Assembly: GCA_037042185.1 (NCBI GenBank)
Contig: JAXQJY010000030.1
Coordinates: forward strand, 930,001 to 994,000
Direction of reading: 5' to 3'
DNA from: Sordariomycetes sp. S80-01Y
Lineage: Eukaryota > Ascomycota > Sordariomycetes
DNA length: 64,000 nt
Shown piece after piece: positions 1 to 64,000 of the stretch. The translations under genes were made by a program, and so were the position numbers. Each line of letters starts with the position of its first letter. The first letter of the stretch is position 1. The notes below the pieces were generated by a model, which worked only from the letters and a program-made list of their open reading frames with translations, had not been told where the DNA came from and did no database searches.

Positions 1-420
1 ACAGACCTCCTAGCTCTTGGCCCGCTGGGCCAATATACTGGTCGGCAAGCACGACATATGGAGTACTGATGGGTCTGAGGTTGAATTTCGTTGGCGAAGA
101 AAAGAACGCTTGAGGTGCTCTGTCTTTTCCAATTAGTAGCAGTAATAAGTAGTAGCAATGTTGGACTGCATTTGATATCGTCGGTGGAATACAGACCTGA
201 CAGGCACAGGCGTTAGGCGAACGCGATAATGTCGTCGTGTACATCTTCGCTTAATGAAGTGCTCGGAGATCTGACACCATAACCTCATTCCATTTTCTGG
301 AGAGCATCAAAGCTATCTATGTTGAGAGGGCTTCTCCCTAATCCATGCGCCACGCCATAAACAGATCCCTGACCAAAGACATCAAACATGACCCAGAAGA
401 ACTTAGCCGAGCGCATCTTC
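1..420. other. Intergenic, left edge
   Basis: No supportable coding region or RNA gene. It lies downstream of the minus-strand RNase H1 gene and probably carries its 3' UTR. The ORFs here overlap RNH1 in other frames. Confidence 0.6.
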
Positions 421-1506
421 TTACACAACAGGCATCATTGCCCCCTTGTTAGCCAACCTATCCGCCGCCTCATTGCCGACGTTTTTCGCATGCGCCGGGA
501 CCTTCGTGAACTCCGTCTCACCACCCTGCTTGCCCCTCTCCCTGATCAACTTAACAATCGCCTCAATCTCGTCCTTATTCAGCACCGGCTGGCCTGCAGA
601 GGTCATCCAGTTCTTCACCTCCCACCCTCTGTACCATTTCGTCACACAGTTGAGGCTGTACTGGGAGTCGACGTGGACATTGACGTTTTGGTCCTTGGGT
701 ACTGACTCAAGGGCGCGTAGGATGGCCATGAGCTCGGCACGGTTGTTGGTCTGCGGATCGCCAGCGAGGCGTGCACCGATGTTACGAGGATCGTTGGGAC
801 CGAAGAAGACACCAAAGCCAGCCCGGGAGCCGGCCTGACCGTTACCGCGGGAGCTGCCATCGGTGTAGATCTTGAGCGCGCCGTTCTCGTCGAACTGCTC
901 CCAGGCTTTTGATTCAGACTTGGTGGTCCCATCTTGCCCCTCGTTGGTGCTTTTTGATACTGAGGGACCCTTTTCGAAGGCCTCAATTCCCTCTTTGGTT
1001 CCATGCTGCCTCAACCATTTTCCGAGTTCCTTGATCGTCTCTTTGCTTCCCCACTGTTTGATGAACTTGACAGCCTCGGCCTCCGTCTTGTATGAGTGCT
1101 GCTTCGCGCCCGCGACACCCACACACCTGTCTGGATCATAATTCCTGAAGATGCCAGTCTCTCGCCCGATCGCAACGGCATAGTACTTGTCAGATACCAT
1201 AGCCTGTCCAGCGACGAAGCCCTTGGCCAACTCTGGCGTCGGCCAGCTCTTGTCTGTACGGATATATCAGCGATCTCATTCAGTCGCAAACGGAAAACTC
1301 GCAGACTTACATTGAGCTCCCGGGAACCCATCAATTTGCCGCTTGCACTCGTCCCAGGTCTCGTAGACGCCCGGCGCCCTCCCAACCTTGACTCCGTACC
1401 ATTTCTGTTTCTTCTCCACCTTTGCCTTCTTGTTCCCAGCGGTGGAAGAAGAGGCAGTTGACCCTCCGCTTGGCAAAGCTGTGACAGCTTTCCGTTTCGG
1501 CGGCAT
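421..1506 (-). CDS. RNH1: Ribonuclease H1
   Basis: Two exons, complement(join(421..1253, 1311..1506)), 342 aa. The 57-nt intron (1310..1254) has a GTAAGT donor and a CAG acceptor, and removing it joins GAQ to YKSWPTPEL. The protein should cleave the RNA strand of RNA:DNA hybrids in the nucleus and possibly mitochondria. Two hybrid-binding (viroplasmin-like) domains occupy roughly residues 37-80 and 88-135, the second beginning YYAVAIGRETGIF. The RNase H domain follows (about 192-336), with the acidic catalytic set visible as D197 in IYTDGSS, E239 in NRAEL, D261 in VDSQY and D330 in GNEAAD. The start MPPKRK was chosen because it is the ATG directly before the conserved region and opens a basic, NLS-like tail. 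All four catalytic residues are present, so it should be active. Confidence 0.95.
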
Positions 1507-2502
1507 GGTGAAGCGGCCTGGGTGCGGAATGTACGGATCGGCGACGCTGAGGAAATCGAAAAGGCCGTGAAGATCTATCACAGACGGTGGGAGCTTTGGC
1601 CTTTTATCCTCGTTTGCACAAGCAGATTCTGCTCTCCGGTTTGTCGCAAAGCTAGCAACTAGCAGGTTCTGGACGCAATGATGTTGATGCACAATCGGAT
1701 TGGACGGGCGCGCGCGGCGGCAGAGGCAACGAGGGAGGAGTCATAGAAATGCCATGTCGTCTTTGTCAATCTGTGAGGCGTTTCGCGTAGGCCCCAACAG
1801 ACTTCTGCGGGCTGAGGGCAGAGGTTGGACGCGATGATGTTCTTTGTTGGTGTCGATCGGCGGCGGTGACGTGCGGACCGGTATTTGGAGTAGGGTCGCC
1901 AGCGAGTGAAGGTGGGGACCACCCCGACAACGGTAACGGTAACCTAGTGCCCAGGCCGACCAAACTCATGATTGTAATGTTTCTATCCAAGTTATGGATT
2001 TGGGCCTGGAAAAAGCATTGATCTTCCTTCTCTCTGAGCTAATTAGCGGTTTGCAAATCTCAACACCAGTCTTGGGTCTAGAATCTCAGGTGTGGTCCCA
2101 TGTTACACTAGCAATGACGTTGGACGGCCTCGCAAAGTTCATTGAGGAAAGTTGAGTTGAGTGCCATACAATATAGTTCATCACTAATTCCACGGCCTTC
2201 TCCATGCCCTTGTGTAGCTATCGTACTTGTACATGTTGACGCGGTCCAAAGGTCCTCCACAAAGCAATCTTGAGGTTTATCTAATCCCTCTCTCTGCCCC
2301 TGCATACGGATGCACCAACCAACAACAATGCTGTGAATATGATACATGTGCCCTGTCTCACCAAATCGGAAGCTCGAATGGCCATAGTAATGTCGCATGG
2401 TAAACGTAGGTTCGCCATGAGCCAAACAATTTCGGACACTGCCACCGCCAAAAAGGGCATAAGGAGCGATCGAGACTCATACACGCCGGGGAGGTGGTAA
2501 TC
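1507..2502. other. Intergenic between RNH1 and TAD3
   Basis: About 1 kb holding the RNH1 promoter side and the TAD3 3' side, both genes being on the minus strand. Several short minus-strand ORFs (for example 2108..2425) show no recognisable domain and no splice continuity, so I call no gene. Confidence 0.5.
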
Positions 2503-3901
2503 CTAAACATGAGTGTTCGGGCTAATAGGAGGCAGGGGCGGGACGCTTTCGCACTCCCACTCCCATGCCAACAGGCTCCAGTTGAGCTCTCGCCTCCAAA
2601 AGAGCCCCAGTCCTCGTCCACCTCCATCGGGTCGATCATCTGCGCTCAAGCCCCCAGTGCAGGGCATGTGCTTCGCAAACACTGCTTTGCCCATGCGTGA
2701 GTGAAGCAAGCCCATCGAACATTCGACGCAAGGCTCGTGGGTGACGTAAATTTCCAGCGCATGGCAGAGATAGCCGTCCTTATTCGGATGTTCCTGTTCA
2801 AAACACGCCTGCTCGAGGGGCAGCAAGGGCTTATCCTGGAAGGCGTCATATTCCAGATTAGGTTCGTTGATGGGGAGTCCAACATCACGACGCTCGTGAC
2901 GCACCAGCTTCTGCGCCACCATGCTCATAGCACGTAGTACAGCATGCGTTAGGGGTAGGCTGGTCCCGCCAATGCCGTTGGGCTCCTGGTGCCAGCGTGC
3001 ATCGGCAGCGACAGCTACCAAAGATGATCCATGGTCGTCTCGTTGAACAACACAGCAGCCTATGGGCTCCCCAATACCAGCAGCTTTCCCTTGCTGGGCA
3101 ACTCGGTAGGCGAGGGCCATCCAAAGAGAGGCAGAGTCCTTAATCTCTTCGTTGCCGCGCGCGACGACGCTAGGATGCGGACCTAGAGGATTGTTCTTCC
3201 GGTAGACCGTCGGCCAGAACTGAGCTGTCCACATGGCCGCCTGAATCTGTGACGTTGGGGCCAACAAAGGAATAGGAATGGTAGCTAGAAAGAGCTCCGG
3301 CTCAATGCCTTCGATTCCGGATAGTGCTTGGACAAGCTCTTCCCGTGTGTATTCTTTGACCTCGCCCACGATGATGTAGATCCAGTTTGACTTGGCTGTG
3401 TGAATTTGACGCCCAGAGGGATCATCGTTCATAAACTGGGTCTTGAGGTGCGCAGGGAGGTCGGAGGGCTTCGCACATCGACGCAGGTGGGTAAGGGTGT
3501 TAGCATTACTCTCGCCGTGGAGGTTGCGCAGTGCCCTGAATAGTGTCAGCTTCTGGGGAGTGAGAGGCCACTTGAGGAACGCAAACTTACTCAAGTACGT
3601 TATTAGCAGACTTGGTGGGCGCTCGAGTGATGAGAGCTTGTACGATAGTGTGATCTTGCCGAACCTCCTGTGTAGTTTTAAGAGGAATCAACACACCCTT
3701 GTTGATGGAACTCGATATGAGACCATCCGTCAGCGGGTTAGGCAAAACGCGACGTCGCAACTTGGGGTCCTTGGGCGGCTCTGGAGGTGCCTCTGGGATG
3801 TTCTCACTCAAAGGTGAGGTAGCTGCCGTATCTTCCTTAGGATGAGTGACGAGGTTGGGATCCTGGTTCTCCTTGCCAGGATGCGCTGTAGGCTGAGCCA
3901 T
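2503..3901 (-). CDS. TAD3: tRNA-specific adenosine-34 deaminase subunit TAD3
   Basis: Two exons, complement(join(2503..3535, 3591..3901)), 447 aa. The 55-nt intron (3590..3536) has a GTAAGT donor and a TTCAG acceptor; the alternative CCCCAG acceptor upstream would give an immediate stop. In the known family, Tad2-Tad3 converts A34 to inosine in the anticodon of several tRNAs, and Tad3 is the structural, catalytically silent subunit. This fits: the cytidine-deaminase fold is present, with zinc ligands H301 (in THAVLRAM) and C373/C376 (in PCVEC), but the catalytic Glu of the HAE motif is Val303. The C-terminus GLFWRRELNW is typical of ADAT3 proteins. Residues 1-50 are proline-rich and probably disordered. 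The start MAQPTAH is the ATG nearest the conserved region; an upstream in-frame ATG at 3973 is possible. Confidence 0.92.
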
Positions 3902-6900
3902 GATGACTGTGGGTGGTCGTTGCAAACGGACGATGCCCGAGTGTCCACGTCGGTGAAAGAAGCCGTGGATCAAGGAGACCGTCGTGAAGATTCCGCACTT
4001 CTATGGTCTTCGAGGCTTTCGGGAGCGAGTGGCTGTCAGATAGATGAATTGACGGCACGGGTCCGAGATCCAAAAGAAGTCGGCCGATATTGGAAGTTGT
4101 AGATAGGGAATATCGAGGTGGCCAGCTGTCGACCTGGCGCGGAAGGTGTCTGAGTACCTGATAGAAGAAGGTAAGCGCGGGCTCGTTGGGTTGTAGGAAG
4201 GTGATGTTGGTCGTCCATGTGACCCTGTCCAGCTTCCCGTTTGGCGGTCGTATTTTCTCACTAACCTCGGATGGTCTTCGTCGGCCTATTGAAAGAAAGA
4301 CGGCTTCATAAACGAATGGTAGTGACGGAAAAAGGTGAAAGAGGTGAGGAGTAATAGGAAGCAGGTGCCGTCTGAAGTCGGTGAGGTCCAGGTGAGAAGC
4401 GGCAAGAACCAGCCCTGCGGCCTAGTTTTCAGGCGAACACGTCAAGTGAATGGGCAACTGCGCGCTAATAACACCTCAACCCTCGCTTGAGTCCTTTCCT
4501 AAAGAACAAAAGCGAGCTGCTAACGCCAGATCCTGGATCAACCCTCGCCCGTGCCCTCGAACCTGTTGAACTGGTGTTGGGGAGGGGGATGTAAGGGCTG
4601 TGAGGAGGCCACACCACTCTAGATTACTCTGAAGTTCAGTAGTCAAGTCTGACAGAAGCCTTGAAGGTCCTGGTACTCGTCTGGCCTGATTTGGCGGACA
4701 CTTTTGTGGTGTGTAATATTTCAACGCCTTTTGCTTGCGGCGCCGTGGATGCACAAGGAGGCAAACATGTAGTTGGGTGTGGCCTTCGCGGGAATCGCCC
4801 AGGCAACTTGGCTGTTTCCAAGTGAAGTCCCTTAGGTTTACTGAATGAGCCTTGGCAGAAATTGTCTCGTTGCGATAAATATCTCGAACTTCTTGATCAC
4901 AGCGGAACAGATGAGTGAACTGGCGTAAGGCAATTGCTACGAAAATGTTTGGCGTTGACAAGTGCGACGTGAGTGGTGTGGCTGAGCACTGTGGCGCTCA
5001 CACGAGCCACAATCGCTGGCCATAGCGGCTTCAACTTGAAGCCTCAACCTCAAAGACCGTCCAGCTAAGGTATGCTAGGTATGCAGCAAGGTGGCTTGGA
5101 GTACTGAGGTCCGATCTGGAGGTGACTGGGAGTGAAAGAGATTCTTGACACCGGAGAAGTTACTCTATGCTACCCGCGGTAAGTTTAGCATCATTGTCTA
5201 CAACAGCGAAGCTTCTTGCCAGGTTTGAGGATGCCCAGCACCAACGTCATACGTATGATGAGCGCTACGGAGTCACCAACGAAACACCGCGGCTTGGACA
5301 TGGATGATGCGGCACACGTGCGTGGGGAGACGCAGTGAGCAGTCTCAGGTCAAACATTAAGGCACCTCCTGCAAACAACGCATCAAGCCCGCATGCTTCA
5401 GGTCTGTTGGAGGTCTCTGCTGAGTACTGCTGGTACCCAACGGAGACGTCGGGTCATATTTGTAGTAAGTAAAGTTATGCAGGCTGCTCGATATTGACGT
5501 CTCGTTGCGACGCTGCCACCCACGCAAGCCGCTTCGCGGATGTGATTGATTAGATCCGGCCTCCCTCAACTACCAATAGGACAGGCAGTGGAGGGCGCCG
5601 TGTCTTGCTGTCGGACCCTGGCGGGGTGCGTGCCTCACATCCGTCGTCACCGTGGGATGCCCCGTCGCTGAGTTGTGGTAGTCTGACGACGCGAGGCTAT
5701 GTTGATGTTTCGCCCTTTTTGTGTCTCCGCATCCATCACGGACAGGGACGTCCATTTATGTCTGTCGGGCTCGCACAGGGCCTAGTTGTGACCAGCAGTG
5801 CACACGAGCCCCTGGATGACCAGTTGCCAGGAGTCTTCGGCGATCAGGATTCCGGCTGGCTGCTTGGCCGTAAGGGCGTAAGGGCGGCAGATGCGGAGAA
5901 GCTCATAGAATACGTAGGTGGTTTGGATGCCATCTCGGCGCGCACAACTGCGCGTCCCCGCCGATATCGGGTTGAGTCAACACGATCTCCAAAAACCCAC
6001 AGGTCAGGATTCTCGGAGGGTTATCTTCCCGCGGGAGGAGCTACAGTCGGCGGCAGCTCGCCCATATCATTTGCTCGAGCAGAGAACTGTTGACTGAGCT
6101 TGCAGCACTTCTTGTCCTCACCGAAGCCTCTTGACGGACAAGAGCAGCCAGAGCCTCATGTTGAGCCCCAACAACCCTAAAACCATGTAGTGGTCAGCCC
6201 GAGAATGCAAAGAGGCGTTCTGCAGCATGCTGAGGCGGTAGCGGTACAATGTCTGGCTGATTGTGTGCACCCGAACTTGTTGCCTATCTTTGCGGATGGG
6301 GTAGAGAATGTCAAAGTTTCCTGTCATCTCGGCGCCACCGGTTGCTCTTCCCTAGAGGATGAGAGGGCAGAGCAAAAAGTTTACTCAACCCAATTTTGTC
6401 ACGGCCTGGAACCCCGCATGAGACGGAGGGGACGGGGCCGGTGTTAGTGGTGGTGGAGATGCTACGGAGGATTCGCGGCGCAATGAGGTTTTTGCCCTTG
6501 GGTGCAATGAGCGTGAGCATCTTGATGGTAAAGTCACACAAGTGATTAGATGGCGATCAACTGTACTCCCAAAACTCATCTGGTGAGCGCTGTTAGTGGT
6601 GCTGGAGCCAGGAGCGAGAACAGGAAGAGGCGCTGGATGTGGCCTCGATGCGAGACCACTTGTTGGCGTGGCAAGGCAATGGCACAGCAGGCTGTATGTA
6701 GCACCAGACCAGATCCATCCCGCGTCGACGAGGAACTCCCCCATGTTGCCTTGATGACGACCGGATGCCCATCATTCCCAAGGGAGAGTTAGACCAGTCC
6801 GGGGCGAGACCTTGGGGTAAGCCGTGTTGTCATTGGCATCCCTGAGAGGACGGCTCGCGCCACACAGGAAGCGAGCGAGTCAATATTATATTAACTCGGC

Positions 6901-7587
6901 CGCTTCGTCCTAGTCCATAAATCTTAGACCCCTCTCGATTCTCGACATTTAACAAGACAATCATGCCATTCATTTGACTGGCAGCACCTCCATTTTCATA
7001 CGGACTTACACACGGCATTCGGCCTCTCGGTCATCTGCTACCGCCCTCAGACGCAGCTCGGCCGGTTCCCGAGCTCTGCACTTGGAGAAGGGCAGACACA
7101 GACTTCCGACTCCGCTAGCAAAGTTTCTGGAAGAACGGACTATTCTCGAAATTTATTCTCAACCTTTCTTTTCTCGCCGTTGACACACCGCGACGTGGTG
7201 CCAACCTTGAGGGGACAGCTGTAGCAAGCTGAGGCGTACAACGTGTAAGAGACGCAGTCCTTTACCTGCTCAGCGTTGCTAAGCCCTGGAAAAGCAAGAC
7301 AGGTAATTGGAAGCGCCGCAAGCGACTGGGAGAAATCCGACATCGCACATTGGGGAAGCGACGTGGAACGGTGACGCTGTGGTGGAGCCGCTGAAGCACC
7401 GCCTTTGGACCCCTGCAGACGCAATTGCAGGGTCTTGGCTTCGGGTCAATCCCCCCCCAATTCCTGCTTTTTGGCTTCCGTTGAGCGCCAAGGGTCTCTG
7501 CGACATAGCACGGTACATGCTGTACTGCGCAACGTTGCGGGAGCTAAAAGTCACCCACTATCGCACATCTGACGAGGCGCATTTCAA
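3902..7587. other. 3.7-kb gene-poor stretch
   Basis: Lies between the divergent TAD3 (-) and PFK-2 (+) genes. ORFs such as 4476..4961 (-), 5605..6093 (+, no early ATG) and 6385..6744 (-) lack known domains, spliceable continuations or convincing composition. The right end, with C-rich tracts near 7449, is likely promoter and 5' leader of the PFK-2 gene. I see no RNA gene or repeat here. Confidence 0.45.
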
Positions 7588-9900
7588 ATGCCTTCCGCAG
7601 TCCCCATCACTTCCCACCACGGTGAGTTCGAGTGCTGCCAGTGCCTTTTCCTTCCCATATCTTCACCACAACCACAAACTATTTCGCACGCCTCTGCAAC
7701 GCGCCCTCCTCGAGACTCGATCTAATACTCTTTCACAGGCCGTCGACAAGCCTCTCAGTCCCGTCTCGCCAAGCTTGTCATGACTGAACGTCTCGGTCAA
7801 CATCCGCCACCACAACCACCGACTCCCTCCTTTCCAGGCGTCCTGCCTCCCTCGACCCTCGAATCTACCCCCGAGCAACACCTTGCGCCTCTTCCTCCTC
7901 CCGCCCAAGATGTGGTGACTTCGCATCCTTCGCACTCGCAGCCTCCAACGGGACGGACTCCGATGCCTCCTGCTATGCGCGCTGTCAGCGCCGCCATGAA
8001 CGACCTCACAGACACGCCTCCAAATGCGCGCAGCGTCAATTCTACCGCGCCAAGTTCTCCCAGAATGTGAGTATCACAGCCTCGCTCGCGTCGGAGTGGA
8101 CGTGTTTCCACGTTGCTTTTGCGCTGCGGCCACCTCATCTCAACATCAGACCAGAACTGACTTAGACACAGTCCTCCTGTGCGACAGAATTCCGGCACGC
8201 AAACGCCCCGTGTCCGCCCTCATGCCACCACTCTCAACATCCCGGGCATGACCCGCTCCAAGGTCTCTCCCGATGGTCGTATCCCCGAGCGCGATGTAGC
8301 TGCCAAACTTGTTATTGTCATGGTCGGGCTGCCCGCACGCGGCAAGTCTTACATCACCAAGAAGCTGCAGCGATATCTGTCCTGGCAGCAGCACGAGTCG
8401 CGCATTTTTAACGTGGGCAACCGAAGACGGATAGCTACGGGCAGAAGGGCGTCGGTGCACCCCAAGTTGCCACCCGAGCCGGCGAGGCTGGACCCCCCCG
8501 TCGAGGCAGCGGCGATTTTGTTGAACGGTGTCCCGCACACGAATGGATCGACGAACTACCTTGATGTGCCGAACTTCAATTTGGACAAAAGCAACAGAGA
8601 TGGCGAGAACGACCCGGGAGCGGCGGAAGAGGAGGAAGATGATCAATCTGCCAAGTTCTTCGATCCGAACAACGAAAAGGCCGCTGCTGTGCGAGAGCAA
8701 GTTGCGATGGAGACCTTGGACGAGTTGATTGACTATCTGCTGGATGGTGGCGGCTCAGTCGGTATCCTAGATGCCACGAACAGCACCATTAAACGCCGCC
8801 AGCACATTGTGGACCACATCAAGCAGCGGGAGCCGAAGTTGGGCATCCTCTTCATCGAGAGTATTTGCCGGGACAAGCACCTCCTTGAGGCCAACATGCG
8901 CCTCAAGCTCTCGGGCCCCGACTACCGTGACAAGGACCCGGTCAAGTCCCTCCGCGATTTCAAAGCTCGTGTCGCGGCCTACGCTAGCGCCTACGAGCCC
9001 CTGGGTGACTATGAAGAGCAGAACGATCTCCAGTACATACAGATGATTGATGTTGGCCGTAAGCTCGTCCAAAATCGGCTCCGGGGCTTCCTCAGCGGCG
9101 GCATCTCCACCTATCTCGGGAGTTTCAACCTATCTCCGCGCCAAATTTGGATCACTCGCCACGGCCAGTCGCTTGACAATGAGCTGGGCAACCTGGGAGG
9201 CAATTCGGCGCTCACGGAGCGCGGCCACTGCTACGGCCAAGCCCTCTACCGCTTCATTACCCACAAGCGCCAAGAGTGGCTCATCGAGCAAAAGGACAAG
9301 ATTGCCCAGGCCTCTTTCCCCCCCGTCCCTGGCGACAACACGCCTCCCTATCCTGAGTCAAACCGTGATCTCGACGAGAAGAACTTTTGCGTTTGGACGT
9401 CGATGCTGAAGCGCAGCGTCGAGACGGCCGAGTACTTTGATGCGGACGATGACTACGACGTCAAGAACTGGGAGATGCTCAACGAGCTGAACGCCGGTCA
9501 ATTCGAGGGCATGACCTATGCTGAGATTGCTAAGAACCATCCCGAAGAATACAAGAAGCGCTCGCAGGACAAGCTTAACTACATCTACCCTGGCGTTGGC
9601 GGCGAAGGTTATCTCCAGGTTATTAGCCGGCTAAGGGATATGGTGCGCGAGATTGAGCGCATCACGGATCACCTCCTCATCATAGGCCACAGGTCTGTCT
9701 GTCGTGTGCTCATGGCTTACTTTATGGACCTCACGAGAGAGGATATCACGGACATGGATGTCCCGCTGGGCATGCTTTACGCCATCGAACCGAAGCCCTA
9801 CGGCATCGAGTTCCATGCTTACCGATACAATGAGGCTGTGGGTTGGTTTGATGAGCTGCCCAACTACAAACCTCAAAAGGCGGCCCGTGGAAGCGTCTGA
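7588..9900 (+). CDS. 6-phosphofructo-2-kinase/fructose-2,6-bisphosphatase
   Basis: Proposed exons 7588..7621, 7739..8066 and 8172..9900 (696 aa). Both introns have GTGAGT donors and CACAG acceptors and keep the frame. If the first intron is not used, the ATG at 7780 gives a 671-aa form. The enzyme makes and removes fructose-2,6-bisphosphate, the activator of glycolytic PFK-1. The N-terminal ~130 residues are Pro/Ser-rich and disordered. The kinase domain starts near 8305 with Walker A GLPARGKSYITKK and carries a fungal acidic insertion of about 75 residues (8430-8680). The phosphatase domain keeps the RHG histidine (RHGQS near 9157), the GQFEGM motif and the second histidine (GHRSVCRV near 9685). 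It therefore looks bifunctional, unlike yeast Pfk26, where the phosphatase histidine is lost. Confidence 0.93.
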
Positions 9901-10494
9901 CCTACTTGCCAGGGCTCACGATGTGAGCGCTCGATACCCCCTACACACCCCTCAATCCTTCGGCTTCCGCTTCTCTACGACATTCTACGACGTTTTATGA
10001 TTGTTTCAACCGTTTCAGGCGCGATTTGATACCAAAGGAAGGGAGAGATGCTTTTTGGTTTTGCCTCGTTTGTTAGATGTCAGCAGTACCACCAAAAAGG
10101 AGTCAACGGTCTGGAATTTGTCAGGTGGGATTCCAGGAATCTGTCTGAGTTTGCTTGTTTGTTTTTGCTTCAGAAGGGAAGTGCTCCCGATGGCATTGGA
10201 AATGGAATAATAGGGTTGCTTTTTCTACTTTTTGGGTCGGTGTTCGGCGCAGTCGTTAGATGGACAGCAGATGTGTGCTCGATGCCACGGACAATGTAAC
10301 ATATTCTGGTTAACAACCTTGCACTTGGATCGCCTGGTACGTCGAGAGACTCTAAGTCTGGTCTCTAAATTGCTTGATTCGCCAATGAATTTATCTAACC
10401 CGGACTCCGAGGTATAGCTAACCCAGACCCTGAACGCCTTGCAATGCAACAGATACATGTCTTACTCTCGGCAAGGAGTGTGCGCGCCCAGAAA
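9901..10494. other. Intergenic, convergent 3' ends
   Basis: Between the convergent PFK-2 (+) and SOF1 (-) genes. Pyrimidine-rich and AT-richer sequence consistent with two 3' UTRs; no gene is supported. Confidence 0.6.
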
Positions 10495-11835
10495 CTACTT
10501 CTCCCGGGCCAAAACCATCTTCTCCCTCTCACTCTTCCTGCGTTCGAACTGTTTCTTACTGTGCCGCCTCTCGTTCTCCTCACGGCGCTTCATGCCCTTG
10601 ACCTCCTGAGTCTTGATCTCGGCCGCCTTCTTCAACACCTGGGGCACGTGCCTATGCCTCTTGATCCTCCTGATCTCGGGCATGTGTTCGTATCGTTTTG
10701 TGAGGGCATCGTTGTACTCCAGCGCCTGTCGTTGCCTCGCGGACTTCACGCCCTCACGGGACGAGGCGTTGGCGCGCCAGATGCGGACGTTGCCGTCGTC
10801 AGAGCCGGTGAGGACGTACTTTGCGTCAGCGGACCAGGTCGTGCTCATGACGCGCTGCATGCGCTTGGTGTGGTAGATGTCCCTGGAGTGGCCACGGTTG
10901 CGCTGCCACAGACGGACGGTGCGATCCCAGGAGCCCGAGACGAGTTCTTCGCCAGTTGGGGAGAACTCTACGTCTGTCACCGCGGCGACATGGTCCTTGA
11001 GGACGTTGAGTGCGCGGTCCATCTTACGCATGTCGAAGAGGTAGATGTTGTGGTCCTCACTAGCCGCAGCGAAATTGAAGGCTTCCATTGGTGACCAGGC
11101 TATTTTGTTGGAGGCAAAGGTCAAAACGGTCTTCGTAACCGGCGTAGAGGTACGGAGGTCGTATATAACGATGCTGCGGTCGTTGGAACATGACCCAAGA
11201 ACCGAGGTTTCGACGTGGTTGAATGCAACATTGGTGATGGTATCCGTGCTCGTCGGCCATTTGAGGACCTCCGGCGCGGCGCTATGACGTTCCAGGTCGT
11301 ATATTGAAATGTGGCTGCTCGCCGCAGCGAAGGCATTCTTGCTTCGATGATGGCTCAGACTTGTGAAAGCCCCCTCCCCAAGCCAACTGCTGATCGGCGC
11401 GCTGCCACTCTTCGTCAAATAGGGATCATACAGCTTGACCGTCCGATCCGCCGCGCAGGTCAACAACTTCTGGTCGCGTGTCCACTCCAAACCCTTGACT
11501 ATGTTCTCATGAGCCTTGGTGTGCCAGATCTCCTCGCTTCGGTCTGCCATATCCCAGACTTTGACGATGCCGTCTCCCGACCCGGACGCGAGTCTTTCCA
11601 GGGAGTTCGGATCCTTGCGGATGGAGTAGACACCATCGACATGGCCGCGGCCGAGTTGACCAACAAAAGGGGCTGCGTGCATGCGTTCGAGCTTGACAGC
11701 GGTGAGGGCGCGTTGGTACTCGCGGGCACGCTCGAAGGGGTGGAGGGCGGAGTCGAGGTTTCGGGGTTGTTTTTGGGTGGCGGTGCCTGGCGGTGCCTGC
11801 TCGGCAACCGAGCGGCTTAATGCTTTGATCTTCAT
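10495..11835 (-). CDS. SOF1: WD40 U3 snoRNP processome protein SOF1
   Basis: Single exon, 446 aa, the family's usual size (DCAF13/Sof1). In the family it is a small-subunit processome component that associates with the U3 snoRNP for 18S rRNA maturation in the nucleolus. The N-terminus MKIKALSRS and the ERAREYQRALTAVKLERM helix precede a seven-bladed WD propeller; clear blades include SGSGDGIVKVWDM, ADRTVKLYDP, GSCSNDRSIVIYDLR, SGSWDRTVRLWQR and TGSDDGNVRIWRA. The C-terminus is a long basic helix with EIRRIKRHRHVPQVLKKA and a KKQFERRKSEREK tail typical of Sof1. It is divergent from RPB3 across a 404-bp shared promoter. Confidence 0.96.
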   Translation of the reverse strand: MKIKALSRSVAEQAPPGTATQKQPRNLDSALHPFERAREYQRALTAVKLERMHAAPFVGQLGRGHVDGVYSIRKDPNSLERLASGSGDGIVKVWDMADRSEEIWHTKAHENIVKGLEWTRDQKLLTCAADRTVKLYDPYLTKSGSAPISSWLGEGAFTSLSHHRSKNAFAAASSHISIYDLERHSAAPEVLKWPTSTDTITNVAFNHVETSVLGSCSNDRSIVIYDLRTSTPVTKTVLTFASNKIAWSPMEAFNFAAASEDHNIYLFDMRKMDRALNVLKDHVAAVTDVEFSPTGEELVSGSWDRTVRLWQRNRGHSRDIYHTKRMQRVMSTTWSADAKYVLTGSDDGNVRIWRANASSREGVKSARQRQALEYNDALTKRYEHMPEIRRIKRHRHVPQVLKKAAEIKTQEVKGMKRREENERRHSKKQFERRKSEREKMVLAREK

Positions 11836-12239
11836 TCTTGTGGTATCCTTCGAGTCTTAAAATCGATGAGGAGGCTGACTTCAGTAGTGGGTGATGGTGG
11901 GTAGAGTTTCGCTACGTCGCAGTTTGGAAAGTTCGAACAGAGAGGTTGGCGGGGATTTTTTTCTGGTTGCGAATTCTTATCGATAAGCACCCATGCAGTT
12001 GTGGGTCCCCATTCATCGATTACCTTAGCGCGGCTTCATTGTGCAGGGCAGCTTGACGGTTGAACCCCATATCCAACTCTCGCAACGCGAAAACTCAGTT
12101 GCTCCACGCCATCATCTCACGCGCAACTACAAACCGACAGCAACTCGTATAGACCTTACGCGCAAACGCTTTTGACAGGGTACAGAGGTCGTGAAGGGGC
12201 GTTTGAGCACTAGAGGGGCGCGCACGCCTCGTCGCAAAG
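11836..12239. promoter_or_regulatory. Shared divergent promoter of SOF1 and RPB3
   Basis: The 404 bp between the two divergent start codons must contain both promoters. Pairing a ribosome-biogenesis gene with an RNA polymerase subunit suggests growth co-regulation (inference). No TATA box is obvious. Confidence 0.6.
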
Positions 12240-13452
12240 ATGGACGGCATGGACTACGACCCCATGGCGATGGACGGAGGAGACTCTGAGCAGCCTCAGG
12301 TCAAGATCTCAGCGGTAGGTCTTCGCTTGAACATGGTTATGGAGCAGTAGACCTAACTCGCTCTTCAGGCCGACAGCTCGCACGTCGACTTTGAACTTTC
12401 CCGAACAAACCTCTCGTTCGCCAACTCCCTGCGCCGAGTCATTCAGGCCGAAGTTCCCACCATCGCCATCGATCTCGTCGAAGTAGAAGTCAACACCTCG
12501 GTGCTTGCCGACGAGTTTATCGCCCATCGACTCGGTCTCATCCCGCTCGACAGCAAGACCGCGTACGAGCTGAACTTTAGCCGTGACTGCGACTGCGAGC
12601 AGTACTGCGAACAATGCAGCGTCACCCTGACCCTCAACGCCAAATGCCAGAGCGACGAGATCATGAAGGTGTATGCCTCGGATTTGGTGACGGACGGGCG
12701 GCACTCGAGCAACGTCGGCAAGCCCATCATCACGGATCCGGACGGTCAGGGGTGTTTGATCGCGAAGCTGCGACGGGACCAGGAGCTAAAATTGACGTGT
12801 ATCGCGAAGAAGGGGATTGCTAAGGAGCATGCCAAATGGATGCCCACTAGCGCCGTTGGGTTCGAGTACGATCCTCACAACAAACTGAAGCACACGGACC
12901 TGTGGTTCGAGAACGACACGGATCCGGAAAAGGAATGGTAAGTTTGGATGGCGGAGAGAGGCTTGGAGGATTACTGATGAGTATAGGCCGAAGAGCAAGT
13001 ACGCGGATTGGGAAGACCCCCCGCAAGAGGGCGAGCCGTTCGACTACGATGCCAAGCCCAACCGGTTCTACTTTGAGGTCGAGACGTCCGGCAGCATGGA
13101 CCCCGATCAGATTGTTCAAGAGGGCATCCGCGAGCTGCAGCGCAAGCTCGGTAGTCTCCTCAAGACTCTTGACCCTAGGAAGTATGGAGGCGACGAGGAC
13201 AACTTTGACGGAGCTCGCAGTCCTGATATGAACATGGACGGTGGAGGCTGGAATGACCCGGGCTACGGCGACGGGAACCAGACTGCGTATGGCGGCGGCG
13301 GCCAGACTGCATACGGCGGTGGTGGTATGACCTCGTATGGAGGAGGCCAGACTGCTTATGGAGGCGGCGGCCAGACCGCCTACGGCGGCCAGACCTCGTA
13401 CGGTGGTAACTACGGGTCAGGTACATCCTACGGAGGGTCTTCGTGGCAATGA
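12240..13452 (+). CDS. RPB3: RNA polymerase II subunit RPB3
   Basis: Three exons: 12240..12314, 12369..12937 and 12987..13452, 369 aa. Introns are 54 and 49 nt (GTAGGT..TTCAG; GTAAGT..TATAG). RPB3 forms the alpha-like assembly heterodimer with RPB11. Visible features are the alpha motif [24 protein letters not shown], the zinc ligands C99, C101, C105 and C108 in [12 protein letters not shown], and the C-terminal helix [18 protein letters not shown]. After residue ~305 there is a Gly/Tyr/Gln/Thr tail of about 60 residues built from QTAYGGGG-like repeats, absent from yeast RPB3. Start and stop are unambiguous. Confidence 0.96.
13278..13440 (+). repeat. In-frame Tyr-Gly-Gly repeat coding the RPB3 tail
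   Basis: Imperfect tandem GGN-rich repeat encoding about six units of the type (Q/M)T(A/S)YGGGG, within the last exon of RPB3. The codons vary (GCG/GCA/GCT; TAT/TAC), so protein-level selection rather than recent DNA slippage is plausible. Confidence 0.8.
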
Positions 13453-13745
13453 ATGCACGAAGTGGTGGAAGAGCGGGTAGGATTGTGGCGTTGCAGGCTG
13501 TCTGGGTTTTCTAATCTACTTTTGGAATGCCTCCGTTTCGGAGAGTGTACATCATGAAAAGCATAGCACGGAGATAGAATGGTCTTGGATGCGAGTTCTT
13601 GGTCCCCCAAGCGTCGGTGCTTTCTCGTTGTCTATGTGCCGTTGGTGTGTGCAACCCCTGCCTCCCCAGTCTATGAAGGAACCCAAACGCCAGATGCAAT
13701 GAGCCCGCCACCCACCGTTTATCCAGTGACGGCCGCCCACCCGAG

Positions 13746-14863
13746 CTACAGGCTCTGGTCTGGTACGGCAACCTTTCTATATGCCTTGCGGTGCATCTCT
13801 AAAAAGACAAAAGTACAAATCGTATGCCTGTCTCGGTCAGCTCCATTGCTCGGCTGAAAAAGGGGCCACGGGGAAACTTACGGTCCTAATCGCAGGAAAC
13901 TGGGCACCCAGCCCTTGAACACCCACCGGATTCCCTCTTGCTTCGAAACATCCCTCACAATCTGCAAGATACCCTGTTTCTCACTGCTCGACATGACCCT
14001 CGTCTTGATGACATCAATTGGGCTCGTCACCGTCGCAGCCACGAGACCGGCCAACAAGGAGGCCGAAAAGTGTGTTGTCAGGTTATCTTTCATCGGTGTG
14101 TAGTCGAGCAGCATGCGCTTGGCCGTATCGTAACTTGCAAGCTGACTAGCCGTCATGAAGGCTGCGCGAGTGCTGTTGGGTAGCCAGCCCCTGAACCAAG
14201 AAACGGCACCCTCCTCCCTCGCCATGCGGATCATACCGTCGACGGCGTGTTTATAGTTCCTCCGCTGCTCAGCTGGGAGAGAGGCATCGTGCTGCATCCT
14301 TACGTTCAGCACATCTGCAAAGTTGCCCGCGATGCCACCGATGAAGCCGCTGCTGATGGACATGGCGCACAGCATAGGGAACGAAGGGTCCTTATCCTTG
14401 CTATACCTGTTCTTCATCTCCTCGTAGATACCAAAGCGAACAGTCGAATACGTCAACTGGCGCAACAGACTGGCCGACAGCCCGTTGTACAGACCCAACA
14501 CACCGTCGTTGCGCAAAATGTTGACGAAGGTACCAGACATGTTCTTCGGGGCGTCGGCTGTGCGTGTTTGTAACCTGACCTATGCTCGAGTCAGTGGGGG
14601 TTTGCCATTGAGGCCGTCCCGAGAGGCGTACCTTGACTGCGCTGAGGTTAGCCAGCTTTCTTGAGGCATTCTGCGCCGAGAGGGAAGACGAAGCACGTAC
14701 CGAGATCCAGGGGATGCGTGACACAGGCGGCCATGCTGCTCGCACTGCCGCCAAACCAGAAGGGATACCGGATAGCGCTCTGCTTTTTCCTGCTCGCCCT
14801 CCGTTCTGCCCTGACGGCCGCCGAGTCCTTGGCCGAAGCCTCCGCAGAGCTGGTTGAGCTCAT
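13746..14863 (-). CDS. DIC1: Mitochondrial dicarboxylate carrier
   Basis: Four exons, complement(join(13746..13827, 13882..14579, 14632..14636, 14701..14863)), 315 aa, normal for SLC25 carriers. It exchanges dicarboxylates (malate, succinate) for phosphate across the inner mitochondrial membrane. Three carrier repeats show the signatures HPLDLVKVRLQTR, FADVLNVRMQ (Pro replaced by Phe, as the family tolerates) and SPIDVIKTRV. The first signature can only be read by including a 5-nt exon (TCAAG). The last exon gives TICTFVFLEMHRKAYRK, the normal carrier C-terminus. Introns are 54, 52 and 64 nt with good donors (GTAAGT, GTACGC, GTACGT). Divergent from MSF1. Confidence 0.93.
14632..14636 (-). other. 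DIC1: 5-nt microexon of DIC1
   Basis: The sequence is CGCAG|TCAAG|GTACGC on the minus strand. Exon 1 ends CTC-G. Adding TC AAG and then GTC AGG gives L-V-K-V-R, exactly the family signature. Skipping it, or using the CTCAG acceptor 5 nt upstream, shifts the frame. Both flanking introns have normal length and branch sites (GCTAACC and CTGAC). Confidence 0.85.
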
Positions 14864-15226
14864 TGTAGCGGACGTTTCCCTTTAGCAGTTTGTCTAGAGT
14901 AAGGCGCCATGTAAGGCTGTGACGAAGGGAAGGGGATGCGATTGGCGGGAAAGTGATCGTGGGCTCGAAGACGAGAAGAGAGAGGCAGCGCCGCTGTTTG
15001 CCGGCCGATACCTTGGTATCTCCAAGATGACGAAAAAAAAGGTGGGGCCGCGTCGCGAAGTCGGCGTCTTGGGGGAAATTTTGGAGCGGCGCGCGACGGG
15101 CCACAGCCAGCTTCAACCGAGTTGCACCGAGATAGCAGTTGGCCCTTCACTGCGCGCGCTTTGGGCCGGTTACTCGAAGCTGATGATGCGCTTTGGGACA
15201 CGAAGGAGCATTGCTGCACTGTTACG
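14864..15226. promoter_or_regulatory. Shared divergent promoter of DIC1 and MSF1
   Basis: 363 bp between the start codons of two nuclear genes for mitochondrial proteins, so a common promoter for mitochondrial function is plausible (inference). No specific binding site identified. Confidence 0.5.
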
Positions 15227-16724
15227 ATGAGGGTCCAACTGCGCTGTGGGCTAGGGCTGGGGAGTGTGGGAGCTTTCGGGCTCAGGAGGGCGGGTTGCGC
15301 CGTGAGGATGTACAGCTCTGGTAGGCGGCATTGAGCCTCCCCTGGTCTTCTTTCGACCAGAACAAAAGCTAACATGTCGGCAAGAGTCAGAACCGCAGTC
15401 AAAGCCGCCATCTAGAGGGCCCCCAGTGCCATCCTCCATCTCCGTACAAGACAAAACGTACCAGCCCGACGCCAAGTGGTTCAACATCCCTCCCAACGTT
15501 CTCGCTGCGACCTCTCGCCGGTTACATCTACAGAAAGACCACCCTATATCGATAACTCGGCAAATAATCGAGGCTTCCTTCCCCTCTCCAGTCTACAAAT
15601 ACTATTCCGGACTGTCCCCAGTCGTAACGACGCAGCAGAACTTCGATTCACTGGGCTTTCCGGCGGATCACGTTGGGCGAGCAAAGAGCGACACCTACTA
15701 TGTTAACGAGACGACGCTCCTCAGGACGCATACGAGTGCGCACCAGGCAGATACGTTCAGGGCGGACGAGAGTGACGGGTATCTGATCTCGGCGGATGTG
15801 TACAGGCGGGACGCCATCGACAGTAGTCACTATCCTGTGTTTCACCAGATGGAGGGGGCGAGGAGCTGGGACAGAACCAAAGTACCGAACGGAGACATTG
15901 TGGCTGCTGTGAATGCGGACATCGAGAAGCTGCCTAAGCATGGGGTTAAGGTGGAAGATCCAAGCCCTCCTTTTCACGAGGAGCGCAACCCCCTCCAGAC
16001 GGAACACCACACAGCTGCTGAATCCGAGGCCATCGGGAAGCACCTGAAGAGATCCATCGAGTGCATGGTCGTCGACATCTTCTCCCGCGCAAAGGCTGCT
16101 GCCGTCAAGGCTGATCCGGACTTTGTGGACGAGCCTCTCCAGATGCGCTGGGTGGAAGCTTACTTCCCCTTCACATCACCGTCATGGGAGCTCGAAGTAT
16201 ACTACGAGGGCGACTGGCTCGAGGTCCTCGGATGCGGCGTGGTGAAGCAAGATCTCTACATCAACGCCGACGTGCCTCAAAAGCTGGGTTGGGCTTTTGG
16301 CATAGGCATCGACCGCATCGCCATGCTGCTGTTCAAGATTACGGACATTCGGCTGTTCTGGAGCCAGGATTCGAGGTTTCTGTCGCAGTTCACAGGTGTG
16401 AGCGACAGTCTCGATACGTTGAGCCGCTTCGTTCCGTTTTCCAAGTACCCAGCCTCCCCAAGAGACCTGTCCTTCTGGCTACCGCAGGACGGATCGTTCC
16501 ACGAGAACGACTTCATGGAAATTGTGAGGGATATTGGCGGAAACACGGTCGAGGAAGTCAAGTTGTTCGACGAGTTCACGCACCCCAAAAACGGGAAGGA
16601 GAGCAAGAGCTATCGCATCGTTTACCGGAGCATGGACCGCACCATGACCAACCAGGAGGTCAAGGAGATGCAGGAGCAGGTCCGTCAGGCGCTGGTCGAG
16701 AAGCTCGGCGTCGTGATGCGCTAG
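15227..16724 (+). CDS. MSF1: Mitochondrial phenylalanyl-tRNA synthetase
   Basis: Proposed exons 15227..15320 and 15391..16724, 475 aa. The intron branch CTAAC at 15370 favours the acceptor at 15390; an alternative at 15426 also keeps the frame and removes 12 residues. Exon 1 encodes a positively charged, hydrophobic mitochondrial presequence (MRVQLRCGLGLGSVGAFGLRR). The body is the monomeric class II PheRS: motif 2 region around HTSAHQ and FHQMEGARSWD, motif 3 GWAFGIGIDRIAMLLF, and a C-terminal anticodon-binding FDX-ACB domain from KYPASPRDLSFWLP to the end. It charges mitochondrial tRNA-Phe. Confidence 0.93.
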
Positions 16725-19034
16725 ATTGATGGAGGAGCCATACGTCGAGCGGAGAAGTCTCAGCACTGCCCCGCGGATTATCGCCATCCGAGGCATGGAC
16801 CTCGAAGACACCACGGGTTTCTTTCCGATGTGGTGGCTTCGGAAGATGTCCTTTGATCTACTGAATGTCTAGCGGTCATATTGATTGGACGGGGGGCTTG
16901 TATTACCACTGTCTGCCGAATAAGAAGCTGGGGGAGATCGGCCGATACGTTAAAGGCTAGGGAGCATGTACGATGGCACGGGAATGTATACTATTGGCGA
17001 AGAAATGCCTCATTGTTGAATACATACGACCCTTCTATTCTGCACGACATCGGAGGATCTGAGGAGGCCGCTTCTGACGACTGTCATCGTGCAAAGTAGC
17101 TTGAGTTTTTGCGGCCATGGTAGCCCAGAGTGACGGTTGGTACCCTTCCTTTTTCTTGCTACCCTTTTCCGGCCCTCCTTTGACTCTAATAGAGGCAACG
17201 TGACTTGTCAGGTTCGCAGGCTCGTTGTTCTCAAAGGAAGAGGCAAACCATGAAGGTATCTCTTCTCCAAGCTTCCGTCGTCCTGCGACTCTGCATGCAG
17301 GCACTTACACAGCCACGTTCTTTTGCCTCCACTTCCCACGACCGGGCCAGGTGGGGGGAAAAGCCAAGAGTCGCGGGGGATGACAATAAGACGCAGCCCA
17401 TGTGCGCCACCCGTCAAGCCTCCGTCCGCAGCAGCTTTTGATTCACCCTCAGGAGGCGCCGAGTGATAGTCCCGAATGTGGGAGGAACGGTGGTCGGTAG
17501 ATGGCCGAGCCAGATAACCTACGGCGCTATCGAAGGGCCCTCCACGAGCTTAAGCTGGCGGGTGAAGTGAGGGAGCAAATCCCATCAGCAAATCACATCG
17601 CCTCCTGCTTCGGCTGAAGTTCTCTGCTGTGCTTTCCCCTCTTCGCGACGGACGATGTAGGAGCGTTGGTGGCTATCACGGTTCTTGGCCAAGCCTAAAA
17701 GCGAAGGTCGACGGCGCAAGCCCGAGGCTGCGAACATCGGCAAATGGCAAATGCGCTGCGGCGGGTGACGGAAAACCAAATGGGCGCAAGATTTGCGAGC
17801 GCCGGAGGCAAACATGGGCAGCAGCCTCGCAGTTGACGCATACAGGTGCAGGGTCGCGAAAATCCCCCAGGGCATGATCAACAGGGCCGGGCCCGAGGGC
17901 ACTCCGCCCAGAAGCTGTCGCAAGCTCTACGAGTCAGTGGGTCATTGCCAAAGCCAAGCCACAGGCCTGGGTGGTGGTGACCAGCGTCGAGGTGACTGAC
18001 TGACGACAATCGCGTGGACGAGTGTGAGACGCAGGGAAGAATGACGTCGGCTCAGCGCATCGTGGTTGGAATCGCTGCGCCTGGACGGAGTGCGAGGCGT
18101 GGACGGAAATGCGAAGGCGTGTGACGTTGCCAAGGCTGCGCAGCACCCTCACCAGTCTCACCAGCCGCTGGCACCTCACTCAGGCTGGGTACGGACCTGG
18201 CACTGGGCAGAGCGCAGCACAGCGCGGCAGAGCACTGCACAAGCAAAGAAGAGCGCGAACCCATCGGGATCGGGGAGGGCATGGCGCTCCGTCGTGTTTC
18301 CGGACGCTTGCACATTGAGCCAATCTCCACCATGGAGGCAGAGCATCTTGAACCAGCCTGAGAGTACCTCCGTGAGGTAGTGCTAGCGATGCTTGGGGCT
18401 GAGGGCTCTGAGGCTGGGAGGTGCCCAGTCCGTGCTCGACCATCTTCATTTCCAAGCATCAACGAGAACACGACGGCCAAACCCAAACGACGCCAGAAGC
18501 GTCCAGAACCCACAGCCTCGTGGTGCAGCTGCAGTGCCAGTCAGTGGTCTCGCCTCTGCCGAACAAAGACATTCCCGATCTGCTGCAAGCGGAGGAGGAT
18601 CCAGGACCGCCTGCAGGAAAAACGCTGGCACTGACTGACTGAGCAAAGGGGCTGTGCCAGTCCAGAAGGTAAAAAGGTGGCTCGGGGCTCATTGCCTCCT
18701 GATGGCCCCCGCTGAGACGTCTGGCCCCGCTGTAACCGCCGGGTCCACTTTGCCATGGCGCTGTCAGTGGGTGACACTGCCCCTCGATACGGCGCTTGAT
18801 AAAGACAACGTCTGCTTCCGTCCTTTCAGCGTTTGACCTCCATCTCTCCATCTTCCAACTACCAAACCTCTGTTCTGCATCCCAAACGACTTCTTGTTGT
18901 GCTTCTGTAGCGAAGCTGTTCATCACATCCATCGACAGAACGCTCGACGACTTCTACGAAAGGAACCACTTGGCGCCATCGCCACCTTCACCAACCTCCT
19001 TACCACCACCTTCACGAACACGCACAACACAACC
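16725..19034. other. 2.3-kb intergenic, upstream of calcipressin
   Basis: The region between MSF1 (+) and the calcipressin gene (+). ORFs between 17.0 and 18.9 kb overlap in all frames with low-complexity composition, as expected by chance in GC-rich DNA. The last ~250 bp are C/T-rich and probably the calcipressin 5' leader. Confidence 0.5.
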
Positions 19035-19796
19035 ATGGAGCCCTCACCACGTCCCTCCCGCTCGTCCTCCAACGCCTCCCGCAACTCGCAAGGTCTGAAG
19101 CTTGACCTCTCCACCATCCCGGCATACCAACCCCCCACGCCGCCCTCCAACACCCTTCTGCTCACCAACCTCGACAACCTCGATATCTTCAAGCCAGATA
19201 ACCTCTCCACCATCCGCAATCTGATCGCCGCATCCGCCTTCATCCATGCCTTCGCTCCTCTGAAGAGCTTCCGAAGAATCGTGGTGTCCTTCTTCGATGT
19301 GGACAGCGCGATTCGCGTAAAGAAGATCTGGGACGGCGAGAAGATCCTCGGGGAGAAGGTCAAGATCTACTTTGGCATGGACACAAACACTCAAGCCAAG
19401 GACGAGAGATTGGCGTTGCCTGATGCCGGGAAGCTCTTCTTCATCTCGCCACCCCCCAGCCCCCCGCATGGATGGGAGATGAAGATGGAAGATGCGCCGA
19501 ACAAGTTGGTCCACGCGGACGATCTGGCGGCTGCCTTGTCAAAGTTGAGGCAAGACAACCACACACCCGCCGTGGACTCGCCGGTCACCCCCGCCGAGGG
19601 CACCACTATCCCCGGCCTGAGCTCAAGGAGTCGCAGCTCCACGCTCATCTACCAACCTGATGACAAGAGCCCGAACATGCCGGCTGTCGTCGTGGAGGAC
19701 ATGACGGATGAGCCCGAGGAGATGAGCCCCCTCGAGCCGAAAACTCTCAAGACGCACACGGCACGGCCTCCTATCGAGACGATGCAAGATGCATGA
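19035..19796 (+). CDS. RCN1: Calcipressin (regulator of calcineurin)
   Basis: Single exon, 253 aa. Binds and modulates the Ca2+/calmodulin phosphatase calcineurin. An RRM-like domain (about residues 35-120) is followed by the hallmark FFISPPPSPPHGWE motif (human FLISPPASPP). The C-terminal region keeps two further segments that align with human RCAN1: MPAVVVEDM (RCAN1 PSVVVHV) and PKTLKTHTARPPIET (RCAN1 PKIIQTRRPEYTP), the PxIxIT-like and TxxP-like calcineurin contacts. The ATG at 19035 starts MEPSPRPSRS; the frame is open upstream to 18894 but without conservation, so the downstream ATG is preferred. Confidence 0.93.
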   Translation: MEPSPRPSRSSSNASRNSQGLKLDLSTIPAYQPPTPPSNTLLLTNLDNLDIFKPDNLSTIRNLIAASAFIHAFAPLKSFRRIVVSFFDVDSAIRVKKIWDGEKILGEKVKIYFGMDTNTQAKDERLALPDAGKLFFISPPPSPPHGWEMKMEDAPNKLVHADDLAAALSKLRQDNHTPAVDSPVTPAEGTTIPGLSSRSRSSTLIYQPDDKSPNMPAVVVEDMTDEPEEMSPLEPKTLKTHTARPPIETMQDA

Positions 19797-20136
19797 GCTC
19801 TTGAGTTCGCTGGCGTTTGGGATAATGCGTTCGTTTGGCATGCATTGGTTTTGAGGGTCGTATCGGAGTTCACGGATCGTTTCAGCAATCAAAGACGCGC
19901 CATATCCTTTGGCGTTAAAACTCGGACAACTTGTACAACTAGTCATAGATACTCATCACGCACAGCTGTGCGGCTTGCGGACAATTGAATCTTGAAAAGA
20001 TCAAAATGAAATTTCCCTTGGTAATTACCGTACTGTGATGTGAACGAAGGAGCCGCCTCCCTAAAATTTGAGACATCCTACGGTGCGAAATCTGAAGCAC
20101 CATAAACCTCTCGTTGTCTTAAACATTCGCCCTGTC
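19797..20136. other. Intergenic, convergent 3' ends
   Basis: About 340 bp between the convergent calcipressin and MpaB-type genes. AT-richer sequence, no gene seen. Confidence 0.6.
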
Positions 20137-21597
20137 TCACTGCAGCTTTCCCAAGACCTGCTCTGCCGGAATTATCATGGCCATTTTCTGAGCGAACGTC
20201 GTTTGCCAAGGGTAAAGCATGTTGCTTGCCCAGATCCCCGCCAGGACGGCGAAGACCAGCAATATGGTGGTGACCACGCTCCTCGGGGTCGACGGCTCGC
20301 CAAACGCCCCCAGCTCCGTCATCTTCCCGATAGCGGGCGTGTACTGGAAATCGAAGCTGGCCGAGTGGCCGAGCCCGCCCAGCCGCTGGCTCTTGATCAT
20401 CTCGTGTCCGTACGCGATGAAGCGCCTCACCTTCCTGTCCTGCCAGCTCTGCGGCAGCAGGGGATGGATGGCGCTCATTGTGTTCAGCATCCAGCACTGC
20501 AGATTCGCGAGGGCGCTGTAGTAGGCGCTGGGCTTGTCGATGCCCAGGGAGCTGGCTAGGCACTCGCCGTTCAGCTTGTATGTTAGGGCGGCGAGGTATT
20601 CGCGGGAGGAGTTCAGGGGTGGGACGTTGACCTGCGCGGTAAGGATGTTGTTGGCAATGATTTTGGAGTTCTTGCTGGGGCCGAGCTCAGAGGTCATGAC
20701 TGACTCCATCATGGCTTTTGCTAGGCCGGGAGATTCCATCCAGTCGACAGGGGTGCCCATGATATGGCCGATCCATCGCCATAGAGCGAGATAGTCCATC
20801 GTTTGTTCTTCAGTCAGGTACACGCCCTGTCGGGGAAGGGACATGTACACCAAGGCAGTAGAGTAGGCATCGATTGTTCCAATCTGGTGAAGATCATTGA
20901 TGGGGATACCCCAGGCTTCAGTGTTGTAATAGTCTGGCTTCTCTCTGGCGAGCCTCATAATCCTCCGACGAACACTGGCGTGTAGGAGACGGACGCGTAC
21001 AGAGGACATGTAGCCTTTGCCGCCTGGTTTGACGGAGTCGAGGCTCTCGATGCACTCGAGGAAGTGTTGCGAAGTTTCGAGCAGACGGCGACGGGTGACT
21101 TGGACGCCAAAACCTCCGGTGCGAGCGAGGGTTTCCACGACCCGCCAGGCGGCCATGCCTCCTAGCAAGGAGTTGAACAGAAGCTAGCACCGCGTCAGTA
21201 CAACTGTTATGAGACGAGGAAGCTGACTTACACCAAGCAACATCTGTCCATTGTACTGATAGACCAACTTCTGGCCCCGTTCAATCCTCTCCCAGTCCAC
21301 CCATTCGGGGACTGTATTGATCTCGGTCCACAAGGCATGCAACGTCTTGTCTTTCTCGTGATGCTCCTCCAGCAAGTTGTATAAGTCCCTCTGGCTCATG
21401 GGGCACTTCCTGCCATCTTTCGGACCAGGCGGGGAAATCTCGTCGAGGACATCCAGGGAGTCTGTTGCGAGCTTATCGTATGTGTACAGGAGCTTTTGGA
21501 TGTCGGTAACCTGAGGGTGCTGCGCTGTCCAGACAAAGTCATGGCCGCAGATTGTGCCTTTCGTGCCGGGCTCCTGATCGACTGTGGAGGTCATCAT
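20137..21597 (-). CDS. MpaB-type (DUF2236) oxygenase, copy 1
   Basis: Two exons, complement(join(20137..21183, 21232..21597)), 470 aa; 48-nt intron with a GTAAGT donor and a GCTAG acceptor. It belongs to the ER-bound oxygenase MpaB/MpaB'/rubber-oxygenase family, in which MpaB cleaves a farnesyl side chain in mycophenolic acid biosynthesis (established for that member). Family hallmarks shared with the copy at 57225: VPEWVDWERIERGQK, TGGFG, SLDSVKPGG, RVRLLHASVRRRIM, the GTIDAYSTAL region, YLALWRWIGHIMGTP and a C-terminal transmembrane helix (TTILLVFAVLAGIWAS). The start MMTSTVDQ was chosen by alignment with the paralogue's N-terminus; upstream in-frame codons are not conserved. The substrate is unknown. 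No clustered biosynthetic genes are visible beside this copy. Confidence 0.88.
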
Positions 21598-23947
21598 GAA
21601 TGACCTGGTAGAGACAGTATGGAAGGCTGATGCGGCTATGAAAGAGAATCTTAGAAGGAATACAGGCTCACTGATGGACGTGAACGGTATGGGATCTTTG
21701 TGTAAGTGTCGGGCGCCAACGATGGTGAGGCTTTCCACGGCGGATAGTCTGAGTAGAGGAAGATAGGAGCAATGAAACAAAATCGGAAAGATTCTCCTCC
21801 TCTCTCAGTATGTTTTCGGAATAAGATCCAACTGACAAGCACATATAGCAAAGACATCGCTTTGTTATATAGAAGTCCAACCCACGACACCGCAACCCCG
21901 AGATCACCTCACAACGTCTCAACACGCGCGAAACAACCGACTTACCTCGGAGCAGCAAGTAAAGCGCCCTTCCACATCTAGTATCCTCAGTTGCTCTTCA
22001 GTGCACTCCAGCGTAGGTTTGAAGTCGTGATGTGAGTCTGTAGCGAGGTGGCCGCGAACTGCTTTCCCAATTGGGGTTGTATCTGGCACCGAGGGGTTCC
22101 GTATTGGGAAAGCAGCTCGTGCGTCGGCTTGCCACAGGCATATGAAAGCGTGAGAGATGGTGTCGTATTCGTCTTCGTATTGCGAAAAAGGATAGTCTTT
22201 CTTCGAGAGGGACATCCCTGATATATATGATATTTGGGGAGGCGGTGCTTCTCGGAGCTGATTGACAAGTCCATGATGCTGGCAAAGGACTGGTGCTTGC
22301 CGTCAATCACTACTGCAACATCGCCTTTCCCTGACGCCCTGATCTGGGCAGGATGTAATAGACTTCGGCTAGAACTTCTACTAGGCTGCCTGGTTGTTCC
22401 AAAGCATTGAGACGTCTTTTGTCAATTTGGCATCATGCTGCAGAGCCAGCAAACAAACCCCATCTTGCAAGCAGTCATAAGACCACGCTCTCACTTTGCG
22501 CTACCCACTTTACGTCCTCAGTGCCTCCTCGGCATCGTAATTTGACAACTGAGAGAGACAGGTAGGCTAGGGTTCGGCAACGGTCTTGCATGTAGATGGA
22601 GCTGTCATTGGCTCCCCCGCAATGCCGTTACGTCGGCACGCCCAGAGGGATGGGACGCGATGGGTCGAAAAGCCTCCGTTTGTCCATCGTATTCGCGAAA
22701 GGGTGTGCGAGGGGCGGCTTTCACGTGGGATAGGTAAGTTGCAACGCGCTGAGGGGAAGTTGCGAGGGGGACATCTTCAAACTTGTGATCACAGGCTCGT
22801 GTCAGGCGGCTTCACGATTCAGCCCGAGTGTCCGAACTGGTGATGTTGAACTCGAACTCATTGCATTTACACGAGCCTCGTGCGGTGATCCTTCCTCATC
22901 ACGTAGTAATGTTGGCCCCGGAGGTTAGAGATTCTACGAGAGGTCTTCGAGACAACCATATGTACCATCTTCCCGCAGGGTATTGAGGCCCGTGCGCGAC
23001 TTGAGCAAATGACGTCACGGGACCCTTACCCCAGATCTACGAGCATCCGCATCCGCTTCTCGAGGTTTATGGCAATTTGGTTGTTCCCGGTCTCCTGAAC
23101 GGGTTCATCATTGATGTTAGAAAACTTTGCTTGTAGGTATGAGCTAAGATTCAGGTCGAATCATATGAAAGGCTGGGGAGAGGGTTACCCAACTCCTCCC
23201 TGCTGCCGCAACATTTAAGATGTGGGTGACAGAAGCAAACATCTCTGAATCTATTCGGCATGTTCATACCAAATCGTACAGCACATAAGCAATACGTGAC
23301 AGGAAAATCCTCAGACACAACCCGGGGCAAGTTTTGAATCCAGGGCTAGGGTCAAACAACTTGCTCTGATGAACAAACAGTGTCGGCTGTATTTGCGTGT
23401 ATCGATATCAAGTTTGCTATGGTCAGGCCTTCAAATTGACATGGGCCACATTGAAACTAGCTCAACGAGGCCCGTCGGCCTTCCAAAAAAGAAGGGCCAG
23501 TACATGGAGAGACAATACCATTCAAATTTCCAAGAAATTCATTGACCGAGGACGTGAGTGTTGTTCCGGGCGAACCAGTCTGGAGTTTTCATCATAATTT
23601 CAGGGCACGAGAGCCAGACAACTCCACTGCACGTAGTGCTAGGATGACAGCTGCCCTGAGAGGAGAACCACAATAGGATAACTGAGTTCTTCACAGAATG
23701 ATATCAATAATCAATGATGACTGGACTCAGAATAAACCACCTTCAGCAACGCTCACCAAGGAGCGATTACACCGGCCCCCGGCCTCACATTCATCCGAAA
23801 AGCTCATTCGTCCCGAGACAGTTCCAGCCCCACTTTTAACCCCGGCGCCAGAACGCGGCTTCCGTCGTCGCGGCGCCGATTTTTCTGCAGCACCCCCTTC
23901 CCGGATCACCTCTACACGACCAGCATCGGCCTTCCTTGGTCGCAACC
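21598..23947. other. 2.3-kb divergent intergenic region
   Basis: Lies between MpaB copy 1 (-) and RRG9 (+). Apart from the coding-like relic near 21.9-22.4 kb described separately, I see no supportable gene; 22.4-23.7 kb is AT-richer and featureless. Confidence 0.5.
21919..22380 (-). pseudogene. Unassigned coding-like fragment upstream of MpaB copy 1
   Basis: Two minus-strand stretches read like protein: one from about 22380 to 22213 (ending KHRLPKYHIYQ, with GDVAVVIDGKHQSFASIMD) and one from 22215 to 21919 (MSLSKKDYPFSQYEDEYD, then SHAFICLWQADARAAFPIR). They are in different frames and no clear intron joins them. The second ends at a good donor (GAG|GTAAGT), so it could be an exon of a small gene or an upstream exon of the MpaB gene. 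I do not recognise the family. It could equally be a chance pair of ORFs. Confidence 0.25.
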
Positions 23948-25021
23948 ATGAGCTGCTCGTGTCGCGTCGCACCTGTGCGGACCTTTATACGAGGGCTTGC
24001 GCAGGTGCATAGATTGGAGCCCTCAACATTACCGTCTTCACCTTCGTTTCGTTCGAGCCGCGCGCAAGGGCTTGCGGGTCGATGCATCATAGCGAGACAG
24101 GGCACGCGAGCTTTTCATGGGAGCGGAAGGTTGGGCCAGGAGGGCGCTGCTGAGGCGCCTCCACCTCCAGGCGAACCGAGACAGGACCATGCAGCGGACT
24201 CGGTCTCTTCTGATACGAGTTTGACCGGTGCAAGCGAAGGCTCCGGATCGAAGCCGGGGAATAAGACCAACTCGAAACCGAAAACACCGGCCACCACGAA
24301 AGCTACCAAGCGGCATCAGAAAGCAGCTGAAGATACAGAGGACTTTGGCAAGAACCCGTCACAGAAACGCCAGCCTCGTCAGCCTCCCGACGAGCTCGTT
24401 GACAAACAACGTCGTCCCCCAAAACCAGTGAGGGAGAAGGCTAGGAAGAGGCGAGAGGAAGAGAACGGCAAGATGAGGGACATCGCCAACTCCATTCTCT
24501 CCCGAAGAAACGTAGACTCTCCCGTTACGGAAGATTCCTCCAACGATTCCAAAAAGCCTCGCTGGGTCCATCAGAAAGAAGTCCTGAAGAAGAAGTTCCC
24601 AAATGGCTGGGAGCCCCGGAAGAAGCTCTCACCCGACGCCTTAGCCGGCATCCGCGCTCTGAACGCCCAGTTCCCCGATGTCTACAACGTACCGAGCCTA
24701 TCTGCGCACTTCAAAGTCTCACCCGAGAACATCCGTCGCATTTTAAAGTCGAAATGGCAGCCGTCGCAGGATGAAGCTGAGGACAGAGAGCGGCGATGGT
24801 TCAACCGTGGCAAGAATATCTGGGAGACCAAGGCCGCGATGGGGTTCAAGCCTCCGAAGAAATGGCGTGAGGAGGGTGTCACGAGAGACCCCTCGTACCA
24901 CATCCGGAGGCAACATGGCATCCAGCGGGAACGGCAGATTGATGAGGAAGAGACTGAGGCGTACAGGGCGTACCGACAGCGGCTTGCTGGAAAGCAAGGC
25001 AGCGGGAGTGGAAGTGGTTAG
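23948..25021 (+). CDS. RRG9: Required for respiratory growth protein 9 (neugrin-like)
   Basis: Single exon, 357 aa. Mitochondrial protein needed for respiratory growth and mtDNA maintenance in yeast; the neugrin family. The N-terminus (MSCSCRVAPVRTFIRGL and a second basic stretch to about residue 60) is a mitochondrial presequence; a long charged, disordered segment follows. The conserved core (about 205-315) contains WVHQKEVLKKKFPNGWEPRK, LSPDALAGIRALNAQFP, FKVSPENIRRILKSKW and FKPPKKWREEG, diagnostic for RRG9. The ATG at 23948 follows an in-frame non-ATG stretch. Confidence 0.93.
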   Translation: MSCSCRVAPVRTFIRGLAQVHRLEPSTLPSSPSFRSSRAQGLAGRCIIARQGTRAFHGSGRLGQEGAAEAPPPPGEPRQDHAADSVSSDTSLTGASEGSGSKPGNKTNSKPKTPATTKATKRHQKAAEDTEDFGKNPSQKRQPRQPPDELVDKQRRPPKPVREKARKRREEENGKMRDIANSILSRRNVDSPVTEDSSNDSKKPRWVHQKEVLKKKFPNGWEPRKKLSPDALAGIRALNAQFPDVYNVPSLSAHFKVSPENIRRILKSKWQPSQDEAEDRERRWFNRGKNIWETKAAMGFKPPKKWREEGVTRDPSYHIRRQHGIQRERQIDEEETEAYRAYRQRLAGKQGSGSGSG

Positions 25022-25610
25022 AGCATCGGTCAACGGGCGTTTACTGGTGTTTATGTTGTTTGCATTTGAAGCATAGCATGGTGCATACCACATAGACTCA
25101 CAACTCTGGACATTTCTCAATATATGTTGTATATTCTCACGAGCCCAGATGTCACGTCACGTTCAGTAGGAATGAATCTTTGGCTCTTGCAGCGGCCACG
25201 TCGCCGAACGACGGCAGCATCAGCGCAAAATTAGATAACTTGTGGCACTGCTCAGCATAATAGAGCTAATGTACTTACTAGAAGTGTTCGCGGCCCTAAT
25301 TGTACCTTACACATGGCTTGCGCTCCCTTTCTCGCCCCCGCGAGGCGTCGGGTCGTCGCAACCAAGGGGCTCAGCGATCCACACTCGGGCGAACAGGGGT
25401 CGAAACTCACCACCTCAAACTCACACACTCACCGTTTGACGCCAACAAACATCGTCTCAACATCGCGCGCTTCGACGCTCTCAAAACCCTAACATCTCAC
25501 AGCTTCCCACGCATATAAAATTTGACCTCACATTACGAACCCTCAAAAAGCCATTCGCAAAACTAGCCCAAATTTTGCTTCCCAGGCTTCGCGGAAGCCC
25601 AACCTCCACC
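25022..25610. other. Intergenic, SDR promoter region
   Basis: 3' UTR of RRG9 followed by the SDR promoter. No gene seen. Confidence 0.55.
25514..25520 (+). promoter_or_regulatory. TATA-like box of the SDR gene
   Basis: TATAAAA, 91-97 bp before the SDR start codon, in otherwise C-rich leader DNA. Position and sequence suit a TATA element, but the transcription start is not known. Confidence 0.4.
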
Positions 25611-26730
25611 ATGGCCTCCCCCCCAGCGCAGGCCGGCAACGACAGCTGGTTCTCGCCCCTCTCCGTCGACCTGCTCCTCAAGGTTGCGAACATAACCTTA
25701 CTTCACCCCTTCATCACAGCCCTCATCCCCTTATGCCTCCGCGCGCGGACCATGCACTGGGACGCGCCGCCCATGATTGCGTCCATCGTGTGGGCTGCCG
25801 TCGTGTCCTTTTTCTGGGCCCTGGCCGCTCTGAACAGGAGGGTGGCCTACGGAAAGCCCAGGGAGGTGGATCTGAGCGAGGAGGTTATTGTAATTACCGG
25901 AGGAGCGGGAGGGCTGGGCTTGTTGCTGGCCGAGGTTTACGGGATGAGGGGGGCGAGTGTTGCGGTGCTTGATGTTGCCGAGATGGAGAATGGGGAGGCG
26001 AGGGGCGTGACGTGGTATAAGTGCGATGTTGGGGACAAGCAACAACTAGACAAGGTTGCCAAGGAGATCGAAGAAGACGTAAGTCGCCCTTTCACTGACC
26101 TCAGTGTAGAGCCATGCTAATAATTTGTAGTTGGGCACCCCGACGGTGCTGGTCAACAATGCGGCGGTGGTCAGGGGTAAATCTCTACTCAACCTCTCCA
26201 TGGACGAGCTAGACTCCTCCCTCCGCACCAACATTCTGGCCCCCTTCTACTGCATCAAAACGTTCCTTCCGCAGCTAATCCGCTCCGGACGCGGCGGCAC
26301 AATCGTCAACATCTCCTCCGTCATTGGAACCCTCGGGGCGGCCCAGCTGACGGACTACGCCGCCTCCAAAGCCGGCATCACCGCGCTTCACAAGTCCCTG
26401 ACGGCGGAGCTTGCAGTCACAAATTCCGAAGTCAAGACGGTGCTGGTCACGCCTGGACAGCTGAGCACCCCGCTGTTCTATGGGGTCAGCACACCTAACA
26501 GCTTTTTGGCGCCCGTGGTCGAGCCCGTGGAGGTCGTCAAGGAGATCGTGAGCGCCATTGATGGAGGGAAGGGAGGTATGATCGGCATGCCATTGTACGC
26601 CAGGTGGGCGGATTGGTATAACGTGCTCCCAGCAGGCGTGCAGAGAGTCGCAAGATTGGTGGCTGGTGTGGATAGGGGGATGAGGTCGTTTCGGGGGAGG
26701 GACGGGATGAAAGGGGATAGGAAGATTTGA
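25611..26730 (+). CDS. Membrane-anchored short-chain dehydrogenase/reductase
   Basis: Two exons, 25611..26078 and 26131..26730, 355 aa; 52-nt intron (GTAAGT..TTGTAG). Classical SDR fold with a TGGAGGLG cofactor site (residues 96-103), NNAA (165-168, in place of the usual NNAG), catalytic S218/S219, Y232 and K236 (YAASK), and TPGQLSTPLF after the active site. The N-terminal 80 residues contain two hydrophobic segments, suggesting an ER- or lipid-droplet-bound enzyme like the SDR16C retinol/sterol-type dehydrogenases. Substrate unknown. The ATG at 25611 sits in a good context (CACCATGG). Confidence 0.88.
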
Positions 26731-29294
26731 GATTCCGAGCGCAGGTCGTTCGGCTCCAGCTCCATGGACATTAATGTTTACTTCGCAAAAGCGGCAGAGC
26801 ACAGGCATGCCTAGAGGATCGTGAAACCGCCACCTCATCAAAGGGTTGTTCTGGAGCGCGCATTTCACTCCGAAATCTCGGCAACGTTGTCCCGGCCAAG
26901 ATGTAAATAGATAATCCTGTCCGAGCCAGCCGTACCACAAAACGTCGTGAGGGCTGATACCGGATCAAGCGGCCGGATAGATAGCCATATCCGTGAACCC
27001 CATATTAATTCTATCTCAAGGCTGTGGTCCAGGGTGCACTTCTGAACTGGTTCTAGAAAATGTAGGGTTGCAGAGAGTCGGTGACACGTCACGTCACCTT
27101 CGGAACCCCAGATTGAGAAAAAGTCCCTTCGCTCGGTCCCGTATGCCAGATTTGACCTCTTCGCCGACGAGACTGCTTGAACAAGGCGAGAAGAGGTGAA
27201 GTTGTTCATATCGACGTGGGAGAGGCGGGATGGGGAAGCATGGCAGTGGGGCAGCTGTTGCAGGGGGTCTAGTGGCTGGGGCTCAGTCGCCGACTAGGAT
27301 GCTGCCTCGACTCGGCCCTCTCGTCTCACGTCGAGGGCAACCAAGGTCTTGATGCTGTGCGTGGCTTGAGTGATGGATGAAGCATAGCGTGTGATGACGC
27401 ACTTGAGCACAAGCTTTGCGCTGTCTCACACGGCCGGCTAGTCGGAAAGCCACGCATTGGAAGCCCGTGGCCTGTCATCGTCACGCCCGTCGACGGGTGC
27501 TCTCTCGCATGCTTGCATGTTTGCGGGCGCTCGACGGGCTCAACGGCCGCTGCCGCGTTTGGCCAGCGATGTGAGCCCACCAACAGACAACCGGGGAGGA
27601 TCAAAGTGCACTGGATCTAGGGCTGTGTCTCGTTGGATCACCATATGTATCTTTCCACCTCGTTGTTAAATTCAACAAGCAGTCGAGGTGAGCCATGGCG
27701 ACCAGAGGCCATTTGTCGTCCGATTAAGCTCAGCAGGGCTTTCACACATAAGGAAGCCCCTGACCTGACTGCAGGGCTCATGCTCCATGTGGCAGCATCG
27801 TCTCACTCGTAGGGCGAAGGGGGGACAAAAAGAGTATAGTGGCAGCTTTGCAAGGATCAGCAGATGCTGCTGCGCTGCAAGAGTCAGGGCCAGGACCGCT
27901 CCCCCCAGCAGTGCATGGTTCCGACATATCGACCGGGCCATTTTGTCAAGATTGCTGGAGATGTCAGTTGCTGTCCGGGTGTTTGCCAGGTCTAGCCGGC
28001 GGAAGCCGTTATTAATCCCACATCTGAATCCCATTGAGAGGAGAGAAGGGACATTTGGTAGATGGAGCAGCGAAGGCGCAGGGCGCAAGCAGCATTCCAG
28101 ACGGCGTCGCTGAGAAGACGCCATGACGAAACCCCACCTCTGACGCCCGCAGCGGACGCGGGCTCGTACGGAGCGTAGGCCTGGGTCAAGAAGGCTTGTC
28201 CCACGGGGTCTCGTGTTTCGATCCAGACTCTGCCGAACCTGCGAGAGTCGTGCACAGAAGCCACGAGATGAGACCAGCCGGTGGAGGGATCTGCAACTCC
28301 CCTGACGATGCTCCCTGCTGCGGTTTTGATGTCTCCGAGGGGGGATCGAGTGGCGAACAAGGGCAGCACGCGAGCAGATGCACTGGGCTGGGATAACCGT
28401 GGTTTAAAGTCTGCAGTGGTGCGGTCTGCTTGATGCTGGTGTCAGTTCCATGTGGTAGGGACGCCAATGACCGTCAGTTGGGGGGGTAGCGGTAGCTGTA
28501 GCAGGACAGGTGGCGGAGAGTGGGATGCGGCGGAGAGAGGCGCCGACCGCGACTCGGAGATGCTGGAGGAGCAAGCACCCTGAGGTACCTGTCGTAGCAC
28601 AGCTGGAAATATCGTCAAATAGGATCACAGAGATTGAGGCTGTTGGGCGCGCTCGGTCTGTCCATCCATCGGTAGGGGTGCCTTTGCACTACAACGTACC
28701 TCCCCCGGTAAGGTATGTATGGGTAGTAGTCCGTAGTGGTAAGGCCCAGGCAGATGTCAGTGGTGGTGGAAGGAGGAAGCGACGATGGGCTCAGCTCCTT
28801 ATCAGCGCCCGTTGTTGGTGCCCCCCCGCCAATCATGACCCCTCCACCGCAGCGCAGCATCCACGATGCCAACCCGCCGCCGGCCTAGAAATTTCCCAGA
28901 TAAGCCAGAAGTCGCCTCTCCTCAGACCTGCCCCGAACGCACCTTCGCATTTCATCCTCACCGGTCTCAAGTCTGCCTCTCCACGTTTACAACTCTTTAA
29001 GATCTGCATACTTTCGCCGTGACCCCAGCCATCGGACCCATCTCCGTGCCTCCGAGTCGATCCCCCCACGCTCTCACACCTCTCACCCCCGGATGACCTC
29101 AACTCACCTCGTCTACATCCAAGCTTGAGTTCCGACGGATAAATAGCGAACCTGTCCCGACCGATCTTAATCTTTTTGCACAAACTTCGAGGACCGATAT
29201 CACCCAAGTTCTCTTCTACTGCTTTTCCGAGCACAGACCTAGCTGCCCCGGCAGCCTCATTCGACCTCGCAAGTGATGCAGTCTTGAATCAGTC
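26731..29294. other. 2.6-kb intergenic
   Basis: Between two plus-strand genes. ORFs in both strands (for example 27672..28124 and 28510..29022) have no domain, no consistent codon pattern and mutually overlap. The last 400 bp are C/T-rich and probably the leader of the pseudokinase gene. Confidence 0.5.
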
Positions 29295-31133
29295 ATGGGA
29301 CCATGGTGGGTTTCGAATCGCATCGACGCAACTGTCACTCGGCAGTTCGTCTCAAAACATCTCGTCCCCGAGGAGATTGAAAGGCTGGACCGACCTGTGG
29401 CATTCACCTCGGAGGACTTGACGGAACGGACGTACTGGGAAAGCATCAATCAGAGCGCAAAACGGATATTCCTCATCTTGGTGGATCTCGGTGTTCCGGA
29501 CCAGATATTTGGCATCATCGATGATGGCTGGGACGACTCTGAGCTTCCGCTGTCGTTGGAGGACGTCCAGGCACTGCAGCTGACGGCTCAGCAAGACGAT
29601 CGGATAGATCGCAAATTCCATCAGCGGCAGTATCACTACCTTGTAAAGACGATTGAGCACGGGGAGCACCAGGTGTACAACGACACGGATCAGGTCCCCC
29701 TGGATGTTGTTGACAAGACACCGTCCCTGACCTCGAAAAGCAACCACGTCGACAAGGTCCGACTGCCGAACGTGCCCAGCAAGGTCTTCACTCGGCGGAA
29801 ATACATTCTCGGCACGGGTCCAGGCGCAATGCCACCCCAGGAGTTCCTAGAGATGGTCAACATCATCAAAAGCGTCCAGAACGACCATATGGTCTCATAC
29901 TGGGCATCATATACTTATCACGGCCACGGCTACATCCTCCTTACGCCAATAAGCGACTTCAACCTCAAGTCGTTGCTGGCTACCACCCCTTCCACCTTCA
30001 AGGCGCTGCCAAAACGAGATCGAAGGGAACTCGTCATGAACTGGATTCTCTGTCTTGTCGATACCATGTCTTTCCTTCACAGTAAGAACAGGTCACATTG
30101 CTACATCAAGCCCTCGGCAGTCCTCTTCACGAGCAGCCTTAACATCTTCTTCGTCGACCCGACGAGATTGAGTCCAGATGCGGCATCAGCACGCGCCGAC
30201 AAGTCGTCTTTCGACCGCGAATGGTACGATTACGCAGCCCCCGAACAGTGGTTCCGGCCGAGCGGACCTGGTAGCCCGCCGACTCGGAAAGCAGTGCTGC
30301 AATCGTTGTCTGTCTCGCCGGACAGTGACGGATTCGCTGCAGCTGGAGGTCAAGCCAACGGCCCAGTGCCAAACCCCTCGCAGCAAGCAGATATCTTCTC
30401 CCTCGGCTGCATCATTCTGGAACTGATGTCCTGGCTTCTCAAGCGCTCAACGAGCAAATTCGCCTCCTTCCGCTCTGCCAAGTTGAAAAAGGGCGGCCGT
30501 GGCGGCGCTGTACTCGACACATCCTTCCACAAGAACCTAGGGCAGGTAGAAGAATGGATGTCCAGCCTCGCCAAAGACGCCGCTCGCAAAGTCACGGATA
30601 CCAACAATGGCACGGTCGATGGGGGCAACGTCTTCAAAGGGTTCACCCCATTGTTGCACGTCGTCGCGGAAATGCTAGCCGCCAACCCCTTCGAGCGACC
30701 GCCCGCCGCTGACGTCCAGAGGAGGACATATCAGATTCTCCGCGAGCACTGCGGCATCACAGAACCACACTGTGTAAACCGTTACGTCAACGACCTAGAC
30801 TCGTCCATGGGTCAACTGCGTCTGCACGACTCATGGATACAACAACCAGCAATGTATCAAACGCAGAGCTATGACTTTGCTGAGCCGGATAGCCCCCCGC
30901 CTCTGCTGCATCGACGCACGACGAGTAGTAGTGGATACAGCCAGGCGAGCCGAAATAGTAGGCATAGCGGGAGTACGACAACGGGAAGTAGTGAGCGGGA
31001 CTCGGAGTTGTCGTATGCAGCGGCGAGGGGCGTCGCGCCGCAGCCGATTCGGAACCCGAACGGATGGAATCGTCAGGTGCCGTACATGAGCCCGCCCAAC
31101 AGCCAGGCGAGCTTGTATGCTGGGGCGCCGTAA
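29295..31133 (+). CDS. Predicted protein pseudokinase
   Basis: Single exon, 612 aa. A kinase-like fold covers about residues 160-500: N-lobe with a RRKYIL lysine segment and helix C around EFLEMVNII, then FLHS before the catalytic loop. The catalytic loop reads HCYIKPSAV (268-276) where HRDxKxxN is expected, so the catalytic Asp is Tyr and the metal-binding Asn is Val. The DFG motif is replaced by VDPT (287-290). APE is kept (315-317), as is the helix F region ADIFSLGCIILEL. These losses point to a pseudokinase or scaffold rather than an active kinase (inference). The N-terminal 160 residues match the helical region that precedes such kinase domains in many Pezizomycotina proteins. The C-terminal ~80 residues are Ser/Thr-rich and disordered. 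Confidence 0.82.
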   Translation: MGPWWVSNRIDATVTRQFVSKHLVPEEIERLDRPVAFTSEDLTERTYWESINQSAKRIFLILVDLGVPDQIFGIIDDGWDDSELPLSLEDVQALQLTAQQDDRIDRKFHQRQYHYLVKTIEHGEHQVYNDTDQVPLDVVDKTPSLTSKSNHVDKVRLPNVPSKVFTRRKYILGTGPGAMPPQEFLEMVNIIKSVQNDHMVSYWASYTYHGHGYILLTPISDFNLKSLLATTPSTFKALPKRDRRELVMNWILCLVDTMSFLHSKNRSHCYIKPSAVLFTSSLNIFFVDPTRLSPDAASARADKSSFDREWYDYAAPEQWFRPSGPGSPPTRKAVLQSLSVSPDSDGFAAAGGQANGPVPNPSQQADIFSLGCIILELMSWLLKRSTSKFASFRSAKLKKGGRGGAVLDTSFHKNLGQVEEWMSSLAKDAARKVTDTNNGTVDGGNVFKGFTPLLHVVAEMLAANPFERPPAADVQRRTYQILREHCGITEPHCVNRYVNDLDSSMGQLRLHDSWIQQPAMYQTQSYDFAEPDSPPPLLHRRTTSSSGYSQASRNSRHSGSTTTGSSERDSELSYAAARGVAPQPIRNPNGWNRQVPYMSPPNSQASLYAGAP

Positions 31134-32579
31134 TGCGTGGGGAGCGATATGAGGCGGGCAGGCGTTGGCACCTTTCTCTGCTTGGTGACTGGAAATGCAT
31201 TTTCAAATTTTGGTTTCTGTCAATCACTCACGATTTTTTAGCCGGCGAAGTTGGATATACCATCAAAATCACACAATACCTGGGACATTGGCAATTATTT
31301 ATCGGCGGTCAAGGACTTGATGTGTTGGCTGGGCTTTCTCACACGGAAGGCTGATTGGGGGAGGCACTTTTGCGTGACAAACAAAAACCGCACACGTGTA
31401 GGTAGTCTTACGCTTTTGAACAATGTATCATATGATCTACATTACGAGACCTCCGTTTTGGGGTGAATCGTCAGCTGGCTACATGATGTGGCGCTTCGAC
31501 GACGGAGGCTGCCAGGGGATTGCATACCGAGGAGGGGAGGCTGCCGCGATGCGACGTATGCTCACCCTCGCCGCACAAACCAGGACAAGGTTCTCGTCAT
31601 GTTTATTGATCAAAGTGGTGAGGCGGCTTGGAGATGTTTTTGAAGAATAGCGATGCCGCTACAGGCCCTGCCTTGGTCGCAGGTGTGGCACATGTGACAC
31701 CCGAGGATGCGGAACATTGTGTGGTTTGCGGAGGACAGCCAAGGGTGCTTGCTTGCGGGCAGGATGGCGCCGAGGCCGCATTTAGCTTGCAGGCTCGCGG
31801 CAGCGTATCATTTCTACCCATTCACTGTGCCTTAGTACTTCATACTGGGGTGGCATGTCCGTTTCTTTAGTGGTCGTCACTGACGCGACCAGTCGCCGGT
31901 TGGGCCAGGTGCAGAGGTAGCAACAAGGCAAGTCCAACTCTCGCAGCTTCGACACAGAACACAAAAGATATTCGGAAACTGAAAGTGTATGGAACAGGGA
32001 GTTGTACCCTGCAGTCTTGGTGTGTCTGGACACACTCGGCGTTGATTCTGCCGTGATGGCAACAACGTGTCTGGCCAAATGGAGTTGAAGTGACACGAGA
32101 AGCTTGCACCTCAGTCTAAACATAGTTCAGTTTGAAAATTCGAGGTTACTACGACATCGATTTGGAACAGCGGTCAAGCTGCCCTTTCCGTCGTCGAGTC
32201 GCTTGGTCACGATTCAGGGGCAGGCACGGCGGTGGCATCTTGCTCACCCAGCTTAAAGCATGAAACTCCCACTTATCCTGCGATCCAGTACACTTTCAAC
32301 TTCCATTCACCTCAGCTGAGGCCTTCTTCTTTCCCTCGTTTCCCGCTCACCGTTGATTTGTGCGTTTTGCCCGTCCTCACCGACTGTGGTATTGAGACTG
32401 TTCTTTTGGTCGAGACGTGCGTTGAATCACTGTCTTTCCGCTCGTTCATAATCTTTTCTTGCCCCGTCAAAGACCTTGACCTCTCAGTTGCTTCCGATAG
32501 AATCATCAGCTCGACGACAAATTGACATCACGGCACTAATCCTGTTCCTTTCTCGCTCAGACCCCACTCAGCCGTCGCC
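31134..32579. other. 1.4-kb intergenic, GH72 promoter region
   Basis: 3' UTR of the pseudokinase gene, then the promoter of the glucanosyltransferase; the final 300 bp have long C/T-rich tracts typical of strong fungal promoters. No other gene is supported. Confidence 0.55.
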
Positions 32580-33997
32580 ATGCGCTTGGCTACATTCACC
32601 ACGTTCCTGGCGGGTTTCGCAGCACTAGCAACCGCCATTGAACCTGTAGAGATCAAGGGAAACAAATTTTTCCACGAAGATGGCACGCGGTACTTCATGA
32701 AAGGGGTCTCCTACCAGCTTCGTCCCGAGGATCCCCTCATCGACACCGACCAGTGCCAGCGTGATGTTGAGTTGATGAAGGAGCTTGGCACCAATGCTCT
32801 CCGCGTCTATCACGTAGACGCAACAGAGAATCATGACGGCTGCATGCAGGTCTTTGCTGACGCTGGAATCTACCTGCTCATTGACCTAGACACGTTCGAC
32901 ACCTACATTACCCCGGTATGATCCCATGAGCCTATTTCGACATCTTCTGACCCTTACAGACCAATCAATGCTGGAGCAGGCGCCAATACGATCGTTTCGC
33001 TGAAGTCATGGACGCATTCGAGAAGTACGACAACGTGCTCGCCTTCTTTCTCGGCAATGAGAACATCGCGGCGAAGGAAGACTCGACCGGTGCGCCCTTC
33101 ATCAAGGCCGCCGCTCGTGACATAAAGGCCTACCGTGACGCCAAGGGCTACCGCAAGATACCAATTGGATACTCGGCAGCTGATATCAAGGAGCTGCGTC
33201 CGATGCTTCAAGACTATCTTACTTGTGGTGGTAACTCGTCCGAGACAGTGGAATTCTTCGCCCTTAATTCGTACTCCTGGTGTGATCCGAGCGACTACGA
33301 GAGGTCCACCTACAATCAGCTTCAGGAGTATGCAGAGGACTTCCCTGTTCCCATATTCTTCACCGAAACAGGGTGCAATGTTCCTGGGCCGCGGCTGTGG
33401 GAGGATCAGGACGCTATCTTTGGCAATAAGATGATACAAGACTGGAGTGGTGCTATAATTTATGAGTGGATTCAGGAGCAGAACAACTATGGCATCATCA
33501 GCTATGGAGAATCAGTGGGTGACCCTGCCAGGAACGATGAGACCGTATTTGACAATTGGACTCGCAAGGGCACCCCGATACCGATCTCTCCGGATTTTGA
33601 CAACCTCAAGACCAAGTGGGCGTCTCTACAACCCACTGGTGTCCGGCGCGATGCCTACGATCCGAGCCACGTCTCGGCCCGCGCCTGCCCTACTTCCACT
33701 CAAGACGGTTGGTGGGTTATTCCAGGCAACGTCAAATTACCGGCGTTGGATGAGACTGTCACCGACTTTGCATCTCTTGACAAGAAAACTACTCCCGGTC
33801 CTACTCACACCATGACTGCGCCACTAAGTAGCATCCCCACTAAAGTCGCCTCGGATGGCCCTTCCCCTAGCAAAGATGAGACGCCGCCGATGGACATTGA
33901 CGAAGGAAAGGAAGAGAGACAAGGAGCTGGTTCTAGTGGTATTGTCATAGACGCCAGTCTTGCGGCGATCGTACTTGGTGCTGTAATTCTACTGTAA
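32580..33997 (+). CDS. GEL: GPI-anchored beta-1,3-glucanosyltransferase (GH72)
   Basis: Two exons, 32580..32915 and 32960..33997, 457 aa; 44-nt intron (GTATGA..TTACAG). It remodels cell-wall beta-1,3-glucan by cutting and re-ligating chains at the plasma membrane/wall face. A signal peptide (MRLATFTTFLAGFAALATA) precedes the GH72 domain; the acid/base Glu is E146 in FFLGNENIA and the nucleophile E248 in FFTETGCN. GVSYQ, RVYHVD and the Cys pattern are typical. There is no C-terminal CBM43/X8 module, which places it with the Gel1-like subgroup. The last ~20 residues (IVIDASLAAIVLGAVILL) preceded by GAGSSG form a GPI-attachment signal. Confidence 0.95.
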
Positions 33998-36201
33998 GTG
34001 CCCCGCGGATGGAAAAGCCGTACGGAGACTTGGGCCGGATCCTGTTGGACTTGTCATCACGCAATTAATTAGAATCTTTCTAGACCAGACTGAGAGCTTA
34101 ATACGAAATCTGGTGTTTAGAGCGCGGATGGTGTGTCTTAGGGATGTGGCTTTGGAGTGCCCCGACCCAACGTACATACTCCCTCAGTTTACCATTGTAG
34201 TAGTATGGCGTTTGCCACGGCCACAATCATCCATGAGAACCCAGTCAGAGGGACACTCAGGGATTGAGCATCGAAAAGATCCAACTCCCACGTTTCGTTG
34301 GCATGACTTGACGAGTGGTGGTGCTTGCTCCTTGACCCCCGTCCCCTTCAGGAAAGTTTTACCTGATTGCTTTTTGTCCCTCTCTGTCAGTTGAACGAGG
34401 CTAGCTCGCCACGCACTGTCGATTTTGTTGCCGTTCTCAGTCGTATCATATGTTTGAGTCTGCTTCATTCGAGCACCATCTGCCTCATGAACCCCGTCGA
34501 GAGCCGTCGCCAATCTACAAGCCTTTGGACTGATATGCGTCACTGTCGGGCCGATCGTACCCCAACAGGTAGGACATGGTATACCAGAGGAGGCTTGAAA
34601 GTCGCTACGGCGCACAGCAGTGCCGTGACAACAGAAGTTCTGAGTATGTCAGCACAATTCCTTCAAACTTCGTATCCACAAAACCTTGCCTCGTGATCTT
34701 CAGCTTTCCAGCCCGAGAAACCATCTGCATCTCCATGCAACCCCTTCCCATTTGTTCCATCTGATCTCATTCTTTGTCGTTTGGTCGTTTCTGGCGGTGC
34801 CTCATGCTGGTTCATCACAAACGCTATCCCACCAGCGGCGGGTGCATCCTTCAGCTCGTCATCTCCGTGATTTGACTAGAATGTCGACTGTCCGATGGTG
34901 AAGACCAACACCAGCACAACCACTGCCAAAAAAGAGCAGAGAAGTAGACCCATGGCAAGGTGACGGAGCGACGGACGGCAGCGGTGGCCGGACGTGCCCC
35001 AGGGGGAGCGCGTGTGGGAGGGGCACTGGTCGCGGTCTGGCATTGCGGCGTTGGAGGAGCAGCTTTGAGGGCAGGGCTTCGGTGACGAGAAGAGGGATGA
35101 CTGCCCTGGGAGATGGCCGAGGCGGACCGGAGCCTGGAGATGAGGGAGGCGTACTTTGGTGGGTGATTGAAGATGTGGGTGAATTGGGTGATAACAAGGG
35201 GGCTCAGGGTGGTCAGGATGAGAATATGACATTAGGAGTGGCCCAGTGACGATGCTTAGGGGAAGGGTGTAGACAGCTCAGGCTTCAATGTTGATAGCAA
35301 ACATTGAAAGAGGGATGGCATTTTCTTTGAAGCTTGGCCAGGGGCACATGGCGTAGTTTCCCCTTTACCTAGAGACTGTTCACTCCTGCTTGCTTTACCC
35401 CTTGAGTCCTTGTCGTTCAGAGTGCGACAAGATCCAGCAGTAACTACCTACTCGGATCTTGCCATGCGCGAGCACACTGCTATGTGGCTGTTTCTTTACC
35501 ACAATAGAGAATGTAGCAAAGCAATATGGTTCGGATATCGCCCGCGCCTACAAGAATTCTACGCTCAATGACAATGTCGGGACTATAATAGGCATCCACA
35601 AGCATCTTGACATCCTCAATGAGCTCGATGAGTCGTTATTATACACTCAAGACGACGGTTGCTCAGCTTGATTCCGCTGGGTGTTGCTAAACAATGCGCA
35701 CCCCCAACGGAGCGCAAAGCATAATCTGTGCATGTTGAATACCATCTTGACTCAAGGAGACTCAACAGCGTCCACACGGTAGTAGTCGTACGTACTGTAG
35801 AGTATGACGACTGATAAGATAAGAAGAATCCACAAAAATTTTCTCGACCGCCCACAAGCCATCGCCGTGATGGAGGCGGCACCATTGTCGCAACAGCAAG
35901 CGCAAGACATTGGCCTTGGATCAAGTATCCGTCCTCATTCCATTCCTACAGTTTCAGTGCTTGATTCCTCTTGCTTCTGTTGCGACAGATTTTGGGGCCA
36001 GGGCGCTCCCTCACTGCCGACTACGCTTCCTGACTCAGCAGGATTCTGCCACCTCCAACATCTAATCGTCCCGCATTCGTCTTCGATTAAACTCCCTTAT
36101 CGACAACAATAATTCACCAAACTGAACTTCATCACCACGGAACTTTCCCCTTCGACTCCCCCGATGCAATTCCACCCCGATCCCTCACGGCGAATGCAAT
36201 C
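33998..36201. other. 2.2-kb intergenic
   Basis: Between GEL (+) and the TBF1-like gene (+). A minus-strand ORF at 34876..35232 ends in a hydrophobic helix (MGLLLCSFLAVVVLVLVFTI) and might be a small tail-anchored protein, but it has no other support. The rest looks non-coding. Confidence 0.45.
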
Positions 36202-39200
36202 ATGGCTGAGGCAGCGCAGGCGCAGGCAAGCGCTGCCCTCTCCCCCCAACGAGGTATGTGCCCGTCCCGCAGTCCCCTCCGATCGTCGCATTCTAGTCTG
36301 GGTATTGCCGGCAACTACAAACAGTTGGCTGACGGGGAGCGAGCAGATATAAAACAGGAACCGAACGCTCTTGATCACTTTGACTTTTCAATGGCAGACC
36401 ATTCCACGACACAGTTCAACGGACCTGTCGAACCCGCAACGCCGACGGCCCCAAATGGCACTCCAGCCCCAGCCACCCACGACACGCCGGTCGCGAATGG
36501 GACGCCTACTCCCGCCCCGAGTCTAGCTCTTCCTGCACCGCCCATGTCGCCTACAAAAAGGGCTAGAAATGACATCGAGGCCACGGTTGAGTCGCCAGAG
36601 GCGAAGCGACCGAAGACTGAAGCGCAGAACGATGCGCCCGCGACGCAACTGCACATGCCTTCAAGTTCAGCACCAGCACAGCCTGCGACTCAGACACAGT
36701 TGGCAATGCCGCAGCCCACTCAGACTCACCCACCCGCGCATCCTTCAGTCGCAAGCCACTCGCATGCTCTAGCTCTGCCTCAAGCTCAACCCCCATCGCA
36801 ACCAACGACAACTCAAATACAGCCAGCCGAGCAGGCGCAGGCCCAAACGCAAGAACCAGCCCACTCATCAGTCGAAAGCCATCCGCTTCAGGAATTCTCA
36901 GCTCACAGTCAACCGCTGGAGCCATCGTCGACTCACAGCCAGCCAGCAGAAGACGATTATGATGAGCAGATGAACCTGTTGGTCCAGAATGCGCTGTCCA
37001 ATATCAATGACATGATGGACCAGTTCGATCCCGAAGCGGAAGATCAGGAAGCAGGGGGTGCAATGGGCGGACAGTCTGAAGAGAAGGAGCCGATCAGCTT
37101 CATTGACGAGCCGTCGAAGTTCACGCACAACAACTTCATTAACGCCCTCGGAAATACGGCTGTTGCTATGCTCCTATTACTCTGTTCAAAGCCCCACGAT
37201 GACATGGTTGCAAGGCTAAGAGACTCGAATTCGGAACATCGACGGTGCCACACGCAATACTCGAAAACGTTAGAGGCGCTCAAGCTTCATTACTCCGATA
37301 AGAGCATTTTATTGGCTTCTGACTACGATATCCGATCGGATATGGCTGGAACAATAATCCAATTTGTCAACCTAACGCAATTGGGTGAATGGCTGCTCGA
37401 TGGCAGCTTCGACTCAATATGCGAGGCCGACAGGAATCTGCCCAAAGTTTTCCGAGATGAGAGGCTTGGATTGACGCAAAACATTGTCAACCTTATGATG
37501 GGTATCAAAACACAGCGCTTGATCAAAACTGTGCAATCAAAGGAGGACAAGAAACTTTCAGAAGAGGAGCTGCAGGGCATATTCCTTGAGAGCGCCGAGA
37601 AACAATTAGAGGAGCATGGCATTACAAACCTTGTTCATGGCTCCGATAAGACAATCACGAGTTGCCTGAGCGAGCGGGTTGAGGAGTTGCGAAACCTTAC
37701 TGCTGAAACAAATATCATAGGTTCGTCTCTAAGGTGTGGCGTCGCGATCAGATTTACTGACACGAAACAGAAAAGTACTCGACGGCAGAGCTCCTGCGGA
37801 CGTTCTGCGAGTATGCTAACAACCAGCTCGCCGTGGCAGAACAGTTGTCTGAACGTCTTGGCTTCACGCGGCCAAAGTTCGAAGAGCCTGCTGTATCTAA
37901 CGAGCCGACCGCAGAGGATCTGCTCGACTTCGCTTCGTTCTTCGAAAAGAACACTGAAGAGATGATTCAGAACACATTAGCAGGCCTGGAAGATCTACCA
38001 CCAGATGTTCCCACTACGACGAATGGTGACATGCCAAACCCACCTGCAGGAGACGGACCAAACCAACAGACCGAAGCTCCTCAGGCCAACGGCAGCTTTA
38101 CTGACTATAAAGATTTTGAAGCCCTTGTAGCCGAGAGCACCTCCAATTACGTCAGGACAACGTTGCAAGGTCTTTCCCCGACGCCCTACCAACCAAAGGT
38201 ACCAACCAGCACAAGTACGTACCACGAGAGTCATACAATCCTCACCGGCTAGACTACTGACCATTTACAGCGGAGAGCATGGCCGCCCAAGTACAACAGG
38301 CGAATCACCTGAACAACACTCAACAACAAGCGCAGCAGAATTCTTACTACCAAACATATCCTCAGACCGCTGTTGACCAGCAGCAGCAGCAGCAGCAACC
38401 TCAGCAGTTGCAAGTGCCGGATCAACAGCCTCCCCAGCAGACGCACGGCCAAGGCTTACCGCCAAACCAAACATGCTCTAGCGCTCAGCTGTATGAAAAA
38501 GCCAGGCAAGCCGCATTGAGCCGCAGTACGGCACACACTAGACGGGAAGGCCTCCATTCGACGCGACGACCGTGGTCTCAGGAAGAGGAAAAGGCCCTCA
38601 TGACTGGACTTGACATGGTCAAAGGTCCACACTGGAGCCAGATTCTGGGCCTTTTCGGTGTTAATGGCACTCTTTCGGATATCCTCAGAGACCGCACCCA
38701 GGTACAGCTTAAGGACAAAGCGCGCAACCTCAAGCTTTTCTTTCTCAAGACGAACTCTGAGATGCCATTTTATCTCAACAGCGTTACCGGAGAGCTGAAG
38801 ACGCGCGCACCAACACAGGCAGCCCGAAAGGAAGCCGAGGAACGGGCCCGGCAGAATTCCCATGAAGAACAGGCCAAGCTTAACACGATTATGACTTACT
38901 CCAGTGGGTTGCAGCAGTCACCGCAGAACCGGACCCATGCTGGCGGCGTCGTAGCCCCTGCTCATGCAGCAGCTCAAGCGGCAGCACAGAATCGAACACC
39001 TGCACAGGCTTCGCCCCCTCAGATGTCATACAATGCTGGGTCAGTGCCTTTTTCATCTACACAGCAACAGCCTATACAGGGCTACGGCACGCAACCCGTA
39101 TCACAGGTCCACCATGCGCAGACGCAACCGCACACGCCAAGCCCACAATCGCAGGCCCAGCCCCCTATGACCAACGGCTCCCAAGGCAGTCCTCACGAGC

Positions 39201-39739
39201 ACAACGATCAAACTGTGAAGCAGGAGTCTCACAACCACTCTGACACAGACGCGTACGATCAGCAGTCCCGAGCGCTCTTGGAGCAGCTTCAAAGAGTTGC
39301 CCACGATCAAGTGTCAGCCCAGACAACGCCGTACAACACGCAAGCCAGTCAACGGTTTCCCTCACCGGGCCCCGAACAAAAGGCCAGCGTATCGCAATCC
39401 CCGGCGCCCGGTAGTACGACCATAGCCACGCCGTCGCAACCACAGTCTCATCAGCAGCACCTGCCGACAGCAAACCAGTCGCACAATCCTTCTCAGTCAC
39501 CTGCTCCAGGACAAGCAGGGCCATCGAGCTCCTCAACGCCGGCACCGCCTGTTCCAGCCCTCCACATGGCGGAGGCCCCAACATCGGCTGTGGCACCAAA
39601 CCAGGTCGCCCCATCCGTGGAGCAGGACGGGGGCGCGCCGCCGGCTGATCCAGGGGCAGAGGCCGAGTTCGTTGGCTTCGACGCAGACGCTGAAGCTGCT
39701 CTACTCAGAGACCTTCAAGCTGCTATGTCAGACCCCTAG
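36202..39739 (+). CDS. TBF1: TBF1-like telobox protein (TRFH-like plus Myb)
   Basis: Exons 36202..36253, 36347..37720, 37771..38214 and 38271..39739, 1112 aa. The first intron (93 nt, GTATGT...GCTGAC...GCAG) is a multiple of three with no stop, so retention would add 31 residues. Family role: binds TTAGGG-type repeats at telomeres and promoters. A disordered Pro/Gln/Ala-rich N-terminus is followed by a helical TRFH/Tbf1-type dimerisation domain (37105-37960; [36 protein letters not shown]). Then come a Gln-rich linker and one Myb/SANT domain (38555-38745) with the telobox helix [15 protein letters not shown]. The C-terminal 330 residues are Gln/Pro/Ser-rich, ending in an acidic [16 protein letters not shown]. 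Confidence 0.88.
38378..38398 (+). repeat. Polyglutamine CAG run in TBF1-like gene
   Basis: Seven Gln codons (six CAG and a closing CAA) in the linker before the Myb domain. A short microsatellite that could vary in length between strains. Confidence 0.8.
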
Positions 39740-40607
39740 AGTGGCACGCCGCTTGAGCAGGCTGAAGTGGGCCTCGACATACTTGATGAGCATGCTCTTC
39801 TCAGAAATATTGAGTCCACATTTGGCAATATCCTTTCTCATCACGAGAACGAGCACGACTCAGATCGAGATGGCAGCGATTGAATATGTCCATCTTGCGT
39901 CTGTTGCCCCAGAAAGATGAGGGTTGAAACAGAGCCAATTTGCTTGAGACTTAATAGCGAACTGTGTAAGGAGACGCCGATCACCGGAGTACCTACGCGA
40001 ATCTGGCTATCAACGTTCATAGCACGATTCAGGGCAAGCGGGGCTCGATGCCAGCGGCAAGATACAATTTGCTATGGGGCAATCTGGTTGGGCCAACGCT
40101 GCAACACAGAACCACCTTTCACAATGTCCCGGGATTTATATCCCGTGTATCACGCACTGCACGTCGCCTGACGCCACCCTATCAACGACTCACGAGCGAA
40201 CAAGTTGCGTATATTTTCTATATGACACTTTGTGTTATCAGCAGCAAGAAGGAAAAGCGAAGAGTTCTTTTCTCACGACATGATACCACGGCACGGCGAA
40301 ACGAACTGGGCTTGGGTAATGAACTTATTATAGGAGTTGGGGGGTTCAAAAGAGAAGGCTATAGCGAGGTGATAGGGATTGAGAATCAATAAGCACACTG
40401 CCGTTGGACTTGGACTCTACAATGAGCGTTTCGAGAACTAACGACGTCGTACAATGCATGTGCAGGGCCGGTACTAATCAGCAGAAGTCTACAGGCCAGT
40501 TGACCGGCCTCTAGAATTCGCGGCGCTATTTTGTTCAATAAGCCGCCCATTCTCTCACCGAGTGTAATTCTCTTCGTAAACATCGCCCTGTACGATGTCG
40601 ACCAAGG
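39740..40607. other. Intergenic
   Basis: Between the TBF1-like gene and the Cys/His-module gene, both on the plus strand. AT-richer, no supportable gene. Confidence 0.5.
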
Positions 40608-42281
40608 ATGCCCCCTCCCACAACGTTCCATCAATCCGACTTTGCCTCGCCTGCACGAGACGCAATGGTCATCTTCAACATTAGCTGTGTCTCTCGCACC
40701 CCATCGCCAGCAACTTCCAACGCGTCCACGAACGGGACGCCCGATGGCTATAACACATACAACTGGCACTACGGCACAAACATGAACAATCACGACCGAT
40801 GGGTTGCGGTGCCCAACATTTCTCATCCAGTTCACGTCCAGGATATCCGACACGCCATGGAAGCCCGCAGAAATGGCGTTTGCAACGCACCCTTCACTGA
40901 TTGTCAAAACCCTCCGACTAAACAGAACATTGGCGGTGTGATGAAAAAGATGCAGTTCTGTGACTACCACGCTTGCGTATACTTCGACGAGGACGGCAAG
41001 GTTTGTTCGAATCCCAAGAAGCCCGGGAACGACCGTTACTGCGGTGACCGTGAGTTCCACCCATCACCTCAAGTGTGTGCCCAGAGCTAAAGGGTGCAGA
41101 CATGACATGTACGTATGAAGAACTGTGGAGTGACCGAAGTGATCATAACGTGAAAGACAATGAACCCTTCCGCAGCAACTACAGCGGCGGCCGACGTGAG
41201 TCTCGGACTTTATATGATCTCTTCCATTTCTGACATTGCAGATATATGCCGGAACAGCGGCTGTAGCCGCCCACGCGATGATGTCGGTCGCCTCGCAGAC
41301 TACTGCTCCGAGCATTGCTGTGCTGACCCGATGTGCAGAGCCGCCCGCGGCCACGGTCCCTACTGTCCCGAACATACCTGCGAAGCTTCTGGCTGTTTTG
41401 CATTTGTCGAACCTAGCGTGCGGCGATGCCATCGGCATCGGGAGTGCGTAGCGGAGTGGTGTAGCCGAGCTTGTCATTTTCGGGCTGGGGGCGTCATAGC
41501 GCCATACTGCTCTGATCACTGCTGTGAGTTTGGCTACTGCGAAAGCAGGAGAACCATGGGTAGCAGCTACTGCCATGAGCATAAATGTGATGAGCGGGAC
41601 TGTGGGAGGAGCAAGGAGAGCGGGAGCAGGTACTGTAGCAGACACATGAGGGGTGGTAGCGGAGATGGAAGAGACAGAGATAGGGACGGTGCATACATGG
41701 GTGGAGGATCGTACGGAGAACGAAGCTTTGCCGCCGGAGCTTTTGCAGGGACATGGGCGGGGGGAGTAGCGGGATTTGGTGGTGGGTCGACCCCTTTTTC
41801 TCACCCCTTTTTCCCACCCCTCTTTAGCTGATAAGGTGGCTAACTATGGCGTCCAGACCCGGGGCGATGTAGAGAGCCCGGATGCTACGAGCGGATAATG
41901 GGAGGCATGCCGGTTGCGAGCTACTGTGAGAATCACATGCGGTGTGTGCTAGCAAGCTGTGCCGTCGTCGTGCCCGGCGGCGGGATGTGCTGGGAGCATG
42001 GACGGTCGGCCAGGCAGGCGGGTTGGCAGACACGGAATTGGGAGCATATTAACCAAGAGAGGGAAGAACGCGAAAGACGGGAGCACGAGGATCAGCAGAG
42101 GAGGGAGCGCCAGGGGCGTGACAGATGGGATAGAGAATGGCAAAGAGGGCCTGACTGTCGTGAGCCGTACTACGAGGAGCGTTGGGAGCGGACGCCGAGA
42201 TGGCCAGCGACGGGTTGGCGGCAGCCTGGTCGCTCCAGGGACAGGGACGACTGGTACGCTTTTGGAATGCGACGGATGTAA
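40608..42281 (+). CDS. Cys/His-module array protein, unknown function
   Basis: Proposed exons 40608..41049, 41100..41108, 41157..41195, 41242..41781 and 41857..42281: 1455 nt, 484 aa, in frame throughout. Introns of 50, 48, 46 and 75 nt carry GTGAGT/GTACGT/GTGAGT/GTGGGT donors. About ten modules of the form C-xn-C-xn-(Y/F/R/M)C-x2-H are seen, two in exon 1 and eight later ones strictly C-x4-C (for example CADPMC..YCPEH, CEFGYC..YCHEH, CREPGC..YCENH). Splicing intron 1 turns RYCGDR into RYCGDH, restoring a module histidine. Each module offers four zinc ligands, so a zinc-binding chain is likely (inference). A Gly-rich linker lies before the last two modules, and the tail is Arg/Glu-rich. The pattern recalls the C-x4-C...C-x2-H repeats of plant and oomycete WRKY19-like zinc-finger proteins. 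The start is uncertain: an ATG at 40595 is in another frame. Confidence 0.75.
40881..41999 (+). repeat. Array of about ten Cys/His modules
   Basis: Protein-level repeat spread over exons 1-5 of the gene at 40608-42281. The later eight modules begin ICRNSGC, CCADPMC, TCEASGC, ECVAEWC, CCEFGYC, KCDERDC, RCREPGC and RCVLASC, each followed by C-x2-H (YCSEH, YCPEH, RCHRH, YCSDH, YCHEH, YCSRH, YCENH, MCWEH). Spacing between the second and third Cys varies from about 8 to 17 residues. Confidence 0.8.
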
Positions 42282-43859
42282 GGTTCGGTTTTAGCTTAGG
42301 GACGAGCCGAATGGGTTGTTTCCTTCGAGCGCAAGATGTCAGACTGCCCGTACACTCGTGCAAAGCAATATCTCGCGACAGCTCCCCCACTCACGCGTGG
42401 TGCGCGTACAGGTCGAGCGAGGCGTCCAGGCAGAGTTCACAGCCCCTCTGATGAGTCCATGTCATGATTTCCGCATTGGTTTGTTCAGAGTCAGGAGGAG
42501 TCTGCCATGCCACGCCGCCCGCGCTTGATGAAGGCGAGACTGTGGACAGACGCGCGGCTGTGCAGGTCCAGAACCCGGGATAGCCGCGATGGGAAATTAC
42601 ACAGGCAGACTTTGGTAGGGTGGCAAAAAGCAGAATAACTCAGAGCCGCCGCACAGGGGAGTGAAACTGAGGGAGAGGGTTATTGATGTTGGACGGGGTG
42701 TGGCTGTGGCTGTGATTGAGGCTGACGGGGGAGCACAAGGACAGGTGGGGTGACTGTACTGTGTTGAAGCTACCAGAACACTGTTCCCTAGACCGGCTTC
42801 TTTAGCTCTACCCCACCACCTCGATGTCTAGTCTTGCTAAGAATGCTACTGTGCACAGTGCGAAAGGCTTCCCACCCCATCGTCAACTGACCACGAACGA
42901 CACTCCATCCGCTTCATCACGACCACCTGGCACCAGCACTTTGCTTCCCGCCCCTGCATCATGCCGCACCAAGGCAGTCTCCCGCAGCAAACGAACGCAT
43001 CCGCGCCGGCTTCAGAAGCGATTTGTCGAGGTCAAACGGCGCGTTCCTGGCTGCCCCGAACCAGCACTTCTCATCATTCTATCCTCGACCAGTGCATCCA
43101 TCTCGACCGAGCCCAGGCGCAGGAAACCTGCGAACCCTCGAACATGTTGGTACTCCTGTAGCAGGTCAGCCTACCTTATGTGGCCTCGTTCTTTGAGACA
43201 TTATGCCATGCTTTTCAGCCTCGTGCCTCGCCCATTACCGAGCACGGCGCAACCAGTCTTGAGCAAACAGCCTCTCGGTAACCACCTCCTCCTCAAGCAA
43301 CCCCCCCTTTGCACCCACACACTTCCGCTTAATATCCCACCCACGCGGGGCTTTTTTTCATCTTTGGCAAACGCTTTCCGCATGCAGACGCCTCGTGCCT
43401 GGTGGTTTTGTCCGTTTGACGATGGGCGTGTGGGGTTTGCACTTTAGAGGTTCAGACAGGGGAGGGTACCGTAGGCTACCCTAGCAGATGGGCCTGGTGA
43501 TGAGGTACGATCCTCTTGGGCGAGCTGCCTTGTAGTGTTGCGTGAGTCTTCTGGACGTCAGGTGCAGAGATATAAGTGTATCTTTTGATCATATCTACTT
43601 GTCCTCGAGACTCGACATTAGTCACTTGCGAGATGCCCTGTCCCTCGTCTGGGCCTACTTCTACCTTGACGTTTCCGTAGACTGCTTTTCGATTCTTGAT
43701 CTGATTTTCCATCTTTGAATACGACACTACGCTAGCTCACGACGCGGCCGCTCCTACGACTGGCCACAAGCTCGACTCAACCAAACCCGCACCACCGCCA
43801 CGGTGGGTGCCGCAGCCTCCGTCCCCATCGAACCCAAAGTCGTCACTACCCAAAAGGAA
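42282..43859. other. 1.6-kb intergenic
   Basis: Contains one long plus-strand ORF with an ATG (42824..43447), but its composition is low-complexity Pro/Ser/Arg without domains, so I do not call it. The last ~140 bp are open in the frame of the next gene without an ATG. Confidence 0.45.
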
Positions 43860-44564
43860 ATGTCCCCCAAGTTCTGGGTCGAAGCTCAATCATCCGGCAA
43901 ACCCCATTTTGTTAAAATCAAGCGCTCCCGCTCGCATCACCACCACCACCATCACGACAACCACGACGGCCACCACCACCATCATGGGCATCGACATCAC
44001 AAGCGCCGCCATTCCCACTGGGATGAGGAGTACTGCCCGCCGCAGTACTACACAGTCAGTCGTGAGGAGTGGGATGTGCTGAAGGAGCGGGAGCGCTTGC
44101 TGAACGAGAACAACAAGATTCTCACGGAGGAGAACAAATGTCTGCGGGGGGACCTGGCCGCCGCCCAGGATGAGGTGCAGAGGCTAACCCAGTGCATCGT
44201 TCCCGAGATCCAAGCTAGGAACGACGCCTTGTACGCCGAGAACGCGGGTCTGAGGCGGTCGCTAGACAAGGCCGCCGACGATGCCGCGAAGCACCACATC
44301 GAGCTCGATCGGTTGCAGTGCAAGATCGACAAGCTAGAGCGGGACTGCAAGAAGTTCGAGGGCGACAACTGCGACCTGCGCTCGCGCATCAAGAGCTTGA
44401 CCAGGCAGCTGGACGACAGATGCAACCGGCGCATCGAGGATCTGATGCGGGAGGTGAAATACTGGAGGAACAAGTTCCTGGATCTGGAGGAGGTGCTTGA
44501 CCTGAGGACGCAGAGGATGAAGGCCTACGAGGACATCATGCGATGCCGCGGGATAAGATTTTGA
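43860..44564 (+). CDS. His-rich coiled-coil protein, unknown function
   Basis: Conservative start at MSPKFW gives 234 aa. Residues 1-25 (KPHFVKIKRSRS) are basic. Residues 26-53 are a histidine-rich block (H7, H5 and further His), a likely metal-binding or membrane-surface segment. A Tyr/Pro turn (EEYCPPQYYTVSREEWDVL) leads into a long coiled coil from about residue 70 to 215 (KERERLLNENNKILTEENKCL, then LERDCKKFEGDNCDLRSR). In-frame codons continue upstream of the ATG: a GTG at 43803 would begin VGAAAS, which as MGAAAS fits an N-myristoylation signal. So the true N-terminus is open. I have no functional assignment. Confidence 0.75.
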   Translation: MSPKFWVEAQSSGKPHFVKIKRSRSHHHHHHHDNHDGHHHHHGHRHHKRRHSHWDEEYCPPQYYTVSREEWDVLKERERLLNENNKILTEENKCLRGDLAAAQDEVQRLTQCIVPEIQARNDALYAENAGLRRSLDKAADDAAKHHIELDRLQCKIDKLERDCKKFEGDNCDLRSRIKSLTRQLDDRCNRRIEDLMREVKYWRNKFLDLEEVLDLRTQRMKAYEDIMRCRGIRF

Positions 44565-47500
44565 GCGGACATATGAGTTTTTTCTCGTCTCTTCGGCTAG
44601 GGCTCTTTGGTTTTGGATTAGTGTTTGTCTCGCATTGTTGATACCCCTTTTATGCCCCTAGTGGGCTGCCCCTTTCTCCTCCTACCCTGCAGTAGGTAGC
44701 TGAGCTAACTGGGAGGCTTTGTTGCCATCACCGCAATACACCTCCTTAGTCGCCGCAGAGTATTCACACTCATTTTGCATAAAAACCAGTGACTCTTTGT
44801 GATTCACGTATTTTGGGGGTTTAGTTTCGTCTTCCGATCTTCTACATAGATTTACCTAGTTCGACTCGGGTTGGGGATAGTTGTTCCCGTGTCAACGTAG
44901 AACCAAGCTCACTGCTAGGTCTTCCTGGCAGCGAGAATACCCGTGCAAAAGATTTACTGGCGTACCCAACAGACCTCCAGCATGATCTAGCTTTCCATCT
45001 CCCGCCACGTCTTCACGCCACATCCCGCCAGCCTCGCGCCGTGCCGCACCAGCCACTGTGGCAACCTGACTCGGCCCTACCAGCCATGCCGGTCGGCACG
45101 AGATCAAGTTTTCAGCCTCTCCTTGCAGCCCCTACGGGCGCTGTGTTGGAAGAAAATAGCCTTGCATGAGATGGCAAGGCAAGTGCTGACGCTGCGCGGA
45201 AAGTGGAGGCGTGCCGGGGGATGGCGACGGCGGCCGTCGTGGGATTGTGGCGGTGTTGGCGCTGCGGTCGTGTTGGACAGCCAGGAAGCGATCAAGGAAA
45301 CCTGGGGACAAGGCTCGGGGGTACAGGGTCGGTTGGACTAGGTTGCAGACGAATTGCCCATGGCGGGAGCTGTGCATGCTCGTGGGTGAGTGACTTACAC
45401 GCGGTTCAGAACGACTTGGACGGATTTAGAGTGGCGAGCAGGCATCACCGCCAGACCCCTATTCTTAGCAGTCGAAGTTTGGTGCGGACCAGCCTTGTGA
45501 CCTCGATACCCCCACCGATTAGCCAAATTCACAGGTCCAGACTGAAGATTGCCGCGGCCGTGCGAAGCGCGCTCAGGAGCAACGTCACCGTCGTGTCTTC
45601 TCATCCCGCGCTCGCAGGCAGCAAACCCGCCGTGATCACCCATGCGGCCCATGCGAACCACATTCGCACCGGGAGACCAACAAGAAGACACGCGCATCCC
45701 GTCCGCAAACCCTCCGTCACCAGCGGCAGGAGGATGCGCGCGTGCGTGAATGCGCACCTGCAGCAAGCGCGCGCAGGGCCCCCGTGGAGTCCTGTGGCAG
45801 AGGCTATCGAAGTCTATGGCCACTGGGGCTGGTCGCTAGCAGTAGCCAGGGAGCCAAGCCGGCAGGCCGCAGCGCGCCGGTGCGCGGGAGCCAACGGTGC
45901 TCTCCACCAGTCAGCCCTACGGCGCCGCGATGTCGGGAGCACCGTGTCTGCACTTCGTACGTGGGATCACGGGTCTAGTCTGGAGGCAATTGGTTGGCAT
46001 CGATCTGTCTGTGCCAACGTGGTTGGCCGCTGTGGCCCGCAGGTGCAGGTTCGTTGCGACAGGCGGTGGATGCTGATTGCGCAATGGAGATATCTGGGTG
46101 CGCACAATCGAGGTGTTGACCGAGATCGAGGCCGAAAGGAGGTGTGACCTGTCAGGGCGGAGGTGGACTCGATCAAGTCCTGTGCGCGATGTGATGGTGG
46201 TGATGGTGGTGGTATGGTTATGGCGATGGCGTCGGCGACGCAAGAGAGGCGATGACGATGGTCCTACATGTACTGAAACCCCCGAAATCCCATCTAGGAC
46301 TGCACAGAAAGAGACTACCCAAGTGGGAAGGAACGGTCGTGGCATCCAGTGGAATGCTTGGGAAGGACCGTGTGAGTCACCACTCAGCTCATCTGAGACA
46401 CTCAGATCCCGGACATCACGATGGGCTCGGGCTCGAGCTCGGGCAACCTCCTGCTTGACTGATTCAAGATGAGCAGAGAAGAGCGAACCAAGTGAACACC
46501 ACCACCATTACACTGGCAAACGGAGCGTGAATCCCAAGGCAGCCGCCGCGACAAGGCCTGAGCCCCGCTATGAGCCAATTGACGTGACAAGGGAGTCGCC
46601 TTTTTTCGACTTTCTCTCACGCTCTTTGTCTTCCCCGTCTGTCCATCTGTCTGTCCGTCCGCCAGAACCCGACACGCTCGATGGAGGGAGCAGATGGTTG
46701 CGACTCGGCGCGCTTCCATGTGCTTCTGCTGCACTGCCCCGCGTACAGGAGAGATGGCGTCGCGCGACAAATTGGCAGCTCACGTTGGTACCCGCGACCT
46801 CGGCGTGGCATGAAATGAGCACGAGCACGCCGTCGCGCGGCGCGCGCCTTCATGTTCCATGTTCAATGCTCCATCCGGAGCCCGGAGCCCAGCAAAAGGA
46901 GGGAGGCTCCTGATCATTTGCGGGCTACCCAACGCTGCCGGGCCATCCTTGCTCTCAGGCGCTCACAGCGGGTGTCTGCCCAGATTATAGGGGTCTGAAG
47001 CCTGCTATAGCTTCTTCCACTTTGGCAGCCTCGGAGCCTTGACCCTGCTAGTTCCCCTTCGAGTGACGCTCGCCTTTTCCCGTCCGCTTCGGTCCATTCC
47101 AGTCCTTCCCGTCCTGGGGTAGCCTGTTGGAAAGCTTGGGTACGCGCGCTGCCCTGGGAATTTTCCTCAAATTTCTTCCAGATTAAATCTTGCCTGACAG
47201 CCCGGGAGCTTTGCGGATATAATATCTCTCATGCTGTTCTCCCCTCATGGACGCCATTATCCTCCCTTCAACGTCCGCGTCCTCGCTCGCTCTCTTTGCC
47301 TCTGCCACCGTCTTTCTACTGGTCGCCCGTCTCCCATCCGCTGCCCTGCCCTGTTCCTGAAATCCGGCTTGGGCTGTGCCTGTGAGCCAAAAAGAGGGTG
47401 TGAGAGCCACGGCGACCTGCGCTCCAGACACTGCTAGGCACTGCTGGTTTGCCTTACCGTGCCTTCTTTGCCTTGCCTTGCCTGGCCTCGACACCACTCA

Positions 47501-47837
47501 CCACCACACCTCTTCCTCCTCCTTACCTCCCTCAGCATATATATACTCAGGCACCCGGCCCTCATCGCCTCACATTCGCTCTCTTCTCTCCGCCTTGCAT
47601 TCCACTCAAAGCCTCGTCCAGATTCATTGGATGTCCCCTCGAGACCTTCACCGTCTTGTCGCCTGCAGCAAAAATTCCACGTCGGTGCTGGTGCCCCTCA
47701 ACCACCTAGGGTTGTGAGTCGTCGCCCCGGCCGTTGGGCATCAACGCAGTGGTTCCTGCAACCGCCCACCAAATCACCACGTCCCCCTTTTCCTGCTGAA
47801 AATTCGCCTCTCGTGCAGACGGTGCCAACCATTCGTC
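44565..47837. other. 3.3-kb gene-poor stretch
   Basis: Large overlapping ORFs (such as 45203..46147 +) look like GC-rich chance frames: no domains, high Arg/Ala/Gly, all six frames open. GGT/GAT-rich simple sequence lies near 46190-46230. The last kilobase is C/T-rich and probably the promoter and long leader of the coiled-coil gene at 47838. Confidence 0.45.
47537..47545 (+). promoter_or_regulatory. TATA-like box upstream of coiled-coil gene
   Basis: An alternating TATATATA run about 290 bp before the ATG at 47838, inside a pyrimidine-rich promoter. A candidate TATA element only. Confidence 0.3.
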
Positions 47838-48740
47838 ATGCCGTCTGGACACAGGACCTCCCCGAGCTCTGGTCGCAGGACCGAGTCCGGTTCGTCGCCT
47901 CGTCTTTTCTCGGTGCCCTCGCATACTGATGCGTATGCAGCCGACCCTGAGCTTATTGTCGACCTCACCACCCAACTCAACCAAGCTCGCGAGGACAGAG
48001 ACAAATACAAACGCCAGCTCGAGCAGACCAAGAGGCAGTCTTCCATCTCGGCCAACACCTCTGGCAACATTCGCCAGCCCTCTTCTGTCCAGGATCTCAA
48101 GGCCCAAGTCGAAGACTTGAAGCGGAGAAATGAGGATTCCGAGGACGAAGTCGAGCAGTGGAGGGCAGATTATGAAGCCCTCAAAAGAAAGCACCAGTCC
48201 ATCTACCAAGACTTTGAGGACCAGCTGGACCGTCTTCGAAGCGAGAATAACCATCTGCGAAGCGAGAACTCCGATCTCAAAAAGAAGAATGAGGATCTCC
48301 ACATCGCGTACAACTCCTTGAGCGCCAACTACAATTCTTCCATGACCTCCAAGCTGGCCGAGCGTCCCAAGGACCGCGGACAGAAGGAGTATCACGCTGA
48401 GGCAAGTCGCAGCAGCCGTGACAAGGAGAAGAAGCGCGACAAGGATAGCAAGCGCTTGTCTGATCGCTTCGAACATGACCGTGGCCGCGGTGCGGATCGG
48501 GAGCGCGACAGTCGCCCTCCTGTCACCAAGACAAAGCGACGAGACAGCTACATCGAACCCTTTGGCCCATCTAGTTCCGGTCGCGCTACCTCTCGAAGTC
48601 GTCAAGTGCCTCGCAATGCCGCCAACCTGAACCCCCTCGGCAGCCCCATCTACAGCAGCGGCAGTGGTGGTAGCGCTGTCGAAGATGGTGAAGACGGCAA
48701 CTATCACCCCTATCCTGTCGTCCACCACACTACCCGATAG
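47838..48740 (+). CDS. Coiled-coil protein, unknown function
   Basis: Single exon, 300 aa, starting at ATG (MPSGHRTSPSSG). A short Ser/Pro-rich head is followed by a continuous coiled coil (about residues 35-165; DLTTQLNQAREDRDKYKRQL, FEDQLDRLRSENNHLRSENS). A strongly charged Arg/Lys/Asp/Ser tail then contains RDKEKKRDKDSKR and RGRGADRERDSR, and a Gly/Ser-rich end. The charged tail resembles nuclear RS/RD-type proteins (inference). No recognisable catalytic domain. It is convincingly coding by its heptad pattern. Confidence 0.8.
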   Translation: MPSGHRTSPSSGRRTESGSSPRLFSVPSHTDAYAADPELIVDLTTQLNQAREDRDKYKRQLEQTKRQSSISANTSGNIRQPSSVQDLKAQVEDLKRRNEDSEDEVEQWRADYEALKRKHQSIYQDFEDQLDRLRSENNHLRSENSDLKKKNEDLHIAYNSLSANYNSSMTSKLAERPKDRGQKEYHAEASRSSRDKEKKRDKDSKRLSDRFEHDRGRGADRERDSRPPVTKTKRRDSYIEPFGPSSSGRATSRSRQVPRNAANLNPLGSPIYSSGSGGSAVEDGEDGNYHPYPVVHHTTR

Positions 48741-49281
48741 TTGGCCGATGCTGTTCCAACGGCTCTTATAAGTTTATACGGCTCACCGACGATACGGGAC
48801 GGGTCATGGATCCCATGTTCTCCACGGGTGGCTCACGCTCACCTGGGTCTCGTTGCACAGTCTTTGTATACGTTCCACGTACTGCGACTCTACCCCATCT
48901 GGAAATAGGCAGACATTAGCGTCCCTCCGGAAGCCACTTGTGCGCGTAGGCCGAAGAGTCACACCACGCCCGCTTCCGGTCCCGCTCCCTCGCAGGTGGG
49001 GCAGATGACTTACACGCTCCCGGACTTCTGCTTGGACTCGGCGTTCCGATATTGGAGTCGGCCTTCTACTTCCGAGTATTACTCCAACGCGGGGGGGGAT
49101 TTGACTTCATCCTCACCCTCTGTACTTCAAAAGGCGCCACCTCCTGCTCTGCGTCGGCGTTCATCCTTCACCATAGACATATCCTCCTTACGGAACCTTT
49201 TTAACCCACTTTTGGCCATATACCCCGAGCACAGTCTCAGGCCCCTTCCTCCGCATTATCATCTCTTCATCAATCAGCACC
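48741..49281. other. Intergenic
   Basis: 540 bp with the 3' UTR of the coiled-coil gene and a C/T-rich promoter for the PPOX-family gene; nothing else seen. Confidence 0.55.
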
Positions 49282-50082
49282 ATGAAACTACTTCCTGCCC
49301 TCACTCCTGATCTCTCATCTTGGGTCCAGGCTCAGCCCGTCTTCTTCACCGGCTCAGCCCCGACCCATGCACCCCACATCAACGTCTCTCCAAAGGGCCT
49401 CGCCGACAGCCATTTCGCCGTCTTAGACCCTAACACAGTCGCGTACATCGACCGCACCGGCTCCGGGTGCGAGACGATTGCTCACTCGTATGAGAACGGT
49501 CGTCTGTGCCTCATGTTCATGAGCTTCGGAAACACACCGCGCATTCTGCGCCTCTTCTGCAGATCCGAGATCGTCGAATGGGACGATTCTAGGTTCGGGG
49601 ACTTGGTCCGCAGAGTCTCTAAGGGAAAGCGGGAGGCATTTGACGGCGCAAGAGCGGTCATCGTGGCGCATGTCTGGCAAGTTCAGACGAGTTGCGGGTT
49701 CGGCGTACCTAGAGTCAAGAAGGCCATCTATGCACCTGAGGATGATGCGCCCTCGCAAGCGCTTGAGTCCATCCTTCAGCAAGGCCAAGACCCGGAGAAG
49801 CTCACTGAGCTATCCGTCTTTGAAACCCGACCCACGCTGGACCAGTGGGCGGGCTCTAAAGTCGAAGCCAGCAAGCTGTTTGAATACCAGAAGGCAAACA
49901 ACGTCACCAGTCTAGATGGGCTGCCGGGCCTCAAGACCGCGAGGCGAGATGCTGGCCAGTGGCTTGCACTAGTGGAATTGCAGGCATTCTTCGGAAGGCT
50001 GAGTCGGGAGAAGGGTGCCCTTATCTTTGGATTTTTGATGGGGGTTTTCGTGCTTGGTTTGTTGAGGGAGCTTGGTTTTTAA
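49282..50082 (+). CDS. Pyridoxamine 5'-phosphate oxidase-family protein
   Basis: Single exon, 266 aa. The N-terminal ~150 residues match the FMN-binding split-barrel PPOX family common in fungi: QPVFFTGSAP, HINVSPKG, SYENGRLCLMFMSF and RILRLFCRSEIVEWD. A C-terminal helix (ALIFGFLMGVFVLGLLREL) would anchor the protein to a membrane, unlike the soluble biosynthetic PNPOX. It is therefore probably not the vitamin B6 enzyme; the reaction is unknown. The start ATG has a good context (CACCATGAAA). Confidence 0.85.
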   Translation: MKLLPALTPDLSSWVQAQPVFFTGSAPTHAPHINVSPKGLADSHFAVLDPNTVAYIDRTGSGCETIAHSYENGRLCLMFMSFGNTPRILRLFCRSEIVEWDDSRFGDLVRRVSKGKREAFDGARAVIVAHVWQVQTSCGFGVPRVKKAIYAPEDDAPSQALESILQQGQDPEKLTELSVFETRPTLDQWAGSKVEASKLFEYQKANNVTSLDGLPGLKTARRDAGQWLALVELQAFFGRLSREKGALIFGFLMGVFVLGLLRELGF

Positions 50083-50868
50083 AAAGAAAGACAATGATAT
50101 AGATGAAGGAGATGATTTATAGCTTATGATTGGGGTGTTTACTATAGACTTTGCTTTTACATTGGATTTTAGCGACGGATACCTAGTTAGATGGTAAAAA
50201 ATACGTTGTACCAATTCCTGCAAGCCATCGTTTCTCGGTCCGATCAACTTGTGAAGTCTTGTCTGAACTTGCAGGGCTCTCGGCCGGACAAACCACAGTG
50301 ACGTGGGCACTGCAGCCTTTGAATGCGAGGTAGGACTTAGCTGGTATGTCCAACGTGTGACAACGGCAACGAGCTTCTTCTACTCCGCACGTATCGCTGC
50401 AATCTGGATTGAGCTGCTAGACCGTGGACATGCTATAAGGAACAAACCCCATTTCTTGCTTCTTCGTTTGACACCAAGGAATTTGTTGAACGTATGCTTA
50501 TGCAAGATGAAACGTTGGGCTCCGCGGCTGGCTTCACTTCCGATGGCTCAGCCCAACGAGAGAGCCCCTGCTGCAGGCGAGGCTGAATCTTGCCCAGCGG
50601 TCAGCAACCTATCACAGATCTTAATGCAACGGAATGCGCCCAGCTGCAGGTAGCAACTGGTGAAAGTGGTACGTCTGCGACCCCGCTTGTGCGTTCAGGC
50701 TGTGACTGGCGAGGCGCCAATCTCTGGAGAAGAAAGGGACTGCAACGTCCATATAGCGTTTCAACTTTGGCGACTCTTCATGCTTTCGGAGCTACTCACA
50801 TCCTCAAGTAGCTTGAGCGCTCTCGGATTCGTTCCCAATCTCCTATTCGCTCATTGAAAGGCTCAACA
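50083..50868. other. Intergenic, left border of accessory island
   Basis: No gene supported. Base composition becomes more AT-rich from here to about 62.8 kb than in the housekeeping block to the left (impression, not computed). Confidence 0.45.
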
Positions 50869-53800
50869 ATGTCGAAATCAGGGCAACTGTACCAAGATGT
50901 GCCAGAAGCGCCGCCACGCGTCCCAGATGGGGAATGGGACTACCTCACTGACCCTCGGGATGATCTCGACTACCCGAATATGACTTCTCCGGTTGGTTTC
51001 CCAGCCGGATGGGTAAATCATCAAATATATTCACAGGATGATGTGCCTCTCGGCAGCAGAGAATCCATCGGATACCCAGCCTCGCTTTCTGACCACTCGG
51101 CCAGACAAGGCAAGCTCGGAAGGTGGGATCTGATATTCAGATCTGAGGAATATTTCAAGACGCTTTTGATCTGCAAGGAGCCATTGTCGATGCTCGCTCT
51201 TGAGCCAATGCTGGATGAGGTTTATCTCATCGATATTGCTCCTAAGCTAGAGGTCTTTGGTGAGTATGCTGATTCTCCAAAGATCGCAATGTTTGGACGA
51301 ATCGCCGAGCAGAATGTCTTGATTATCATGACGGTAGATCAGACCGACGAAGCAATTGAACCCGCCTATATGAGAGCGCCTAGGTTATCTAAGTTCAATT
51401 TCTTCGAAACTGCGCTGTATGTCAGCATGGTGGGAGGAGCCCCTTCCCTGGACCATGACATACGTCTAGGGGACGTTGTTATTGCAACTGGCGACCACTT
51501 CATCGGTAGTGCTCCCGAGCTTTATACGTTGGGCGGCAAAGAAGACCAGAGTACGGCTCTCGATACAGCTCGTGTTGCAGAAGCCCTTGCTTCTTTGCAC
51601 GCAGACGAAACAGGCTGGGGTCAGATGTCCCAAAAGCCGGATCGTGGCACTGATCTCTTGTTCGAAAGTGATTATCACCATGCGAGCATTGACTCCTCTT
51701 GTCAGGACTGCGAACCGGCACGGCTCATACACAGGCCGCCACGAATCCGTGACGAGATACCCGTGGTTCACTACGGCAGAATAGCACAAACCGCTAACGT
51801 GGTTAAATACGGGCACATAAGAGAGAAGCTGCGTAAACAGTTCGACGTGCTTTCCTTTGAGTTAGGCTTGGGCCCTGCTTTGACAGGTCTCAGGAAGCGC
51901 GCAAAGATTGTGGCTATCCAGGGAATCAGCGACTATGCTGACTCCCACAAGAGCAAGATTTGGCGGAGTTACGCAGCAGCGGCGGCGGCAGCAACCGCAA
52001 AGGAGTACCTCGGCACCCTTGAGAATTCACCAAAACTGACACTTCCGGATATTCCGAGTAGGTTTCTTTGCTTTCTAGTACTACTTTCTCTCTCTGGAGC
52101 TTGAAGGCCTCGAAATCGTGACATTGCGTTTTTCTATCCTTAACCAAGCTACTTGCGATGATAACTAAGGATACGTATGACTTACATGTGTACAGAAGAG
52201 GAGATTCGTGACATGATTCTGGAGATACTGAATAATATTTTGGATCTAAAGCTCTCACAAGAGGGGTAAGAGGACTCAAACGGTATTTCATGTTTATCGC
52301 TGACATTTTTGCCACAAGGGAACTAACCCTCTCTACGGGTGACCCTATAACGCGCCTTTTCCCCCATGAGACAACCTCCAGAGGCCATAGCGAAACAGAC
52401 GAGAGTGATACATCATTTGGGAAACAACGCGACAAAGGAGATGTTGCTGGGGAGCATGCCCCGTCGGGTCCAGACTCGCTTGACAGCAACGAATTCGAAG
52501 TGGACTCCACCGACAGCCGAAATGATATGGAAAGCATATTCTCTACCGAATCCGCGCTTTCTACAGCTCCTTCCACTCAGCCTGGCACGATCGAGGAGTC
52601 TGCTAGCCAGTGGACGACACGGTGGCTACTAGAAGATCCAGAGCTGAAAGGTATGTATCCGGAAGCTCTCGAAAGAATTGGGCCCGAAAGATTTTGCAGA
52701 AACTTCGCAAGAATCCTGAAAAGGTTGAGCGAACACCTCAGAAGTGCTGCGTCGAACGAGGGACAGCGTCAAGCAGCTCTATTCGTGCGCAGATCACGCC
52801 AACGATTGGCGGGTGCCGTCCAGCAGCGACTCGAATCTTCCGACAGCTCCCGGATGGTTCCACCTCCAACCGAACTAGAAGATTCACGGGCGAGACAGCT
52901 CAACGAGTGGCTGAAAGCGCTGGCGCAAGAGCCTCAGGAACAGTTAACCACGCCGTTCGTGCGAGGACCCGAAGAACAAGATGCGGCAGATAGTTCGGAT
53001 TCAGAATCTGAAGCTCCAAGAGACGATTACCTGAGGAATCTTGAAGAGATAAAAGAATTTGTCTCGTCGCCAGAGGCTATCACGTTTATGCGACGAAATT
53101 TTCGGAAGTGGCTCGATGATGGCAAGCTTGAAGATATGGACCCACAGGAGGAACACCCCCTGACTGGAACTGGGGACCTGAATCAGGCAGCCGAAGTCCC
53201 ACTACAAGATCCAAAAGCTTCATGTGTAAGTTAGAGAGGATCTGAATCGCACATAAGGCAGCAGCTGACATTGCCGTACCAGGAGGCCGTGGGTCAAGCA
53301 TTCACACAAGAAGGGCCGCTTGACGCCGAATACGATGTAAGGCCTAACAGCAGAGTTTCAATACTGATCAATCAATTCAAAAGGACTTCAGAGCATGCTC
53401 TGGGGTTCAGTCTATCTTGGTGGCCTCTGAAACAACCAGAGGAAGAGCCGCGACCCGACTTTACCAGGGTCTACTCACAGTTGTCTGTTAGTCAAAATTC
53501 ACGTATGCCAGGAGCACTATGCTGACAGAAAAGTGCGGCTGGGAGACGTACAATGATGTGAAGACGTCTGAAGCAGAAGTGTGGTTCCCGAAGTTGAGTA
53601 AAGTAGACTCCCGAAGTCGAAGCCGGCATGCTGTCTTTGTCCGAAACACAAGTCTGTTGCAATGCCTCGCCCCGGAAGAGCTTAACTCGACGGATCAAAA
53701 AGTCTCAAAAGTCAACAAACCAGGTAAGACCCTACCATGTACAAACTCAACCGACAGGGCGCATCGGGATCTCACAACATATCCACAGGCACCCAGCCTC

Positions 53801-54702
53801 AGAGTACCCGGGCGTCAACACAGGCTCACCCTACAGGATCAGGCACAGCCGGGACTAAACAAAAGACTGAGCCTTCAAGTGCTAAAAGAACAGAGGACCT
53901 GGAAGACGAATCCCAGGATCGGTGTACAGCAACAGACCACCAAAATCACTCAAAGCCTGTAATATTCTTAACGACCGACATCGAGCCCAGAAAGCATAAA
54001 GCATGCGCCCGGTCTGTGGCCAAAGGCGCAGATGACAAGGCTACCATGTCAGAATTCTGGTCTACGTACCGCAGTCTCAGGCCTGGCTGGTTATGGGAGC
54101 CCACACGGATTAAGTTTTACCGGGTACGGTTCTAAGTTCGAATATGACAATAAACGTTCGGAGTCGCTGACAAATGGACATAGTTTGAAACCTTTTCATT
54201 TGATCTGAGGCTCGGGTCTCACAGGATAGAGCTGGACCGTACAGAGAACCGCTACCCAAGCGAAGAAGATCAAGACTATCACTTGTACTCGTTCAACCCT
54301 AAACCTTGGCCTAAGAAGGGGCTGTTCCCTGCCTCCGAGGTTCTTCACTTTCTTGAACATCCTCAAGAATGCGCAACAAGTCATCGTCTCAACCATAGAC
54401 TTCCTGCACGCTCAAGGGACCTCCCTACGTCAGGCGCTGACGACGTGGCCGACCATTGCCGCGAGGCATTCGGAATCCACGTCGAACAGGAGCTGCCCTT
54501 GCGAATTTTGATTCTTTCTTTGCTTCTAGTCTTTTTGGCTGTATTTGGAGGCACTGTATGGTTCATCCCATTCTGGCTGAACAATCACCCGGGTGATTTG
54601 CAGAATGCTACTGTTCCTATCGTCGTTGCTTCAGCGGTGGTTATGGGCGTCACAAGTATCTGCTTGGCGGTACTCTTCTTCAGACACCAAGTGGCTCGCT
54701 AG
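50869..54702 (+). CDS. PNP-like domain protein with twin transmembrane C-terminus
   Basis: Multi-exon: 50869..52057, 52196..52265, 52319..53225, 53283..~53490, ~53529..53723, 53789..54123 and 54184..54702, about 1140 aa. The fourth intron is unresolved: the only phase-correct choice near 53491..53528 is just 38 nt. The N-terminal ~380 residues are a nucleoside-phosphorylase-like domain as found on fungal NLRs: GRIAEQNVLI, HDIRLGDVVIA, LSFELGLGPAL and the signature IQGISDYADSHKSK (canonical VIRGICDYxDSHK). No NB-ARC or NACHT motif follows. Instead come an acidic Ser-rich region, an FSLSWWPL...KCGWETYNDV module seen in other fungal proteins, a Thr/Ser linker, and SFNPKPWPKKGLFPASEVL. Two helices close it (RILILSLLLVFLAVFGG and IVVASAVVMGVTSICLAVLFF). 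Codon use is less GC-biased than in its neighbours. A receptor-like or allorecognition role is inference only. Confidence 0.72.
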
Positions 54703-54899
54703 GGATTCCACTTCATTCACTATCTTACCCTTTGAAGGTTGAATCTGTTAGCAACAGATCTTGATGTCATGACGGTGATTCAATGGAGGTGTCTGGCCTT
54801 ACAAAGCTCTTTCTTCTCCACAGACATGTGAGCCTCACTCAGATCACTGCGCCGCTCCACACAGACAGGAAATTGCACCAGAAAAATCCAAAAGTCGTG

Positions 54900-55503
54900 T
54901 GACAGGTCAAGAGTGCAGCCGATTTTCTCAATGCCGCCGGTTGCGACGTTCAAACCAACTACATACAGGATTTCGCCTGCGCCAAGCGGCGACGCGGCAC
55001 GGCCAGCCTTCCTAATATATCAATGCAGATAAACGCTTCCCAGGATCCGGATGCCGTCTTCAACGGAAGTTTGGTCATTCGGAATTTTACATGAGGGTTT
55101 TTCTCCAGCTTTAGCCTGAACAACACAATGTCGTGCGAACCAACAACAGACACGCATCTGTGGTGGTTGACGCGGGGAACGTCTGGATCCGGTGTATCCG
55201 TTGCATCTCAGCATCGCATACGAGCAGCCCTTCGCGGGAATCCCTTTGCAGAAGGCGCTCCGTCAAGGTGTAGATCAGCACTTTCTACGTGTCGCACTGT
55301 CTTTGGCCAAGTGTCTTCCACACTGTTCTCGAGCATGGCCTGTCGTTGAAGCTTACCGGAGCACGCTCAGCGCGTTGGGAAGCTTCTGTGCAGGGGTGAG
55401 AGCGGTGGTGACGGTGTATATGGACACTCGAACACCAAAGCGGAAGCCACGTCGAGATGCGTCTGGAGTTTCTCCGTCCGCTATCACGTTCTTGATTCTC
55501 TAA
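54900..55503 (+). pseudogene. Unassigned gene relic
   Basis: One frame reads VKSAADFLNAAGCDVQ, then YIQDFACAKRRRGTAS and DPDAVFNGSLVIRNF before a stop near 55091. A second open stretch at 55192-55503 reads SIAYEQPFAGIPLQKALRQG, then HFLRVALSLAKCLPHC and WPVVEAYRSTLSAL. Both look protein-like, but no ATG or splice pattern unites them. I cannot name the family. The second part vaguely recalls the C-terminus of Zn2Cys6 regulators (weak). Confidence 0.3.
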
Positions 55504-56518
55504 TCCCTACGCGCGTTTCGCGTGGAGTAACATTTCGCCTTCGGGCTGCAGACGACGCACACGCAGTCACTTTAAGTAGACCGAGGTAACAGAGAACGTC
55601 TCATGGTGGTTGGAGAATCCCAGTCACTTTCATGCGAGATAAACAACTTACATCCACCCTTGACTGTGAAGTCATGACTGAGACAAGCTTCGAGGTAGAT
55701 CTGCCAACTTGAATGGCTCCATATTCTCCAAGTTCGACCCTAACGGTGTTGCCGGTCAGATATCTCATTACGATGTCCTACCGCCACTGTAGCTTTCATC
55801 TCCTCCCTCCTCTCTTGTGGGATTTGTTTGGCGAAGCCACTGGTCTAAGGCGTAGTCTCCGGCAATCAAGTGTCCCCTCATGCATTTACTTTCCATCAAT
55901 CTTCTCATTTATCTTTATTTTATTTTTATAAACTCTCACCCGAAGCGCGCCTGCAACCGGTCGCTGGCAATCCTACTCGTCGGAGCATGTTGGCACATCT
56001 TCACCTGCATCCAGAAGAGTGTGATAGGAAGACAGCACCAAGATCGGAGATCAATGAGAGTCCCATCGGCGTGACTGGGTGTGCTCAGGCCAAATGACAG
56101 CTGAATCCCCCATGTCAAAAAGACAACCCTGGACACAATCCTCTACCGACAGGGTGACAGTGGCCACCTATATGGAGAATGTCTCAGCTAGGACCGGATA
56201 GTGGGGCTCAAAGCTGAAAGGCTGGCAAGGCTAGTGAAATAGGAGGGTCTGTCACCCAAAGCGATGACCTGTCATTTGGGCATCGCAAGGCACCTGATGA
56301 AGAGCTCGGGCCCTGATGCAGTGATCAGAGTCAGGATCATCTAGTCGTGTCCACTCAGCTGTTCGCTTGGTAGGTGGCAGGCTGCTCAAAGATTTGTTGG
56401 TCGAAAAAGCCTGTAATCAAACTCCCAATAGGATACCGATTGGGTGGATGTGGCGCTTCCTAGTTCAAATACACGAACTGATGCTCTTCGATAGGGAGTC
56501 ATAGCTCGCTCTAGTGTA

Positions 56519-56990
56519 TTGAGCCCGGAAGAAAGCGTGGGCCTGAGGCTCTATCAAAACCTTCGTCCACTGGCCGTTCCGAGCCACGTATCTGCTTCGG
56601 AAGAGAGCTTGAGGGATTTAAACAAAGCAGGGGCTCAGAAGAACTACTGCAATATCATCAAGGGTGGTTGGATATTATGCGACGTGAGAGAAGGTGACCT
56701 TACATCCGAACTCCGCGACCAATACCAAGACATGCAACAGATCAGGCTAGATGCCCGCTTCAATAAGGCAAAGGTCCGCGCAGATCTCGAACCATTGCCA
56801 GTTTTCGCTTATCAAAGTTCCAAAGAGGACAACACCGCACGCCCGGAAGTCTCTCTCCGGCCAAGCCCCAGGAATGCCCTGCGGGAGTTTCCGCTGCCAA
56901 GGCATCGATGTACTGGTACATTGTCCAGATCTGGGCCCTCCGGGGCTCTCTGATGACCCTCGCAACCAACACGCCCACAAGAGGCATCCT
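56519..56990 (+). pseudogene. Unassigned gene relic upstream of MpaB copy 2
   Basis: Open frame without an ATG at its start, reading LRLYQNLRPLAVP, NYCNIIKGGWILCDVREGDL and RDQYQDMQQIRLDARFNKAK, with balanced composition to about 56900. No start codon, no donor or acceptor continuity and no family I recognise. Probably a remnant, or an exon of an undetected gene. Confidence 0.28.
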
Positions 56991-57224
56991 TGTTCTGACC
57001 GGTTTTCACTCTATGATGTCTCACCGTGGTGACCTGATGTCAGACGCAAGAAGGATGTTCGAATGCCTATGACTTGGGAGGAGGGGGAGGTTGTCGCAGG
57101 AAGTTGAGTCATGTCGCTCCATCGAGTCCTAGACTTCATTATCCAGTTCTCCTCAACGGCTTCACACTCACTTACACTTACACTTCCTTATACTACTTCA
57201 CAAATCTCGACCCATCGAAGAAAA

Positions 57225-58628
57225 ATGTCATCCCACAAAGTAGGCAACTATACGTTCCAATGGACCTCCCAGCATATGTCAAAAGAAGACGCCGAGGCTC
57301 TGAAATATCAATACGATGAGCTCGGAAGTCAAACTGCTACAAAGCTTCAAGAGATCGCCAAATCAGCGAAAGAAGGCTCTTCATCTTCGCTCCCATGTCA
57401 CATGGATCTTTATGGGTTGCTCAGAGACCATCGCCATGGGGACTCAACGCTTCAACAATTCTGGGAAGAGACGCATGCTGTCCCAGATTGGGTTGACTGG
57501 CAGCAGATCGAGCGCGGACAGAAGTTTCTTTACCGGTATGCCTTAGGGAACCTCATGGGCTTCGCCTTGCAAGGGTTCATGGGCGAGAACACTGCCGCGC
57601 CGGGCATCTCAGAGGTTTTGATCAGGACGGGAGGCTTCTCGACTCGGACACTTCTGCGACGCCTTTTCGAGACTTTTCAGTTTCTTCTGCAAGTGACAGA
57701 CTCGCTCGACTCTATCAAGCCTGGCGGCGATGGGCACGTCACGACCATCCGAGTCCGCCTCCTTCATTCCATGGTTCGCGAAAGGATCATGAGGATTGAG
57801 AATGCCCAAGGTGGCTATTTCGACATGAAAGAGCTTGGAGTTCCGGTCAGCACCGTGGGATCCATCCACTCCATTACCACCTTTAGCTGCAATCACTCCT
57901 GGTTGCAGCTCCCGTTCATGGGCGTCTATCCAACACAAGAAGAGACCACCGACTACATTGCTCTGTTCAGATACATTGCACACGTTATTGGTACGCCGAC
58001 CTCATACTTTGAAACGACAAGCAAGGCAAAAGCCACGATGGAGAGCATGCTCGTCAACGAGTTCCGTCTCAACGAAACCTCCCTGGTCGTGGCGCACAAC
58101 TTCATCCAGTGTTTGACAGATTTGCCGCCATTAAACGTCTCTGCTCAGTTCATAGAGGCTGGAAGTAGGAAGCTGAACGGAGACGAGTTTTGCGACAAAA
58201 TTGGTCTTGGCCGCCCTGGGGCCTACTCGTATGCCTGCTTCAGGGGGTTCTGCTGGCTAGTTCGCACACTAGCACTCCTACAGAAGTTCATTCCTGCTTT
58301 TGACCGGGCAGTCACCGGATACTTTAAGCGGGCTCTCCACGAAGCAGTCATCAAGAGCAAGAATGGTCTCTCTGGGGGGTCAAAACTGGAGTTCAAGCAC
58401 GTTCCACAAATGGGCAAGCTGGTTGGCAAGGAGAGTAATGATCGAGCTCCACCAATGTTTGTTCTTTCAAGACCAGTGGAAGCTTTTCTATTTGGTGTCT
58501 TTGTTTCTGTATGGTCTCTGGTTCTTTTGCTGTTGTTGATGGGTTACATGTTAGTTTCTAGTTACTCAGGAGGACTTGGAGTGGCACACTCACTCCACTG
58601 GATGGCATCGTTCGATATCTTGTCATGA
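57225..58628 (+). CDS. MpaB-type (DUF2236) oxygenase, copy 2
   Basis: Single exon, 467 aa, the same length as the copy at 20137-21597 but intronless. Conserved family blocks: VPDWVDWQQIERGQK, LIRTGGFSTRTLLRRL, SLDSIKPGG, RVRLLHSMVRERIM, YIALFRYIAHVIGTP and KLNGDEFCDKIGLGRP. The C-terminal helix VEAFLFGVFVSVWSLVLLLL suggests ER anchoring. The MPA-pathway member of this family oxidatively cleaves a prenyl chain; here the enzyme stands 1.4 kb upstream of a terpene synthase on the same strand, so a terpenoid substrate is a reasonable inference. The start MSSHKVGNY aligns with copy 1; an upstream in-frame ATG at 57111 has no conservation. Confidence 0.88.
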   Translation: MSSHKVGNYTFQWTSQHMSKEDAEALKYQYDELGSQTATKLQEIAKSAKEGSSSSLPCHMDLYGLLRDHRHGDSTLQQFWEETHAVPDWVDWQQIERGQKFLYRYALGNLMGFALQGFMGENTAAPGISEVLIRTGGFSTRTLLRRLFETFQFLLQVTDSLDSIKPGGDGHVTTIRVRLLHSMVRERIMRIENAQGGYFDMKELGVPVSTVGSIHSITTFSCNHSWLQLPFMGVYPTQEETTDYIALFRYIAHVIGTPTSYFETTSKAKATMESMLVNEFRLNETSLVVAHNFIQCLTDLPPLNVSAQFIEAGSRKLNGDEFCDKIGLGRPGAYSYACFRGFCWLVRTLALLQKFIPAFDRAVTGYFKRALHEAVIKSKNGLSGGSKLEFKHVPQMGKLVGKESNDRAPPMFVLSRPVEAFLFGVFVSVWSLVLLLLLMGYMLVSSYSGGLGVAHSLHWMASFDILS

Positions 58629-60050
58629 TGGTATTTCGAAGACCGAGACCTTGAGGTGCTACACAAGAGATTATTTAAATCAACTGGGAAAAATATAGAG
58701 CTCTTTTTGTTTCTCGTTAAATTCATCTAGACTTGGGTATGTTTACTCCTGGGCCAGTCTGTACGAGGTAATCCCTAATACAACAATTGCTTCAATGGGC
58801 CTTTTCAACCCGATCTTACGGGGAGTTACATGAGGAAAAGGTCATGTGGACGTCTTGAAAAGCGGGCAGAAGCCGACGTGGGAATTCGCGAGCCCCCCTT
58901 ACACGACTTGGCTGGCACTCAGTGTGACTAGACAGTCTGAATAAAGCCGAGGCTACGCATGAGGTTTGTGCAGGTAACAACTTCTCATGCAATGCACTAT
59001 GGCCCCACAAAGCCCGATGCACGGGTATCATGGGGGCCCTGCCGCAAGTATGTGTGTACTGGTACACTCTTTTCGACCGTGACCCTGGTTCGAGGGGGGT
59101 GTGGCACCTCACTTCAAGTCTCGGTCTTGGCCAACAGCCCTGGTCATCGCACCCGCAGACTGGAATCGCCGAGAACCACAGGTATTTCCAGAAAATTTAG
59201 GATCCCTCAAGCACTCTCAAGTTTCGAAGATAATTACTTCTCGTTGGAAACAAGGGCGTAACCTTTAGCTTCCAGTATCCAAAAGGGACCCCCCCTGACT
59301 GCCGCTCTCTCCGCTCGAAATCGACACTTTCAGTTATAGTCCGAGTCTAATGTTGGAAGCGCACTGAAGAGCTTGTATTTGGTGTGCCTGCTTCAAGTTT
59401 GAGGGACTTGGGAGTCACGTCACGTCTCGCTACCTGGGAGTCTTCATTGTTGGTCCCTTTGGTTCGGGAGGTCTCAGGTCCGTCTATTTCTGAACTCCAT
59501 GGATCAACAAGCTGATGAAGTAATCTCATGCAGGTTTCGTAATCCATTGGTCACTTGAAGCCTTGCAAGGTTGGGATTTCCAGAATTTCAGCTCGATCGT
59601 GACGTTTCATCCTCGTCAGTTCCGTCCGAGCCCCAGGTCAGTCAGGTCCGAGCTTCGCGACAAATCCAAGCTGATTTGTCTCAGTCTCGTCAAAGATTAC
59701 GAATCATACTATCAACTCCGTTTGGGCGTATCAATAGAGGCACGCTAGCGATGCCGTAAACTGGAGACACTGACGGAGGTCTTTCACCTGAACCCTGCAG
59801 GCATTGAGGACTGTTCATGGACCGCTCGGAGCTTGTGAACACCGAAGTTCCCAGAGTTTTGATGATCATGCACGATCTGCGGTCTTGGTTGATCACAAGA
59901 ACTGACGGGTTATAAGTATATACTCCCTGACAGCTGCTGAATGTTCAGTGCCTAGGAACTGCTCTTGGTGAAATGCCCTCCCCGCTCTCATACTACTTTC
60001 ACAAAGAAAGCCCTTATATTGCAATCTTCCGACTTCGAGCGTCAGTCACT
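58629..60050. other. Intergenic between oxygenase and terpene synthase
   Basis: 1.4 kb, AT-rich, with short ORFs only. The TPS frame is open for 26 codons before the chosen ATG (from another ATG at 59973), which may be leader or a longer N-terminus. Confidence 0.45.
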
Positions 60051-61741
60051 ATGTCTTCAGAAACTACATGGGCTCAGTCCGAGGCCATACCACCGCCGCC
60101 AGCGAATCCTGAGGCTCTCAACGAGAAGGTCCCAGTCAAGTTGCCGAACCTATTCCGCTCATTTGCTAGCACACAGCCGCCACTCAACCCGCACTATGAG
60201 GATGTTAAACTAGAGTCCGAACAATGGCTGGTCAAGTGAGGCTACCCTTGCTAATTTTGGAGTCCGCAAATGGCAGTGCTGACCATGTGACTCGACAGAT
60301 TTTGTTCGCTCTCGCCCGCGATGCAGATGAAACTCAAAAAGCTTGACTTCTCGTACTTCTGTGCGATCATGGCTCCTTTCGCTTCGCGAGAAGAGTACCG
60401 CACGCTCTGTGATTGGGGCAACTGGGTACGTATCCCGGCTTTGCGCCGCTATTGAATAGACGACTGACAAAGACTTATTGACAGGTCTTTCCTTACGATG
60501 ATAGTAAGTATACTGACATTCGAATGCCTTCTCTGAGGCTCACATTGTGAAGTGTTCGACGGCGGAGAGCTTGGAGGGGAACTCAAAGACGACCCGATCA
60601 AGTCTAGAAAGGTTGTGGATAGTCTCCTAGAGCCTTTTCGAGAAGGAGGTCAAGTTCAGGAAGGCAGAATGCGCATTGTTGAAGCTCATGACGATGTGGT
60701 CAACCGAATGTCCTCTGTAAGAGCCCCTGTCGCTGTGAGATCACATCAACATGGCTAATTAGTGTGTTCAGACTTGCGCAGCTGGTGAGTCCTTCCTGGC
60801 AATCACTCTGAGCCCCCTAATGCATGTGTAGGTGTCAAAAGGCGGTTCTTACATCGGATGGAGATATACAGTCAAGGCGTGCTGTTGCACCTTGACGATC
60901 ATTTCGACAACCAGATTCCTACACCTGAGCAGATGATAGAAATCCGCCGCAAATCTGCCGGCTCAGGCCCTCTGTATCATCTTGTCGAGTACGCTCATCG
61001 CCTCAACATTCCGGACGAGGTCTTTGAAAACCCTATCATCAAGGAATTAGAGGATCTCGGAATGGAGATGGTTGGCATGTAGGTCAAATCGTCTGCAACC
61101 GTTTACAAGTGCACCAATCTGATGTTACATAGCACCAATGACATGGTGTCTTATCCTAAAGAAGAGGTGAGAGTCCCGGCGAAAGGAAGACATTCGTTCT
61201 TTTTACTTACCTTACGCAACAACAGGGCGACGGTTGTAACTCCAACGTCGTTGCCGCCTGTCGAATGAGCGGCATGGGAGCTCAAGAGGCTTTCGACTAC
61301 GTTGGCAAGCTTCTAGACCAAAGATACCAGCGATGGGACGCAGCAGAATCTAATTTGCCATCTTGGGGCGAAATAGTCGATGCCCAAGTCCAGATGTATA
61401 TCGAAGGTATCAAGGGCACGGTCCGAGCGAACCTCTACTGGAGGTGAGAGAACATTCTCCAGCTTTTCGTTGCACCACTAACTCGCTTTAGCTTCCGCAC
61501 CAAGAGGTATCTAGGACGCGATCCCGAAGAGGTCAGGCGCACTGGGATCATCTACGTTCTGGAGCAACCGCCCTACCTCATCGCACCTCAAAAGACTGAC
61601 GCGAGCACGTCTTCCATGGTTAGTGAAAGTACGTCTGAATCGAGTCAGAACGATTTGATGAAGTCCTATGGGTGGATCGAGGAATTGCGAACATTACTCC
61701 ATGCGCTATTCAAGCGGCTTCGGACTTCTCAGAGGGGTTAG
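60051..61741 (+). CDS. Class I terpene synthase (probable sesquiterpene cyclase)
   Basis: Nine exons: 60051..60235, 60299..60425, 60485..60503, 60553..60716, 60772..60784, 60832..61078, 61133..61166, 61226..61443 and 61492..61741; 418 aa, in frame through eight short introns (47-63 nt). The family ionises a prenyl diphosphate (FPP in the pentalenene/germacrene-type enzymes) using Mg2+ bound by two motifs. Both are intact: D109-D-x-F-D113 (FPYDDMFDGG), assembled across the 19-nt third exon, and the NSE triad N254/S258/E262 (TNDMVSYPKE). The pyrophosphate-sensor Arg (R208) lies exactly 46 residues before the NSE Asn, and the C-terminal RY pair is in TKRYLGR. It looks functional. The alternative ATG at 59973 would add 26 residues. 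No prenyltransferase or P450 gene is visible nearby. Confidence 0.92.
60772..60784 (+). other. 13-nt microexon of the terpene synthase
   Basis: ACTTGCGCAGCTG between a TTCAG acceptor and a GTGAGT donor. It encodes TCAAG across its borders (MSS-TCAAG-VKRRF). Skipping it shifts the frame. Confidence 0.8.
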
Positions 61742-62861
61742 CGAATCCTTTGTAGACTCCGCCGTCCGTTCCTGAGGGTGCCCAGGGATGAACAACCGGC
61801 ACGATGAAATCATCAGATATTCAGATTGGGGTTGGTATTAGAAAATCGATGCACATTCCAGGCAGTTCATTGCAGCCTTCCTGGAATTGTAGTTCAGAGC
61901 CACTACACTCCATGCCCTGTTCTGACCGTTTAACATGACTTTGGGCTTTGATCGGGCTGGATTTGCCTATGTAGACTCCTGGTCTAGTGTCCGATTCAGT
62001 AAAATGTTTAGTAGGAACATTCTTTGAGCTTTGGATGAGTCTGGAGCTACTCTTCGGTTCAGAGCTCCCTCTGTCCGTGCCATTACCTAGCCTTGGGACT
62101 CTGCGCCTGTGCTCTCATAATGTACTTTATGTTCTAGACTGGTCTCTAAGCAATTTTCATGTCGGGATAAGTCTATCAACACGGCAAGGGCTTTTCGAAA
62201 CATATTTCTTAGGCGCACGAAGCATGCGCTGGTGGTGTAAGACTCGGGGGCGCGTTGACTATCCTCCTATCTCCTAGAATGTGCTGTTTCAGCTCGCTTT
62301 CAAGCTGTTAGTGTTCTCTACTTGTTGAGTATTCAATAAGCAGCGGGTTTGATGTCAACATGAACTTCAGAGATTTCGATGGACGATGAAACTACGCAAG
62401 ACGCATGAAGTCGGAGAACAATTTGATGGCAATCGGAATCGAGGAAAATCGTTGTTCGCAATTAAAATAGTCCAAAGACTTATAATACTTTGGGGTCGAC
62501 AGGTCGACAGTCGCCTAATCATCATAGACACCAACCTATATGCCAGCGGTAGGACGCAGCAACGTGGTTGCACCAGCCGCTCTATGCTACAAGGGCTGTG
62601 GCAGAAGGATGTTATTGTCAAGAATGTGGTGCGGCGTATCGCTACGCGGGTCGTCGCATGATTCTCCAAAATGCACGCACTTGGGCGGACGTGATGGCCC
62701 AAGGCCACGACCCTCAGACCATGCCTCAGAGCCCAGGCACTAGTTGGAGTGCTTCGGCAGTGCTCTCATGCCAAGTACCTCGGGCGATTTCAACATAAGA
62801 GTAGCTCACTTCAGAGAACGCCGGGACTTCGGCGGTCACCGTTGTTTTCTCGATCAACCCA
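61742..62861. other. Intergenic, right border of accessory island
   Basis: 1.1 kb between the convergent terpene synthase (+) and UPF3 (-) genes. AT-rich, no gene supported; a short frame at 62568-62798 with two Cys pairs (CYCQECG) is not enough to call. Confidence 0.45.
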
Positions 62862-64000
62862 TCATCCACCTGCCTCACTATCCGCAGCTACAGGAGCTGC
62901 AGGCAACGTAGGACTCTGCCCCTTTTCACCCCCAGCATTCTTATTGCCACCACCACGACCCCTCCTACCTCGGCCGCCTTTCTCGTTCTTTGACGAGGAC
63001 TCTCCGCCAGCGGTATTTCCGGCGGGCTGGTTCTGGGGCTTCTTCTCTTTGCGTTCCAAGACCTGCACGGAGCCTTGACCAACAGTGACAGGACTGGCTG
63101 CTATCGCTTTAACGAGAGCATCATGCTCTGAGAATTCCACGTACGCAAATCCTTTGCGCTTATCGACCTCGACGGAGATGATCGCGCCGAATGACTGGAA
63201 GCTCTCTTTGAGGGTCTCATCGGTGACACCTTGAGATGCGTTGACATGCTTAACAAACGCTCGGGTGGCATCTGGACTAACGGCGGCTGGTTTCTTCTGC
63301 TGGTTGGACTTATTTGCAGCACCTTTGCCTGCCGATCTTGGTTCGTTGACCTTATCGCCACCTGGAGTCTCTGCAGATGCTTGCGAGGGTAGTTGCGATC
63401 GTCCTTCCTCTTCAGACTTCTTCTTCAAGATCATCGTCGGCTTTGAAGGAGCGGTAGACTGGCTGGCCGAGTTCTCGGAAGCCTTAGTTTTCTCAGCGTT
63501 CTTAGCACCTCGGTTTCGCCTCTGTGTCTTGGAGGACGCTTGCCCCCCGGTAGCCTTGGATGTTTGAGAACCATTGTCGGATGGTGCGGGTGAAACAGGC
63601 CTTTCATTGACATTCGTCGAGGCAGTCGTCGCGGCGCCTGTAGCAGAGTCCTTTTGCACTGCCTCGCCACCTTCACTTTTGGCATCGGCCTCCGCTTTGG
63701 CGGCATCCTGGCGAGCTCTCCTGTGTGCGCTGCCAGGGCTTAGTCCAAGGTCGCGTTGAAGGAGACGTGCGGCAGCCGCTATCCCGGCGCGTCGGCTCTT
63801 AGGGGCGTCAGCGGCGTTACCGGCGTTGATCTGGCTGGCGGCAGCTTTGGCGGCTTCTGAAGCCTGCTCTGTAGCTGCTTTCTTCGTGAGGATCTTGACG
63901 GGCTCCTTCGTCTTGTCGTCCTTAGCGGCTTTGCCCTTTTTCTTTCCTTGGTCATCATCTTTCGACCCGCCTTTGCCTTTGCCTCCATCTTGAGCGTTCT
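62862..64000 (-). CDS. UPF3: Nonsense-mediated decay factor UPF3, C-terminal part
   Basis: Open from the right edge of the window to a TGA at 62862 (about 379 codons visible), so the N-terminal Smg4/UPF3 domain lies outside. The visible part has a Lys/Asp-rich segment, KEPVKILTKKAATE, the fungal UPF3 block RRAGIAAAARLLQRDLGLSP followed by GSAHRRARQDAAKAE, and TMILKKK. A C-terminal RRM-like domain (about 63070-63290) contains RAFVKHVNASQGVTD, FQSFGAIISVEVDKRKGFAY and VLERKEK. An Arg/Gly-rich tail (GGRGRRGRGGG) completes it. Upf3 links exon-junction or terminating ribosomes to Upf2/Upf1. Assignment rests on remembered features of Pezizomycotina UPF3. Confidence 0.8.
   Translation of the reverse strand, partial: NAQDGGKGKGGSKDDDQGKKKGKAAKDDKTKEPVKILTKKAATEQASEAAKAAASQINAGNAADAPKSRRAGIAAAARLLQRDLGLSPGSAHRRARQDAAKAEADAKSEGGEAVQKDSATGAATTASTNVNERPVSPAPSDNGSQTSKATGGQASSKTQRRNRGAKNAEKTKASENSASQSTAPSKPTMILKKKSEEEGRSQLPSQASAETPGGDKVNEPRSAGKGAANKSNQQKKPAAVSPDATRAFVKHVNASQGVTDETLKESFQSFGAIISVEVDKRKGFAYVEFSEHDALVKAIAASPVTVGQGSVQVLERKEKKPQNQPAGNTAGGESSSKNEKGGRGRRGRGGGNKNAGGEKGQSPTLPAAPVAADSEAGG

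Follow-up and report, generated by a model that had tools for sequence, protein, structure and literature searches.

The gene at 40608-42281 on the forward strand of the window (the whole 64-kb stretch of DNA that was analysed) encodes a protein of 500 residues built around ten Cys/His modules. The preferred reading, with a probability of about 0.5, is that the modules are CCCH mini-fingers that bind zinc and are arranged in tandem, and that the protein would act as a nuclear scaffold with several sites for binding RNA, DNA or a protein partner. Zinc binding by the modules is proposed with fair confidence from their invariant ligands. The nuclear, RNA-related or complex-forming role is suggested more weakly by the tail of the protein and by the nearest finger families.

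Gene structure

The gene probably belongs to a filamentous fungus, to judge from the gene content and the style of the introns. The sequence-only reading is corrected here in that the gene contains three introns. As seen in Table 1, four exons join in phase into one frame of 500 codons, from the ATG at 40608 to the stop codon ending at 42281, and all three introns have GT...CAG ends. Splicing itself is deduced from these signals. Two features favour the four-exon model beyond the open frames alone. A CTAAC branch-like site lies in intron 3 a little upstream of the acceptor, and the junction of exons 1 and 2 (C|AC) creates the codon CAC, whose His completes the C-G-D-H of module 2.

Table 1. 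Exons, introns, modules and flanking regions of the gene (window positions; residues of the joined protein)
Feature	Position	Strand	Description
Exon 1	40608..41049	+	N-terminal region, module 1, most of module 2; open frame from ATG; GTGAGT donor at 41050
Intron 1	41050..41099	+	50 nt; GTGAGT...GTGCAG
Exon 2	41100..41195	+	spacer without full module; frame in phase with both neighbours
Intron 2	41196..41241	+	46 nt; GTGAGT...CTGAC...TTGCAG
Exon 3	41242..41781	+	modules 3-8 (six consecutive strict modules) and Gly-rich linker; open frame
Intron 3	41782..41856	+	75 nt; GTGGGT...GCTAAC...GTCCAG; in-frame stops removed by splicing
Exon 4	41857..42281	+	modules 9-10, Arg/Glu-rich tail; open frame to TAA
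Module 1	40881..40970	+	C-x6-C-x18-C-x2-H, residues 92-121
Module 2	40974..41101	+	C-x9-C-x11-C-x2-H, residues 123-148; second Cys = 133; split by intron 1
Module 3	41247..41315	+	C-x4-C-x13-C-x2-H, residues 182-204
Module 4	41319..41375	+	C-x4-C-x9-C-x2-H, residues 206-224
Module 5	41379..41438	+	C-x4-C-x10-C-x2-H, residues 226-245
Module 6	41445..41519	+	C-x4-C-x15-C-x2-H, residues 248-272
Module 7	41523..41582	+	C-x4-C-x10-C-x2-H, residues 274-293
Module 8	41586..41645	+	C-x4-C-x10-C-x2-H, residues 295-314
Module 9	41868..41936	+	C-x4-C-x13-C-x2-H, residues 364-386
Module 10	41943..41999	+	C-x4-C-x9-C-x2-H, residues 389-407
Gly-rich linker	41652..41781	+	residues 317-361, last two codons finish in exon 4
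Mixed-charge tail	42006..42278	+	residues 410-500

Organization and divergence of the modules

The joined protein has ten C-x2-H ends, at residues 118, 145, 201, 221, 242, 269, 290, 311, 383 and 404, in agreement with the earlier count of about ten tandem modules. However, the strict order C-x4-C-x(9-15)-C-x2-H is found in eight of the ten, and the two N-terminal modules have a wider first spacing (x6 and x9) and so depart from the C-x4-C form. Inside the runs formed by modules 1-2, 3-8 and 9-10, only 1-2 residues separate each His from the first Cys of the next module.

The array far exceeds chance expectation. Its pattern occurs 12 times (overlaps counted) in residues 126-470, compared to a mean of 0.24 and a largest value of 5 in 20,000 shuffles of this stretch. 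At the DNA level, 4 copies of the C-x2-H-x-C-x4-C pattern are present in the 64-kb window, where 0.18 would be expected; all 4 lie within the gene, and none of 100 shuffles reached this number.

In an alignment of the eight strict modules, invariance is confined to the four ligand columns. In the non-ligand columns, 87 of 531 pairs (16%) are identical, compared to 8% predicted from composition, and Tyr precedes the third Cys in six of the eight modules. The fixed Cys/His spacing with a variable remainder, noticed previously in eight modules, is thus confirmed. Direct repeats of at least 14 bases were looked for in the gene and none was found. Recent repeat expansion is considered unlikely on this ground, and the modules appear to have diverged anciently while their ligands were kept.

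The protein holds 36 Cys and 24 His in its 500 residues. Six of the Cys fall outside the module sets, and two of these immediately precede a ligand Cys. Such a composition would suit a metal buffer, in which many Cys bind several ions in the manner of metallothionein and store or detoxify zinc or other metals. Metallothioneins have C-x-C clusters, however, whereas the Cys here form regular CCCH sets with the His always at C-x2-H. Similarity in the non-ligand columns is also about double the level predicted from composition, and a long mixed-charge tail would be unexpected in a buffer. On these grounds the explanation is improbable.

Among the extra Cys, residues 205 (41316-41318, +) and 273 (41520-41522, +) stand immediately ahead of the Cys that opens modules 4 and 7, respectively, whereas residue 257 (41472-41474, +) lies inside module 6. 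At the joins with Cys 205 or 273, the first ligand could possibly be the neighbouring Cys instead.

Codon use and antisense frames

Codon use backs the gene weakly. In exons 1 and 2 the assumed frame has the highest score of all six frames. Within exon 4 it ranks first of the three forward frames, yet below one reverse frame. In exon 3 another forward frame, which contains 4 stops, scores higher, as does each of the three reverse frames. For synonymous codons in the joined sequence, the assumed frame reaches -11.1, the shifted forward frames -26.4 and -25.7, and two reverse frames +6.2 and -1.8. The composition, heavy in Cys, His and Arg, accounts for part of the poor codon score but not for all of it. 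On the reverse strand, two open frames, one of 224 codons at 40386-41060 and one of 246 codons at 41064-41804, overlap much of the gene. They are probably mirror frames, though reverse frames surpass the sense frame for synonymous codons.

The weak codon bias, the higher scores of reverse frames and the overlapping antisense frames are what would be expected if the stretch were decaying or non-coding and the module pattern a relic. Against this stand three in-phase introns with the usual splice signals, a ligand His built at an exon junction, and ligands that are invariant across eight diverged modules whose duplications, in the absence of long direct repeats, look old. A relic is therefore considered very improbable.

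Linker, tail and N-terminus

The Gly-rich linker and Arg/Glu-rich tail reported in the sequence-only reading are both present. The linker has 15 Gly in 45 residues. The tail of 91 residues contains 23 Arg, 13 Glu, 7 Asp and 8 Trp with no Lys. RNA-processing proteins carry similar mixed-charge tails, and it is because of this resemblance that a nuclear scaffold is proposed as the most likely role.

The high Cys content could also be that of a secreted protein rich in disulfides. By hydropathy, however, no N-terminal stretch of signal-peptide strength was found, the highest mean of any 15-residue segment that starts within the first 40 positions being 0.91, and this makes a secreted role less likely. 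The regular C-x2-H ends and the Arg/Glu-rich tail also argue against secretion, and this explanation is regarded as highly unlikely.

Relation to known zinc finger families

The whole 500-residue protein gave no listed match to Pfam (HMMER, E up to 10), in a search whose filters discard most weak matches, and this applies also to the Pfam scans of its pieces. Neither the whole protein nor modules 7-8 matched PDB sequences, and the two arrays had no match in NCBIfam. Seven two-module units (1-2, 3-4, 4-5, 5-6, 6-7, 7-8 and 9-10) were scanned against Pfam, and modules 7-8 are the only unit to pass a cut-off. They match zf-TRM13_CCCH (PF11722) at 1.3e-4 with 21.9 bits, slightly over the cut-off of 20.9, and the best stretch extends from about the second Cys to C-x2-H. 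For the same family, the piece of modules 6-8 (0.022), module 7 alone (0.012) and module 8 alone (0.0052) all fall short of the cut-off.

Further matches of modules 7-8 remain below their cut-offs: zf-C3Hc3H (PF13891; E 0.006, 17.3 bits, cut-off 27), WRC (PF08879; 0.01, 15.9 bits, cut-off 28.6) and GcrA (0.018). The sole match of modules 1-2 was to a primase finger (0.2), and that of modules 9-10 to Zf_WRKY19 (PF24906; E 0.11-0.13, 12.5-12.8 bits, cut-off 27). Nothing was found in Pfam for units 3-4, 4-5, 5-6 and 6-7, the entire exon 3 array, modules 3-5 or 5-7 taken as pieces, or modules 3 and 4 singly. Neither the whole protein nor any scanned piece of it had a listed match to the EsV-1-7 repeat (PF19114, cut-off 25 bits).

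When modules 7-8 were shuffled with Cys and His fixed, none of 10 shuffles matched TRM13, C3Hc3H, WRC or GcrA, and 2 of 10 hit other families, at 0.021 and 1.9. The TRM13-type resemblance thus draws on more than the positions of Cys and His. It is not proof of descent because one unit was chosen among several and a chance family reaches 0.021.

TRM13 is a tRNA methyltransferase whose CCCH finger adjoins a methyltransferase domain. In contrast, ten modules are present here, and no Pfam match to a methyltransferase domain, expected beside a TRM13 finger, was obtained for the 500 residues. The zf-C3Hc3H family, of INO80D/KANSL2 type, has paired CCCH units and two fingers, compared to the ten modules of this protein. 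According to passages of PMC6607013, KANSL2 belongs to the NSL complex and its Arabidopsis counterpart is an INO80 complex subunit D-like protein.

A weak resemblance to this family would fit a scaffold of the sort found in chromatin or RNA-modifying complexes, with fingers that bind protein partners and not nucleic acid. The array is also nearly neutral, with a net charge of +3 in 136 residues. Such a charge is not favourable to strong binding of nucleic acid and makes protein binding a serious rival. On the other hand, the zf-C3Hc3H match stays well under its cut-off. A scaffold for proteins only is therefore possible but less probable than the preferred reading, in which RNA, DNA or a protein may be bound.

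A WRKY19-like character had been suggested for the array. The spacing is indeed similar, C-x4-C...C-x2-H in both, but the Gly-rich motif that follows the His in WRKY19 fingers is missing here, PF24906 gives at most 12.8 bits, and a genome-wide search with it listed five places without this gene. The gene was likewise absent from the genome-wide listings for PF19114, PF11722 and PF08879, and a search of the genome with zf-C3Hc3H (PF13891) gave no match up to E 10. By sequence, the TRM13 CCCH finger, and then zf-C3Hc3H and WRC, appear to be a closer lead than WRKY19, one that the sequence-only reading had not named.

The EsV-1-7 repeat of brown algae and their viruses, C-x4-C-x16-C-x2-H, has the same tandem C-x4-C-xn-C-x2-H order as the modules. 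Its profile unit of 35 positions, however, has a long stretch of about 12 residues after the His, compared to 1-2 residues here. PMC7457493 and PMC12993054 describe a repeated motif that Ectocarpus IMM and the virus EsV-1 protein EsV-1-7 have in common.

A module profile searched against PDB gave five matches with E 0.68-4.3, to GcrA, three AMPK sequences (ten residues aligned) and ZIC3, and none of them was taken as support. The C-x9-C-x2-H end of the GcrA C-terminal domain (PDB 5yix) aligns with the profile at E 0.68, which is not significant. GcrA is described in PMC7403470 as a bacterial protein binding the sigma factor.

Family matches elsewhere in the genome (L006-L015) were discarded, their six-frame translations showing no module with the spacing that was sought. 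Among these loci, L013 passes the zf-TRM13_CCCH cut-off with in-frame neighbours, across a stop codon.

Search for copies and relatives

The home genome was searched as a 30.9-Mb assembly of 16 contigs. Among the best candidates scored, no second copy was found, and the four matches are all exons of the gene itself. For the exon 3 array, 5 pattern stretches in viral contigs and 40 in bacterial and archaeal genomes contained no relative by tblastn, and neither of 2 stretches found in viral contigs for the N-terminal region is a relative. In the literature, no title among the matches listed concerns such a fungal array, which does not in itself establish its absence.

Structure prediction

The six-module array, modelled by AlphaFold from a single sequence, has a mean pLDDT of 41 and consists mostly of helices. 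A model of a two-module unit was obtained with a mean pLDDT of 65. It was built on three alignment rows taken from six two-module units, three being used because MAFFT misaligned the six. Short strands are predicted in both modules, and a four-residue helix adjoins C-x2-H in the second module only. The two models, both of low confidence, thus disagree, with helices in one and a strand/hairpin pattern in the other. Foldseek gave no match against PDB, and VIA-align returned nothing either. The repeated metal site claimed in the sequence-only reading is well supported by its invariant ligands, but the models are too poor to show it.

For comparison, the U11-48K CHHC finger is reported to be a hairpin plus helix and is likened to the CHHC finger of TRM13 in a review (PMC10608323). 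That CHHC finger of TRM13 differs from the CCCH finger matched here.

Proposed nature of the protein and its novelty

In the preferred reading, each module would probably hold one zinc through Cys, Cys, Cys and His, and may fold as a small hairpin and then a short helix at its C-x2-H end. Linkers of 1-2 residues would turn modules 3-8 into a stiff rod, with the Gly-rich stretch as a possible hinge toward modules 9-10. Combined with the Lys-free tail rich in Arg, Glu and Asp, the array could form a nuclear scaffold with several binding places for an RNA, DNA or protein partner. The nearest finger families are known from RNA-modifying and chromatin proteins.

The repeated C-x4-C...C-x2-H order is already known from WRKY19-type fingers and EsV-1-7 repeats. 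What appears to set this protein apart from both families, as these are generally described, is its combination of short linkers with a Gly-rich hinge and the tail. The arrangement is uncommon, and the protein is most likely a variant of a familiar type of zinc finger scaffold. It is rather doubtful that it represents an undescribed fungal family of proteins whose ten CCCH zinc modules, joined for the most part by one or two residues, are stacked as a continuous zinc-pinned rod for the modular binding of a repetitive ligand (RNA, DNA or polymeric protein). Should zinc binding and stacking of the modules be real, they would provide a new layout of modular finger array, with linkers much shorter than those of EsV-1-7 or WRKY19. 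This would suggest a common minimal unit behind the scattered CCCH-type fingers of TRM13, C3Hc3H, WRC, WRKY19 and EsV-1-7.

Neighbouring frames in the window

The next frame downstream, 43803-44564 on the forward strand (open from 43719), has a long His-rich run followed by a coiled coil. Its six Pfam matches are to coiled-coil or related families and all lie below cut-offs, the best being HAP1_N at 4.4e-6. It is a possible metal-binding neighbour of the array gene. Upstream on the same strand, the frames 36202-37965 and 38279-39739 match a telomere repeat-binding factor (TRF) domain at 1.6e-7 and a Myb-like domain at 9.1e-5, below cut-off, and are perhaps exons of one telomere-binding protein. 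The window also contains two MPAB_Lcp_cat (rubber oxygenase type) frames, at 20137-21168 on the reverse strand and 57111-58628 on the forward strand.
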